A DNA stretch of 64,000 bases from contig JAUSLF010000070.1 in the NCBI GenBank assembly GCA_030646695.1, positions 1 to 64,000 on the forward strand. The letters run 5' to 3'. Of this stretch, positions 1 through 64,000 are shown in pieces. Both the position numbers and the translations under genes were made by a program. The stretch is from Nitrosomonadaceae bacterium (GTDB lineage: Bacteria; Pseudomonadota; Gammaproteobacteria; Burkholderiales; Nitrosomonadaceae). The notes below the pieces were generated by a model, which saw nothing but the letters and a program-made list of their open reading frames with translations, was not told where the DNA came from and did not search any database. Within the stretch, counting starts at the first letter, position 1; each line of letters opens with the position of its first letter.

Positions 1-212
1 ACACAATCCGTTGGTGTCCCGTTGACATAATAAAAACCATTATGAGATTTGTGTAAACTTAACGGACGATCCAGTGTTAATGAATTACTGGATCCACTGC
101 GATCCCTTTCGGGCGCCACCACGATGATTTCTGCAATTTCCGAGAGTAATTCAGCAAGACAGGCAAGACCAGGCGCAAAATAACCGTCGTCATTACTGAG
201 TAATATGTGCAT
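1..212 (-). CDS. surE: 5'/3'-nucleotidase SurE, N-terminal part (cut by window edge)
   Basis: The reverse strand from an ATG at 212 reads into the window edge as an open frame of 70 codons starting [15 protein letters not shown], followed by [10 protein letters not shown] and [10 protein letters not shown] and ending VNGTPTDCV. This is the SurE nucleotidase N-terminus, with the DD metal ligands and the NGTPTDC loop. SurE removes phosphate from nucleoside 5'- and 3'-monophosphates in the cytoplasm and is linked to stationary-phase survival. The rest of the gene lies outside the window. No strong ribosome binding site is visible before the ATG. It reads away from the tRNA-Pro gene on the same strand. 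Confidence 0.93.
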
Positions 213-310
213 TTTTATTAGCTTACGAGAATCACGGCAGAGTCAAACGGGCATTTCCGCATAACTAAACTCAGCATCAATCATATTTAACAAGAAGAGT
301 ATTTATCAAA

Positions 311-387
<77 letters not shown>

Positions 388-484
388 AAGCTGCGGATTA
401 TAGCAAACAAGCCCTGGTGTTAGAAATTGCTTTCGGCGTTGCGTGAGGTGAAGAATGCAGGGAATAGAGAAACAGATGAACAGA

Positions 485-856
485 TCATGATTGCAGCAGT
501 GACACGACACTCTTGATCTCACTCCGCAGCAATGCCAAATCGACTGGTGAGTGAACTGAAGCAACTGGGGCGGTGACAGCAGGCATCGGTTCGGCCACGC
601 TTTGTCCCAAGCGGCCACGAGCGCCATTGATGGTGAAACCCTGCTCGTAGAGCAATTCGCGGATACGGCGGATCAGCAGCACTTCATGATGCTGATAGTA
701 GCGGCGATTGCCACGGCGCTTGACTGGTCGCAATTGGGTGAATTCCTGCTCCCAATAACGCAGCACATGGGGCTTGACGCCGCATAACTCGCTGACTTCG
801 CCTATGGTGAAATAGCGCTTTGCCGGGATGGGCGGCAAGACGCTGCTAGGTATCAC
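485..856 (-). CDS. MerR-family transcriptional regulator
   Basis: The 123-residue protein has an N-terminal MerR winged-helix domain (about residues 14-85). It begins [20 protein letters not shown], followed by WEQEF and the wing RRGNRRYY. The C-terminal part is short and proline-rich and ends in a helix ([13 protein letters not shown]). No cysteine pair typical of metal-sensing MerR proteins is visible, so the inducer is unknown. Its start overlaps the end of ihfA by 11 bases, so the two are probably cotranscribed. A small MerR-type gene directly after ihfA is the usual arrangement in Betaproteobacteria, which supports the call but does not give a regulon. Confidence 0.88.
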
Positions 857-1163
857 GTTTTCCCTGATGGTTTTTTTCTACCATTGCCTTTAGTTTTTGA
901 CTGGCGCGGAAAGTCACCACGCGCCGGGCGGTAATCGGGATCTCCTCACCGGTCTTGGGGTTGCGGCCGGGGCGCTGCGGCTTGTCGCGCAACTGAAAAT
1001 TACCGAAACCTGAAAGCTTGACGCCATCGCCGCTCTGTAACGCAACACGAACTTCCTCGTAAAAAGCATCTACCATGTCTTTGGCTTCGCGCTTGTTCAA
1101 GCCAACTTTCTCGAACAGCAAATCTGCCAATTCGGCCTTTGTTAAAGTCATACTCTTCCCCAC
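846..1163 (-). CDS. ihfA: integration host factor subunit alpha
   Basis: The 105-residue protein has the HU/IHF DNA-bending fold: [20 protein letters not shown], then the beta-arm [20 protein letters not shown] with the conserved [10 protein letters not shown] tip that enters the minor groove. IHF is a heterodimer that bends DNA sharply. It would be the natural helper at the sigma54 promoter found upstream of gvpA in this window. The gene follows pheT by about 60 bases on the same strand, the classical pheST-ihfA order. The start could be the Met at 1163 or the one four codons later (MTLTKAE). Confidence 0.95.
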
Positions 1164-1224
1164 CTGTTTATTAATTTTTTGGATATGTGCTCAACTACCT
1201 GCTCATTTGCATGCCGTTATGTAC

Positions 1225-3603
1225 TCAGTTACGCAGTCTCGCGCCAAACTGACTTTGCAGAATATCCAGCAACTTTATGATGGCCAAGTCTGCTTCCGCA
1301 TCGGTTAATGTTTTTTCAGTATCTTGCAATAACACACGGAATGCAAGACTTTTTTTGCCATTTTCCATTCCCTTGCCGCGATAAACATCAAACAGGGAAA
1401 TCTCTGCAACAATGGATGGTTTCTCAGCCTGCATGCCCTCTAACAGCGCTTGGACGCTGACGCTATCCGCCACTACCACGGCGATGTCGCGTCTCACTGG
1501 CGGGTATTTTGAAATTTCCCCCGCTGCTGACAGCGTGCGCGCCGCCAAGGGAGCCAGATCCAGTTCAAACAGTACTGCGGATTTCGGCAAATCGGCCTTC
1601 TGCTGCCAGCGAGGATGGAGCTCTCCCAGCCAGCCGACGATTTTCCCGCCCAGACAGATTTGGGCTGATTTTCCGGGATGCAAAGCAGGATGAGACGCCG
1701 CCTGAAAATTCGCTACTTCTGGCCAAAACAACGCTTCGATGTCCGCCTTGGCGTCATAAAAATCCACGGTGCGGGCAGGCACACCCCACTGCTCGGCCAC
1801 GGCATCACCATAGCAAAGCCCAGCCAGTCTTTCCGGCTGCACATAGGCTTCACCCTCTTTGACGAAACAACGCCCGATTTCAAATAATCGCACCCTGGTC
1901 TGCTTGCGGTTTAGATTGAATTGCAAGTTTGCCATGAGTCCACCGATCAGGCTGCTGCGCATCACACCCATCTGGCTGGCGATGGGGTTCTTCAATACGA
2001 TCGGCGTCTTGTTATTCGTAAAATCCGCTTCCCATGTAGCATCTACAAAAGGGTAATTAATCACTTCCTGATAATCCCGCGCTGCCAGGATACGACATAG
2101 CTGTAGCGGCGTATGCAGCAGCTCGGATTCGGGCAGCATGCTCAGAGCCGCATGCGGCAAGCTGGCGGGAATGTGATCGTATCCGTAAATACGTGCCAAC
2201 TCTTCGATCAAATCTTCCTCGATGGCAAGATCGAAGCGGTAGCTCGGCGGCGTCACCTGAAACACACCGCCGTCGACAGTAAAATTGAACTGCAGACGCT
2301 GCAATAATTCAGTTGCCTTGGACATATCCAGATCTATGCCTAGCACCCGTCGTGCACGCTCCACGCGCAGGTGGATTGGATTGCGCTGCGGCAGCTTACC
2401 CTTCACTTCAGTAATTGGCCCCGCCTTGCCGCCACAAATATCCAGTATCAATCTTGTGGCGCGTTCCAGTGCATTGCGCGTAGCAGCGAAGTCCACACCG
2501 CGTTCAAAACGGTGTGCCGAATCGGAACTGAATCCTAGACGAAAAGATTTTCCGGCTATCGCCTCCGGGCTGAAAAATGCACTTTCCAGAAACAAGTCAG
2601 TGGCGCCCTGCTGCACTCCGCTTTCACTCCCGCCCATGATGCCCGCCAGCGCCAGCGGCTTGGCCTCATCGGCGATCAACAGCATGTCGGGCTGTAGGAT
2701 AAGGTTCTCGCCATTCAGCAGTTGCAGTTTTTCGCCGGACTTGGCATAGCGCACGTGCATCGCACCCGCAAGCATGCCTGCAATCTTCGCCAGATCAAAA
2801 GCGTGCAGCGGCTGACCGATCTCCAGCATTACATAGTTGGTTACGTCTACCACCGCGTTGATTGTCCGTATGCCGCTACGTTCCAAGCGGCGGGTCATCC
2901 ATGGTGGCGTGAGCGCATCAAGGCATATGCCGCGTATCACCCGACCGCAATAGAGCGGACAGGCATCCGGTACCCCCACCTGCACAGCCAAGGTATCGTT
3001 GATCTCGCTGCGGGCCGGTTCAATTTCCAGCGGATCAAGTTTTGCGGAAGTAATCGCCGCCACTTCTCGCGCCACCCCGGCTAATCCCAAGCAATCGGCA
3101 CGGTTGGGCGTTAGCTTGAGCGTAAAAAGTTTGTCATCCAGCGCGTAATAGTCACGAAAATCCGCACCCGTTGGCGCATCGCCGGGGAGCAGCAACAAGC
3201 CTTCTACGGTATCACTCAAACCCAATTCCCTGGCTGAGCACAACATGCCGGAGGATTCCACTCCGCGCACCTTAACCTGTTTGATGGCAGCACCAGGCAG
3301 TTGCGCACCGACCAGCGCGCAAGGCACTTTCACACCGGCACGAACATTGGCTGCACCACAAACGATTTGCAACGATCCACCGCTCGCCGCTGCACCCACA
3401 CTCACCTGGCATACATTCAGGCGGTCTGCATCCGGATGCTTCTGCACCGACAACACTTCAGCTACCACCACTTTGTCAAAAGCCGGCGCAGCAGACTCGA
3501 CAGCTTCCACCTCCAACCCTGCCATGGTCAGGACGCGAGCCAGTTCGTCACTGGAAAGCGGTGGATTGACCAGGGTACGGAGCCAGTTTTCAGAGAATTT
3601 CAT
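1225..3603 (-). CDS. pheT: phenylalanyl-tRNA synthetase beta subunit
   Basis: The 792-residue protein has normal length for PheT. It begins [20 protein letters not shown]. It contains the EMAP/OB tRNA-binding domain near residues 40-150, the B3/B4 editing domain, the B5 region, and a C-terminal ferredoxin-fold anticodon-binding domain ([13 protein letters not shown]). With PheS it forms the alpha2-beta2 enzyme that charges tRNA-Phe and hydrolyses Tyr-tRNA-Phe. It follows pheS after a 40-base gap on the same strand. Confidence 0.97.
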
Positions 3604-3643
3604 GGGGGCCTGTTTTTGCGTCAGGAGATGCGATGGGCGCTGT

Positions 3644-5127
<1,484 letters not shown>

Positions 5128-5139
5128 GGCAGTCTCTCC

Positions 5140-5337
5140 TTAGGCGTAGGGCATCATGGCGCGTACCGACGCCACGTTGGTGGAATGAACGCCGGTGGTT
5201 CCCCGCAGCTGGCGCTTGTTTTTGGTGGTTTTCTTGGTGAGGATATGGCGCTTGAAAGCCTGCGAACGCTTGACGCTACCGCCGGCCCGTACCTTGAAGC
5301 GCTTGGCGGCGCCACTCTTGGTCTTCATCTTGGGCAT
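5140..5337 (-). CDS. rpmI: 50S ribosomal protein L35
   Basis: The 65-residue basic protein ([20 protein letters not shown] and [20 protein letters not shown]) is a full-length L35. It is followed after 12 bases by rplT and preceded by infC with a 155-base spacer, long enough for the leader control known for this operon, although I cannot show a pseudoknot by eye. Confidence 0.98.
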
Positions 5338-5492
5338 GATATTGCTCCTGTTTTAACATGACATCGGGTGTTTCCTGAGCGGAACACTTTTAAGACCCGG
5401 GAGTCACTTGGTTTTATGCTGGCATGAATATTCTTCGCGCCAGCTTTGCTGCTATCCGCATTATGCCTTGGCATACGCCGGTTGTCACTTGA

Positions 5493-6131
5493 TCACTTCT
5501 CGGCCTCTGTAGCTACCATCTCTGAGCTGACTACAGAATCTACACCAGCCTTTATTGCATTCGAGGCCACACTACTGGTTCCCTTTGCCGCCTTCGGTTT
5601 GGCCGCTTTCACTTCCTTCTTCTTGGGCGACAACACCATCACCATCTGCCGTCCCTCCATTCTTGGAAACTGCTCTACCACCGCATGCTGTAACAGATCG
5701 TCTCTCACTCGTTCCAACAAGCGTATACCGAATTCCTGATGCGCCATCTCACGTCCACGAAAACGCAACGTGACCTTGGCCTTGTCACCTTCCTCCAGAA
5801 AGCTGATCAAGTTGCGCAACTTGATGTTGTAATCACCATCGTCAGTGTTGGGACGGAATTTGACTTCCTTGATCTGGATTTGCTTTTGCTTGAGCTTGGC
5901 TTCGTGTTTTTTCTTGCTCTCTTGATAGCGAAACTTGCCATAATCCATCAGGCGGCATACCGGAGGTTGGGCGGTAGGCGCAATTTCAACCAAATCTATT
6001 CCGGCCTCCTCCGCCAAGGCATTGGCGACCGCCAGCGTAACGATGCCTATCGGCTCTCCCTCTATACCAATCAAGCGCACTTCCGGGACGTTAATCTCTT
6101 GATTTGTGCGCGCTGCTTTTTCTTGAACTAT
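5493..6131 (-). CDS. infC: translation initiation factor IF-3 (probable AUA start)
   Basis: The frame contains the IF-3 N-domain ([20 protein letters not shown], with [13 protein letters not shown] before it) and the C-domain ([18 protein letters not shown] and [10 protein letters not shown]). The conserved N-terminus reads through the GTG at 6080 to [13 protein letters not shown], so the gene must begin further upstream. No ATG, GTG or TTG is available there. An ATA at 6131, six bases after the purine-rich GGGGA, gives 212 residues ([13 protein letters not shown]). An ATT two codons earlier is the alternative but is too close to GGGGA. IF-3 rejects non-canonical start codons, so a rare start is its known self-regulation device. 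Confidence 0.93.
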
Positions 6132-6158
6132 AGCAATTCCCCAAGTTTGTTTAATAAA

Positions 6159-8075
6159 TCAAACCGTACCAGCCCTTATGGATGTTTCCGCTTCAAGGCG
6201 TTCGATCAACGCTTGCAGAGACATCTGGCCAAGATCCGAACCTGACCGGGTACGCACGGCAACCATTTGTGCCGCCATTTCCTTATCGCCCACTATGATC
6301 TGGTAAGGCAGTTTCTGTAAACTATGCTCGCGGATTTTATAGGTTATTTTCTCATTTCTCAAGTCCGCGTATGCACGAATGCCATTGTGCTTGAGTTTGT
6401 CAGCCACTTCTCGGGCGTAATCTGCCTGTCCTTCGGAGATGTTCAACACCACTGCCTGCTCCGGCGAAAGCCATAAGGGAAGCGCGCCGGCATGGTTTTC
6501 GATGAGGATACCAACGAACCGTTCCAGCGATCCCAGAATCGCCCGGTGCAGCATCACCGGTATCTGACGGGTATTGTCCTCGGCTACGTATTCCGCTCCC
6601 AATCGCGCCGGCATGGAAAAATCCAGTTGCAAGGTGCCGCACTGCCAGACACGGCCGATGCTGTCCTTAAGCGAAAATTCGATTTTGGGGCCGTAGAATG
6701 CACCTTCGCCAGGCTGCAATTCCCAAACCAGTTTCTTGTGATTCAATGCGGATTCCAGCGCGGCTTCCGCCTTATCCCACTGCTCTTCCGAACCGACGCG
6801 CTTCTGTGGGCGAGTGGAGAGCTTTACCAGAATCTCATTAAAACCAAAGTCGGTATAAACCTTCTGCAACAGGTCGATGAATTGCATCACCTCGCCCTGT
6901 ATCTGGGCTTCAGTACAGAAAATATGCGCATCGTCCTGGGTGAAAGCGCGCACTCGCATGATGCCATGTAGCGCACCGGACGGTTCGTTGCGATGACATG
7001 AGCCGAACTCCGCCAGTCGCAGTGGCAAATCACGGTAGCTTTTCAATCCCTGGTTAAATACCTGGACATGGCCGGGACAATTCATCGGTTTGACCGCAAA
7101 ATCGCGCTGCTCTGAATGCGTGGTGAACATGTTCTCGCGGAAATTTTCCCAATGCCCGGAACGCTCCCACAATCCCTTGTCGAGAACCTGCGGTGTACGG
7201 ATTTCCAGATAGCCGTTATCACGGAATACCTCTCGCATGTACTGCTCCACCTGTTGCCAGATGACCCAGCCCTTGGGATGCCAGAACACCATGCCCGGCG
7301 CTTCTTCCTGGATATGGAACAAATCCAGTTGCTTGCCGAGCTTGCGGTGGTCACGCTTTTCAGCTTCTTCGAGCCGGTGCAGGTAAGCGTCCTGATCCTC
7401 CTTTCTGGTCCAGGCTGTACCATAAATCCGCTGCAGCATTTCATTGCGCGAATCACCGCGCCAGTACGCACCCGCCACCTTCATCAGCTTGAACACCTTG
7501 AGCTTGGAAGTGGCCGGCACATGCGGCCCGCGGCACAAATCGGTAAAATTTCCCTGAGAATAAAGTGACACGTCCTCGTCACCGGGAATAGCCTCGATGA
7601 TCTGCGCCTTGTAGTGCTCACCCTGGTTCTTGAAAAAATTGATTGCCTCGGAGCGTTCCCACACTTTGCGTTCCACTTTCAAATCGCGCTTGCTGATTTC
7701 CGCCATACGCTTTTCGATCGCCCCCAAGTCCTCTGTTGTGAACGGGCGCTTGTAAGAGAAATCGTAATAAAAACCATCCTCAATCACCGGACCGATGGTG
7801 ACCTGCGCTTCGGGAAACAGCTCCTTCACCGCATGCGCCAGCAAGTGCGCGCTGGAATGACGTATGACTTCCAGCCCCTCTGTATCTTTTTCGGTTATGA
7901 TTGCCAGATCACTGTCAGTCTCGATGCGGCAAGACGTATCCATGAGCTTGCCATTGACCTTGCCGGCCAACGCTGCGCGCATCAATCCCGCACCAATCGA
8001 CGCTGCGACCTCCATCACCGTCACCGGCTGCTCAAATTTACGCTCCGAACCATCCGGTAAATGAACGACTATCAC
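6159..8075 (-). CDS. thrS: threonyl-tRNA synthetase
   Basis: The start is the GTG at 8075, preceded by AAGGAAG at good distance, giving 638 residues ([16 protein letters not shown]...), the normal ThrRS length. The longer open frame upstream is not conserved in type. Domains are TGS (about 1-60), the editing domain with the zinc-binding [10 protein letters not shown] motif, class II catalytic motifs ([30 protein letters not shown]), and an anticodon-binding domain near the C-terminus. It charges tRNA-Thr and edits Ser-tRNA-Thr. The thrS-infC-rpmI-rplT order is the common one; infC starts 28 bases downstream. Confidence 0.96.
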
Positions 8076-8361
8076 GGCTTCTTCCTTTGATAAAAAATGG
8101 GGGCTAACTGCAGGGGGCTTATAAAATTTCAGGTGAACTCTGGCACAAATTGCATTTTCCCATAGCTCCCGTTGCGGGGCAACCCGATGCGCTGTACATG
8201 AACGACAAAAGCATCCAGTTTGGGTATGACAATTCGTCGTGGCGGACACTTGAGAACAACGATTGTTCTCCTCGGCCCCGGAATGAGGTGGGAAGAAAAC
8301 CGCATGGTGCAACATGCCGCATTTCTGCGGCCTTTGAAACCACAATCACTGTTGCTGGCTT

Positions 8362-9735
8362 TTAACCGGCTGCAGCGCTCCGCACGGCCTCGGCTATCTG
8401 TTCTGCCCAACGCTTGACTTTCTGTTCCGACTCACCTTCCACCATCACTCGCACCAGCGGCTCGGTACCTGATGCACGCAGCAGTACGCGTCCACTGCCA
8501 CCAAGATCGTGCTCGGCGGCAGCCTGAGCGGCTTTGACCCGCACGCTAACACGAAAATCAAACCCCTTGGCAACCTTTACGTTAACCAGTTGTTGCGGAT
8601 AAAGCGTAATGCCGCGCGTAAGTCCGGCCAGGGTTTTGCCGGAATCACGCATTGCATGCAGTACTTGCAGTGCAGAAATAATACCGTCACCAGTGGTGTG
8701 CTTGTCGATACAAATGATATGGCCGGAACCTTCTCCGCCCAGTTGCCAACCTTCCTGTTGCAGCAGTTCCAGCACATAGCGGTCGCCGACATTGGCACGG
8801 GCAAAGGGGATATTCAATTTCCTGAGACCGTTCTCTACCGCGAGGTTGGTCATTAATGTACCCGCCACCCCCCCTTTGAGCAGCCCTCTCTGCTGGCGAT
8901 GCTTTGCAATGATGTAGACCAGTTGATCCCCGTCATAGAGCGTGCTCTTACTATCCACCATGACGACACGGTCGCCGTCACCATCCAGCGCAATGCCAAG
9001 ATCGGCGTGATGCTGCCTGACGGCTTCTTGCAAGGTTGAACTATGGGTCGCACCACATTCGTGATTGATGTTGAGACCGTCCGGTTGCACCCCGATGGCA
9101 ACCACATCTGCGCCCAGTTCGTGCAGTACATGACCGGCGATGTGATAGGTCGCGCCATGGGCGCAATCGACCACGACACGCAAACCGCGTAGATCGAGAT
9201 GGTAAGGAAAAGTGCTTTTGCAGAATTCGATGTAGCGCCCTGGCGCATCGCTGATACGCCGTGCTTTGCCGAGCTGCGCTGAAGGCATGGACTTGATGGG
9301 TGCCTTTAGTCCCGCCTCTATCTCGTGTTCAGTCGCATCGGGCAGCTTGCTGCCTGCGGCGGAAAAGAACTTGATGCCGTTGTCTTCAAACGGATTGTGC
9401 GAAGCTGAAATTACAATGCCTGCCTGTAACCGAAGTGCGCGGGTGAGATAAGCTACCGCCGGGGTCGGCATGGGCCCGGATAGAAACACGTCCACCCCGG
9501 CGGCAGATAGCCCTGCCTGCAAGGCCGATTCCAGCATGTAGCCGGATATGCGCGTATCCTTGCCAATCAGTACCGCCGGGCGTTCGCCCTTGGACAGATG
9601 CCAATCGGCGGAAGCCAGTACCTTGCCGGCAGAATAGCCAAGATGCATGATGAAATCCGGGGTGATGGGCATCTCCCCCACCCGCCCGCGTATGCCATCA
9701 GTACCAAAATATTTCTTGCTCAATTGGAAATCCAC
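8362..9735 (-). CDS. glmM: phosphoglucosamine mutase
   Basis: This enzyme converts glucosamine-6-phosphate to glucosamine-1-phosphate for peptidoglycan and LPS precursors. It is the middle step between GlmS and GlmU, both also encoded in this window. The protein has [15 protein letters not shown] at the start, the phosphoserine loop [19 protein letters not shown], the metal-binding DGDGDR, and the C-terminal [15 protein letters not shown] phosphate-binding motif. The open frame begins with GTG at 9735 (457 residues). A TTG four codons later is also possible, and neither has a clear ribosome binding site. Confidence 0.95.
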
Positions 9736-9798
9736 GCAGGGTGAAAAATAAACATCATGGCGAACAGCGATGCGTTGCCGCCTCTCATCACTTACGGG

Positions 9799-10620
9799 TC
9801 ACTGTTCAACCGCATTATAAACCGCCAGCGCATCTCTGGTCGCCTTCACATCGTGAACTCGCAGAATTCTGGCGCCCCTGGCTGCCGCTAGCAAAGCTGC
9901 AGCAACGCTGGCATGAACCCGCTCACCCACTTCGTTGCCGGTGAGCTTCCCCAACATGGATTTGCGCGACAATCCTGCGAGTACCGGTACGCCCATGTCC
10001 GCAAAGCGGTCAAGATGACGCAGCAATTCGAGATTATGTTCCAGTGTTTTACCGAAACCAAAACCCGGATCTATTACCAGCCGCCCGAGCGAGATTCCTG
10101 CTGCTTGCGCTGCATTCAACCGTCGCTGCAAAAAGTCCTTCACTTCCGCCACCACATCACCGTATTGGGGATTAATCTGCATGCTGCGCGGCTCACCCTG
10201 CATGTGCATGAGGCATGCCGCCACATTTCCTGCTGCAACCGCCTCTAGCGCTCCCGGTGCTTGCAGTGCATTGACATCATTGATCATGACCGCACCAGCC
10301 TCTATCGCCGCACACATCACTTCCGGTTTTGAAGTATCCACCGAAACAGGTATATCCCTGCTGGCTAGAGCTTGCACCACCGGAATGATACGGCGCAATT
10401 CCTCTGCCACATTTATCGGGGTGCCGCCGGGACGAGTGGATTCGCCGCCGATGTCCAGCATGTCGGCTCCTTCTTCAAGCAGGCGTATGGCGTGGCAGAT
10501 GGCGCTTTCGGTCGAGGCATACAAACCGCCATCGAAAAAAGAATCGGGTGTGACATTGACGACCCCCATGATGAGGGGGCGGTGAAGAGGGAGATTGAAT
10601 TTACCGCAATGAAGGAACAA
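9799..10620 (-). CDS. folP: dihydropteroate synthase
   Basis: The 273-residue TIM-barrel protein has the signature LIMGVVNVTPDSFFDGG and the second motif MLDIGGESTRPGG, then SVDTSKPEV and the pterin-binding DPGFGFGKT. It condenses p-aminobenzoate with dihydropterin pyrophosphate in folate synthesis and is the target of sulfonamides. It lies between ftsH and glmM, the usual ftsH-folP-glmM order of proteobacteria, separated from ftsH by a strong hairpin. Confidence 0.97.
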   Translation of the reverse strand: MFLHCGKFNLPLHRPLIMGVVNVTPDSFFDGGLYASTESAICHAIRLLEEGADMLDIGGESTRPGGTPINVAEELRRIIPVVQALASRDIPVSVDTSKPEVMCAAIEAGAVMINDVNALQAPGALEAVAAGNVAACLMHMQGEPRSMQINPQYGDVVAEVKDFLQRRLNAAQAAGISLGRLVIDPGFGFGKTLEHNLELLRHLDRFADMGVPVLAGLSRKSMLGKLTGNEVGERVHASVAAALLAAARGARILRVHDVKATRDALAVYNAVEQ

Positions 10621-10661
10621 GGGGTTTAAGAATTGGCGGTCGAGAGCTGGGGCCTAATGAA

Positions 10662-10688
10662 AATAAGGCGAGCCTGGCTCGCCTTATT
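10662..10688 (-). terminator. strong hairpin after ftsH
   Basis: A perfect 12-base inverted repeat, AATAAGGCGAGC / GCTCGCCTTATT with a 3-base loop, sits between the ftsH stop and the folP start. On the minus strand the arm ends TTATTTTCATT, a loose U-rich tail. It probably terminates or attenuates ftsH transcripts before folP. The arms end in A/T on both sides, so it could act in both directions, but there is no plus-strand gene upstream that needs it. Confidence 0.7.
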
Positions 10689-10732
10689 GGTTTCTGTTGC
10701 ATTACCACCTACTGATAATCTGTAAAAGCTTC

Positions 10733-12628
10733 TCATACTTCCTGCGCTGGCGTCGCGGTCGCTGCCGGCGCTGCCGGAGGCGTATTATCCTTCGATGACG
10801 GCACAGATTTGGAAGGTTTGGGTGGTCGCGGGGCACGACCTTCCATGATGTCACCAATCTGATCAGAATCTATGGTCTCCCATTCCAGCAGGGCTTGGGT
10901 CATAGCCTCGATCTTGTCACGGTTTTCCTCGATCAATTTGCGCGCCAAAGCATACTGTTCGTCAATAATACGACGAATCTCCACATCCACCTGTTGCATA
11001 GTGGCTTCACTCACATTTTTGTGGGTAGTGACAGATCGGCCAAGAAAAACCTCTCCCTCATTCTCGCCATACACCATCGGCCCAAGAGAATCTGACATGC
11101 CCCACTGGGTAACCATGCGCCGAGCCATTTGGGTAGCACGTTCAAAGTCATTGGACGCGCCGGTTGTCATTTGTCCCATAAATATTTCTTCGGCAATACG
11201 TCCGCCAAATAGTACCGCGATAGTCTGCAGAAGTTCTTCCCGGTCCATACTGAAACGGTCTTCGGTTGGAAGTTGCATAGTCACGCCCAGCGCACGTCCG
11301 CGCGGAATGATCGTAACTTTATGCACTGGATCGGTTTTAGGCAGGAGCTGCGCTACCACGGCGTGACCAGATTCATGGTAGGCAGTGTTACGGCGCTCAC
11401 GCTCGGGCATCACCATGGAACGTCGTTCGGCACCCATGAAAATCTTGTCCTTGGCGCGCTCGAAATCTTCCATATCCACCAGCCGCTTGTTGCTGCGCGC
11501 TGCAAACAGTGCCGCCTCATTCACTAAATTGGCGAGATCGGCACCCGACATCCCCGGCGTGCCGCGCGCAATGATGTCTGCACGCACATCGGGTGCAATT
11601 GGGACCTTGCGCATATGCACGTTGAGTATCTGCTCGCGTCCACGTATATCGGGTAGCGGGACCGTCACCTGACGGTCGAAGCGGCCAGGACGTAATAGTG
11701 CCGGGTCAAGCACATCGGGACGGTTGGTGGCGGCGACCACAATCACACCGACTGCTGCCTCAAACCCATCCATTTCCACCAGCAGCTGGTTCAGTGTTTG
11801 TTCGCGTTCATCGTTGCCACCGCCCAACCCTGCGCCACGTTGACGACCAACCGCATCGATCTCGTCGATAAAGATAATGCAGGGCGCCTGTTTCTTGGCT
11901 TGCTCGAACATGTCCCGTACGCGCGCAGCACCCACACCAACAAACATTTCCACGAAATCGGACCCGGAAATACTGAAGAACGGAACTTTGGCCTCGCCCG
12001 CGATGGCACGGGCCAGAAGGGTTTTACCGGTGCCGGGATTACCCACCATCAGTACGCCGCGAGGGATGCGGCCACCAAGCTTCTGAAACTTGGTGGGATC
12101 ACGCAGAAAATCAACCAGTTCCGATACCTCTTCTTTGGCTTCCTCGCAGCCGGCAACATCGGCAAAAGTCACGGTGTTGGTCGTCTCATCCAGCATGCGT
12201 GCCTTGCTCTTGCCAAACGAGAACGCACCACCGCTTCGCCCGCCGCCCTGCATCTGGCGCATAAAGAAAATCCACACACCAATCAGTAACAGCATCGGGA
12301 ACCACGAAACAAAAATGTTCATCAGCAACGATGGCTCTTCCTCTGGCTTGGCGTCGACAATGACGCCGGACTTGAGCAAGTCGCTCACCATCCAGGGGTC
12401 GGAGGGTGTATAGGTGGTGAAGCGCCTACCATCGGCTTTGGTGCCTTTTAGTGTACGTCCTTCAATGGTCACCTTGGCAATTCTGCCCTGATTCACTTCA
12501 GTAATGAACTGAGAGTATTCCATCGTTGCCTGCGATGTGGTCTGGCGCGTACTGAACTGATTGAACACGGTCATCAACACCAGCGCGATCACTAGCCAGA
12601 TGGCCATGTTTTTAATGAGATTGTTCAA
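10733..12628 (-). CDS. ftsH: ATP-dependent zinc metalloprotease FtsH
   Basis: The 631-residue membrane protease has two N-terminal membrane segments (about residues 5-25 and 103-123), the AAA+ module with Walker [12 protein letters not shown] and Walker [17 protein letters not shown], and the zinc site [10 protein letters not shown]. It degrades misplaced membrane proteins and short-lived regulators. The C-terminal tail is proline- and alanine-rich. It is followed by folP and preceded by rlmE, the typical rlmE-ftsH pair. Confidence 0.97.
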
Positions 12629-12752
12629 GATAGCTCCTTGGCTTGCGCCGTCAAAATCTTACAATAATTTGCATTCTAAACCCATTTAGGGATTTATAAC
12701 AGAATGGATTATGCCCGTCTTGTTTCGATCGATACACGGCCCACTCTATACG

Positions 12753-13397
12753 CTACTCGCCTACAGCGGGGAGAGCCCTTTCCCGTTTTCCCAACCCCAG
12801 CAAATATATCTCGCTGCTCCGGCCCCGGGAAGCCTCCGGCTTACGTGTTAACACTTGTTTGAATGTGGCACGCATGGCAAGCAGAAACTGCTCAAAACCG
12901 GAGCCTTGAAACACTTTGACGAGAAAGTTGCCGCCAGAGTTCAATCGCCCCACGGAGAATCCCAGCGCCAGCTCAGCCAGGTACATACTACGCGCTTGGT
13001 CGCTCATGCTTATGCCGCTTATATTGGGGGACATATCCGAGATTACAAGGTCAACTGGACAGTTACCCAGACAATCTTCCAGTTCAGCCAGTACCGTCGT
13101 TTCCCTGAAATCTCCCTGGATGAAAATCACGCCTGGCAGAGCCGCCATTTCCAGTAGATCGAGAGCAATTACCCTGCCCTTTCCACCTACCTTGTTCGCT
13201 GCTACCTGCGACCAGCCACCTGGTGCTGCACCCAGATCCACCACCGTCATGCCCGGTCTGAGCAAATGGTCACGCTCAGCGATTTCCATCAATTTGTAAG
13301 CCGAACGTGAGCGATAGCCCTCTTTTTTCGCTTGCTTGACGAAAAAGTCATTCACGTGCTCTCTCATCCAGGCTTTGCTGGTTTTGGCGCGTTTCAT
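12753..13397 (-). CDS. rlmE: 23S rRNA (uridine-2'-O)-methyltransferase RlmE
   Basis: The 214-residue SAM-dependent methyltransferase begins with a basic N-terminus, then [12 protein letters not shown] with a KDKE-type catalytic lysine, the SAM loop [33 protein letters not shown], and a late lysine in [11 protein letters not shown]. It methylates U2552 of 23S rRNA on the large subunit. It sits upstream of ftsH on the same strand and divergently from the yhbY-like gene, with a 30-base gap that must hold both promoters or their overlap. Confidence 0.95.
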
Positions 13398-13427
13398 CGC
13401 GTAGAATAAAGAATTCTGGAAAATTGC

Positions 13428-13778
13428 ATGTTAGTTCTTACTCTCACTCATCGTCACGCCCTAAGGGCGCTTGCCCATGCCCTTAGCCCAGTTGTCATGA
13501 TAGGCGAAGCTGGCTTGTCGGAAAATGTTATCCGTGAATTGGATCGGGGACTCAGAAGCCATGAGCTAATTAAAGTCAAGGTACTCAGCGGCGAGCGGAA
13601 AATGAGGGGAACGCTGCTTGAGGAAATCTGCCAGCGTCTTGAAGCCGCCCCGGTACAACACATCGGCAAGATACTGGTAATCTACCGCCCCAAACCGGAA
13701 GAAGCAGTAAAGCCTGCTGCTGCGAAATTCCGCAAAAAACGCGAGCCACGGCGCGCCAAACGCAGCTTTCAGGCCTGA
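13428..13778 (+). CDS. yhbY: YhbY-family RNA-binding protein (CRM domain)
   Basis: The 116-residue protein has one CRS1-YhbY domain (about residues 5-95: [20 protein letters not shown], then [20 protein letters not shown]) and a basic C-terminal tail ([15 protein letters not shown]). CRM domains bind RNA, and the E. coli protein associates with pre-50S particles. Its divergent position next to rlmE fits a role in large-subunit assembly. It converges with greA. Confidence 0.93.
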
Positions 13779-13799
13779 CACCGCAGTTATCGTATTGAA

Positions 13800-14276
13800 T
13801 TAGATATATTTCACATCAAGAATCTCGTACTCCCGCACCCCACCCGGCGCCAGCACTTCCGCCACATCACCGGAATACTTGCCGATCAGGGCACGAGAGA
13901 TTGGCGAGCTGATGGAAATCTTTCCCTGTTTGATGTCGGCTTCGTCGTCACCAACGATCTGGTAGGTCACCACTGTACCACTGGCCATATCTTCCAGATC
14001 GATGGTGGCGCCAAACACGCAGGCACCATCGGCGTCGAGCAACACCGGGTTGATAATCTGGGCATTAGAAAGCTTGCTTTCCAGTTCGGCAATACGGCCC
14101 TCGACAAAACTCTGTCGCTCCTTGGCAGCATCGTATTCGGCGTTTTCGGAAAGATCGCCGTGGGAGCGGGCTTCTGCAATGGCAGCGATTACAGCAGGAC
14201 GCTGCACGGTTTTCATTTCGTGCAATTCGGCACGCAGCTTTTCTGCACCTATCACTGTCAGTGGAATCGTACCCAT
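13800..14276 (-). CDS. greA: transcription elongation factor GreA
   Basis: The 158-residue protein has the N-terminal coiled coil ([18 protein letters not shown] to NAQII, with [15 protein letters not shown] at the tip) and a C-terminal FKBP-like domain ([20 protein letters not shown]). GreA enters the RNA polymerase secondary channel and stimulates cleavage of backtracked RNA. It follows carB by about 95 bases; carA-carB-greA is a common proteobacterial order. Confidence 0.97.
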
Positions 14277-14371
14277 GGTCTACCCTCTCATATTCAATTT
14301 CGTCTCGCGATTACCAGCACCGAGACAACAAAACCTGCTCCGGCTGAATTAAAGCCGGGAAACGCCCAGTC

Positions 14372-17300
14372 TTACAGAGTTATACCGAACGGCAAGTGCT
14401 CTTCATTACCCTTACGCCCGGCTGCGTCCAGTTGCGCATGCAACCCTTGCAAGCTGTAGGCCTGCAATTCCTGCATGTTTGCCATGCCGATACAGGCGGC
14501 ACGCGCACCTGCCAGCGTGGTGTAATACGTCACTCTTGCCTGCAGCACGGCGTTGCGAATCGAGTATGAGTCTTGGATCGCGCTGCGCTTGTCTTCCACG
14601 GTGTTGATGATGAAATTTATCTCACCGTTCTTGATCATGTCCACAATGTGCGGACGCCCTTCTGTTACCTTGTTTACCGGGGTTACCACCAGCCCCGCTG
14701 CGGTCAGTACTGACGCGGTACCGCGGGTAGCATAAAGGGCAAATCCCAATTCTGCAAGGTTGCGGGCGATTTCCACCACACGCGGTTTGTCCGACTGGCG
14801 TACGCTGATGAACACCTTGCCTGCGGCGGGTAACCTTACTCCTGCAGCCAGTTGCGATTTGACGAATGCCTCAGCGAAAGTTTTCCCCACGCCCATCACC
14901 TCGCCGGTAGATTTCATTTCAGGTCCGAGTATGGTGTCCACACCGGGAAATTTGATGAAAGGAAACACGGCCTCCTTCACAGAATGATAAGGAGGAATCA
15001 CTTCTCTGGTTACGCCTTGACGAGCGAGCGTCACGCCAGTCATGCAGCGCGCGGAAATTTTCGCTAGCTGCAGTCCGGTTGCTTTGGATACGAAAGGCAC
15101 GGTGCGCGATGCTCTGGGATTCACCTCCAGTACATACACGGTATCACCCTGAATAGCGAACTGCACGTTCATCAATCCCACCACTTTGAGTGCGCGCGCC
15201 ATCGCTTCGGTTTGCCGCCGCAGCTCATCCTGCATGGCGGGCGACAGACTGAAAGGCGGCAGCGAACAGGCTGAGTCGCCTGAATGGACGCCAGCCTGCT
15301 CGATATGCTCCATGATGCCGCCAATCAGCACGGCCTCGCCATCGCAGATTGCGTCTACATCGACTTCAATGGCGTCGTTGAGAAAACGATCCAGCAGCAC
15401 CGGCGAGTCATTTGACACTTTTACCGCCTCGCGCATATAGCGTTCCAGATCGCGTTGCTCATGGACAATTTCCATGGCGCGCCCGCCCAGTACATAGCTG
15501 GGACGCACCACCAGCGGGTAACCGATTTCATTGGCAGCGGCAAAAGCAGTCTCAGGATTGCGCGCGGTGCGGTTGGATGGCTGTCTCAATCCAAGCTGCT
15601 GCAACATTTTCTGAAAGCGCTCGCGATCCTCGGCGCAATCGATCATGTCCGGACTGGTACCGATAATGGGCACCCCGTTGGCGGCGAGATCACGCGCCAG
15701 CTTCAATGGCGTCTGCCCGCCATATTGCACGATCACGCCGAAAGGTTTCTCCACTGCGATGATTTCGAGTACATCCTCCAGTGTCAGTGGCTCAAAATAC
15801 AGCCGATCGGAAGTGTCGTAGTCGGTCGACACTGTCTCCGGATTGCAGTTGACCATGATGGTCTCGAAACCATCCTCGCGCAATGCCAGCGCAGCATGCA
15901 CACAGCAGTAATCAAACTCGATGCCTTGGCCAATACGATTAGGTCCGCCACCCAGTACCATGATTTTTTTTCTATCGGTGGGCAATGCCTCGCACTCTTC
16001 CTCGTAAGTGGAATACATGTAAGCAGTGCGGGTAGCAAACTCGGCAGCGCAGGTATCCACACGCTTGTATACCGGATGCAAGTTAAGTTGATGGCGCTTG
16101 GCACGCACCGCAGTCTGCTTTGTGTTTAGCAGTTTCGCCAGACGCAGATCGGAAAAACCACTGCGCTTCAGTTTGCGCAGCGCATCCAGATCAAGCATGT
16201 CCAGGGTCTTGTCAGCAAGCGCCTGTTCCTGTTTCACCAGGTCTTCAATCTGCGACAGAAACCACGGATCAATATGGGTGAGATTACGAATTTCAGCGAA
16301 TGCCATGCCGCAGCGAAATGCATCAGCCACATACCAGATACGCTCCGGACCAGGGTCGCCCAGTTCGGTTTCAATGGTGCCGATATCGGTAGTTTTTTCA
16401 TCCAGACCGTCGACGCCGGTTTCCAGCCCGCGCAGGGCTTTTTGCAGTGATTCCTGAAAAGTGCGGCCGATGGCCATGACTTCGCCTACCGATTTCATTT
16501 GCGTGGTAAGACGATCATCGGCCTGGGGAAATTTCTCGAAAGCAAAACGCGGCACCTTGGTAACGACATAATCTATGGCCGGCTCGAATGAAGCCGGCGT
16601 CATGCCACCGGTAATATCGTTCCTGAGTTCATCCAGCGTATAGCCCACTGCAAGCTTGGTCGCAACCTTGGCGATGGGAAAACCGGTTGCTTTCGACGCT
16701 AGGGCGGAGGAGCGCGATACCCGTGGATTCATTTCGATCACCAGCATGCGGCCGTCTTGCGGATTGATGGCAAACTGCACATTGGAACCACCGGTTTCCA
16801 CGCCGATCTCACGCAACACCGCGATCGACGCATTGCGCATGATCTGGTATTCCTTATCGGTCAGCGTTTGCGCCGGGGCAACGGTGATGGAATCACCGGT
16901 ATGCACACCCATCGGGTCGAGATTCTCGATGGTGCAAATGATGATGCAGTTGTCCTGTTTGTCGCGCACCACCTCCATCTCGAATTCTTTCCAACCGATG
17001 ACGGATTCTTCGATCAGCAGCTCCTTGGTGGGTGAAGCTTCTAATCCACGCTCGCAAATATCGAGGAATTCCCTGCGATTGTAGGCGATGCCGCCGCCGC
17101 TGCCACCCATGGTAAACGACGGACGGATGATAGCAGGATAACCCACCATCGCCTGTACCTGCAGCGCTTCCTCCAGGCTGTGAGCAATAGCGGAGCGCGC
17201 CGAATCCAGTCCGATTCTGGTCATGGCCTGTTTGAATTTTTCCCGGTCTTCAGCCTTGTCTATAGCCTCACGCGATGCGCCGATCAATTCCACGTCGTAT

Positions 17301-17629
17301 TTCTTCAGCACGCCATGCTTGGCCAAGTCCAGGGCGCAGTTCAGCGCCGTCTGTCCGCCCATGGTCGGCAACAGCGCATCGGGGCGTTCGATGGCAATAA
17401 TTTTTTCTAACATCGGCCAGGTAATCGGCTCGATATAAGTGGCGTCAGCCATTTCCGGATCGGTCATGATGGTGGCAGGATTGGAATTCACCAGAATGAC
17501 GCGATACCCCTCCTCGCGCAGCGCCTTGCAGGCCTGCGCACCGGAATAATCGAATTCGCACGCCTGCCCAATGATGATGGGCCCTGCGCCGATGATCAGG
17601 ACGGATTCTATGTCGGTACGTTTAGGCAT
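14372..17629 (-). CDS. carB: carbamoyl-phosphate synthase large subunit
   Basis: The 1085-residue protein has two homologous ATP-grasp halves: the first starts [18 protein letters not shown], the second [22 protein letters not shown]-terminal MGS-like allosteric domain follows ([19 protein letters not shown]). It makes carbamoyl phosphate for arginine and pyrimidines with ammonia supplied by CarA. The length and both P-loop-like glycine motifs are normal. Confidence 0.98.
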
Positions 17630-17716
17630 ATTTTTCTAACTGCGCTGACCGCGAAGAAATCGGGAGACTTTCTGGATTTTCTCTGCAACCCTCTCCCCTT
17701 GCAGTCAAAGCTGGTT

Positions 17717-18853
17717 TTAATGGCACTCCATCATATGGATGAAGCGGTCGAACAGATAATCCATGTCATGCGGTCCCGGACTTGCCTCGGGATGTCCCTG
17801 AAAACAGAACGCCGGCCGGCCGGTCAACTCGAATCCTTGCAGACTGCCGTCAAACAGCGACACGTGCGTAACGCGCGCATTCTTCGGCAGCGTGTCGATA
17901 TCCACGGCGAAGCTGTGATTCTGACTGGAAATCATCACCCGCCCGGTGTCCAGATCCTGCACTGGATGGTTAGCGCCATGATGACCGAACTTCATCTTGA
18001 CGGTTCTGGCACCACTCGCCAGAGCCAGCAGTTGATGCCCCAGGCAAATGCCAAAAATCGGTATCTCTTTATCGAGCAATTTTCTGATTGCGGCAATGGC
18101 GTAATCGCAAGGCTCGGGGTCACCCGGCCCATTGGAGAGAAACACGCCATCGGGCTGCAATGTCAGAACCTCGTCGGCAGATGTCTGTGCGGGAAGCACC
18201 GTAACTTTGCAGCCGCGCTGCGCAAGTTTACGCAGAATATTGCGCTTGATGCCGAAATCAAGTGCGGCAACATGGAAGCGAGCGTGCTCCTGCACCTGAT
18301 AGTCATGCCCCCGCGCCCATTCGCCTTCACTCCATGAATAAGGCTGACCGCAGCTCACCACTGCGGCCAGATCCATTCCGGTGAGGCCGGGGAATTCCCT
18401 GGCGCGTCTCAGCGCTGCTGCTTCATCAATGCGCCCGGCCATGAGACAACCGGCCTGCGCGCCCTTCTCCCGCAGGAGACGCGTGAGCTTGCGGGTGTCG
18501 ATGTCCGCAATCGCCACCACACCTTGTTCCTTGAGGTATTCCGGCAAAGTCTGAGTCTGCCGCCAATTGCTGGAGGCCAGGGGCAGATCCCGGATCACCA
18601 GCCCAGCGGCATATACTTTGTTGATCTTGCCAGATTCGACATCATCCTGATTGACGCCGGTGTTGCCAATGTGCGGATAAGTAAGTGTGATGATCTGCCG
18701 GCAGTAGGAAGGATCGGTGAGAATTTCCTGGTAGCCGGTCATGGCGGTGTTAAACACCACCTCGCCCGCGCTGTCTCCTTCCGCCCCGATGGAAATACCG
18801 CGAAAAATGGTGCCGTCAGCGAGAGCGAGGACAGCGTGCGGGCGTTGTGACAC
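17717..18853 (-). CDS. carA: carbamoyl-phosphate synthase small subunit
   Basis: The start is the GTG at 18853 ([17 protein letters not shown]), preceded by AAGGAG at 7-8 bases; this gives 378 residues, the family length, while the longer frame upstream adds non-conserved residues. The C-terminal class I glutamine amidotransferase has the nucleophile in [14 protein letters not shown] and the His/Glu of GHPEASPGP. CarB starts 87 bases downstream. Confidence 0.97.
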
Positions 18854-19044
18854 GGGGAGCTCCTTGAGTACTGGCCAGACGTGGAAAGCGGGACAGGCTA
18901 GCACCCGTCCCGCTTCGCTGGAGTTGTGGAATCATACGCGAAAAAGGCGCGGGCTTCAATGCGGCCGCAGTTGTTCACGCTTGTCCGGAATTGTGACAAA
19001 GCAGCCGGGAACGCGCTACGCCGCCTCCGCCATGCCTTGTACCG

Positions 19045-19863
<819 letters not shown>

Positions 19864-20490
19864 CTATTTCCCCAGCATCTTGTCGAGCAGGCCTTTTTTC
19901 TCTTTCGGCTGATCTGCCCCTCTCCCGCCGAACAAGTCTCTTTCCCCTTTCGGCCGATCCGCTTCCATAAGGTCTACGGCGCTGGATGGGGAAGAAGCCT
20001 GCGTAGAGCTGGGTTTCGCCGGTTGCGGCGAAACTGCCGTGTCGTACTTCTTCTCGATAACCGGTTCCACTTTTTTACTGCCTACAGCCTCAGATTGCGG
20101 TGAAGCTACTGGCGCAGGCTTTTCCTCGACAGGTTTGGTGGCTACCGCCTTGGGCGGAACCGAGGCAAGCGAAGGCCGTAGCCGGCCTTCGGTGTGCGTC
20201 AACCTGTCATCCTCAAAAAATACCGTAATCCGGTGCTGTTCGATCAGTCTGCCGTCCTGCTCGAGGCGGTATACATAATCCCAGCGATTGTCGTGAAAAG
20301 CGTCGCTGATCATAGGCGAGCCAAGCACGAAACGCACCTGCGCCCTGGTCATCCCGGGCTTCAGTTTTTCCATCATTTCATGGGTGATAACATTGCCTTG
20401 CTGGATTTCGATTTTATAGAGCAGCGATGGGACAGACGAACATCCGGCAAGCAGTAGCAACACATGCAACGTGAATATTTTTGCGCGCAT
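19864..20490 (-). CDS. bamE: outer membrane protein assembly factor BamE with extended C-terminus
   Basis: I placed the start at the ATG at 20490. The protein (208 residues) then begins with a lipoprotein signal peptide and lipobox (LLLLAGC), so the mature protein starts at Cys17. The SmpA/OmlA domain is visible at about 25-105 ([46 protein letters not shown]). The C-terminal 100 residues are Pro/Ala/Ser/Lys-rich and not part of the core fold. It would serve in the Bam complex at the outer membrane. Divergent from fur with 76 bases between them, the classical bamE-fur arrangement. Confidence 0.92.
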
Positions 20491-20566
20491 TGCGGCAGTA
20501 TGTGTTTTCAAAACAGACCCAGCGCTATATGATACAGCAAATAATTTAAACTCGACGGATACAACC

Positions 20567-20995
20567 ATGAGCAAACCAAACGACCTCAAAACCATGGGCC
20601 TCAAGGCCACGCTACCGCGGCTGAGAATACTTGGCCTGTTCGAGAGTAGCACGGTGCGGCATCTGTCGGCGGAAGATGTTTACAAGGCACTGATCAATGA
20701 AGGTGAAGATATCGGCCTTGCCACGGTCTATCGGGTGCTGACACAGTTTGAACAGGCAGGGTTGCTGGAACGCCACCATTTTGAAAGCGGCAAGGCGGTA
20801 TTTGAACTCAGTAGCGTCGACCACCACGACCACCTGGTGTGTCTGCAATGTGGCCGGGTGGAAGAATTCTACGACGCAGAAATCGAGAAACGCCAGGCCA
20901 AAATCGCCAGAGACCGCGGCTTTACCATCCATGAGCACTCACTGTCGCTCTATGCAGATTGCATCAAACCGGCTTGTCCGTATCGCAAGGCGTAA
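20567..20995 (+). CDS. fur: ferric uptake regulator Fur
   Basis: The ATG at 20567 gives 142 residues ([20 protein letters not shown]); the open frame upstream overlaps the bamE promoter region and is not conserved. The N-terminal winged helix has the recognition region [20 protein letters not shown] followed by [11 protein letters not shown]. The C-terminal metal domain has the regulatory HHDH motif, the structural pair CLQCG, and a second cysteine pair near the end (CIKPACPY). With Fe2+ it represses iron uptake. It is the last core gene before the gas vesicle island. Confidence 0.96.
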
Positions 20996-21339
20996 TTCCA
21001 GTTCCAGTTCGAAAGTGAAACGAGGCGATGACGAACGAACGCCACAATCTGCGCCACAACAAGCGGCTGAACCGGTTCACGTCTGTGAGCAAACCAAAAT
21101 CGAGGGGCAGTGGCAGCGATACTGCCTGGCGCATAACATCGAAAAGCTGGCGCATCACGGGTATGGGCAATAGCAGAGGAGGAAATTCGTTCGGAAAATA
21201 GCAGGAAAAAGGGGGTTTCTACAGCGTCAACGTTCAAGGTAACGGGCTGGCTGGAAGCGGGCGAAGGCTGCTGTAAGCCAGCCCCTGTTGACCGCAGTGT
21301 TATGGCGCATTTATGAATCCGCGCTATCGTAAGTCGCAT
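20996..21339. other. convergent spacer between fur and the gas vesicle island
   Basis: No gene is supported in these 344 bases. An open frame on the minus strand has no recognisable motif and runs into fur, so I leave it out. An inverted repeat GGGCTGGCT / AGCCAGCCC lies at 21244-21252 and 21276-21284 with a 23-base loop. It could end transcripts from either side but has no T-run. This spacer marks the junction of core genome and island; no direct repeat or tRNA is visible at it. Confidence 0.6.
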
Positions 21340-22014
21340 TCATCCCATCACTGCTAAATCTGCTTCGGCTTGCGCTACCTGCTGAGCTGCGGCCCGAATC
21401 ATCGGCAGCATCTGAGTACGTTGCTGCAATATCTGTCCGCGTACTTGATTCAACTGTTCCGGACCAGCCAGAAGGTTCCCCTCAATCTGTTTTCGCTTCT
21501 GACCAAAACGCTGATTGACGGCTGCAATATCAGCAGGGTCAACATTTCTGGACGGATCGAACACGAACCGTCGTTCCAATCCATTTCGCCAATCGACCAG
21601 TTCACGTGTGAGCTTCTGCCCGAATCCATTGATGTTCATGACTTTATTCCAAGTGACATCGGCAGCCGTTTCTATGCCGAACGAGACAAGAGCAGCTTTT
21701 CGCGTAGGGCCGACACCGGAAATATTGTGGTCTTCCAGAAAGAATTTATCGAGAAACTTGTGAAGCTGAATGTTGCGAAGGTTCTGCTGCAACTTTTGTT
21801 TCTCTTGCGCAAGCTGATTGGCCAAGCTTTCATATTCTGTTCGCAAACTCGACAATTCCTTGAGTTTTGCTTGGAACTTACCGTCACTGGCTTCAAGATT
21901 CCAACGTTGCTGCACGGTTTCCATGTTTCGTCGTGCGGCATCGCGGGCATCCCGTCGCGCACTCCGCTCTGCATTCACGCGTGAAATATGCCGCATGAAA
22001 ACTTCAAACTTCAC
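21340..22014 (-). CDS. coiled-coil helix-hairpin-helix protein, kinase-less relative of the tail of kinase-HhH proteins
   Basis: The 224-residue protein starts with GTG at 22014, overlapping the GvpJ stop (GTGA), so it is translationally coupled. Residues 10-90 are charged helix likely to form a coiled coil (LKELSSLRTEYESLANQLAQ). Residues 95-150 carry two helix-hairpin-helix motifs: ISGVGPTRKAALVSFGIET and VMNINGFGQKLTRELVDWRN. A second helical stretch ends the protein. From memory, this layout matches the C-terminal tail of bacterial proteins that join a Ser/Thr kinase to HhH domains (YegI/COG4248 type, often near TerY-like vWA proteins), but no kinase is encoded here. Its function in gas vesicle formation is unknown; DNA binding is not certain, since HhH motifs also serve protein contacts. 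Confidence 0.7.
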   Translation of the reverse strand: MKFEVFMRHISRVNAERSARRDARDAARRNMETVQQRWNLEASDGKFQAKLKELSSLRTEYESLANQLAQEKQKLQQNLRNIQLHKFLDKFFLEDHNISGVGPTRKAALVSFGIETAADVTWNKVMNINGFGQKLTRELVDWRNGLERRFVFDPSRNVDPADIAAVNQRFGQKRKQIEGNLLAGPEQLNQVRGQILQQRTQMLPMIRAAAQQVAQAEADLAVMG

Positions 22015-22376
22015 TTGGCCGGATCAATAGTCTCATGCCCTCGGGCCGGCGCGGCCAGGGGTTGGGGCGGCTTCGCCGCAGCCTCCAGCCGCGCGATTCG
22101 CGCACTCAGGCCCTCAACCTGGGACTTCTCCGGTGCGGCGCCAGGACTGAGATAGGAGCTCGTTGTCCACCAGTCAATACCCATCTCGCGGGCCTTGTCC
22201 ACGGAGCAGATCAGCAAACGAATCTGGATGGTGAGCAGCTCGATATCCACCAGTTTGATCTTGATGTCGCCAGCGATCACCAAGCCCTTGTCCAGGATGC
22301 GTTCCAGAACATCGGCCAGGGTCGAGGAGTCGGTTGCATGCGTGATATTTTTTTGGTTTTTTTGTGGGGTGTTCAT
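22011..22376 (-). CDS. gvpJ: gas vesicle protein GvpJ (GvpA/J family)
   Basis: The 121-residue protein has a GvpA-type core at about residues 17-70 (TLADVLERILDKGLVIAGDI, then KLVDIELLTIQIRLLICSVD) plus a C-terminal extension with a short coiled coil (EKSQVEGLSARIARLEAA) and a Pro/Ala linker. The extension separates it from the shell protein GvpA and fits GvpJ, a minor protein that helps nucleate the vesicle. The ATG at 22376 has AGGAG at 8-9 bases. It follows gvpK and overlaps the next gene by 4 bases. Confidence 0.88.
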   Translation of the reverse strand: MNTPQKNQKNITHATDSSTLADVLERILDKGLVIAGDIKIKLVDIELLTIQIRLLICSVDKAREMGIDWWTTSSYLSPGAAPEKSQVEGLSARIARLEAAAKPPQPLAAPARGHETIDPAK

Positions 22377-22415
22377 GTGTTTTTCTCCTGTTGAGCCATC
22401 AACTGATGGCTTTGT

Positions 22416-22742
22416 TTACAGCAGCTTGCCAAGCGGGCCAAGATCCAGATTCAGATCCTCATCGGTCAGACCGTAGGCTTCTTTCAGCCACTTCATTTGT
22501 TCATTCAACTCGAGGAAGGTCAAACCCAAACGTTCAATCTCATCGTCCGTCAGTGATCCGCCTTCAATGCGGCACAGCGCCTGTTTTTCCAGCAACTGGC
22601 GCAGCAACTCCACAATGGTCAAGACCAGTTGCCCCAAGCCCTTCTTGACACTCTCCGGGTCCAGCGCAATTCGTGGGGACCGGGTTGCTCCCCCTGTTTC
22701 CTCCGCTTCATCGGGGAACAGGAAGGCAAGGTCGTTTTTCAT
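22416..22742 (-). CDS. gvpK: gas vesicle protein GvpK
   Basis: The 108-residue acidic protein has the GvpK pattern: IALDPESVKKGLGQLVLTIV, ELLRQLLEKQALCRIEGGSL, and TDDEIERLGLTFLELNEQM. GvpK is an essential minor protein in known gvp clusters and is thought to act early in assembly. The ATG at 22742 has AGGAGAGG in front and overlaps the upstream GvpS-like gene by 4 bases. Confidence 0.92.
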   Translation of the reverse strand: MKNDLAFLFPDEAEETGGATRSPRIALDPESVKKGLGQLVLTIVELLRQLLEKQALCRIEGGSLTDDEIERLGLTFLELNEQMKWLKEAYGLTDEDLNLDLGPLGKLL

Positions 22743-23053
22743 AACCTCTCCTGCAGAGTTTCAGTCTGCGTGCTCGGGCTCACGCTGAGCTGGCTGGCAC
22801 GCGCCGTTTCAACCGAGGTCAGGAGCAGTTGTAGATTCAAATAGATCAGGTCGACACCGGCCACCGAGATCACAATGTCGCCCGTCGCTACCACCCCCGT
22901 ATTCAGCACCCGGTCGAGGAGTTCACACAGGGAAGAACTTCTCTGTTCAGAAAATTCCATCAGCCTCCCCTCTGCGTCCTCCCCCGAGTGCTCCGAGACC
23001 GGCACGACTCGAATTTTTTGCGCATCACGCACCGCTTGGCGTTTATGCGTCAA
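22739..23053 (-). CDS. gvpS: GvpA/J/S-family gas vesicle protein (GvpS-like)
   Basis: The GvpA-like core is SSLCELLDRVLNTGVVATGD then VISVAGVDLIYLNLQLLLTS, with the VAGVDLIYL pattern typical of GvpS/GvpJ rather than GvpA. Two starts are possible. A TTG at 23053 overlaps the previous stop (TTGA) and gives 104 residues with a charged N-terminal extension. An ATG at 22960 with the purine tract AGAGGGGAGG gives 73 residues. I kept the longer form because the operon is tightly packed, but the shorter is equally plausible. It is probably a minor shell or nucleation component. Confidence 0.82.
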   Translation of the reverse strand: MTHKRQAVRDAQKIRVVPVSEHSGEDAEGRLMEFSEQRSSSLCELLDRVLNTGVVATGDIVISVAGVDLIYLNLQLLLTSVETARASQLSVSPSTQTETLQERL

Positions 23054-23331
23054 TCTTCCAGGCGCATCAGTCGCGTGTACATGCTGCGCGCCATGTGCCG
23101 GGCGTTGTTACGCTCATAGCCTTCGGCCATTTCCAGCAACACCGCCTTGGCTGCGTCCGCCTGGGGCGTCCCCTGGTAGTCCTCGGCGAGCGTCCAGAAC
23201 ATTTCTGTTGCCTGCCGAATGTTGCCCTCGCTCTGGTATTGCTGAGCCATGCGGAGCAGTCGCCCAACCAGCGAGTCCACCCTAGCAGCGGCGGCGACCG
23301 CATGATTGTCAGATTGAATTGCATTTTCCAT
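23050..23331 (-). CDS. small helical (TPR-like) protein of the gas vesicle operon
   Basis: The preferred start is the ATG at 23331, with GGAG nine bases upstream; a second ATG at 23346 lacks a ribosome binding site. The 93-residue product contains helices reading RLLRMAQQYQSEGNIRQATE, MFWTLAEDYQGTPQADAAKA and LEMAEGYERNNARHMARSMY. The alternation of aromatic and small residues resembles about two tetratricopeptide repeats, so a scaffold or adaptor role is likely. I do not recognise the family. It sits between the tandem ArsA-type ATPase and the GvpS-like gene and is coupled to the latter by a 4-base overlap. Confidence 0.7.
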   Translation of the reverse strand: MENAIQSDNHAVAAAARVDSLVGRLLRMAQQYQSEGNIRQATEMFWTLAEDYQGTPQADAAKAVLLEMAEGYERNNARHMARSMYTRLMRLED

Positions 23332-23385
23332 GATCGTATTCTCCATTAAGTTAAAGTCGTTTTGCCTGCAACGCAGGTCGGGGTA

Positions 23386-25467
23386 TCAAGCGCCATTTAA
23401 AACTGACACGGGTGAATCTGAGGTCCTATAAAGAGCCCGGCCCAAGGCCTGCAGCCGGTCCAGCCCGCGCGGCTCTTGCTGGCGAAACACCTGTGCCATG
23501 TGGCGGCCAGCAAACGCTGCGTGGTACTGACCCAGCACACTATCCTCTTGGCGTCGCAATACAGAACAGGTCGGACAGGCTGAGGCCGGTGTGACCATGT
23601 TCACAAACAAGAGGGGCACCGCAAGCCCGAGCCGCTCACAGGCCGCCACCAGGTCTCTGGTTTCCGCATACGCCATCTCGGTGGGAATCGTCACCGCCAC
23701 CAGGGCCGCCTGCTTGACATCGATCAGCATGCGCCGAAACGCTTTCACCCGTTTCGAGAGCGTCACCATCATCTGCGAGATCCTGGGCAGCCAGAACACA
23801 TCCCGGTATTTCAAGAACAGCGCGAAGAAAGTCTTGAGCCATTGCTCAATCAGCTCGGGCATTTCCAGGAAACGCAGCAGATGGCCGGTCGGCGCCGTGT
23901 CGAGCACAAACAGGTCATAGCGACCCTGCTCCATCATGTCAACGATCCGGGTCAGTGCCAATACTTCATCCAGGCCGGGTGGTGCCAGGTCCAGTATCCG
24001 CTCCATGACCTCCCGGTCGAACGCCAGATTCATCCCTGCCGGTCCGCTGACGCGCTCAAAGACTCCCGTCAACTCATCGGCATAGTTCTGCTTCAAGTGC
24101 GCATACTCAGCCTGAGCGTCCAGCTCGATCACGCTCAGCCCCGGTGCCACCCGGACTTCCTGCGAACCGATCTCACGGCCCAGGCAGGCCGCCAGCGAAT
24201 GCGCCGGGTCGATGGAAAAGAGCAGTATCTCCTTGCCGCTGCGCTCTTGCGCCAAGCGCAGTGCCGAGGCGCAGGCCAAGGTGGTCTTGCCGACCCCGCC
24301 TTTGCCCGCGAACAACAGCAGCTTGATGGAGGCTGCGGGAAGGGGTGCCGGATTGCTGACGAGTGACTGTTGGCCGCTGAGTACTGAGGGCTGCATGGCG
24401 GAGCGCCTCCGACCATCGTTCATCGTTGCACGTTCAAGCGTTCCTGCTGCCAAGGGCCGTGCCTGCTCCCACACCGTCAACAAGCGCTGCGTTCCCCGCA
24501 TTTCCTCAAGGAACAGCGGAAGCCCCCATAAGGTGTAGCTTGAAAACACCCGCGTGAGCTCGTCGATCGCCACATTCTGGCGCGAGTTCCATTCAGCGCA
24601 GACCGGACAGTCCGCTGGCGCAGGATGCAAGCGGTTGACGACCACCTCGCGCACCGGCAGATCAATCCGTTCCAGCTCGCTGAGCAGCATCCGTGTCACA
24701 TAAATACTCAAGGCTTCGGCCAGCATGACGGGCACGAAGCGGCATTGTTCAGGCGACTGCAGCAGCGCGCCCAGGTGCGTCAGGTCGGCCACAGTCTGTT
24801 CCAGATAGAGGTCAACTTCATCTTTTTGATAACTGCCCCGGTACAGCCGCGCCAGGTAGCGGTGCTTGGCCAGCATCGTATCCAAGGTGGCGACCCACTG
24901 CCGCATGATGGCCGGAAGACCGAGGAGTCGCAGAGTATGCCCGGCCGGCGCGGTGTCCACCACAATGCAGGCATGGCGATTCTCTTTGACCCAGGCGGCA
25001 ATCTCAAGCAAAGCCATGATTTCATCCAGACCGGGCATAGAGAGGTCCAGCAGATGCGTCAGGTCAGCCGCATCCAAAAATGTCCCACGCAGGACAATGG
25101 TGCGCAGATGCGCTTCGTGTCGCGCCTTGAACCGAAGCAGACTTTCTTGGGGATCCAGCTCACGCAGGGTCAGATTCTCAAGCGGCGCAGAGTCGGCAAA
25201 ACAATCAGCCAGCGAATGGGCCGGGTCGGTCGAGACCAGCAGAAAGGAGCGGGTCGGATGCTGGCGGGCCAAGTACAGAGCGGCGGCGGCAGCACAGGTG
25301 GTCTTGCCGACCCCGCCTTTGCCACCGAAGAGCAGCAGGCGAAGCTTCTCTGCCTGTAAAAATTCCGGGTGTTCCGGTGCGCCCGCTTTCATTTGGTTTG
25401 CTTTCAAATGCTCAGGGCGCAGGGCAAAATGGAAAAATGGCTTAGGACGTGCGGCGACCTGTGTCAT
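23386..25467 (-). CDS. tandem ArsA/Get3-type ATPase in a gas vesicle cluster
   Basis: With the ATG at 25467 (overlapping gvpG by 26 bases) the protein has 693 residues and two similar halves. Half 1 has the deviant Walker A GGKGGVGKTT near residue 50, then STDPAHSLAD and DTAPAGHTLRLL. Half 2 has AGKGGVGKTT near 386, SIDPAHSLAA and DTAPTGHLLRFL. Each half has one CxxC pair (CPVC near 285, CPTC near 628), the zinc/dimer motif of Get3/TRC40, and no arsenite-resistance neighbours are present. Get3 proteins shield hydrophobic helices of tail-anchored proteins. By analogy this one could chaperone GvpA-type subunits; that is inference. The fused two-half form looks like ArsA, while the CxxC pairs look like Get3. 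Confidence 0.85.
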   Translation of the reverse strand: MTQVAARPKPFFHFALRPEHLKANQMKAGAPEHPEFLQAEKLRLLLFGGKGGVGKTTCAAAAALYLARQHPTRSFLLVSTDPAHSLADCFADSAPLENLTLRELDPQESLLRFKARHEAHLRTIVLRGTFLDAADLTHLLDLSMPGLDEIMALLEIAAWVKENRHACIVVDTAPAGHTLRLLGLPAIMRQWVATLDTMLAKHRYLARLYRGSYQKDEVDLYLEQTVADLTHLGALLQSPEQCRFVPVMLAEALSIYVTRMLLSELERIDLPVREVVVNRLHPAPADCPVCAEWNSRQNVAIDELTRVFSSYTLWGLPLFLEEMRGTQRLLTVWEQARPLAAGTLERATMNDGRRRSAMQPSVLSGQQSLVSNPAPLPAASIKLLLFAGKGGVGKTTLACASALRLAQERSGKEILLFSIDPAHSLAACLGREIGSQEVRVAPGLSVIELDAQAEYAHLKQNYADELTGVFERVSGPAGMNLAFDREVMERILDLAPPGLDEVLALTRIVDMMEQGRYDLFVLDTAPTGHLLRFLEMPELIEQWLKTFFALFLKYRDVFWLPRISQMMVTLSKRVKAFRRMLIDVKQAALVAVTIPTEMAYAETRDLVAACERLGLAVPLLFVNMVTPASACPTCSVLRRQEDSVLGQYHAAFAGRHMAQVFRQQEPRGLDRLQALGRALYRTSDSPVSVLNGA

Positions 25468-25741
25468 CCGCATCGACCTCGTCTTCATCGGATTCATTGT
25501 CAGATTCAGCGTCAGCTGCCTGATTGCGCAGCTCGATGACGTCCAGGCGATCAAGGAGCTGCTTCTCCTCAGCCTCAAATTCTTCCTCTGTAATTTTCCC
25601 GGTCTCCAGGCGCATATACAGCTCGCTGAGTGATTGCGTGATAGCTTCCGATTCTCCAGCCTTCTCCTTCTGAACGGCATCATTGATTTCCTTAGCGATC
25701 CACAGCAGCGGTGTGGTCAACAACTTGTCAAGGAGAAACAT
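25442..25741 (-). CDS. gvpG: gas vesicle protein GvpG
   Basis: The 99-residue protein starts MFLLDKLLTTPLLWIAKEIN, typical of GvpG, followed by a charged coiled coil (LYMRLETGKITEEEFEAEEK, then QLLDRLDVIE) and a very acidic C-terminal tail (SDNESDEDEVDADD). GvpG is an assembly protein usually placed next to GvpF/L, as here (gvpF ends 9 bases upstream). Confidence 0.9.
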   Translation of the reverse strand: MFLLDKLLTTPLLWIAKEINDAVQKEKAGESEAITQSLSELYMRLETGKITEEEFEAEEKQLLDRLDVIELRNQAADAESDNESDEDEVDADDTGRRTS

Positions 25742-25749
25742 AAAAAGTA

Positions 25750-26511
25750 TCAGTCCTCTTCGGGATCCAAGTTGACATCGACAAAATTATGCGGCGCCCA
25801 AGGCCCGTTGAAATCGAAGCCGAAGTTGTTGTCGAACAGCTTGGCCGCCTCAAAAACGCCGTCCTCGAAGCGCTTCTGGGCATCCAGCTCAACCAGACAG
25901 GCCAGATGCATCACTTCCCCCTCCCGAGGCGGATTCTGCTTGATGTCGACACAGAGTGGCCCCAGTACCTGCATGGCTGCTTCGGTGTAGCGTTCACGCT
26001 CCCGGGTCAACAAGCGATCGAATAGACGCCCCAGCTCGATTTGATCCATCTGCGAAGGGCCATGCTGTTTACCCATCGCCTGGTCGCGCAAGGCCGCGAG
26101 CTCCGGGGAACTGTTCACAATGTACTCAAAGATATTCGGCACATCCAAAGTAACACGCAGCCCCATCTCGACTTTCCCGCGTACCAGGTTCAGTTCCTCG
26201 ACCAAGGTCTCACTGTTCTTCTTCAGGATATCCCGGACCGCCTTGGCACTGCCGGCCAGCGTCCCGAACGCCGCCGGCAGGATGGTGCTGTCTTCCATCA
26301 AGCGTTTGACGACGGCATTGTGCGCCGCCAAATTTTTACGCTCGGGCCGGATCCGTTTGTCCATCAGGTCGCTCACCACCGCCGCGAGGGAGCCATGGGA
26401 GAGGGTATAGACAGCGCCGCCATTGAGGCCGATCGGCCCATAGGTCTGCTCGCCCGCTTCATCGACAACCGCGTAGATGTATTTCCCCATCAGCATCGTG
26501 TTCATGCTCAT
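25750..26511 (-). CDS. gvpF: gas vesicle protein GvpF (GvpF/L family)
   Basis: The ATG at 26511 overlaps the gvpO stop (ATGA) and gives 253 residues; the upstream extension of the frame lies inside gvpO. The N-terminal ferredoxin-like part has KYIYAVVDEAGEQTYGPIGL; the middle is helical (AAHNAVVKRLMEDSTILPAA with FGTL); the C-terminus ends FNGPWAPHNFVDV, the diagnostic GvpF/L closing motif. GvpF binds GvpA before assembly in studied systems. This is one of three GvpF/L-type proteins in the cluster. Confidence 0.92.
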   Translation of the reverse strand: MSMNTMLMGKYIYAVVDEAGEQTYGPIGLNGGAVYTLSHGSLAAVVSDLMDKRIRPERKNLAAHNAVVKRLMEDSTILPAAFGTLAGSAKAVRDILKKNSETLVEELNLVRGKVEMGLRVTLDVPNIFEYIVNSSPELAALRDQAMGKQHGPSQMDQIELGRLFDRLLTRERERYTEAAMQVLGPLCVDIKQNPPREGEVMHLACLVELDAQKRFEDGVFEAAKLFDNNFGFDFNGPWAPHNFVDVNLDPEED

Positions 26512-26873
26512 GCCCCAACCAAATCTCTTAGGCCGTAGGCGGTGATGTTGAGTTGCCGGTCTAAGCGGAGTACATACCGCTGGCAATCCAGCACTTGCTT
26601 TGAGACCGGCAAGCCCAAGTTCCTGATTGTCGTGTTGGGCACATAGACATCCGCTTCCGCCTCCCAGGAACCTTTTTCGGGATCGACCTGGGCCAGCTTG
26701 GTCACATTCACGCGCATGGCATCCAAATTTTTCTGCAAAAATTCACCGACAGCAGCTCTGACATCCACAATGGTGTAGGCCGCCGTAGGCTGTGCCAGCG
26801 CGCCCTCTTTGGGAAGATAGTTGGCTGGCTGAACCGATTGCGCCATGTGGACGGTGTCGAGGATTTTCTGCAT
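26508..26873 (-). CDS. gvpO: gas vesicle protein GvpO
   Basis: The 121-residue protein has the GvpO domain in its second half: WEAEADVYVPNTTIRNLGLP and VLDCQRYVLRLDRQLNITAY, preceded by a helix (VDVRAAVGEFLQKNLDAMRV). GvpO is an essential accessory protein in haloarchaeal and actinobacterial clusters. It overlaps gvpF by 4 bases. Confidence 0.85.
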   Translation of the reverse strand: MQKILDTVHMAQSVQPANYLPKEGALAQPTAAYTIVDVRAAVGEFLQKNLDAMRVNVTKLAQVDPEKGSWEAEADVYVPNTTIRNLGLPVSKQVLDCQRYVLRLDRQLNITAYGLRDLVGA

Positions 26874-26953
26874 GCTGGAATCTTTTTTCTTCGTTTATCT
26901 TACCGACGCTGGCACTTCACTTAACGCTTACTTACGCACTTGATTTCAGCGCA

Positions 26954-27322
26954 TCAGACGATACCCTGGCCCTTGCAGGGGGTGCAGTGAAACACCCCGT
27001 CTTTTCCGCTTCCCAGGCATTTGGCGCAAGTCGTCGCCTCCTTGCGCACAGACACCACACCTACCCCTTTGCAGGCCAGGCAGCTCAGGCTGGCTTTTTC
27101 TCGTCCTGTGCCGCCGCATTTCAGGCAATTCACCACGGGCGAAGTGACCGCAACCTTGCCGCTAGCGCTGCAGACCGGGCAGCGGCTTGCGGAGCGATTC
27201 GTTGAGTCCACCCCGCTGCCACGGCAGTAGCCACAGGGTACCGAACTCACAAATAGCTTGTTGCGGGACGACCTGCCTTTGATTTGCCCGAATCTGGCCA
27301 GAACGGCATGGGCATAAGTCAT
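26954..27322 (-). CDS. stand-alone DnaJ-type zinc-finger protein 1
   Basis: The start is the ATG at 27322 (MTYAHAVLARFGQIKG), giving 122 residues. Six CxxC motifs follow in order, each leading into a glycine: CGYCRGSG, CPVCSASG, CLKCGGTG, CLACKGVG, CAKCLGSG and CTPCKGQG. Type I DnaJ has four such motifs forming two zinc sites that hold unfolded client protein. Six would form up to three sites. There is no J-domain and no C-terminal substrate domain. It is a paralogue of the protein at 28981-29325. With the J-domain of the GvpF/L fusion and the dnaK gene it may reconstitute an Hsp40 in pieces. Confidence 0.82.
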   Translation of the reverse strand: MTYAHAVLARFGQIKGRSSRNKLFVSSVPCGYCRGSGVDSTNRSASRCPVCSASGKVAVTSPVVNCLKCGGTGREKASLSCLACKGVGVVSVRKEATTCAKCLGSGKDGVFHCTPCKGQGIV

Positions 27323-27326
27323 TTTT

Positions 27327-27584
27327 CTACCACGCGCTCGCCTGTTGTTCTCGCGCCGAGGGCGGAAGTACCCGCAATGGGCCGGCCGCGCGCTCAAAAT
27401 GTTCACGCCACTGCTCATCGAGCCAGAGACGCCGAGCCTCTCGCGCCATCAACGCCTGTTCTTCACGAGCGATTCGTTCTTTGTCAATGTGTTCCATAGG
27501 CAAGCCTGTGGCATGCGGGCACGCGCGGAAACTCTGTACGTTTCGGCTGGTACGTATCTGTTTCAAACTTTTTATTGTCAGCAT
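27327..27584 (-). CDS. small conserved-position protein of unknown function
   Basis: The ATG at 27584 has GGAGG six bases upstream, giving 85 residues beginning MLTIKSLKQIRTSRNVQSFR. The longer open frame upstream overlaps the previous gene in another frame and is not used. The middle is a charged helix (HIDKERIAREEQALMAREAR then RLWLDEQWREHFERAA) with an arginine-rich face. I do not recognise it. Its place between the 107-residue helical protein and the zinc-finger gene, with almost no spacing, makes it part of the operon. Confidence 0.65.
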   Translation of the reverse strand: MLTIKSLKQIRTSRNVQSFRACPHATGLPMEHIDKERIAREEQALMAREARRLWLDEQWREHFERAAGPLRVLPPSAREQQASAW

Positions 27585-27597
27585 CACATCCTCCATT

Positions 27598-27921
27598 TTA
27601 ATACTTGAGCCTGAATTCGCCTTTGACCTGGCGAGCAGAGCTGGCCATCTTCTGCGAAGCCGGAGCATCGCTGCGCTTATTGATTTCAATGGTGTTGCAC
27701 ACTTGCAAAAGATCTTTACTTTCAGTCTGGATTTCCGCCAGACGGGCATCAATCGTTTCAATCCGGTTTTGTGCACTGGTTTTTTCTTTGCCGCGCCGCG
27801 CCTGTTCCATCGTCAGCATCGCCAGCTTCAGAAACTTCCGGTGTGGGTGACTCAACTCCGTCACCAAACCAGACATGGTTCGAATGCATTGCAATCCTTT
27901 TAATTTGCTGCTTTTAATCAT
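27598..27921 (-). CDS. small helical protein of unknown function
   Basis: The 107-residue protein (ATG at 27921 with AAGGAG eight bases before) is basic and mostly helical, with a coiled-coil-like segment KTSAQNRIETIDARLAEIQT. The N-terminus KLKGLQCIRTMSGLV faintly resembles SLKQIRTSRN of the next gene. No family is recognised. It follows gvpN after 13 bases; a role in vesicle assembly or shape is suggested only by position. Confidence 0.65.
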   Translation of the reverse strand: MIKSSKLKGLQCIRTMSGLVTELSHPHRKFLKLAMLTMEQARRGKEKTSAQNRIETIDARLAEIQTESKDLLQVCNTIEINKRSDAPASQKMASSARQVKGEFRLKY

Positions 27922-27934
27922 GACTTCGCTCCTT

Positions 27935-28984
27935 CTACTTTGATTTAACGGAACTAACGCCAGCAGCCTGCTTGCCGGGTTTGCGGCCCGCCCTGCAAAC
28001 CTTCTGAATCACCTCACCCAGCGTGTCGGCCACGACTGACTGGCCCTCACGGGTGACCTTGGCCGTCTCCGCACTCAGCACATCCCGGGTGACCCACTGA
28101 AAGACCGGGTCAGCCCAGCGGGCATGGCCGCCACGGATAGCCAGCACCCGGGCAATCGCGATACAGGCCCGAATGGTCGGCCGGTGTTTGTTGACGCCAC
28201 CGCTGCGCAACTCCCTCACCACATCCACAATGGTTTCGGCGTCAGCAGGGGCGATGCCAGACTTCGCCATGGTGATGCGGATCTCTGTGTCCCGATCATA
28301 GTGACCCATCTTGAGCGTGATCAAGCGGTCCATCAGGGCGTCCTGGGTCTTGTGGGTGCCCGCGTACTCCTCCGGGTTCGAGGTAAAGATGGCGCGGAAT
28401 TCCGGATGCACCTCCAAATAGCCTTCGCCGGAACTGCGTAGCTTGGGCAGATTGAGAATTTTTTCCGACAGAATGCTCAACAGCGCGTTATTCGCCTCGG
28501 GGCGCGAGCGGGTGAACTCGTCGTAAATCAGGGTATCCCCGTTCTGGCAGGCGGTGGTGAGACGGTTGTCCACCCACAAGGTCTTTGTTTCCTCTTCGGT
28601 CTTCAGCACAGAATGGATGAAGTTGTCGATCAGTTTATGCTTTCGAACGCCGGATTCACGACCAATCAGGTCGGAACTACCGAACTCATCGTCTCCATGG
28701 ATCAGGCTGACCGGACGACCCAGCTTTGCGGCGACGTGGAACGCCAAGGTGGTCTTCCCGGTTCCTGCCGGGCCGGAAAAGTGAACTGCGTAGCCGGCCT
28801 CCAGATAGGCCAAGGCGCGCTCAGTCAACTCCTGGACGTAGGGCGTAAAGACGAACTCATCGCTGGGCTCGGGCAAGATGTTATCGTCATTGGACGTCAT
28901 CCTGACGACCTCTGCCGGTTGCACTTCTAAGTTGGTTTTATTCATGGCTGTGTAATCTCTTTTGAATTGTTTATTCGTCATCAT
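27935..28984 (-). CDS. gvpN: gas vesicle protein GvpN (AAA+ ATPase, MoxR type)
   Basis: The 349-residue ATPase has Walker A SGPAGTGKTTLAFHVA, Walker B TLIYDEFTRSRPEANN, and the sensor region AIFTSNPEEYAGTHKTQDAL, all typical of GvpN. GvpN raises vesicle yield and size in known systems. The first ATG at 28984 overlaps the zinc-finger gene (ATGA) but has no ribosome binding site; an ATG at 28945 (MNKTNLEVQPAEVVRM) has AAGAGA at about 12 bases and may be the real start, leaving 336 residues. Confidence 0.93.
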   Translation of the reverse strand: MMTNKQFKRDYTAMNKTNLEVQPAEVVRMTSNDDNILPEPSDEFVFTPYVQELTERALAYLEAGYAVHFSGPAGTGKTTLAFHVAAKLGRPVSLIHGDDEFGSSDLIGRESGVRKHKLIDNFIHSVLKTEEETKTLWVDNRLTTACQNGDTLIYDEFTRSRPEANNALLSILSEKILNLPKLRSSGEGYLEVHPEFRAIFTSNPEEYAGTHKTQDALMDRLITLKMGHYDRDTEIRITMAKSGIAPADAETIVDVVRELRSGGVNKHRPTIRACIAIARVLAIRGGHARWADPVFQWVTRDVLSAETAKVTREGQSVVADTLGEVIQKVCRAGRKPGKQAAGVSSVKSK

Positions 28985-29325
28985 TGCGCAGCGACCCGGC
29001 CCCGGCCACGGCAGGTCAGACAGTCCATCGCCGGGGCGGAGCTGTCATCGCCCGTGCCTTGGCAGTCCGGGCAGACGATGGTTGGCCCAACTGCGGCGGG
29101 AACCCTGCCCTTGCCACGGCAGACCGTGCAGGTCAGCCGTTTGATGGCCCCGCTGCCCTGACAGTGCGCGCAAGCCACATACGGCACTGGCACCTGGACC
29201 ACGCCTTTGCCGAGACAAACCGGGCAGTCCGATAAGCGGGACATGATTCCGAACGGGTCTTTGCCTTTGCCGCCACAAAAAATGCAGGGCAAAGGCGCCA
29301 TCGTCACTCCAGTCTCATTTTTCAT
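28981..29325 (-). CDS. stand-alone DnaJ-type zinc-finger protein 2
   Basis: The ATG at 29325 has GGAGG five bases upstream, giving 114 residues. Again six CxxC-G motifs are present: CIFCGGKG, CPVCLGKG, CAHCQGSG, CTVCRGKG, CPDCQGTG and CLTCRGRG, with valine/proline-rich spacers. The motifs are closer to the DnaJ consensus CxxCxGxG than in the paralogue at 26954. It lacks any J-domain. It lies just upstream of gvpN with a 4-base overlap to gvpN's first ATG. Likely a client-binding or thiol/zinc chaperone for vesicle proteins. Confidence 0.85.
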   Translation of the reverse strand: MKNETGVTMAPLPCIFCGGKGKDPFGIMSRLSDCPVCLGKGVVQVPVPYVACAHCQGSGAIKRLTCTVCRGKGRVPAAVGPTIVCPDCQGTGDDSSAPAMDCLTCRGRGRVAAQ

Positions 29326-29362
29326 CACGACCTCCAGACGTACATGTCTTTACCAAGAACAC

Positions 29363-29992
29363 CTAACGGCCACGAACCTTTTTCGCTGGCTTTTTCGTTG
29401 CCTTCACGGGGGCCGCTTTGGCTGTTGTTTTTGCTTTTACCAGCGCGTTTTTTGCGGCATCCTTTATGCGGACAGCCGCCGCTGCTGCTTTTTTAAGAGC
29501 GTCTTTTGCCGCTTCCTTGATGCTGGCAGCCGCTGCTTCCTTGGCATGAGCCGCTGCTGCGGCGGCCTCCTTGATGCGGGCAGCCTCCGCTACTTCCTTG
29601 GCATGAGCCGCTGCTGCGGCGGCTTCCTTGATGCGGGCAGCCTCCGCTACTTCCTTGGCGCGAGCTGCTGCGGCGGCGGCCTCCTTGATGCGGGCAGCCT
29701 CCGCCACTTCCTTGGCATGAGCCGCTGCTGCGGCGGCTTCCTTGATGCGGGCAGCCTCCGCTACTTCCTTGGCGCGAGCTGCTGCGGCGGCGGCCTCCTT
29801 GATGCGGGCAGCCTTCGCTTGTTCGGCACGGGTCGGACCAAACCAGGCCGCATGCACCGCCCGATTTTCATCCATCATTTTTTTTCTGAGGCCGGCAACG
29901 GTTCGTGTCAGGTTCGCAACAAATTCGATACGGCCACGGTGCCCTGTTTGGATCTTCTGGCGGAGTCGCCCCATATCGTCAGTTCTGCTCAT
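29363..29992 (-). CDS. alanine-rich repeat protein, candidate GvpC-like shell protein
   Basis: The 209-residue protein has three parts: an N-terminal domain shared with the gene upstream (MSRTDDMGRLRQKIQTGHRG, then EFVANLTRT and AAWFGPTRAE); five 19-residue helical repeats of the type AARIKEAAAAAARAKEVAE; and a lysine/alanine/proline-rich tail resembling histone H1 (KAAPVKATKKPAKK). Amphipathic helical repeats are the hallmark of GvpC, which wraps the vesicle outside, but the unit here is 19 residues, not the 33 of cyanobacterial GvpC, and I see no sequence match. DNA-binding or granule-coating (phasin-like) roles are alternatives. GAGGGG precedes the ATG at about nine bases. Confidence 0.72.
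   Translation of the reverse strand: MSRTDDMGRLRQKIQTGHRGRIEFVANLTRTVAGLRKKMMDENRAVHAAWFGPTRAEQAKAARIKEAAAAAARAKEVAEAARIKEAAAAAAHAKEVAEAARIKEAAAAAARAKEVAEAARIKEAAAAAAHAKEVAEAARIKEAAAAAAHAKEAAAASIKEAAKDALKKAAAAAVRIKDAAKNALVKAKTTAKAAPVKATKKPAKKVRGR
29537..29821. repeat. five tandem 57-bp repeats inside the Ala-rich gene
   Basis: A 57-bp unit starts at 29537, 29594, 29651, 29708 and 29765. Copies 3 and 5 share the variant GCGCGAGCTGC, while copies 1, 2 and 4 share GCATGAGCCGC, so copies 2-3 and 4-5 look like a duplicated 114-bp dimer. The unit is a multiple of three, so copy-number change alters protein length without breaking the frame. Confidence 0.92.
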
Positions 29993-30209
29993 GCTCGTTT
30001 CCCCTCATCTGTATTCGTTGTGAAGCCTCCCGACAAGAGGTTTCCTCAAGCCACCCTGGGCTGCTGACCGGCACCAGAACCCCTTCACTGCGCCTGACAA
30101 AGGGGCCGCCGAGCAAAGAGACGGAACCTTGAATCAGGTGTCCGTTTCTGAGCCTTGTTTTAGCTTGCCTGGCTTAACCAGCCGCCGCCCCGCTTGGGAG
30201 ATACAGCCG

Positions 30210-30533
30210 CTATGCTATGGCCGCGCCTAACCAGGCGCTACGGGCTGCTGCGTTCTCGGCTGCATTGGCTTTTCTCTGTGCGGCGATAGTTTGAGCCAAG
30301 CCGGTAACGTACTTGACACAAGTTTTATGCAGCCGCGCCGCGTCCTGCCTGCGGCTCTTCTCATTCGCCGCGAGGACTTCCATGAGGCTGCGCCTGCGTG
30401 CTTTGTTCTGGGCTTGGTTTGCTTTACTCAGATCAATGCCACTTTGCGTCAGCTTGCTAACGAACTCTTCGCGGTCGGAATGTCCGGCTTGAACCTGCTC
30501 GCGCAGTGCCGCCATATCATCAGATCTACTCAT
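30210..30533 (-). CDS. paralogue of the Ala-rich protein without repeats
   Basis: The third of three consecutive ATGs (30533) lies at the best distance from AAGGAG and gives 107 residues starting MSRSDDMAALREQVQAGHSD, then REEFVSKLTQ. The N-terminus matches the repeat protein downstream at most positions and the C-terminus ends SAWLGAAIA, matching AAWFGPTR where the repeats begin in the other protein. The product is helical and basic (NKARRRSLMEVLAANEKSRR). No known family is recognised. It directly follows gvpA and may be a shell-associated protein. Confidence 0.72.
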   Translation of the reverse strand: MSRSDDMAALREQVQAGHSDREEFVSKLTQSGIDLSKANQAQNKARRRSLMEVLAANEKSRRQDAARLHKTCVKYVTGLAQTIAAQRKANAAENAAARSAWLGAAIA

Positions 30534-30597
30534 CATCATTCTCCTTTTTACATGTTCTCTTGGATCTTCGCTGCTGCCAGCACCGATCCACCGAACT

Positions 30598-30624
30598 GGC
30601 AAAGGGACTAACAGCCCCCTTGCC
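30598..30624 (-). promoter_or_regulatory. stem-loop downstream of gvpA
   Basis: On the minus strand GGCAAGGGG and CCCTTTGCC pair (one G-U) around a 9-base loop, about 30 bases after the gvpA stop. No T-run follows. A stem here may protect the abundant gvpA message or reduce read-through into the accessory genes; this is inference from position. Confidence 0.4.
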
Positions 30625-30654
30625 GACAAGAAACTACTCAACTAAGCATCGAGC

Positions 30655-30873
30655 TTAAGCCGGTGCAGCAGCGCTGGCTGTCAGGCCAATTGCTTCTGCG
30701 TACTTAAGGTAAGTTTCAACCGATGCGACTACGACCCGTGCTTCGATAGACAACAACTCAATACCAACCAGCGACACCTTGACCCAAGCGTCAATGACGA
30801 CACCCTTGTCCAAAATGCGGTCAACTACTTCGGCCAAGCTTGATGAATCGGTCGATTTTTGTACGTTTGCCAT
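30655..30873 (-). CDS. gvpA: gas vesicle major shell protein GvpA
   Basis: The 72-residue protein is Gvp[55 protein letters not shown]. The helix - beta-hairpin - helix core that stacks into the gas-permeable ribs is complete, and the [13 protein letters not shown] and SVETYL motifs are intact. The ATG at 30873 has AGGAG nine bases upstream. The leader contains a sigma54-type promoter and a short hairpin. It is the first gene of the downstream operon, as expected for the most abundant product. Confidence 0.97.
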
Positions 30874-30914
30874 GATTAATTACTCCTAAAAACACGCCCC
30901 TGATTAATTATTTA

Positions 30915-30927
30915 CATACGAAGTATG
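30915..30927 (-). promoter_or_regulatory. hairpin in the gvpA 5' leader
   Basis: CATAC-TTC-GTATG on the minus strand is a perfect 5-bp stem with a 3-base loop, located between the predicted transcription start (near 30948) and the gvpA ribosome binding site. Such leader hairpins can stabilise mRNA; function is not shown. Confidence 0.35.
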
Positions 30928-30958
30928 GGGCTTACCCTTCGATACTAACTAACTAATA

Positions 30959-30974
30959 AGCACGAACCACGCCA
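30959..30974 (-). promoter_or_regulatory. sigma54 (RpoN) promoter of gvpA
   Basis: The minus strand reads TGGCGTGGTTCGTGCT. Compared with the consensus TGGCACG-N4-TTGCW, it has the invariant GG (-24) and GC (-12) with exactly ten bases between them, plus TGGC, the G at position 7 and the final W. It lies 85 bases upstream of the gvpA ATG. The same cluster encodes a GAFTGA-containing sigma54 activator, which strengthens the call. Confidence 0.68.
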
Positions 30975-31079
30975 GGTAGGTAGTACTAACGTCTCTGCAT
31001 TTAATCTATAATAAAAACAATTGGTTGCTTGAAAAGTCTGCGGCTGAATTGGCGCAAAATCGCCGAGTTGAAAAACATA

Positions 31080-31099
31080 CTATGGAGATGGCGCCATAG
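31080..31099. promoter_or_regulatory. inverted repeat upstream of the gvpA promoter, candidate activator site
   Basis: CTATGG-N8-CCATAG is a 20-bp dyad centred about 120 bp upstream of the sigma54 -24 element, the usual distance for enhancer sites of NtrC-type activators. Single site, so not proven. Confidence 0.4.
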
Positions 31100-31104
31100 G
31101 TAGG

Positions 31105-31129
31105 GTGCTTTATCCTGTTGATAAAGCAC
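31105..31129. promoter_or_regulatory. perfect 10-bp inverted repeat downstream of dnaK
   Basis: GTGCTTTATC and GATAAAGCAC flank a 5-base spacer, 12 bases after the dnaK stop. It may be a weak terminator of the upstream operon (no T-run follows on the minus strand) or a second binding site of the gvpA activator. Confidence 0.5.
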
Positions 31130-31140
31130 AGGCGTTTGCA

Positions 31141-32952
31141 TTAGTACTTCGCTGGTGGCCGGCGGGTTGAGGGCTTGACGAGGAGGGCTTGCGCGGCCGC
31201 GGTCAGCGCCTCGGTGCGCGCGCGGATCTCGCCTGCGACGCTGCCGCCCTGCGCCAGGCGCAGGGCCATGATCCGACCCTCGATGGTCAAGGCGTCGACC
31301 GCTTCAATCTTGTTGCGGTGCGCATTCAGTGACAGCTCGATCTGATAGGCGAGGCTCTCAGCGAGGTTGCGCGCGTCGGCCAGCTCACGCTGCTGGCGGG
31401 CCTCGTCGGCGTGCGCCTCGGCCTCCTTGATCATCCGGCTGACCTCGTCCTCGGTGAGGCCTGAGCCGTGCTCGATCCGGATCTGCTGCTCGTTGTCGGT
31501 GGCGATGTCTTTGGCGTGCACGCGGATGATCCCGTTGGCGTCGATATCGAAGGTGACATCGACCTGCATCAAGCCGCGCGGCGCCGGCGGGATGCCGACG
31601 AGCTGGAACTTGCCAAGCGCTTTGTTGAAGGAGGCCATCTCCGACTCGCCCTGGAGGACGTGGATCTCCATCGCGGTCTGGTGGGTCTCGGTGGTGGTGA
31701 AGGTCTTCATCTTGCTGGTCGGGATGCTGGTGTTGCGCGCGATCAATCGCGTGAAGACGCCGCCCTTGGTCTCGATCCCGAGTGAGAGCGGGGTGACGTC
31801 GAGCAGCAAGATGTCCTTGACCTCGCCACCGAGGATGCCGGCCTGGATCGCTGCACCGACGGCGACGACCTCGTCCGGGTTCGCGCCTTGGTGCGGCGCC
31901 TTGCCGATCAACGCCATGAGCTTGTCATGGACGGCCGGCATACGGGTCATGCCGCCAACCAGGACGACGTGGTCGATCGCGGACGGTTCGATCCCCGCGT
32001 CGGCGAGCGCCTGACGGATCGGCCCGACGGTGCGGGCGATCAGGTTGGCTGTCAGCTGGTTCAGCTTGTCGCGCGTGAGCTGGAGGTCGAGGTGTTTTGG
32101 CCCCACCGGCGTGGTGGTGATGCATGGCAGCTTGATCTGCGTCGTCAGCGTTGACGAGAGCGCGACTTTCGCCTTCTCGCCGGCCTGGTAGAGACGCTGC
32201 AGCACCATCCGGTCGGCCGCGAGGTCGATCCCCTGATCACGCTTGAACTCGGCGACCATCCAGTCAACGATGGCCTGGTCGAAGTTGTCGCCGCCGAGGT
32301 GGTTGTCGCCGTTGGTGGCCTTGACCTCGAAGACGCCCTCGGCGAGGTCGAGGATAGAAACATCGAAGGTGCCGCCGCCGAGGTCGAAGACCAGGATGGT
32401 TTGCGCCTGCGCCTGATCCAGCCCGTAGGCGAGCGAGGCGGCGGTCGGCTCGTTGATGATGCGCAGCACGTTGAGGCCGGCGATCTTGCCGGCGTATTGG
32501 GTGGCCTCGCGCTGGGCGTTGTTGAAGTAGGCCGGGACCGTGATGACGGCGCTGCTCACCGTCTCGCCAAGGTAGGCCTCGGCATCGGCCTTGAGCTTTT
32601 GCAGAATCATCGCGCTGATCTCTGGTGGGGCGTACTGCTTGCCTGCGGCCATGACGCGGGCGTCGCCGCTCTGGCTTTTTTCGATCGGGTAGGGAACCAT
32701 CGCCATCTCCTCGGAGACCTCGTCCCACTGGCGGCCCATGAAGCGCTTGATCGAAGCGATGGTGTTCTGCGAATTGCTGAGCTGCTGCTTGGCGGATGCG
32801 CCGACCAGTCGCCGTCCGTCCGGCGTGAACGCGACAACCGACGGTGTGGTGCGGCCGCCCTCGGCGTTCGGGATGACGATAGGCACGCCGCCCTCGATCA
32901 CGGCCATGCAACTGTTGGTGGTGCCGAGATCAATGCCGATGGTCTTGCTCAT
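31141..32952 (-). CDS. dnaK: Hsp70 chaperone DnaK, gas vesicle cluster copy
   Basis: The 603-residue protein has the full nucleotide-binding domain ([47 protein letters not shown]), the linker [19 protein letters not shown] and the peptide-binding domain. The C-terminal lid is shorter than in the ~640-residue housekeeping DnaK and ends STRRPPAKY instead of the usual acidic EEVD-like tail. Its ATG overlaps the stop of the GvpF/L-J-domain fusion (ATGA), so the two are coupled. One hand-counted line (32281-32340) has 39 G/C of 60, higher than the gvpA region. No grpE is in the cluster. It is probably a specialised second Hsp70. Confidence 0.94.
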
Positions 32953-34019
32953 GCCAATAACGCTCCCATATGGTCGGCGATAAAAACTTTCTCAACCTCC
33001 TCCTGGACGAAGGAAAATTCACCCTGCTTGCTGTGCTCGCCAAAACCCTGAAAGCTCTGACAATACGCACTCACCCTCTCGTAGGCCGCCAACACTTCTT
33101 TGCAGCGCTCCGCCGCCTCTGGACTACCGGGGTTCCTGTCTGGATGATGGATCAGGATTAACTTTCGATAGGCGGTTTTTATTTGCTCCCAAGTGGCCTT
33201 CTGCGGCAATTGCAGGGTTTTCCGCGCCTTGTCGAGCAACGCGAAGTTTCCCTGATTCAGCTCAATATTGACAAAACTGTAAGCCGGCAGAGGACCGATG
33301 TAGCGAAAGCTCAGAATGCCCTCGTACTGGTTACCTAGCGCGTTCATGGCTTCATCAAACAGCGGCTCCTGCTCTCTTGCCACCAGGTAACTCCGGTTCA
33401 AAATAATTTCTTCCGCTTTGCGTGGCCCCTCCGAGAAATCCGTGGCAAACGGGGAGAGCTTGTCATGCATGGCTTCGACGAACTTTTTTCTTTTGACCTC
33501 AGCCGCTTCAAAGAGCCTCTTGCCGGTCTGCACCGGATCCGCACTCAGCAGTTCGGGATGATCGCGTGCAATCCCCGGAAGGATATTGTGCAAATCCCAA
33601 GATGCCTGGACCACCAGCTCCACTTTTCCCTTCAGTCGGTCCAGGTAGGTTCTGAGTTGAATGTAGACCCGCTCCAGCACCCCCTCTACCTCCTGCCTGT
33701 TGCTGGCGGTGAGGCCGAATCTTAGAGGCAGCATCCCGCTGCGGCGGGTCTGTTCCAGGAGAAAGGAATTGACCTGTTGGTACTTTAGCAAGTCGGCCTT
33801 TAGGCGCTCTTCCCTCTCTTCATTTTGTGCGGGCGAAGCTTGACCCGGCAAGTCGGGGTCGAACCGGCTGGCGTCGATGGAACTGACCACCGCTGCGAGG
33901 TCTCGATAGCAGACAGTTTCGAGGGGCGCAGCGTCGATCCCGCCGGTGAGGGCCGCAGCGAAGGACGGCGTCTCTGCATTGTTTTCGATCACCGCATAAA
34001 TGAATTTTTTCTCTTGCAT
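32949..34019 (-). CDS. GvpF/L protein fused to a C-terminal J-domain
   Basis: Residues 1-255 (of 356) are a GvpF/L domain: [13 protein letters not shown], a middle with [20 protein letters not shown], and [14 protein letters not shown], the F/L closing motif. Residues about 263-320 are a J-domain: [32 protein letters not shown] and [10 protein letters not shown], with the HPD tripeptide at 292-294 that triggers Hsp70 ATPase activity. A short helical tail follows. The fusion directly links a protein family known to bind GvpA to a DnaK-activating module, and the next gene is dnaK with a 4-base overlap. No zinc finger is present in this protein; two are encoded separately downstream. Confidence 0.92.
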
Positions 34020-34028
34020 ACCCTTACC

Positions 34029-34436
34029 TCAGTGTGAAACTTTCTCTGTGGATAATGCCGCATGGATGGCTTTCAGTAGCTCGCCATGGTGAACCGGTTT
34101 GGTGACAAAGGCGGAGATGAGGCCGGTGCGCAGGTTGTCCTGCACGATGCTATCGTCCTTGTAAAAATAGCCGGAGACCAGAATCATCGGCGCGGCGCAG
34201 GATGTTTCGGCGCGAATCCGTCGGGCCAATTCCACCCCTTCAATGTCTGCCAGCTTGGCATCCAGCAGGATGAGGCGACATGTCGGCGTCGACTCCTTGA
34301 ACCACCGCAATGCCTCCGCCCCGCTCTCCATCGTCACCACCGTGAACCCATTCCTCCGCAACAGTGTCTCCAAGGCCCAACAAACGTCGGGTTCGTCGTC
34401 CACCACCAGCACCGTTACCGACAGGCTTGTCAGCAT
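34029..34436 (-). CDS. single-domain response regulator
   Basis: The 135-residue protein is a lone CheY-like receiver: acidic pair in VLVVDDEPDV, phospho-acceptor Asp in LILLDAKLADIEG, the Ser switch region MILVSGYF, and the Lys in FVTKPV. There is no output domain, so it acts by protein contact or as a phosphate relay. It overlaps the histidine kinase gene by one base, indicating partnership. Confidence 0.92.
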   Translation of the reverse strand: MLTSLSVTVLVVDDEPDVCWALETLLRRNGFTVVTMESGAEALRWFKESTPTCRLILLDAKLADIEGVELARRIRAETSCAAPMILVSGYFYKDDSIVQDNLRTGLISAFVTKPVHHGELLKAIHAALSTEKVSH

Positions 34437-35968
34437 CAGGGTTTACCGGTCAATCTCGGGGGCGAGGAGAAGCGGACGGTAAACGTGCTGCCCTGTCCCT
34501 CCACGCTGTCCACTTCAATCACACCGCCGTGCTGCTTCACGATCGTGTAACAGATGGACAGCCCTAAGCCGGTACCTTTGCCGACCGGCTGGGTGGTAAA
34601 GAAGGGGTCGAACACTCGGCCCATGTTGGCGTGTGGAATGCCGCAGCCGGTATCGCCCACCTGCACCACCGCTTCGGCAGCCTCGTGCCGGACCGCAATC
34701 TTGATTTGCCCGCCAGCGGGCATCGCCTGGTAGGCGTTCAGGATCAAATTCATGATCACCTGCTGCAGCAGGCTGGCGTTTCCAGAAATCGGCACAAATG
34801 GGGTTTGATAATCTTCAAAAATCTTGATCTTCTGAATCTTGGCCTGGGGCGTCAGCAGGCTGACAGTATCCTGCACCAAGGTGACGAGATTCATCGCTTC
34901 CACTTGGTCACTGGGTGCGGGTCGGGCGAAGCGCAGCAGGTTCTCGATAATTCCCGATGAGCGCTGGATGCCGTCGATGATCTTGCTGACGCACTCTTTC
35001 TGGAACGCCGCATCGTGCGACGAGTCCAGCAGAAATTGCGCGGCGGAGAAACTAACCGACAGCGGATTGCGCAACTCGTGCGCGATGCCCCCCGCCATCA
35101 CCCCCAAGGCGGCGAGTTTTTCGCTCTGGAAGATGTGTTGCTCAAAGGCCCGTCGCTCGGACAGGTCGCGTCCGACCGCGACCACGCCGCTCACCTTGTC
35201 GGCATCGTCACGAATCGGGGAACAGGACCAATCGACCGGGACCAGCTCGCCGGAACGCGCCACCAGGCTCAGTTCCTGAAGCTGCACTGCGCCGCCCTTG
35301 ACCAGCCGGTCAATGATCGCCGTCATGGCATCCCGCTGAGCGGGATCGCACAGTTCGGCCAGCAGCCGTCCCCGCACCGCGTCGACCCGAAAGCCCGAGA
35401 TGCGCTCGGCGGCCGCGTTCCAACTGATGATGCGGCCCTCGGCGTCGGTTGATATCACCAGATCGTTGGCGCTTTCGATCACGCTCGCCAGGTGGCGTTC
35501 GGCCATCCGGGCCTTCTCGCTCAATTGCACTTTCTCGGTGATATCGTCCATCACCAGCATGGCGTGCTCCACCACATTGCCTGACTTCACCGGAATCACG
35601 GTGTAGTAATAAATGCGGGTCGGGACGCCCGGCGCCCGGTAGGTCATTTGGGCACCGGGCAAGGGCTGGCCGGTGTCGAAGACACGGCGGATTTTGACTT
35701 CCAGTTGCGTAAACTCCAGGATCGCGTCGGGGAAGACCTCGCTGATGCGCCCCCCGACGGTGGTCCCCTCACTGCGTCGCGCCTTCACCAGGAAGTTTCG
35801 GTTGGCCGACACCACCCGCAAGGTCCGATCAATTAACAGGAGGGAAAACGGGATGTTCCCCAGCAGCATGTGGTAGAGCCTTTCGTACCAGCCTTCTGAC
35901 GGCACAGTCGACGCAGACGTCGTGCTCATCTGCGCAGAAGTGGGTGCTGCATCGTCTGACTTTTTCAT
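34436..35968 (-). CDS. PAS-domain histidine kinase (NtrB-like)
   Basis: The 510-residue protein appears soluble (no membrane segment seen). It has two PAS domains (about 30-140 and 155-275), a HisKA dimerisation domain with the phospho-His in GGIAHELRNPLSV, and a HATPase domain with the N-box QQVIMNLILNAYQAM, G1 GDTGCGIP and G2 GKGTGLGLSICYTIV. The H-box type is that of kinases that pair with NtrC-like regulators. It probably senses a cytoplasmic signal through PAS and controls the cluster's activator and the adjacent receiver. It overlaps the upstream GvpF/L gene by 4 bases. Confidence 0.93.
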   Translation of the reverse strand: MKKSDDAAPTSAQMSTTSASTVPSEGWYERLYHMLLGNIPFSLLLIDRTLRVVSANRNFLVKARRSEGTTVGGRISEVFPDAILEFTQLEVKIRRVFDTGQPLPGAQMTYRAPGVPTRIYYYTVIPVKSGNVVEHAMLVMDDITEKVQLSEKARMAERHLASVIESANDLVISTDAEGRIISWNAAAERISGFRVDAVRGRLLAELCDPAQRDAMTAIIDRLVKGGAVQLQELSLVARSGELVPVDWSCSPIRDDADKVSGVVAVGRDLSERRAFEQHIFQSEKLAALGVMAGGIAHELRNPLSVSFSAAQFLLDSSHDAAFQKECVSKIIDGIQRSSGIIENLLRFARPAPSDQVEAMNLVTLVQDTVSLLTPQAKIQKIKIFEDYQTPFVPISGNASLLQQVIMNLILNAYQAMPAGGQIKIAVRHEAAEAVVQVGDTGCGIPHANMGRVFDPFFTTQPVGKGTGLGLSICYTIVKQHGGVIEVDSVEGQGSTFTVRFSSPPRLTGKP

Positions 35969-36807
35969 GCTTTGCCTTCAGAGAGCGTGGGGCAAAAATT
36001 GTACGGCGGCCACGGCCCCCGCAACTCGAGGGTCAGGCCGGTCCCCTGGTGGGCCTGCTGCTGGCCTGAAAGAGCAGCGCGAAAATCGGCGAGAGCCGCA
36101 GGGGCCAGCAGAAAGCTGCCATTGAAGACCATGCGTTCCGGGCGTCCAGTCACCGTGCTGGCATGCAGCCGCAATGCGGCTGAGGCGACAGCATGGTAGA
36201 CCAGAACGTCGTGAAGCTCATGGGTGACCCGCGCCACCCAGGCGTGCAGTGCCGCCTCGATCACGGCATCGAGTTGCTTTTGCTGCAGGTAGCGCAGCCC
36301 CGGCGACGGTGACAGCGCGGCACGCCGGGACTGGACCCCGGCATCTTCAGCAGCAATGATGGTGCGGGCGTCTTCTTCGACCAGATAGCCCTTGACACTC
36401 CACTCAGCCTTGTCGCGTAGCTTGTCCAGTGCCTGTTCAATGTCTTTGTGATGCCGATCCAGGAATTGCTTGAGGCTGGCCCGGGAACGAAACATCGTGC
36501 CAAATTTGACTGGCAACACCGGTGACACGTCCATGATCCGTTCCACCACCGCCTCATGCCGTTGGGCACGAGGCCCCAGCCAGTCCAAGGCCTGGAGATT
36601 CTGATCGGAAAATTCAGCTGGGTCCACCTGCCCGATCACCGCCACCACCCCCTCTTCTTGCTGATCCAGCACCGTCACCGGATAGCGCTCATCCACGCCG
36701 TGCAAATCCGGCTCAGTCAAGCCCTGCACCAGCGAAAGACATTCCGGGCGGGCCAGGCAATAGAGATAGATGCCGAGTTCTGCGGCCTCGGCATGCGAAT
36801 CGGTCAT
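35965..36807 (-). CDS. gvpL: gas vesicle protein of the GvpF/L family (third copy)
   Basis: The 280-residue protein begins GIYLYCLARPECLSLVQGL, has the conserved EAVVERIMDVSPVLPVKFGT block, and ends LELRGPWPPYNFCP, the diagnostic F/L terminus. It belongs to the GvpL-like side by its VLPVKFGTMF motif, but F and L cannot be told apart reliably by eye. It overlaps the Cdc48-like gene and the kinase gene by 4 bases on each side. Confidence 0.9.
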   Translation of the reverse strand: MTDSHAEAAELGIYLYCLARPECLSLVQGLTEPDLHGVDERYPVTVLDQQEEGVVAVIGQVDPAEFSDQNLQALDWLGPRAQRHEAVVERIMDVSPVLPVKFGTMFRSRASLKQFLDRHHKDIEQALDKLRDKAEWSVKGYLVEEDARTIIAAEDAGVQSRRAALSPSPGLRYLQQKQLDAVIEAALHAWVARVTHELHDVLVYHAVASAALRLHASTVTGRPERMVFNGSFLLAPAALADFRAALSGQQQAHQGTGLTLELRGPWPPYNFCPTLSEGKA

Positions 36808-38957
36808 TTGCGGATATCGTTCAGCGCCGACTCAAAATGCCGTGGCTGGATGAGCAATGGGGAAGGTGCCGAATGTTCTTCCTTCCCGCCTCTCGCCTGG
36901 TCGATTCTCTCGCGGATGGCGTTCAAGGCCGCGTGCTGACAGATGGCGCTGAGGTCGGCCCCGGTCAGGCCGTCCGTATTGGCCGCGATGGTCTCCAGAC
37001 GCACCTCTTTGGTCACTGGTTTGCCGCGCACCTGCACCTGCAGAATCGCCAGACGTTCCTGCTCATCGGGAAGCGAAATCTCCACCACCACGTCGAAGCG
37101 GCCCGGGCGCAGTAAGGCCGGGTCCACCATGTCCGGCCGATTGGTGGCGGCCAGGACGAGTACGCCGGACAGCTTCTCAATCCCGTCCAGCTCCGCCAGG
37201 AATTGGCCCACCACCCGCTCGCTGACACCCGCCTCCGACGCTCCGCTTCCGCGGCGCGGGACCAGCGCATCAATCTCGTCGAAAAACACCAGGCACGGGG
37301 CCGCTTGCTTGGCCTTCCGAAAGACCTCCCGGACGGCTCGTTCCGATTCACCGATGTACTTCGACAACAGGGCGGGTCCCTTGACCGAGATAAAATTGAC
37401 CTGGGTCGCGCTGGCCGCCGCCTGGGCGAGCAGCGTCTTGCCGCAGCCGGGAGGCCCGGAGAGGAGAATCCCCCTGAGTGGCTTCACCCCGGCCGCCTCG
37501 AACAGATCAGGATACTGCAGGGGCCATTCCAGCACCTCGCGCAGCAGGCGCTTCGGCCGATCGAGCCCGCCCACATCCTCCCAAGTGGTGGTGGGAACCT
37601 CGACAAACACCTCGCGCAGGGCAGATGGCTCCACCTCGCGCAGGGCGGCCAGAAAATCCTCCTTGCACAGTTCGAGCTTCTGCAGGGATTCATACGGCAA
37701 CGTGGCTTGGGCAAAATCAATCTCCGGCAAAATCCGCCGCACACAGATCATGGCCGCCTCGCGACAAAGCGCTTCCAAGTCGGCCCCCACGAAGCCATGC
37801 GTGATGTCGGCCAGCCGGGGCAGATCCACATCCGTGGCCAAGGGCATGCCGCGGCTATGAATCTCCAGAATCTCCAGGCGGCCGTGACGGTCCGGAATCG
37901 GGATGACAATCTCCCGGTCGAACCGCCCCGGCCGGCGCAGGGCCGGATCAAGCGCGTTCGGAAGATTGGTGGCCGCGATGACGATGACTTGCCCGCGCGA
38001 CTTGAGGCCGTCCATGAGACTGAGCAACTGGGCCACCACCCGCCGTTCGACCTGGTGTTCACCGCCCAGCTCTTCGCGCTTCGGGGCGATCGAATCGATT
38101 TCGTCAATGAAAATGATGCTCGGGGCCTGTTTCGTCGCCTCGTCGAAGAGCTTGCGTAAGTGGCCCTCCGACTCGCCGTAAAACTTCTGCATGATCTCGG
38201 GCCCACTGATCGAGAAGAAGCGCACGTCGGTTTCATGCGCGACGGCACGCGCAATCAGGGTTTTGCCGCAGCCGGGCGGGCCGTACAGCAGGACCCCCTT
38301 GGGTGCATCAATGCCGAGCCGAGCAAACACCTCCGGATAGCGCAACGGCAGTTCGATGATCTCACGGACGCGCTGAACTTCCCGCCGAAGCCCGCCGACG
38401 TCCTCGTAGGAGAAGGCCGGTCGCCCGACCGCCTGCGTCCTGGCCTCGGTGCGCGCAGGCGCGACTGTCAGCAGCGTGGTCGGTGCAATCAGTACGGCCC
38501 CTTTGGGTGTCGTTTCCTGCACCAGAAAGTCCATCGAGCGGCTGCCGAACAGGGTACCGCGTATCCGATCGCCCTCCAGCACCGGCAGGCCGTCCAGCCG
38601 GGTGCCGATGTACTGAAGATCACGATCAGAAAAACCCGCCGTGGTGGCCGACAGGACGATCCGCTGGGCCGTCTGGGCCAGCACTTTGCGCACCACCACC
38701 ATGTCATCCAAGGCCACTTCCGCATTGCCGCGCGAGATGCCATCCATTTGGACCCTGGCCCCGCCCCGATCATCCTTGAACGCCGGCATGACCTTGCAGA
38801 CCGTGCGGCGCTTGCCGACAATCTCCACGATGTCGCCGACCTCGACCCCCAAGGCCTTGATGTCGGCCGGATCCATCCGCGCCAACGCGCGGCCCACATC
38901 CTTGCCCAGAGCCTCGGTCACTTTCAGGCGCAAGCTTCCCTCTTCCAGTTTTTCCAT
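36804..38957 (-). CDS. Cdc48/VAT-like double AAA+ ATPase
   Basis: The 717-residue protein has an N-terminal double-psi barrel (about 5-90: LRLKVTEALGKDVGRALARM, VGDIVEIVGKRRTVCKV) followed by two AAA modules. D1 has Walker A GPPGCGKTLIARAV near residue 227, Walker [15 protein letters not shown] and RRPGRFDREI. D2 has GPPGCGKTLLAQAA near 499, LVFFDEIDALVPRRG and LRPGRFDVVVE. The archaeal VAT/Cdc48 layout is complete, with catalytic Glu and Arg residues present in both rings. Cdc48 proteins unfold or extract proteins. In bacteria the family is uncommon, and here it probably remodels vesicle subunits or assembly intermediates. It starts 2 bases after gvpH. Confidence 0.94.
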   Translation of the reverse strand: MEKLEEGSLRLKVTEALGKDVGRALARMDPADIKALGVEVGDIVEIVGKRRTVCKVMPAFKDDRGGARVQMDGISRGNAEVALDDMVVVRKVLAQTAQRIVLSATTAGFSDRDLQYIGTRLDGLPVLEGDRIRGTLFGSRSMDFLVQETTPKGAVLIAPTTLLTVAPARTEARTQAVGRPAFSYEDVGGLRREVQRVREIIELPLRYPEVFARLGIDAPKGVLLYGPPGCGKTLIARAVAHETDVRFFSISGPEIMQKFYGESEGHLRKLFDEATKQAPSIIFIDEIDSIAPKREELGGEHQVERRVVAQLLSLMDGLKSRGQVIVIAATNLPNALDPALRRPGRFDREIVIPIPDRHGRLEILEIHSRGMPLATDVDLPRLADITHGFVGADLEALCREAAMICVRRILPEIDFAQATLPYESLQKLELCKEDFLAALREVEPSALREVFVEVPTTTWEDVGGLDRPKRLLREVLEWPLQYPDLFEAAGVKPLRGILLSGPPGCGKTLLAQAAASATQVNFISVKGPALLSKYIGESERAVREVFRKAKQAAPCLVFFDEIDALVPRRGSGASEAGVSERVVGQFLAELDGIEKLSGVLVLAATNRPDMVDPALLRPGRFDVVVEISLPDEQERLAILQVQVRGKPVTKEVRLETIAANTDGLTGADLSAICQHAALNAIRERIDQARGGKEEHSAPSPLLIQPRHFESALNDIRK

Positions 38958-38959
38958 GC

Positions 38960-39571
38960 TTAGTCCTTGGTGGTTTCTTTGCTGAGCCGAATTTCGAGGA
39001 TGCCGTTGCGACAGGTAAAACTCATCTGCCCGGATGAAAAGCTGGCCGGCAGCAGCAGCTCTTTGCGGTATTTGCTGTCCCCTTTTTCGGCAGAAAAAAT
39101 CAGGATGTCATCTTGCAGTTCAAGCCGCACATCTCCTTGCATGATCCCCGGCACCTCCGCGACGATCAGCAAGTGATCCAACTCATCAAACAGATCGACC
39201 ATCGGTTCGCGAATCTGATGCACCTCGACCAACTTACCCTCTTCGTCTCTGCGAATATTCCCGAAGGGCTCAATCTTGACGCCCCCTTGCGCACCCAAGG
39301 CAGATTTGACCGAGAAACCGTAAACTCCCTTGAGCCGTTTATCCGAGCCGACGTTAAAATCGCCGCTCTTGCTTACCACGCCACCCGCCTGCTCGGCTTG
39401 CTCCGCCAGCTTCCCCAGCTGCTCGACTAGGCTGCCGAGTCCCGCTAAAAACCCGCCGCTGCCAGATGGCTCAGGTGTCGACTGCCCAAACAACGACCCC
39501 AGCCTGCGCCCGATTTCCTCGATGCGAATTTTTCCCTCAGCAAATTCTTCCGTACGTTTTTTATCAACCAT
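38960..39571 (-). CDS. gvpH: gas vesicle protein GvpH (Hsp20/alpha-crystallin type)
   Basis: The ATG at 39571 has AGGAG at seven bases and gives 203 residues (MVDKKRTEEFAEGKIRIEEI). The longer open frame upstream overlaps the activator gene. The N-terminal half is glycine-rich with a helical segment (SLVEQLGKLAEQAEQAG); the C-terminal 90 residues form an alpha-crystallin domain (VDLFDELDHLLIVAEVPGIM, then FSSGQMSFTCRNGILEIRLS). Haloarchaeal GvpH is of this type and binds vesicle proteins. It continues the chaperone theme of the block. Confidence 0.9.
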   Translation of the reverse strand: MVDKKRTEEFAEGKIRIEEIGRRLGSLFGQSTPEPSGSGGFLAGLGSLVEQLGKLAEQAEQAGGVVSKSGDFNVGSDKRLKGVYGFSVKSALGAQGGVKIEPFGNIRRDEEGKLVEVHQIREPMVDLFDELDHLLIVAEVPGIMQGDVRLELQDDILIFSAEKGDSKYRKELLLPASFSSGQMSFTCRNGILEIRLSKETTKD

Positions 39572-39609
39572 GTCATTTTCTCCTAAGTAATATAGTGGCG
39601 CGTCGCAGT

Positions 39610-40668
39610 TCAACGTTCCGTAGTTTTGTAGATATCTTTCATGAACGGGGTCGAGGAAATTTGATGCACTTTCAGCTTGCAATGCATCGTCTTGTAATCA
39701 ATCTGGAGCAGTCGGGCGGCATGCGCCTTGTTGCCTTCGGTCAGTTCCAAGGCCTGCAGAAGAAACGCCCGCTCCACTTGAGTGACCACCCGTCCGACCA
39801 ACTCCTTGAGCGACAGACTGTTCCCAGACGTCAACAGCACTGCTGAGGGATGCAGTGGACACGCTCGGCAAGCGCCGCCCCGCTCTGCCTGGTCGGACCC
39901 TAGGCATTCTGACGGACTGCCGGGTGCGTCGAGCGTACCGAGGTTTGCGGGTGATATCATTCCGCCGGGGTCATCGCACAGCAACACCGCCCGCCGCAAC
40001 TGGTTGCGCAATTCGCGCACGTTGCCGGGCCAGTCATAACGCCGGAACAGGTCCCAGGCAGAGGCTGACAGGCCCCCTACCGGCTTGCTCAATTCCTTGC
40101 TCGCTGCGGTCAGAAACCGATTGACCAGAAACGCAATATCCTCTGTTCGCTCACGCAATGGCGTGAGGTGGATCGTGAACTCCGCAAGCCGGTGATAGAG
40201 GTCCGCGCGAAACTTCTGTTGCTCCACCAGGGTCGGAAGATCTGCATTGGTTGCCACCACCACCCGGAAATCCACATCCCGCTCATGCGTGCTGCCGAGC
40301 CGATGGATTTTCCGTGTTTCAAGAACCCGCAGCAGCTTGCCCTGCATGGCCAGAGGCAGGTTGCCGATTTCGTCCAGAAAGATGGTCCCGCCGCTGGCCA
40401 ACTCGAACGCCCCTGCTTTGGCCTGATGTGCCCCGGTAAACGCGCCTTTTTCGTGCCCGAACAGCTCGCTCTCAATCAACGACTCCGCAATGGCACCGCA
40501 GTCCACCGCCACGAATGGCTTGCCGGCCCGCGCGCTCCCGGCATGGAGCGCCTGCGCCACCAGCTCCTTCCCGGTCCCGGTCTCGCCCGTCACCAAGACC
40601 GAGAAATTCGTCGCCGTCACTTGCGCCACCTCCCACTGGAGACGCTGAACGGCTGCGCTCTTTCCCAT
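39610..40668 (-). pseudogene. sigma54 activator, AAA+ and HTH part (separated from its receiver by a frameshift)
   Basis: The 353-residue frame has the sigma54 activator module: Walker A GETGTGKE, the sigma54 contact loop GAFTGAHQAK, Walker B GGTIFLDEIGNL, and a C-terminal Fis-type helix-turn-helix (GNKAHAARLLQIDYKTMHCK). Upstream of its Met the frame continues as DALSNSMGKSAAVQRL through GGG into the C/G tract, so it once joined the receiver at 40617-41162. In the present sequence the tract is 26 bases; 24 or 27 would make one protein (24 gives 516 residues). The separate piece might still be translated from internal ATG 40668 but would lack phosphorylation control. Confidence 0.88.
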
Positions 40669-41162
40669 AGAGTTCGAGAGGGCGTCCCCCCCCCCCCGGG
40701 GGGGGGGGGGGACTGAATCCGCCCTTTCAAGGCCTTTTCCTCGATGACACGGCGCACGGTGAGAACAATATCCTCATTGCTGAAAGGCTTGCTCACATAG
40801 TCGTAAGCCCCCGCGCGGATCGCGCGAACGGCATCATGGCTCTTGCCGTGCGCCGTCACCATAATCACGGGAATCGTTTTATCGTGCGCTTTGATCCATG
40901 TGAGAACTTTAAAGCCGTCCATATCCGGCAGACCGACATCCAGGAGCACCGCCTCGGGCACCTCTTGCCGAATGCTGGCGAGTGCCTCCTCCCCGCTCGC
41001 AGCCTCAAGCGGCGCGAACCCGGCCAAGCGGATCAGGTTGGACAGCACCCAGCGTGCATCTTCCAGATCATCCACGATGAGCACCTTGGGCAGGACCGAG
41101 GGTGTGGAGTCCAGGGGGGACACCCCTGGTCGTCGTTTCGCAGTCAGTTTCACAGTTAGCAT
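40617..41162 (-). pseudogene. receiver domain of the sigma54 activator (frameshifted)
   Basis: Residues 25-145 form a receiver: KVLIVDDLEDARWVLSNLIR, phospho-acceptor Asp in AVLLDVGLPDMDGFKV, VIMVTAHGKS and YVSKPFSNED. The frame then enters the C/G tract as PPPPGGGG and continues in a wrong frame to a stop at 40617. It is the N-terminal third of an NtrC-like regulator whose AAA+ part is in another frame. As written, it could make a lone receiver with a 22-residue nonsense tail. It overlaps the gene upstream by 7 bases. Confidence 0.88.
40686..40711. repeat. C12G14 homopolymer pair at the activator frameshift
   Basis: The plus strand has 12 C followed by 14 G. This is the longest homopolymer pair I noticed in the window and it lies exactly at the interdomain linker of the activator. 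The two runs are complementary, so they can also form a hairpin that disturbs replication and sequencing. Loss of 2 or gain of 1 base restores the reading frame. Confidence 0.9.
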
Positions 41163-41896
41163 TTCGTACTTACCTGTCTTTCCCGGAGCGAGGGGAGCAG
41201 GTGCCGCGTCAGAATGTCCCCATCCAGAAGCGGCTCTACAGAATGGGCCATCCCCACAAACAGCAGCCCGATCTCACCGTCCGGAAGCGTGGCGTTGATC
41301 CGCCCTGCAATAAAGCGATCACGCTGCGCAAGAAGCCCCCGGCTTTGCTCCTCCTGTAGGTTCTCATGGCCCTGCTTCCCGCCGCCTAACGCGCTTTGGT
41401 GGAACTGATACTCCTGAAGCAGCAGAGAGGGGTCTTCGGTACCCATCAATTGGGCGCCTTGCGCCATGAGTTCGACGAGGAGCTGATGATTCTGGCTGCC
41501 TTGGGCGGCAACTTCCTTGACGATGTCCGCTTCTTTACCGCACAAGGGCAAGCCGTCCTGATACAGGCGCACCCTCTCATAAGGCAGTTCCAGCGCCGCT
41601 ATCATCTGGCGAATCCCGTTCCAGACTTGGTTAATCGACTTGAGATGCTCGGTCCACTTTTCGTCGCCATACTGGGTGACGTATTCCTGCTTGATTTTCT
41701 CGCGCATGGATCCCATGTCCTGCTCTGTATGGATAATCGAAATCACAATGAGTGTGCGCATAAGCCGTCCAAGACTACGGGGTGACAGTGTGTACGTAGC
41801 AGAGCCCGAATCACCTCGTCTGACCGTTCCGGCATTCGAGGAGCCGCGCGCAAACCGTCGCGATACGGGCTTGCACCGGTCAGGGGATTTAGGCAT
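41156..41896 (-). CDS. uncharacterised protein at the start of the regulatory block
   Basis: Two starts are possible. The ATG at 41896 has a strong AGGAGG eight bases upstream (246 residues). An internal ATG at 41761 (201 residues) begins the part that looks like a folded domain: MRTLIVISIIHTEQDMG, then VRLYQDGLPLCGKEADIVKE, QNHQLLVELMAQGAQLMGTE and GEIGLLFVGMAHSVEPLL. The first 47 residues are Arg/Ser-rich and may not be protein-like. I do not recognise a family. The ATG at 41896 overlaps the stop of a histidine kinase remnant, and the end overlaps the receiver gene by 7 bases, so it probably belonged to a kinase-X-regulator operon. Confidence 0.65.
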   Translation of the reverse strand: MPKSPDRCKPVSRRFARGSSNAGTVRRGDSGSATYTLSPRSLGRLMRTLIVISIIHTEQDMGSMREKIKQEYVTQYGDEKWTEHLKSINQVWNGIRQMIAALELPYERVRLYQDGLPLCGKEADIVKEVAAQGSQNHQLLVELMAQGAQLMGTEDPSLLLQEYQFHQSALGGGKQGHENLQEEQSRGLLAQRDRFIAGRINATLPDGEIGLLFVGMAHSVEPLLDGDILTRHLLPSLRERQVSTKC

Positions 41897-42011
41897 TGAC
41901 ACTTCCTCCTAAAACAGGTTCATCTGCGGGTAGAGCCGACCCTGGGGCGTTGGCAGCTGGGAAAAGCAGTGTAACCGCCGTGCCTTGCCCAAGAACACTG
42001 TTGATCAGGTT
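41889..42011 (-). pseudogene. C-terminal remnant of a histidine kinase
   Basis: The minus strand from about 42011 to the TAA at 41889 reads NLINSVLGQGTAVTLLFPAA followed by 20 more residues ending GGSVNA. The SVLGQGTAVTLLFP run is the closing beta-strand region of HATPase kinases (compare SVEGQGSTFTVRFS in the intact kinase of this cluster). Upstream the frame becomes unlike a kinase at about 42009, where insertion-sequence DNA begins. So a second kinase gene, once directly upstream of the uncharacterised gene, has been destroyed. Confidence 0.62.
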
Positions 42012-43059
42012 CTGTCGCGTTAGCCACTGATGAACGTGAGTTTGGCGGGGATGAATCCCAGTCCCTCAGGCTGGGCGGATTTGCCCTGCCAAAACATAAA
42101 ACTGGTCGGCAAACGACATCTCGTGGCAACAAACATCTACGCCCAAAATGAATACTACGCAACGCGGATTGATAATGCAACAGTGGTCGGTCGTTCAGCA
42201 GGAGTTGATGCCCGAGCTGAGATCGGAAGTTGGGCCACTCACGCCGAGGTTGGAGAAGGTGATCCACACGCTGGAATGGGTGCGGATCGAAGAATTTGTC
42301 GAATCGACCTGGTGTGGTGTGGGCCGCCCGCCACATGATCGGGGTGCTTTAGCGAGCGCGTTTGTAGCCAAAGCGGTACTGGGCTTAACGACGACAGAGG
42401 CGTTGATCGAACGGTTAAAGGTGGACCGGGCGCTGCGGCGGATATGCGGTTTTTCGATGTGGAAGCGGATGCCCGCCCCATCGACCTTCTCACGGGCCTT
42501 TGACGAATTCGCGCAGGCGAAGCTGGCGCAGCGAGTGCATGAAGCGCTGGTAAAGGAACATCTGGGCCAAGCGCTGATTGGCCACATCAGTCGGGACGGC
42601 ACGGCGATCGCGGCGAGAGAGAAGCCGGCACGCAAGGAGAAGATCAAACCGGTTGCCCAGGCGAAGCGTGGCCGTCCGCGTAAGGACGAGGTGCGCGAGC
42701 CCAAGCTCAAGATGATTGCGCGACAACTGGGCCAGAGCTTGACCGAGATGCTGGCCGCGCTGCCCAAGGCATGCGATCGTGGCACCCAGTGCAACGCGCA
42801 AGGTTACAAGATCAGTTGGAACGGCTACAAACTGCACCTGGACACGGCCGACTGCGGCGTCGTGGTGAGCGCGCTGCTCACCAGTGCCTCAGTACATGAC
42901 AGCCAGACAGCGATCCCCTTGGCGCTGATGACTCAAGGGCGGGTAACCCACTGCTATGACCTGATGGACGCCGCCTATTGCAGCGTGGAGATCCGGAGCC
43001 ACAGCCGCAGTTTGGGGCATGTGCCGCTCATTGATCACAACCCGCGCGGGGGCGAGTAA
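42009..43059 (+). mobile_element. truncated insertion sequence (DUF772/DDE transposase type)
   Basis: The element spans from the end of the kinase remnant to about 43059, beside the 3' end of ftsY. The left end is placed only from where the kinase reading frame fails (near GGTTCTGTCGCGTTAGCC). No matching inverted repeat is found on the right, because the transposase C-terminus and right end are missing. No target duplication can be assigned. Confidence 0.62.
42175..43059 (+). pseudogene. transposase, C-terminally truncated
   Basis: From the ATG at 42175 (MQQWSVVQQELMPELRSEVG) the frame encodes about 294 residues. It has an N-terminal DUF772-like domain (FVAKAVLGLTTTEALIERLK, MPAPSTFSRAFDEFA), a charged linker (KRGRPRKDEVREPKLK) and part of a DDE_Tnp_1 core with the first Asp (HISRDGTAIAA) and second Asp (DLMDAAYCSVEI). 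It stops after IDHNPRGGE, before the catalytic Glu region, so transposition activity is lost. The usual protein of this type is about 100 residues longer. Confidence 0.8.
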
Positions 43060-43138
43060 ATTGCGATACAAGCAGTGTAGCGAAATTTTCCAGTGGGCGT
43101 AGCCGGGAAGCGGTGCCCGTTCGAATTCAACCCGCCGA

Positions 43139-44125
43139 TCAATCAAACAGCGCCTCAACAAATTCCCGCGCATCGAACGGCCGCAGATCATCCACGCCTT
43201 CGCCCACGCCGAGGAAACGAATCGGCAATGGCAGGTTTTGCTGACGTTGTCTGGCGATGGCGGCGATCACGCCACCCTTGGCGGTACCGTCAAGTTTGGT
43301 GAGTATCAAGCCGGTGACGCCGAGCGCGTCATCGAAGGCTTGCACCTGATTGACCGCGTTCTGGCCGGTGTTGGCGTCCAGCACCAGCAGCACTTCATGC
43401 GGCGCTCCCGGTTCGGCTTTGGCGATAACGCGCTTGACCTTCTTGATTTCCTCCATCAGGTGCAACTGTGTGGCGAGCCGCCCGGCGGTGTCCGCCAGCA
43501 CGATGTCTATGCCACGCGCTTTGGCGGCGTTGATTGCGTCGAATATCACCGCGGCCGGATCGCCTTTTTGCTGGCCGCTGCTTTCCTGGGCGATGACCGC
43601 AACGTTGTTGCGCTCGCCCCAGGCCATGAGTTGCTCGCGCGCGGCGGCACGAAAAGTATCGCCGGCAGCAAGCAGCACCGATTTTCCCTGAGACTGAAAA
43701 TATTTGGCAAGCTTGCCGATGGAAGTAGTCTTGCCTGCGCCGTTCACACCCGTCAGCATGATGATGAAGGGCTTGTTGGTATGAGTGTCCAGCGGCTGTG
43801 CCAGCGGCGCCAGCAGGTTGATCAAAGCTTCTTGCAGCGCCCCTTTCAGTTGCGCCGCGTCGGTCAGACCATCGCGTTTTACTTGCCGGCGTAGCTCATC
43901 CAGCAGCCAGGCAGTCGCATTCACGCCGGTATCGGCAGCGAGCAATATGGTTTCCAGCTCCTCGTAGAGAGCTGCGTCTATCTTGCCGCCGCCGAACAGT
44001 CCGGATAGCTGCTTGCCCAAGTTCTCCCGCGTGCGAGAAAGACCCTGCCTGACCTTGGCCGCCCAATTGGCAGGCATGGCCTCAGTGGAGGCGGGGCTAT
44101 TTTTGGATTTGAAGAAACTTAACAT
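43139..44125 (-). CDS. ftsY: signal recognition particle receptor FtsY
   Basis: The 328-residue protein has the SRP GTPase NG domain: an N-terminal four-helix part, P-loop ITGVNGAGKTTSIGKLA-like (MLTGVNGAGKTTSIGKLAKY), DTFRAAAREQL, DTAGRLATQLHLM and TKLDGTAKGG. The acidic N-terminal A-domain of enterobacterial FtsY is nearly absent, as is common outside that group. It docks ribosome-SRP complexes at the membrane. It reads toward the IS remnant and diverges from the peptidase pair. Confidence 0.96.
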   Translation of the reverse strand: MLSFFKSKNSPASTEAMPANWAAKVRQGLSRTRENLGKQLSGLFGGGKIDAALYEELETILLAADTGVNATAWLLDELRRQVKRDGLTDAAQLKGALQEALINLLAPLAQPLDTHTNKPFIIMLTGVNGAGKTTSIGKLAKYFQSQGKSVLLAAGDTFRAAAREQLMAWGERNNVAVIAQESSGQQKGDPAAVIFDAINAAKARGIDIVLADTAGRLATQLHLMEEIKKVKRVIAKAEPGAPHEVLLVLDANTGQNAVNQVQAFDDALGVTGLILTKLDGTAKGGVIAAIARQRQQNLPLPIRFLGVGEGVDDLRPFDAREFVEALFD

Positions 44126-44200
44126 TCTGGTAGGCTGTCACACCCCATGACTCACAAGACACGATTTTATTCCGTTTACCCAAGCTTAGGTTATTAAAAA

Positions 44201-45610
44201 ATGAGATCCGATCGCCGCGCTTCTGTTCTTTTTCTCGGTCTGCAGATTGCCGTGATGGCGCTGGCCGCGCTGGTTATCCCGGTTTCATCCGAGGCTTTCG
44301 CCAATCCGCACGAATACACGCTTGCCAACGGCCTCAGACTGATCGTCAAGGAGGATCATCGTTCGCCGGTAGTGATCTCGCAAATCTGGTACAGGGCAGG
44401 CAGCATTGATGAACTGAACGGCGCCACCGGGGTTGCCCATGTGCTGGAACACATGATGTTCAAGGGTACGAAGAAAGTCCCTGGCGGCGAATTCTCCAGG
44501 CGTATCGCTGCAGCAGGCGGACGCGAGAATGCATTCACCGGACGCGATTACACCGCGTACTTTCAGCAGTTGCATAAATCCCGCTTGCCGCTGGCGATGG
44601 AACTGGAGTCTGACCGGATGCGTAATCTGATACTGACGAAAGAAGAATTCGCCAAAGAGATCCAGGTGGTAATGGAGGAGCGGCGCTTACGCACTGATGA
44701 CAAGCCCCATGCACTGGTGCACGAGAAAATGATGGCTGCAGCCTATCAATCGCATCCCTATCAGCGCCCGATCATCGGCTGGATGAACGATCTGGAGAAC
44801 ATGAGTGTGCGCGATGCCAAGGAATGGTATGACCGCTGGTACGCGCCCAATAATGCCATACTGGTGGTGGTGGGCGACGTCAACCCGAAGGAAGTATTTG
44901 CCCTGGCGCAGAAATATTATGGCGAAATCAAGCCACGTCCGCTGGCGCCTCTGGCCCAGCGCAAACCACAGATTGAGCCAGCGCAAGTCGGGATCAAGCG
45001 ACTGACGGTTAAAGCGCCGGCAAAGCTGCCTTATCTGACAATGGGCTACCATGTACCAGTGTTGCGCAACGCCAACGCCGACTGGGAACCCTATGCGCTG
45101 GAAATGCTGGTAGGAGTGCTGGATGGCAACGAGTCCGCGCGGCTTAACAAGGAACTGGTGCGCGAGCGTCGCATCGCCAATTCGACTGGTGCGGGCTACG
45201 ACTCCACTGCGCGCGGCCCCGGCATGTTCTATCTCTACGGCACACCCAGTGAAGGGAAAACCGTAGTGGAACTTGAAACCGCCTTGCGCAGTGAAATGGA
45301 AAAACTCATGCTCGACGGCGTAACCGAAGAGGAGCTCGCGCGCGTCAAGGCGCAGGTGGTGGCCAGCCACGTATTCAGGCTCGACTCAATGTTTTATCAA
45401 GCGATGCAGATTGGCCAACTGGAAAGTATCGGACTGTCTTACCGTGACCTCGAGACGATGGTAAAAAAATTGCAGGCCGTCACCGCCGAACAGGTGCGCG
45501 ACGTGGCAAAGAAATATGTAAAGGATGACAGCCTGACCGTGGCGGTGCTCGACCCGCAACCACTGGAACAAAAACTCCCTACCGCTGGGCGCAGCGGATT
45601 ACGGCATTAA
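44201..45610 (+). CDS. M16 zinc peptidase, catalytic partner
   Basis: The 469-residue protein has an N-terminal signal/anchor (about residues 10-32), then the HxxEH zinc motif in GVAHVLEHMMFKGTK with a downstream Glu about 75 residues later, and the M16 C-terminal domain. It is a pitrilysin/PMP-like periplasmic peptidase. The gene that follows encodes a second M16 domain protein without the zinc motif, so the two form a PMP-beta/alpha-like pair. They lie divergently from ftsY, a common order in proteobacteria. Confidence 0.93.
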   Translation: MRSDRRASVLFLGLQIAVMALAALVIPVSSEAFANPHEYTLANGLRLIVKEDHRSPVVISQIWYRAGSIDELNGATGVAHVLEHMMFKGTKKVPGGEFSRRIAAAGGRENAFTGRDYTAYFQQLHKSRLPLAMELESDRMRNLILTKEEFAKEIQVVMEERRLRTDDKPHALVHEKMMAAAYQSHPYQRPIIGWMNDLENMSVRDAKEWYDRWYAPNNAILVVVGDVNPKEVFALAQKYYGEIKPRPLAPLAQRKPQIEPAQVGIKRLTVKAPAKLPYLTMGYHVPVLRNANADWEPYALEMLVGVLDGNESARLNKELVRERRIANSTGAGYDSTARGPGMFYLYGTPSEGKTVVELETALRSEMEKLMLDGVTEEELARVKAQVVASHVFRLDSMFYQAMQIGQLESIGLSYRDLETMVKKLQAVTAEQVRDVAKKYVKDDSLTVAVLDPQPLEQKLPTAGRSGLRH

Positions 45611-45654
45611 GAACTGAAAAGTAAGCCCGCAAGAACCCTTTAGAGAGACTTTCG

Positions 45655-46965
45655 ATGCAAGCGATACGTTTATTGTTCATCCTGCTACTGGCGGTTTATT
45701 CCCAAGGTGCGCTCGCTACCCTGCCGATCCAACTCTGGCAGACATCCTCCGGCACCTGGGTGTATTTTGTCGAAAGCCGCGATTTGCCGATACTCGATAT
45801 CAACGTGGATTTCGACGCAGGCAGCAGCGCCGATGCGCCGGAAACTTCCGGCCGCGCCGGCCTGACCCTGCAACTGCTCAACCTTGGTGCAGGCGGACTG
45901 TCCGAAGACCAAATCGCCAAAGCGCTGGCCGATGTTGGCGCAGAACTGGGTGGCCGCTTCGATCAGGATCGCGCAGGCGTTTCGTTACGAACTCTGAGTA
46001 GTGAACGTGAGCGCAAGCAAGCACTGGATATACTCGGCCGTGTGATACAGCACCCCGAGTTTCCTGAAGATGTGCTGGAGCGGGAACGGGTGCGAGTGAT
46101 CGCCGGACTAAGGGAGAGCGACACCAAACCGGATCACATCGCCAGCCGTACCTTAAGGAAAATGCTCTACGGCAGCCACCCCTACGGATTGCGCGGTTCG
46201 GGTGAGATCGCCAGCCTGGAGCTATTGCAACGCAAGGATCTGGTGGATCTCTATCAATCCCGCTATCGTGCCGCCAGTGCGGTGGTGTCGATCATGGGCG
46301 ATGTGAGTCGTGCCGAAGCAGCGGCCATCGCTGAGGCCCTGACCAAGGATCTGCCACAAGGCAAGTCGGACATCGTTTTGCCGCCAGTGATGGCGCCAGC
46401 GGCAGAGACCAGGAGAATCACCCATCCTGCGAGCCAGAGCCATATCCTGCTAGCCTACCCAGGGTTGCGGCGTGACGATCCTGATTTCTTCCCGCTGGTT
46501 GTGGGTAATTACATACTTGGTGGCGGCGGGTTCGTTTCGCGCCTGATGCAGGAAATCCGTCAGAATCGCGGGCTGGCCTACAGCGTTTACAGCGGTTTTT
46601 CTCCGCTCCGGCTTGAAGGTCCATTCGAGATTGGCCTGCAAACCAAGAAGGAGCAATCAGAAGAGGCGCTCAGGCTAACGCAACGGGTACTGGCTGATTT
46701 CGTTGTTGGTGGCCCAACGAAAAAAGAGCTGATCGCAGCCAAGCAAAATATTATCGGCGGCTTTCCGCTACGCCTGGACAGCAACAAGAAAATCATCGAT
46801 CACCTCGCCATGATTGGCTTCTACAATCTGCCTCTCACCTATTTGGATGACTACGTGAAAGCGATAGACAAAGTAACTGTAGCGCAGGTCAAGGAGGCCT
46901 TTCAGCGCCGGATCAAACCGGAAGGAATGGTGACGGTGGTAGTGGGGGCAGCAGAAGAAAAATAA
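45655..46965 (+). CDS. M16-family protein, non-catalytic partner
   Basis: The 436-residue protein has a signal peptide (AIRLLFILLLAVYSQGALA) and the M16 fold (GGGGFVSRLMQEIRQNRGLA-type substrate motif near residue 285). The position of HxxEH reads LTLQLLNLGAGG, so zinc ligands are missing and the protein is catalytically dead. It probably forms the substrate chamber with the preceding peptidase. It is followed by an A/T-rich hairpin terminator. Confidence 0.92.
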   Translation: MQAIRLLFILLLAVYSQGALATLPIQLWQTSSGTWVYFVESRDLPILDINVDFDAGSSADAPETSGRAGLTLQLLNLGAGGLSEDQIAKALADVGAELGGRFDQDRAGVSLRTLSSERERKQALDILGRVIQHPEFPEDVLERERVRVIAGLRESDTKPDHIASRTLRKMLYGSHPYGLRGSGEIASLELLQRKDLVDLYQSRYRAASAVVSIMGDVSRAEAAAIAEALTKDLPQGKSDIVLPPVMAPAAETRRITHPASQSHILLAYPGLRRDDPDFFPLVVGNYILGGGGFVSRLMQEIRQNRGLAYSVYSGFSPLRLEGPFEIGLQTKKEQSEEALRLTQRVLADFVVGGPTKKELIAAKQNIIGGFPLRLDSNKKIIDHLAMIGFYNLPLTYLDDYVKAIDKVTVAQVKEAFQRRIKPEGMVTVVVGAAEEK

Positions 46966-46976
46966 TAAAGTTATTC

Positions 46977-47082
46977 GCCGCAGAGGACGCGGAGGAAAAG
47001 CAAAAGCAATAGACAGGATTTATAGGATTACATCCTATTTTTTGTTTTGTCTGATTCTGAATTCCTCTGCGCCCTCCGCGGC
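46977..47082. repeat. palindromic MITE/REP-like element with internal terminator
   Basis: Arms at 46977-46997 and 47062-47082 are inverted copies of a 21-base GC-rich sequence (18 of 21 identical, three transitions). Between them lies ATAGGAT-TAC-ATCCTAT at 47022-47038, followed by six T, a good intrinsic terminator for the M16 pair. The shape resembles small non-autonomous palindromic elements scattered in betaproteobacterial genomes. Confidence 0.6.
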
Positions 47083-47111
47083 TTAAGTTAGTATCGTGTA
47101 GCGGGGTTTTC

Positions 47112-49107
<1,996 letters not shown>

Positions 49108-49163
49108 AATCTGCGCGGTTGTCCCACGTTCCTGAATTGGCTCACATCTGACGGAGCATCACG

Positions 49164-50207
49164 ATGAATATAGTAGAGCTACTCGCCTTCGTGGTCAAGA
49201 ATAAAGCCTCGGATCTGCACCTGTCTGCAGGCATGCCACCGATGATCCGGGTGCACGGCGAGATCAGGCGCATCAACTTGCCAGTGATGGAGCACAAGGA
49301 GGTGCACGACATGGTGTATGACATCATGAACGACAATCAGCGCAAATTCTATGAGGAAAATCTGGAGTGCGATTTTTCTTTCGCCATACCCAATCTGGCG
49401 CGCTTCCGGGTGAATGCGTTCAACACCCATCGTGGCGCCGCCTCGGCGATGCGCACCATTCCGTCGAAAATATTGAGCCTGGAAGAGCTGAAAGCACCGA
49501 AGATTTTTGCTGAAATTGCCAAACAGCCGCACGGTGTGGTATTGATAACCGGTCCTACTGGCTCCGGCAAGTCCACCACCCTGGCGGCAATGATCAATGA
49601 TATCAACGAGAGTCAATACTGTCACATCTTGACTCTCGAAGATCCGATCGAATTCGTCCACGAAAGCAAGAAGTGTCTCATCAATCAGCGTGAAATCGGG
49701 CGTGACACCCGGAGCTTTGCCAATGCACTGCGTTCAGCGCTGCGCGAAGACCCGGATATCATTCTGGTGGGTGAGATGCGCGATCTGGAAACCATTCGTC
49801 TAGCCATGACGGCAGCGGAAACCGGCCACCTGGTATTTGGCACACTGCATACCAGTTCCGCCGCCAAGACCATCGACCGGATCATTGATGTGTTCCCGGC
49901 AGAAGAAAAAGAAATGATGCGTGCAATGCTGTCTGAATCCCTGCGTGCGGTAATTTCGCAGGTGCTGCTTAAGACCAAGGATGGCACTGGCCGGGTGGCA
50001 GCGCATGAGATCATGATCGGCACCCCGGCGATCCGCAATTTGATCCGTGAAGCGAAAGTGGCGCAAATGTACTCAACTATCCAGACCAGTCAGAGCGTAG
50101 GCATGCAGACGCTGGATCAGAATCTGACAGATCTGGTGAAGCGTAATATTATTTCCAATGCGGAAGCCCGTACCAAGGCCATGAATAAGGACAATTTTCC
50201 AGCATGA
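49164..50207 (+). CDS. pilT: type IV pilus retraction ATPase PilT
   Basis: The 347-residue hexameric ATPase has Walker A GPTGSGKSTTLAAMIN, Asp box ILTLEDPIEFVH, Walker B IILVGEMRDLETI and the His box TGHLVFGTLHTSSAAKTID, plus the C-terminal AIRNLIREAK motif required for retraction. It powers twitching and DNA uptake. pilU follows. Confidence 0.97.
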   Translation: MNIVELLAFVVKNKASDLHLSAGMPPMIRVHGEIRRINLPVMEHKEVHDMVYDIMNDNQRKFYEENLECDFSFAIPNLARFRVNAFNTHRGAASAMRTIPSKILSLEELKAPKIFAEIAKQPHGVVLITGPTGSGKSTTLAAMINDINESQYCHILTLEDPIEFVHESKKCLINQREIGRDTRSFANALRSALREDPDIILVGEMRDLETIRLAMTAAETGHLVFGTLHTSSAAKTIDRIIDVFPAEEKEMMRAMLSESLRAVISQVLLKTKDGTGRVAAHEIMIGTPAIRNLIREAKVAQMYSTIQTSQSVGMQTLDQNLTDLVKRNIISNAEARTKAMNKDNFPA

Positions 50208-50274
50208 TGTTGTCGCCCACAGTTGGGCATCTCTAATGTTATCCGACCGCAGTTGAGAAATGCAGGAGTCATTC

Positions 50275-51435
50275 ATGGAGCAAGAACCAGCGACGAATCA
50301 GATAACAAATCAGACAGCAAAATTCATATTTGATCTACTGCGTCTGATGCTCAGCAAAAAAGCCTCGGACATGTTCATTACTGCCGGCTTCCCTCCCGCC
50401 TTCAAGGTGGACGGGGAAATGACTCCGGTATCCAGTCAGCCGTTGACACCACAGCACACTGCGGAACTGGCGCGCGCCATCATGAACGACAAGCAGGCGG
50501 CAGAATTTGCAGCCACCAAGGAATGCAACTTCGCTATCCATCCGCCCGGTATTGGGCGGTTCCGCGTCAGCGCTTTCGTCCAGCAACAACGAGTGGGTTT
50601 CGTACTGCGTACCATCACCACTACGATTCCAGAATTTGATACTCTGGGGCTGCCGCCGATATTGAAAGACGTAATGATGAGCAAACGCGGCCTGGTGATT
50701 TTCGTCGGCGGCACCGGTTCTGGTAAGTCTACTTCACAGGCGGCGATGATTGGCTATCGCAACAAAAACAGCCACGGTCATATCATCACCATCGAAGATC
50801 CGGTGGAGTTCGTACATGAGCATATCAACTGCGTGATAACCCAGCGCGAAGTAGGAGTGGATACCGAGTCGTGGGAGGCTGCGCTGAAAAACACATTGCG
50901 CCAGGCGCCGGATGTAATCCTGATCGGTGAAATCCGTGAGCGCGAGACCATGGAACACGCTATCGCCTTTGCTGAAACCGGCCACTTGTGCATGGGCACG
51001 CTGCATGCCAACAACGCCAACCAGGCACTTGACCGCATCATCAACTTCTTTCCGGAAGAACGCAGGGCGCAACTGCTGATGGACCTGTCGTTGAATTTGA
51101 AGGCACTGGTTGCGCAGCGGCTGATCCCGCTGAAACAAGGCAAGGGCCGGGTGGCAGCAATTGAGGTCATGCTTAATTCCCCGTTAATCTCCGATCTGAT
51201 CTTCAAGGGTGAGGCTCACGAGATCAAGGAGATCATGAAAAAATCCCGTGAACTAGGGATGCAGACCTTTGACATGGCGCTGTTCGAGCTGTATGAAGCC
51301 GGCAAGATCAGTTACGAGGATGCCTTGAGGAACGCCGACTCCATGAATGAACTGCGCTTGCAAATCAAACTCCAGGGGGCGGAAGCAAAGGATCGGGACC
51401 TGAGTTCGGGAACTGAACATTTGAAGTTTAGCTGA
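50275..51435 (+). CDS. pilU: type IV pilus retraction ATPase PilU
   Basis: The ATG at 50275 has AGGAG six bases upstream and gives 386 residues (MEQEPATNQI...). Walker A is GGTGSGKSTSQAAMIGYRN, the Asp box IITIEDPVEFVH and the Walker B VILIGEIRERETM. PilU is an accessory motor that works with PilT. It differs from PilT by its longer C-terminus with LRLQIKLQGAEAKDRDL. Confidence 0.96.
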   Translation: MEQEPATNQITNQTAKFIFDLLRLMLSKKASDMFITAGFPPAFKVDGEMTPVSSQPLTPQHTAELARAIMNDKQAAEFAATKECNFAIHPPGIGRFRVSAFVQQQRVGFVLRTITTTIPEFDTLGLPPILKDVMMSKRGLVIFVGGTGSGKSTSQAAMIGYRNKNSHGHIITIEDPVEFVHEHINCVITQREVGVDTESWEAALKNTLRQAPDVILIGEIRERETMEHAIAFAETGHLCMGTLHANNANQALDRIINFFPEERRAQLLMDLSLNLKALVAQRLIPLKQGKGRVAAIEVMLNSPLISDLIFKGEAHEIKEIMKKSRELGMQTFDMALFELYEAGKISYEDALRNADSMNELRLQIKLQGAEAKDRDLSSGTEHLKFS

Positions 51436-51737
51436 TCTGCACGCATTCATCGCCGACTATGAATTCGACACACACACTGCCGGAAATATATCTTTCCCGC
51501 TCAGACTTGTATCTTCCTGGAAGATATCTCCCATTGACTGGTGTGCTCAGACAGATTAAAATCCGCGTTTTTTGAAATACAGACAACGTTAGGCTTTATT
51601 ACTGCTCCGGCTTGGTGCCGGAGAACAGAGGATAAGCGCTGGTTCGGGGAATGAAAAAACGTAACTCATCTGAAAGCACACTTTCAGCATCCTCAGTATC
51701 ACACCAAGCAGTTCAGTTTTTCTGATAGACGCCGAAT
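51436..51737. other. spacer between pilU and the ATP synthase operon
   Basis: 302 bases without a supported gene. A hairpin CTCCGGC / GCCGGAG with a 5-base loop is at 51605-51623. The region must hold the atp operon promoter; GC-poor stretches at 51540-51600 could serve, but no clear -35/-10 pair stands out. A 24-codon frame starting ATGAAAAAACGT at 51651 has no support. Confidence 0.5.
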
Positions 51738-52130
51738 ATGCCTTGGATACGAAGCAAGCCGGTACGCACCATCATGCGTTGGCAATTGATTGTCACCGTA
51801 GTTATGGCACTGATCCTCGCCCCACTATGGGGATTTCACGGTGCAGTCTCGGCGTTTCTGGGGGGGGTAGTGAGCATTGTCGCCGCTGCCGCTTATACAA
51901 CAGTTATCTCACGCTACCATGGCGTTACCCTAAGTGGGGCGCTGAAAACCGCATTGAGGGCGGAAGCAGTAAAGATCGTGACCATGATAGCTCTGCTCTG
52001 GCTGGTACTGACGCTTTACAAGGATGTTGTTGCGGTAAGCTTCATTGGAACATTCGCCATCACTGTCCTGATCTTCGGCATGGCGTTGTTTGTCCCGGAT
52101 GATACAAGAGTGGCCCCACAGATTAAATAG
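51738..52130 (+). CDS. atpI: ATP synthase accessory protein I
   Basis: The 130-residue membrane protein has four predicted hydrophobic segments (MRWQLIVTVVMALILAPLW; AVSAFLGGVVSIVAAAAY; IVTMIALLWLVLTLY; FIGTFAITVLIFGMALF). AtpI helps assemble the c-ring. It stands first in the operon, 22 bases before atpB. Confidence 0.9.
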   Translation: MPWIRSKPVRTIMRWQLIVTVVMALILAPLWGFHGAVSAFLGGVVSIVAAAAYTTVISRYHGVTLSGALKTALRAEAVKIVTMIALLWLVLTLYKDVVAVSFIGTFAITVLIFGMALFVPDDTRVAPQIK

Positions 52131-52146
52131 TTTGAGCAGGCACTAA

Positions 52147-53289
<1,143 letters not shown>

Positions 53290-53326
53290 TAATGCCGGCT
53301 CTCGGTGCCATTAGCAGGGGCTAGCC

Positions 53327-53797
53327 ATGAACATCAATTTCACCCTTTTTTCTCAGGCGGCAGCTTTTGCCATATTCATCTGGTTTACGGTCAAGTTTGT
53401 CTGGCCGCCGTTGATGCGTGCGATTGAAGACCGCCAGAAAACCATCGCTGACGGTCTGGCGGCGGGCGAACGTGGCAAGCATGAACTGGAGTTGGCTAGC
53501 CACCGTTCCGCCGATGTGCTGAAGGAGACCAAGCAGCGGGCTGCCGACATTATTGCCCAGGCGGAAAAACGCGCATCCCAGATCATCGAGGAAGCGAAGG
53601 GAACCGCCAGGGATGAAAGCGATCGCATCCTCGTCGGCGCTAAGGCGGAAGTCGAGCAGGAAGTATTTCGCGCCAAGGAAACATTGCGTCAGCACGTGGC
53701 CGATCTTGCTGTGGCAGGCGCCGCGAAAATCTTGCGCCGCGAAGTAGACGCCAAAACTCATGCCGATCTGCTCACATCCATCAAGGCGGAGTTGTAA
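53327..53797 (+). CDS. atpF: ATP synthase subunit b
   Basis: The 156-residue protein has one N-terminal membrane helix (FSQAAAFAIFIWFTVKFVW), then a long charged helix that forms the right-handed coiled coil of the stator stalk, ending EVDAKTHADLLTSIKAEL. Normal length. atpH follows after 3 bases. Confidence 0.96.
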   Translation: MNINFTLFSQAAAFAIFIWFTVKFVWPPLMRAIEDRQKTIADGLAAGERGKHELELASHRSADVLKETKQRAADIIAQAEKRASQIIEEAKGTARDESDRILVGAKAEVEQEVFRAKETLRQHVADLAVAGAAKILRREVDAKTHADLLTSIKAEL

Positions 53798-53800
53798 GCA

Positions 53801-54337
53801 ATGGCTGAAGCCCGCACCATTGCACGGCCCTACGCGGAAGCGGTATTCAAGCTGGCCAAGGCGAATAATGCACTACCCGCCTGGTCCGACATGCTGCAGC
53901 TCACGGCTACGATAGCCAGCGACGAGCGCATTCGCTCCTTGATCGGCGACCCGAAAATTCCCGCCAAACGGCTGAGCGAGCTGCTTCTCAGCATCTGTGG
54001 CGACAAGCTCAACAGCGAAGGCCGCAATTTTGTTCTGCTGCTGGTGGAAAACGGCCGGGTCGAAATGCTGCCGCAAGTAAGCGAATTGTTCGAACAACTG
54101 AAGGCGCAACATGAAGGTGTGCTGGAAGCGCATATTACTTCCGCATTCGCCATGAGTGACGCGCAATTGAAGGATTTGGTGATAAACCTCGAGGCCAAGT
54201 TTAAACACAAAATAGAGGCCAAGGTGAGCGTGAATCCGGAACTAATCGGTGGAGTGAAAGTTGAAATCGGTGACGAAGTGCTCGACGCATCCGTGCGCGG
54301 CAAATTGGAAGCCATGGCCATTGCCCTTAAAAGCTAG
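53801..54337 (+). CDS. atpH: ATP synthase subunit delta
   Basis: The 178-residue protein begins TIARPYAEAVFKLAKANNAL and has the conserved C-terminal VNPELIGGVKVEIGDEVLDA. It links subunit b to the top of the F1 head. Usual length and position. Confidence 0.96.
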   Translation: MAEARTIARPYAEAVFKLAKANNALPAWSDMLQLTATIASDERIRSLIGDPKIPAKRLSELLLSICGDKLNSEGRNFVLLLVENGRVEMLPQVSELFEQLKAQHEGVLEAHITSAFAMSDAQLKDLVINLEAKFKHKIEAKVSVNPELIGGVKVEIGDEVLDASVRGKLEAMAIALKS

Positions 54338-54349
54338 GAGTTATTTGAA

Positions 54350-55891
54350 ATGCAGTTAAATCCATCTGAAATCAGTGAACTGATTAAAAGCAGAATCGAG
54401 GGACTCGCCACTACTGCCGAAGTCCGTACCCAAGGCACCATTGTTTCGGTGACTGACGGTATCGTACGTATTCACGGTCTGTCCGACGTAATGCAAGGCG
54501 AGATGCTGGAATTCCCCGGCAATACTTTCGGTCTTGCCCTCAACCTCGAACGCGACTCCGTTGGCGCAGTGATTATGGGCGCCTACGAGCACATCACCGA
54601 AGGTGATACCGTCAAGTGTACTGGCCGCATCCTGGAAGTCCCGGTAGGTGAGGGATTGATGGGCCGTGTAGTCAACGCGCTGGGACAACCGATAGACGGA
54701 AAAGGTCCGATAACCGCACAAGGCTCGGAACCGATCGAAAAAATTGCACCCGGCGTAATCTGGCGTCAATCGGTGAATCAACCGGTACAGACCGGACTGA
54801 AATCAATTGACGCCATGGTCCCAGTCGGGCGCGGCCAGCGCGAATTGATCATCGGCGACCGTCAGACCGGCAAGACTGCGGTGGCGATAGACGCGATTAT
54901 CAACCAGAAGGGCGAGAACATGGTTTGCATCTACGTCGCGATCGGGCAGAAAGCCTCGTCTATCGCCAACGTGGTGCGTAAACTGGAAGAGCACGGCGCA
55001 ATGGAGTACACCATCGTGGTGGCCGCCACCGCATCTGAATCGGCGGCGATGCAGTTCATTGCACCCTATTCCGGCTGCACCATGGGCGAATACTTCCGCG
55101 ACAAGGGTGAAGACGCTCTCATTATTTATGACGACTTGACCAAACAGGCCTGGGCCTACCGGCAGATTTCACTGCTGCTGCGTCGTCCGCCTGGTCGCGA
55201 AGCCTATCCTGGCGACGTATTTTATTTGCACTCGCGTTTGCTGGAACGTGCCGCTCGCGTCAGTGCGGCATACGTTGAAAAAGCCACCAACGGAGCGGTT
55301 AAAGGCAAGACCGGCTCGTTGACCGCCTTACCGGTGATCGAGACCCAGGCTGGTGACGTAACCGCTTTCGTTCCCACCAATGTGATTTCAATTACCGATG
55401 GTCAGATTTTTCTGGAAACCGATCTGTTCAATGCCGGCATCCGCCCTGCGATCAATGCCGGCGTTTCAGTGTCGCGCGTGGGCGGCGCGGCACAAACCAA
55501 GGTCATCAAGAAACTGGGCGGCGGTGTGCGTCTGGCGCTGGCACAATATCGTGAACTGGCAGCATTTGCACAGTTCGCTTCCGATCTCGACGAAGCCACT
55601 CGCAAGCAATTGGAGCGCGGCAAGATGGTGACCGAACTGATGAAGCAGGCGCAATACGCCACCCTGAGCGTATCCGAAATGGCGCTCACGTTATTTGCCG
55701 TCAACAAAGGCTATCTGGACAATGTGGAAGTGAAGCGCGCACTGGCGTTCGAATCGGCATTGAAAGGTCATATGCGGAGCAAATACGGCGCCATTATGGA
55801 CAAGATTGAAACCAGCAAGGACCTCGACGCCACGACCGAGAAAGAGCTTGACGCCGCGATTCAGGACTTCAAGACAAACGGAACGTATTAA
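54350..55891 (+). CDS. atpA: ATP synthase subunit alpha
   Basis: The 513-residue protein has Walker [14 protein letters not shown], the arginine-finger region [20 protein letters not shown] and [17 protein letters not shown]. Non-catalytic nucleotide site of the F1 head. Complete. Confidence 0.98.
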
Positions 55892-55894
55892 TCG

Positions 55895-56776
55895 ATGGCC
55901 GGTAGCAGAGAAATCCGCAACAAGATCAAAAGCGTCAAGAACACGCAGAAGATCACGCGCGCCATGGAAATGGTGGCTGCTTCCAAAATGCGCAAGGCAC
56001 AGGAGCGCATGAAGAAAGCGCGGCCCTACGGCGAAAAGATACGTAATGTCGCAGCACACATGAGCCGTGCCAATACCGAGTATCGTCATCCTTTTCTGAT
56101 AGAGCGGGATACGGTCAAACGCATCGGCATTGTCGTGGTCACTTCCGACAAGGGCTTGTGCGGCGGTCTCAACACCAACGTGTTGCGCATGGCGCTAGGC
56201 AAAATGAAAGCGTGGGAAGGTGAGGGCGAGCAGATCGAGGCCTGCTGCATTGGCAACAAGGGTTTTGGTTTCATGAACCGGCTCGGTGCCAACGTGATTT
56301 CGCATGTTATCGGTCTGGGGGATGCACCCGATCTGGCAAAGCTGATTGGCGCGGTGAAAATCATCTTGGACGGTTATACCCAGGATCGCTTCGACCGCGT
56401 ATACATTTTCTACACCCGCTTCATCAACACCATGAAACAGGAACCGGTGATGGAGCAGTTGCTGCCGCTTTCCGACGAGCGCCTCAGAGGAGGCGAAGGT
56501 CCCAAGGGGCAGAAAGGTGTGTGGGATTACATTTACGAGCCTGAAGCCAAACCCGTCATTGACGACATCATGGTGCGCTATGTCGAGGCGCTGATTTACC
56601 AGGCGCTAACCGAAAATATGGCATCGGAACAATCGGCGCGGATGGTGGCGATGAAAGCGGCGTCTGATAATGCCGGTAGCGTAATAGACGAATTGACGCT
56701 GATTTACAACAAATCCCGTCAGGCTGCGATTACCAAAGAGTTGTCGGAAATCGTCGGCGGCGCGGCAGCAGTTTAA
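55895..56776 (+). CDS. atpG: ATP synthase subunit gamma
   Basis: The 293-residue rotor shaft begins [20 protein letters not shown] with [15 protein letters not shown], and ends [20 protein letters not shown], then [17 protein letters not shown]. Both terminal helices of the coiled-coil shaft are conserved. Confidence 0.97.
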
Positions 56777-56797
56777 ACATTTTGATTTAGCATTTAG

Positions 56798-58186
<1,389 letters not shown>

Positions 58187-58237
58187 CAGAAGCTTTTTTA
58201 TAAACTCGACTGACCCATCATATAACTGGAAACTTAA

Positions 58238-58660
58238 ATGAGCACCGTATTTCACGTTGATATCGTCAGCGCCGAGGAATCGATCTACTCAGGTCCTGCC
58301 GAGTTTCTGGTGGCGCCGGCGGAAGCGGGCGAGGTGGGCATTTACCCGCACCATACGCCCATGCTGACCCGGATCAAGCCCGGCTCGGTGCGAATCAAGG
58401 CACCATTGCAGGAAGAAGAGCTGATTTATGTCTCCGGCGGCATGCTGGAGATACAGCCAGACGTGGTGACCATCCTTGCCGATACTGCCGTGCGTGGTGC
58501 CAATCTGGACGAAGCCAAGGCGATAGAGGCCAAGAAACGTGCGGAGGAAGCCATGCGGGATCGTTCCTCTGCCATGGATTATGCCCGCGCCCAGGCGGAA
58601 CTGGCCGAGTCGATAGCACAATTGGCGGCGATTCAGAAGCTGAGAAAACGCGGTCATTAA
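58238..58660 (+). CDS. atpC: ATP synthase subunit epsilon
   Basis: The 140-residue protein has the beta-sandwich ([40 protein letters not shown]) and two C-terminal helices that can inhibit ATP hydrolysis. It ends the operon and is followed by a strong terminator. Confidence 0.96.
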
Positions 58661-58680
58661 GTTATTTCATCCCACTCCTG

Positions 58681-58706
58681 AAAAAGGCGGCCTTGGCCGC
58701 CTTTTT
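58681..58706 (+). terminator. intrinsic terminator of the atp operon
   Basis: AAAAAGGCGGCC and GGCCGCCTTTTT form a perfect 12-base inverted repeat with a 2-base loop in the paired form, ending in T5, 20 bases after the atpC stop. The A-run on the other side makes it symmetric. Confidence 0.9.
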
Positions 58707-58922
58707 CTTTCTCTGGAATTAGGGAACCGAACAAGTCCTCCGTGGGTTGCCGTTATCACGCTAAAGCTCTAGAATCCAGCCATGTCTATCCAAACTCGCA
58801 CGACCCATCCATGCCGATTCTGCCGCGCACCGTATGCCATGTCTGAAAGCGCTGGGGAGGGGAAGAGGCTCTTGTCTCCCGCTGTAACACTTCTCACGAA
58901 TACTTAATTGCCGCCTATTGTC

Positions 58923-60305
58923 GTGCCCAAACTAAATATCGTCATTCTCGCCGCCGGACTCGGCAAACGCATGCACTCGACGCTACCCAAGGTGCTGCAC
59001 CCGCTGGCTGGCAGACCGCTACTTTTCCATGTGCTCGACACGGCGCGTGCGCTGGTGCCGGAAAAAATCTGTGTGGTGTACGGTCATGGCGGCGAAACCG
59101 TACCGCAGACGATAGCCGACAAGAAACTCATCTGGGTAAAGCAGGAACCGCAGTTGGGCACAGGCCACGCACTGATGCAAACGCTGCCCCATCTGGACAA
59201 GAGAGGCATGACGCTGGTGCTGTATGGCGATGTGCCGCTGACCAAGGTTGAAACCCTGAAGGGACTGATAGCAACGGCGGCAGCAAAATATCTTGCGCTG
59301 CTCACGCTGGAACTGGACGAGCCCTCCGGCTACGGCAGAATCGTGCGTAGCAGCGGGGAGGGGAAGATCACCGCCATTGTTGAAGAGAAGGATGCCAGCA
59401 AAGCCCAGCGGCAGATCCGTGAAATCAATACCGGCATCATGGCGATTCCCAATCAATATCTGCACGACTGGCTGCTCAGACTGGAAAACAGGAATGCACA
59501 GAAGGAATATTACCTCACCGATATCGTGGCGATGGCGGTCACGGATGGGGTCAAGGTGGAAGTTGCCCAGCCGGATCATGCCTGGGAAATACTGGGCATC
59601 AACAGCAAAGCGCAGCTGGCAGCGCTTGAGCGTATTTATCAAAACGAATCCGCCAGCAGATTGCTGGAACAGGGCGTGACCCTGGCCGATCCATCCCGTA
59701 TCGACATTCGCGGCCAGCTTACCTGCGGCAGTGACGTCGCGATAGACATCAACTGTATTTTCGAAGGCTTGGTGCAGTTGGGCGATAATGTGAGAGTGGG
59801 CGCTCACAGTATCCTGAAGAATGTGAAGGTTGCAGCAGGAACGCTGATCGCCCCGTTCAGCCTGATCGAAGACGCCGAAATCGGAAAAAACTGCCGCATT
59901 GGACCTTACGCCCGCATTCGTCCCGGGACCCGGCTTGCAAGCGAAGTTCATATCGGCAATTTTGTCGAAGTCAAAAATAGCAGCCTAGCCGCCGGCAGCA
60001 AAGCGAATCATCTGAGCTACATCGGCGATGCCATCGTCGGCAAAAATGTCAACATCGGTGCCGGGACCATTACCTGCAACTATGATGGCGCCAACAAACA
60101 CCAGACCATCATCGAAGACGACGTATTTATCGGCTCCGATACCCAGCTGATTGCGCCGGTGACAGTGGCGAAAGGCACGACCATCGGCGCGGGTTCGACC
60201 ATCACCAAGGACACGCCGCCGGAGAGCCTGACCCTGTCACGCACCAAACAAATGAGTATCACTGGCTGGAAGCGGCCAATGAAAAAAGTGAAGAGTGAAA
60301 AATGA
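58923..60305 (+). CDS. glmU: bifunctional UDP-N-acetylglucosamine pyrophosphorylase/glucosamine-1-phosphate acetyltransferase
   Basis: I chose the GTG at 58923 (MPKLNIVILAAGLGKRMHST, 460 residues); a TTG at 58908 would add five residues. N-terminal uridylyltransferase has LAAGLGKRM and YGDVPL; the C-terminal left-handed beta-helix has hexapeptide repeats (IGKNCRIGPYARIRPGTRLA) and NYDGANKHQTIIEDD. It makes UDP-GlcNAc from the product of GlmM. Followed by glmS after 55 bases. Confidence 0.95.
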   Translation: MPKLNIVILAAGLGKRMHSTLPKVLHPLAGRPLLFHVLDTARALVPEKICVVYGHGGETVPQTIADKKLIWVKQEPQLGTGHALMQTLPHLDKRGMTLVLYGDVPLTKVETLKGLIATAAAKYLALLTLELDEPSGYGRIVRSSGEGKITAIVEEKDASKAQRQIREINTGIMAIPNQYLHDWLLRLENRNAQKEYYLTDIVAMAVTDGVKVEVAQPDHAWEILGINSKAQLAALERIYQNESASRLLEQGVTLADPSRIDIRGQLTCGSDVAIDINCIFEGLVQLGDNVRVGAHSILKNVKVAAGTLIAPFSLIEDAEIGKNCRIGPYARIRPGTRLASEVHIGNFVEVKNSSLAAGSKANHLSYIGDAIVGKNVNIGAGTITCNYDGANKHQTIIEDDVFIGSDTQLIAPVTVAKGTTIGAGSTITKDTPPESLTLSRTKQMSITGWKRPMKKVKSEK

Positions 60306-60360
60306 AGGAATCCTCTCAGTTCCGTCATTCCGGGAAAAGTAGCGCCAAGAAGATTCGCCC

Positions 60361-62208
60361 ATGTGCGGCATAGTCGGCGCGATTGCCAGACATAATGTTG
60401 TCCCCACTCTGCTGGAAGGTTTGCGCCGCCTCGAATACCGCGGCTACGACTCTGCCGGAATTGCGCTGGTGGATGGCGGATTGCGCAGATTACGCACTAC
60501 CGGACGGGTGGCGGAACTCAGCAAGCTCGCGGATGAGCAGCAGTTTTGCGGTGAGGTCGGCATCGCCCACACCCGCTGGGCCACACACGGCGCACCTTCC
60601 GAGCGCAATGCTCACCCGCATTTTTCCACTGGGGTGACAAAGGTTGCAGTGGTGCATAACGGCATCATCGAAAACCATGAAGCGCTGCGCCAACGCTTGC
60701 AGACTGAGGGTTTCAAGTTCCTGTCCGACACCGATACCGAAGTCATCGCTCATCTCATCACGCTCAACCTCAAGCAAACCCCTGACTTGTTTGCAGCAGT
60801 GTGCCGCTCCATTGCCGAATTGCAAGGCGCTTACGCCATCGCCGTCATGGAAGAGACGCGGCCTGAGCGCATTGTTGTTGCCCGCAATGGCGCGCCGCTG
60901 TTGCTGGGACTGGGCGAACGCGGCAACTACGCTGCCTCCGATGCTTCTGCGCTGCTACAGGTAACCAAGCACATGGTTTATCTGGAAGAAGGCGATGTGG
61001 CCGAACTGCGTTGCGACGGCTACCGCATCGTCAATTGTCTTGCTGGTGGCCCAGGCAGGGAAGTGACGCGCGCTGTGCACGAAAGCGAGCTGACCGATGC
61101 CGCAGTGGAACTGGGACCCTATACCCACTTCATGCAGAAAGAAATATTCGAACAACCGGGCGTGGTGGCAAATACGCTGGAAATGGTGCTCAATGCCCAT
61201 TCCATTTCTCCGCAACTATTTGGCAGCGAAGCGGAAAATATTTTCCAGCATACCGACAGCGTACTGATACTCGCTTGCGGCACCAGCTACCACGCCGGAC
61301 TGGTCGCCCGCTACTGGCTGGAATCCATGGCGGGATTGGCCTGCAACGTCGAGATCGCGAGCGAATACCGCTACCGCGACCCGGTAGCCAGCCCCAACGC
61401 GCTGGTGGTGGCGATTTCCCAATCAGGGGAAACTGCCGACACACTGGCTGCACTCGGCTATGCCAAGTCGCTGGGACACCGTCACAGTCTGGCCATCTGC
61501 AACGTGCCGGAAAGTGCACTGGTGCGGCAAACCGATCTGCGCTTCCTTACCCGCGCCGGGCCGGAAATCGGCGTGGCCTCGACCAAGGCATTCACCACCC
61601 AACTGGCGGCACTGATGCTGCTTGCCGTAACGCTGGCGAAACTGCGCGGAAAATTATCGAGCGAGCGAGAACGCGAAGTGATCACTGCGCTGCGCCATCT
61701 GCCAGTCGCGCTGCAGCACGCGCTGCAAGTGGAACCTCAGGTCAAGGTCTGGGCCGAGAGGTTTGCGCAGAAACGCCACGCCTTGTTTCTCGGGCGCGGC
61801 ATGCACTACCCCATCGCCATGGAGGGCGCGCTCAAGCTCAAGGAGATTTCCTACATTCATGCCGAAGCTTACGCCGCCGGTGAATTGAAGCACGGTCCGC
61901 TCGCACTGGTGGACGAGGACATGCCAGTAGTCGCGATTGCTCCCAATAACGCGTTACTGGAAAAACTCAAATCCAACTTGCAGGAAGTACGCGCGCGCGG
62001 CGGTGAACTCTATGTTTTCGTTGACGCCGACTCGACCATTCAGCAAAGCGCGGGCATGCACGTCATCAACCTGCCGGAACATGCGGGATTGCTCAGCCCC
62101 ATCCTCCACACCATCCCGCTGCAACTGCTTGCCTACCATGTCGCCCTGCAAAAAAATACCGACGTGGACAAACCGCGCAATCTGGCGAAATCAGTGACAG
62201 TCGAGTAA
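60361..62208 (+). CDS. glmS: glutamine--fructose-6-phosphate aminotransferase
   Basis: The 615-residue enzyme has the N-terminal nucleophile MCGIVGAIA, the glutaminase motif [18 protein letters not shown], two SIS isomerase domains ([40 protein letters not shown]) and the C-terminal [12 protein letters not shown]. It is the entry enzyme of the amino-sugar pathway. No ribozyme-like leader is visible in the 55 bases before it, as expected outside Firmicutes. Confidence 0.98.
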
Positions 62209-62249
62209 TTCCAGGGATTCCAACTAAAGCAAGAATAGAGAACTGGTGG

Positions 62250-63713
62250 TTAAAGCCCCAGGTCTCGCCAGATTTCATCCACGCGCGCTTTCACCGCTGC
62301 ATCCATCGCAATCGGTGTGCCCCATGCACGGGTAGTTTCTCCCGGCCATTTGTTAGTGGCGTCCAAACCCATTTTCCCGCCCAGACCCGATACCGGGCTG
62401 GCGAAATCGAGATAATCTATCGGCGTGTTTTCCACGATCAGCGTATCGCGCGCGGGATCGACGCGCGTGGTGACAGCCCAGATCACTTCCTTCCAGTCGC
62501 GGATATTCACATCGTCGTCGGTGACGATGATAAATTTGGTGTACATGAACTGGCGCAGGAAACTCCATACGCCGAACATCACGCGCTTGGCATGCCCGGC
62601 ATACTGTTTTTTCATGCTCACCACCGCCATGCGATAGGAACAGCCTTCCGGCGGCAAATAAAAATCGGCGATTTCGGGAAACTGTTTTTGCAGCAGCGGC
62701 ACGAACACTTCGTTCAGCGCCACGCCCAGTATCGCCGGCTCGTCCGGCGGCTTGCCGGTGTAAGTGGAGTGAAAAATCGGGTTGCGCCGCATGGTGATGC
62801 GCTCAATCGTGAATACCGGGAAAGTCTCCTGCTCGTTGTAATAACCGGTGTGATCGCCGAACGGGCCTTCGAGCGCCGTTTCGCCCGGATGAATATATCC
62901 TTCCAGTACGATTTCTGCGCTTGCCGGAACCTGCAGGTCATGGCTCAGGCACTTGATAATTTCGGTTTTTGCGCCGCGCAGCAGGCCAGCAAACTGGTAT
63001 TCGCTGAGGCTGTCCGGTACCGGGGTGACCGCGCCGAGTATGGTCGCCGGGTCTGCTCCCAGCGCTACTGCCAGCGGATAAGGCTGCCCCGGATGGGTGA
63101 GACAGAAATCACGAAAATCCAGCGCACCGCCACGGTGAGCCAGCCAGCGCATGATGATTTTGTTGGGTGCGATCACCTGCTGCCGGTATATGCCCAGATT
63201 CTGCCGGGTCTTGTGCGGCCCGCGGGTGACGGTCAATCCCCAGGTAATCAGCGGACCGGCGTCCCCCGGCCAGCAGGTCTGGATCGGCAGCCTGCCGAGA
63301 TCCACGTCCTTGCCTTCCCACACGATCTCCTGGCACGGCGCGCTCGAAACCACTTTGGGCGCCATGTTGAGCACTTGCTTCAGCACCGGAAATTTGTCCC
63401 ACGCATCTTTCAGACCCTTGGGCGGCTCGGGTTCTTTCAGAGCAGCGAGCAACTCGCCCACTCCCCGCAACGCTGCCACCGATTCCTGTCCCATGCCCAT
63501 CGCCACCCGCCGCGGGGTGCCGAACAAGTTTCCGAGCACGGGAATGGTATGTCCCTTGGGATGCTCGAACAGAATGGCAGGACCACCGGCCTTCAGCACC
63601 CGGTCGCAGATTTCGGTCATCTCCAGACGCGGGTCTATCTCGGTGATGATGCGCTTCAGTTCGCCCTGGCTTTCCAGTTGCGCGATAAAATCCCGCAGGT
63701 CTTTATATTTCAT
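62250..63713 (-). CDS. ubiD: 4-hydroxy-3-polyprenylbenzoate decarboxylase UbiD
   Basis: The 487-residue prenyl-FMN-dependent decarboxylase begins [20 protein letters not shown] and has the conserved [35 protein letters not shown] (catalytic Glu region) and [20 protein letters not shown]. It removes the carboxyl group in ubiquinone synthesis. It reads convergent to glmS and follows ubiA. Confidence 0.96.
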
Positions 63714-63726
63714 GGTAGTGGAGCAC

Positions 63727-64000
63727 TTATGAAGTTGTCTCTATCAGGTAATCGAGCGCAATGCCGGCAAACACCACCGCGCCCACCCAGTTGTTGTGTA
63801 AAAAAGCCTTGAAGCAGCACGCTGGCTCGCGCTCGTGAATCAGCCGATACTGGTACGCAATCAAACCCGCTGCAGCAATCAGACCGGCATAATACGCGAT
63901 GCCCAGTTTCTGCATCAGCCCTATGCCGGCCATGATACCTAGAAAAAGCGCATGGCACAGCATGATCCCGGCCACATCGAAACGCCCGAACGTGATCGCG
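63727..64000 (-). CDS. ubiA: 4-hydroxybenzoate polyprenyltransferase UbiA, C-terminal part (cut by window edge)
   Basis: The frame enters from the window edge as [20 protein letters not shown] and ends [10 protein letters not shown]. About 90 codons with two to three hydrophobic segments match the C-terminus of UbiA ([27 protein letters not shown]). UbiA attaches the isoprenoid tail to 4-hydroxybenzoate, the step before UbiD, and the gene pair is common. Confidence 0.88.

Follow-up and report, generated by a model that had tools for sequence, protein, structure and literature searches.

Within a gas-vesicle (gvp) cluster, an uncultured betaproteobacterium has a gene for a double ATPase of the ArsA/Get3 family, which raises the question of whether such a gene encodes an arsenite pump or a component of the vesicle machinery itself. 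The cluster lies in a stretch of DNA of 64,000 nucleotides that was analyzed as a whole and is hereafter called the window (Table 1). The encoded protein is probably built like two fused copies of Get3, a chaperone of membrane proteins, and not like an arsenite pump; as judged from sequence comparison, its probable role is to shield the strongly hydrophobic shell proteins of the vesicle until they are assembled.

The open reading frame that stops at 23386 matches PF02374 (ArsA_ATPase) in two stretches (4e-114) and scores 376 bits with TIGR00345 (GET3_arsA_TRC40), for which the cut-off is 135; weak matches to ParA/MinD profiles were also found. Each half carries the GKGGVGKT, DPAHS and DTAP motifs, both nucleotide sites being intact in sequence, and the hallmarks of Get3/TRC40 proteins (a deviant Walker A, the switch I DPAH and the switch II DTAPTGH) are present, in agreement with a preliminary description of two complete ATPase halves in one chain. 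The frame extends without a stop as far as an ATG at 25467, which lies in gvpG and is the start given in the preliminary description. This start was dropped in favor of the ATG at 25392, because that codon and its immediately preceding bases are common to the window and the relative L002, and because the aligned relatives begin at the equivalent position and have no counterpart of the 25 extra residues. Thus, the protein likely comprises 668 residues, the longer reading being possible. With this start, gvpG and the ATPase gene are 47 nt apart, so that the coupling to gvpG claimed in the preliminary description is unlikely to take the form of an overlap. The two genes are separated by only 2 nt in the relative L004, and the reading that they belong to the same operon therefore still stands for the window; a common transcript is the simple reading.

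Table 1. Coordinates of the double ATPase, its two halves and the neighboring gas-vesicle genes in the window.
Feature	Position	Strand	Evidence and remarks
gvpA shell protein	30655..30873	(-)	PF00741; farther upstream
gvpN AAA+ ATPase	27935..28984	(-)	TIGR02640 over cut-off; farther upstream
gvpF/L	25750..26508	(-)	PF06386
gvpG	25442..25741	(-)	PF05120; directly upstream of ATPase
Tandem ArsA/Get3-family ATPase, 668 aa	23386..25392	(-)	conserved start ATG at 25392
N-terminal ATPase half	24433..25392	(-)	P-loop, DPAHS, DTAP, CPVC (residues 262-265)
C-terminal ATPase half	23389..24363	(-)	P-loop, DPAHS, DTAP, hydrophobic helix WLKTFFALFLKYRDVFWL, CPTC (residues 606-609)
Small TPR-like protein	23050..23346	(-)	sub-threshold YbgF; conserved in L001-L004; directly downstream of ATPase
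gvpJ/S-type gas vesicle protein	22739..23053	(-)	PF00741
gvpK	22416..22742	(-)	PF05121
gvpJ/A-type gas vesicle protein	22011..22376	(-)	PF00741

Several further genes belong to the cluster. An Hsp70 of its own (PF00012) adjoins a GvpF/L with a C-terminal DnaJ domain (PF06386 and PF00226; 31141-34019, minus strand), and the same pair occurs in the relative L002. The Hsp70 pair, the Get3-like ATPase and GvpN look like a chaperone set dedicated to the vesicle. Two small proteins (28981-29328 and 26954-27418, minus strand) contain DnaJ-type CxxCxGxG zinc-finger repeats. A histidine kinase of the PAS type, together with a response regulator (34029-35968, minus strand), probably regulates the cluster; in Methylocella tundrae, a comparable position is occupied by an ATP-binding protein and a response regulator. 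An alanine-rich protein without a Pfam match (29363-29992, minus strand), with repeats like AARIKEAAAAAAHAKEVAE, is possibly a GvpC-like outer shell protein.

Five relatives of the ATPase, 49-73% identical to it, were found in Chitinivibrionia, Nitrosomonadales, two beta proteobacteria and Hydrogenedentes. All five, as found in genome_contigs, lie in the same block, gvpF-gvpG-ATPase-(TPR)-gvpJ-gvpK-gvpJ; the small TPR-like gene was not found in the block of L005, and the start of the first half is lost in L001 through a frameshift or an assembly error. A distant tandem homolog is present in a plasmid gvp cluster of Nostoc sphaeroides, where a CDC48-like double AAA ATPase follows it (plasmid p4, L066:11743-13584). 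The ATPase is missing from seven sampled gvp clusters (plasmids of Spartinivicinus, Octadecabacter and Methylocella, and four Pseudomonadota genomes), and thus is optional and not generally needed. As the Methylocella cluster, which lacks the ATPase, contains a 55% identical copy of the small TPR-like protein, the latter is not tied to the ATPase. Among the sampled members of the family, order and phylum of the window, and of the phyla of L005 and L001, gvp-type members were found only in the window, L001 and L005; within the genus of the window, none turned up in the remaining genomes sampled, and the viral contigs searched yielded no relatives. L056, initially a candidate, is an ordinary ArsA in which the arsenite cysteines are present.

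In Get3/TRC40 proteins, a CxxC motif forms the zinc site at the dimer interface, and the metalloid cysteines of ArsA are Cys113, Cys172 and Cys422. The CxxC pair reported earlier for each half was confirmed; both pairs are invariant in the close relatives and align with the Get3 zinc site. In the alignment, CxxC occurs in all six sampled rows of archaeal and fungal Get3 and is absent from all 24 ArsA halves, eight bacterial single-domain proteins and both halves of the Nostoc homolog. Conversely, the columns of Cys113 and Cys422 hold cysteine in 24/24 ArsA halves and glycine in 13/13 gvp halves, within PGLDE as in Get3, and no gvp half has cysteine in the column of Cys172.

The client groove of Get3 is formed by the helix equivalent to the hydrophobic helix of the gvp C half. 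Over the 38 residues of the helical stretch after DTAP, the hydrophobic fraction is 0.47-0.55 in gvp C halves and 0.39-0.47 in gvp N halves, as compared with 0.32-0.42 in Get3, 0.18-0.26 in ArsA N halves and 0.24-0.39 in ArsA C halves. Thus, in hydrophobicity the groove-equivalent helix of the gvp C half exceeds that of any Get3 or ArsA sampled, and lies at or above that of every other half compared. It is kept in all gvp C halves, that of Nostoc included, which counts as one evolutionary event and not as seven because these halves form one clade. The TRC40 insert adds 20-30 residues to the helical subdomain; the equivalent stretch after DTAP comprises 67 (N) and 60 (C) residues here, intermediate between Get3 (71-76) and ArsA (40-55).

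For the phylogeny that the preliminary description had proposed, all tandem proteins were split into halves and combined with ArsA halves, bacterial single-domain relatives and haloarchaeal Get3-like proteins, the sequences of Get3 and of Chlamydomonas ArsA1 being read from PDB alignments. The gvp N halves form one clade (98/90) and the gvp C halves another (95/78); the two clades, with the Nostoc homolog within, are sisters (97/98), so that a single duplication predates the divergence of Nostoc from the window group. Groupings of gvp N with ArsA N (p 2.2e-4) and of gvp C with ArsA C (p 2.5e-5) were rejected by the AU test, and the tandem duplication of the gvp proteins is therefore separate from that of ArsA. 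A branch with 95/93 support puts the gvp clade on the side of Get3. Since the tree program warned that the long gvp branches meet, the halves were also placed one by one, and each still grouped with Get3 (94/94 and 95/91). An arrangement next to ArsA was not rejected by the AU test (p 0.16; 0.35 on the reduced set), and the tree hence supports the placement on the Get3 side with moderate strength.

In an AlphaFold2 model based on a six-sequence alignment (mean pLDDT 74, pTM 0.67), the two helical groove regions belong to the parts of lowest certainty. For the C half of the model, Get3 is the best match (Z 30.1, rmsd 2.8 Å over 274 residues), and the whole chain matches ArsA (Z about 25). Foldseek likewise ranked ArsA first for the whole chain, because it is ArsA that the PDB contains in fused form, and VIA-align ranked Get3 first, single Get3 chains aligning to the C half. 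The likeness to Get3/TRC40 extends over the P-loop, the DPAHS/DPAHN switch I, the aligned CxxC, PGxDE in place of the arsenite cysteine, a helical subdomain that is hydrophobic by sequence, the predicted fold and, with moderate support, the position in the tree. By contrast, Get3 forms homodimers from one-domain chains, carries a longer TRC40 insert and relies on a membrane receptor, whereas the gvp ATPase is a fused pair; no family match to a Get1/Get2-type receptor was found among the scanned proteins of the gvp cluster. With bacterial ArsA (E. coli R773 and L. ferriphilum; 1f48, 9nbl) it shares the fused two-half architecture and the overall fold, but in ArsA the arsenite cysteines are present and CxxC is absent (24/24 halves compared), and the duplication is not shared. 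A fused Get3-like identity, as the preliminary description had suggested, is therefore supported by the lost arsenite cysteines, the retained CxxC, the hydrophobic C-half helix and, with moderate statistical strength, the tree, with the amendment that CxxC is not universal, being absent from Nostoc.

A functional precedent is ArsA1 of Chlamydomonas reinhardtii (5zme/5zmf), a fused Get3-type targeting factor for tail-anchored proteins of the chloroplast, which is likewise a monomeric pseudodimer without arsenite cysteines and differs in having no CxxC, as reported (PMC5382584). It represents a separate duplication, because its own two halves pair in the tree (100/99). The association of two-domain ArsA homologs with gvp genes has been known since 2010, when proteins of about 640 aa (Clusters 4 and 6) were described in gvp operons that contain no ars genes, with the ArsA cysteines not conserved (Castillo and Saier, 2010; PMC2963123). 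As far as a comparison by description goes, these resemble the window protein in the two ATPase domains, the gvp operon and the loss of the ArsA cysteines, and the Nostoc ATPase, which groups with both gvp halves in the tree, is probably of the same kind. CxxC or an affinity to Get3 is not discussed in that study, whereas the window group has CxxC in both halves. A literature search found no paper combining "Get3" and "gas vesicle," and the paired Get3-type CxxC sites, the phylogeny of the halves and the hydrophobic C-half helix appear to be new here.

The reading that we favor, to which we would give an even chance, is that two Get3-type halves, joined in one chain as a pseudodimer, would serve gas-vesicle biogenesis by shielding and handing over shell proteins. 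In the mechanism that we infer, the helical subdomains would form a hydrophobic groove in the closed, ATP-bound state, with the C half dominant. The client shielded there would be the alpha1-beta1-beta2 segment of GvpA/GvpJ/GvpS, which is prone to aggregation, or the hydrophobic helix at the N terminus of GvpG; ATP hydrolysis would open the groove, so that the client could be passed to GvpF/GvpG or to the vesicle under construction. Between the halves, the two CxxC pairs would come together and hold one metal ion, probably zinc, which may keep the fused dimer rigid.

Such ATP-controlled shielding and hand-over of GvpA/GvpJ-type proteins is favored because of the Get3-like parts, the precedent of ArsA1, the tendency of GvpA, GvpJ and GvpM to aggregate if made without chaperones (PMC9501494), and the view that shell proteins are accompanied from synthesis at the ribosome to insertion into the vesicle (PMC11445434). 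A holdase of this kind depends on a pair of nucleotide sites, a pseudodimer bridged by a metal and a groove of hydrophobic character, and ArsA1 shows that a Get3-type protein can function in fused form (PMC5382584). On the other hand, the absence of the gene from seven gvp clusters, the lack of CxxC in Nostoc and a TRC40-type stretch shorter than that of Get3 count against a holdase. Also on this side of the balance, the shell proteins of gas vesicles do not belong to the tail-anchored membrane proteins, the scanned proteins of the cluster gave no match to a Get1/Get2-type receptor, and the AU test leaves the Get3-side placement short of significance. In addition, GvpF is already a candidate chaperone of GvpA (PMC9501494, PMC11445434). 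In sum, the family, the synteny, the duplication and the residues are shown, and the metal, the client and the hand-over are inferred.

A rather unlikely alternative is that the protein is a switch ATPase that powers another biogenic step, such as nucleation or the assembly and disassembly of a GvpF/GvpG/GvpL/GvpK complex, and holds no hydrophobic client. This would agree with its position directly after gvpG in all relatives and with the general proposal of Castillo and Saier (2010; PMC2963123) that these homologs energize vesicle biogenesis at a step distinct from GvpN. It leaves the hydrophobic groove helix, kept even in the C half of Nostoc, without explanation.

Oxidized Get3 is described as an ATP-independent general chaperone. 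It is conceivable, if improbable, that oxidation of the CxxC pairs likewise turns the gvp protein into a general chaperone guarding proteins of the cell or the vesicle, as the invariance of the four cysteines in the close relatives would allow and as an oxidation-induced holdase state, reported for the metazoan relative ASNA1 (PMC9803280), would illustrate. The strict linkage to gvp genes, however, argues for a vesicle-specific role, and the Nostoc homolog does without these cysteines. A still smaller probability attaches to positioning or partitioning of gas vesicles, as ParA/MinD-type relatives do with other bacterial cargo: the weak profile matches reflect membership in the same SIMIBI deviant-Walker-A superfamily, but both halves and the Get3 CxxC place the ATPase in the Get3/ArsA family. 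Finally, an arsenite-pump ArsA lying in the cluster by chance is extremely improbable, since the two-domain architecture and the whole-chain Foldseek matches that recall it are outweighed by the missing Cys113/172/422, the AU rejection of a shared duplication, a score of 179.5 bits against a cut-off of 650 for the ArsA equivalog TIGR04291, and the failure to find acr3, arsD or a second arsA in the 89%-complete genome of the window, which extends the earlier observation that no ars genes lie nearby.

It is tempting to speculate, and we do so tentatively, that the fusion of two Get3-type halves took place in a bacterial lineage separately from the fusions behind ArsA and algal ArsA1, and that the resulting pseudodimer, bridged by zinc, is devoted to the delivery of shell proteins, in a Get3-like pathway that would end at a protein-walled gas compartment and not at a lipid membrane. 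Gas-vesicle biology has yet to explain what keeps the strongly hydrophobic GvpA-type proteins in solution until they are assembled; if the fused Get3-like reading is true, a Get3-type factor devoted to this task would provide the explanation in these clusters. The protein would also offer a simple model of two sites, with ATPase halves that can be mutated one at a time, and it would be useful for engineering vesicle yield. Get3-type chaperoning would then reach from membranes to a protein-walled organelle.
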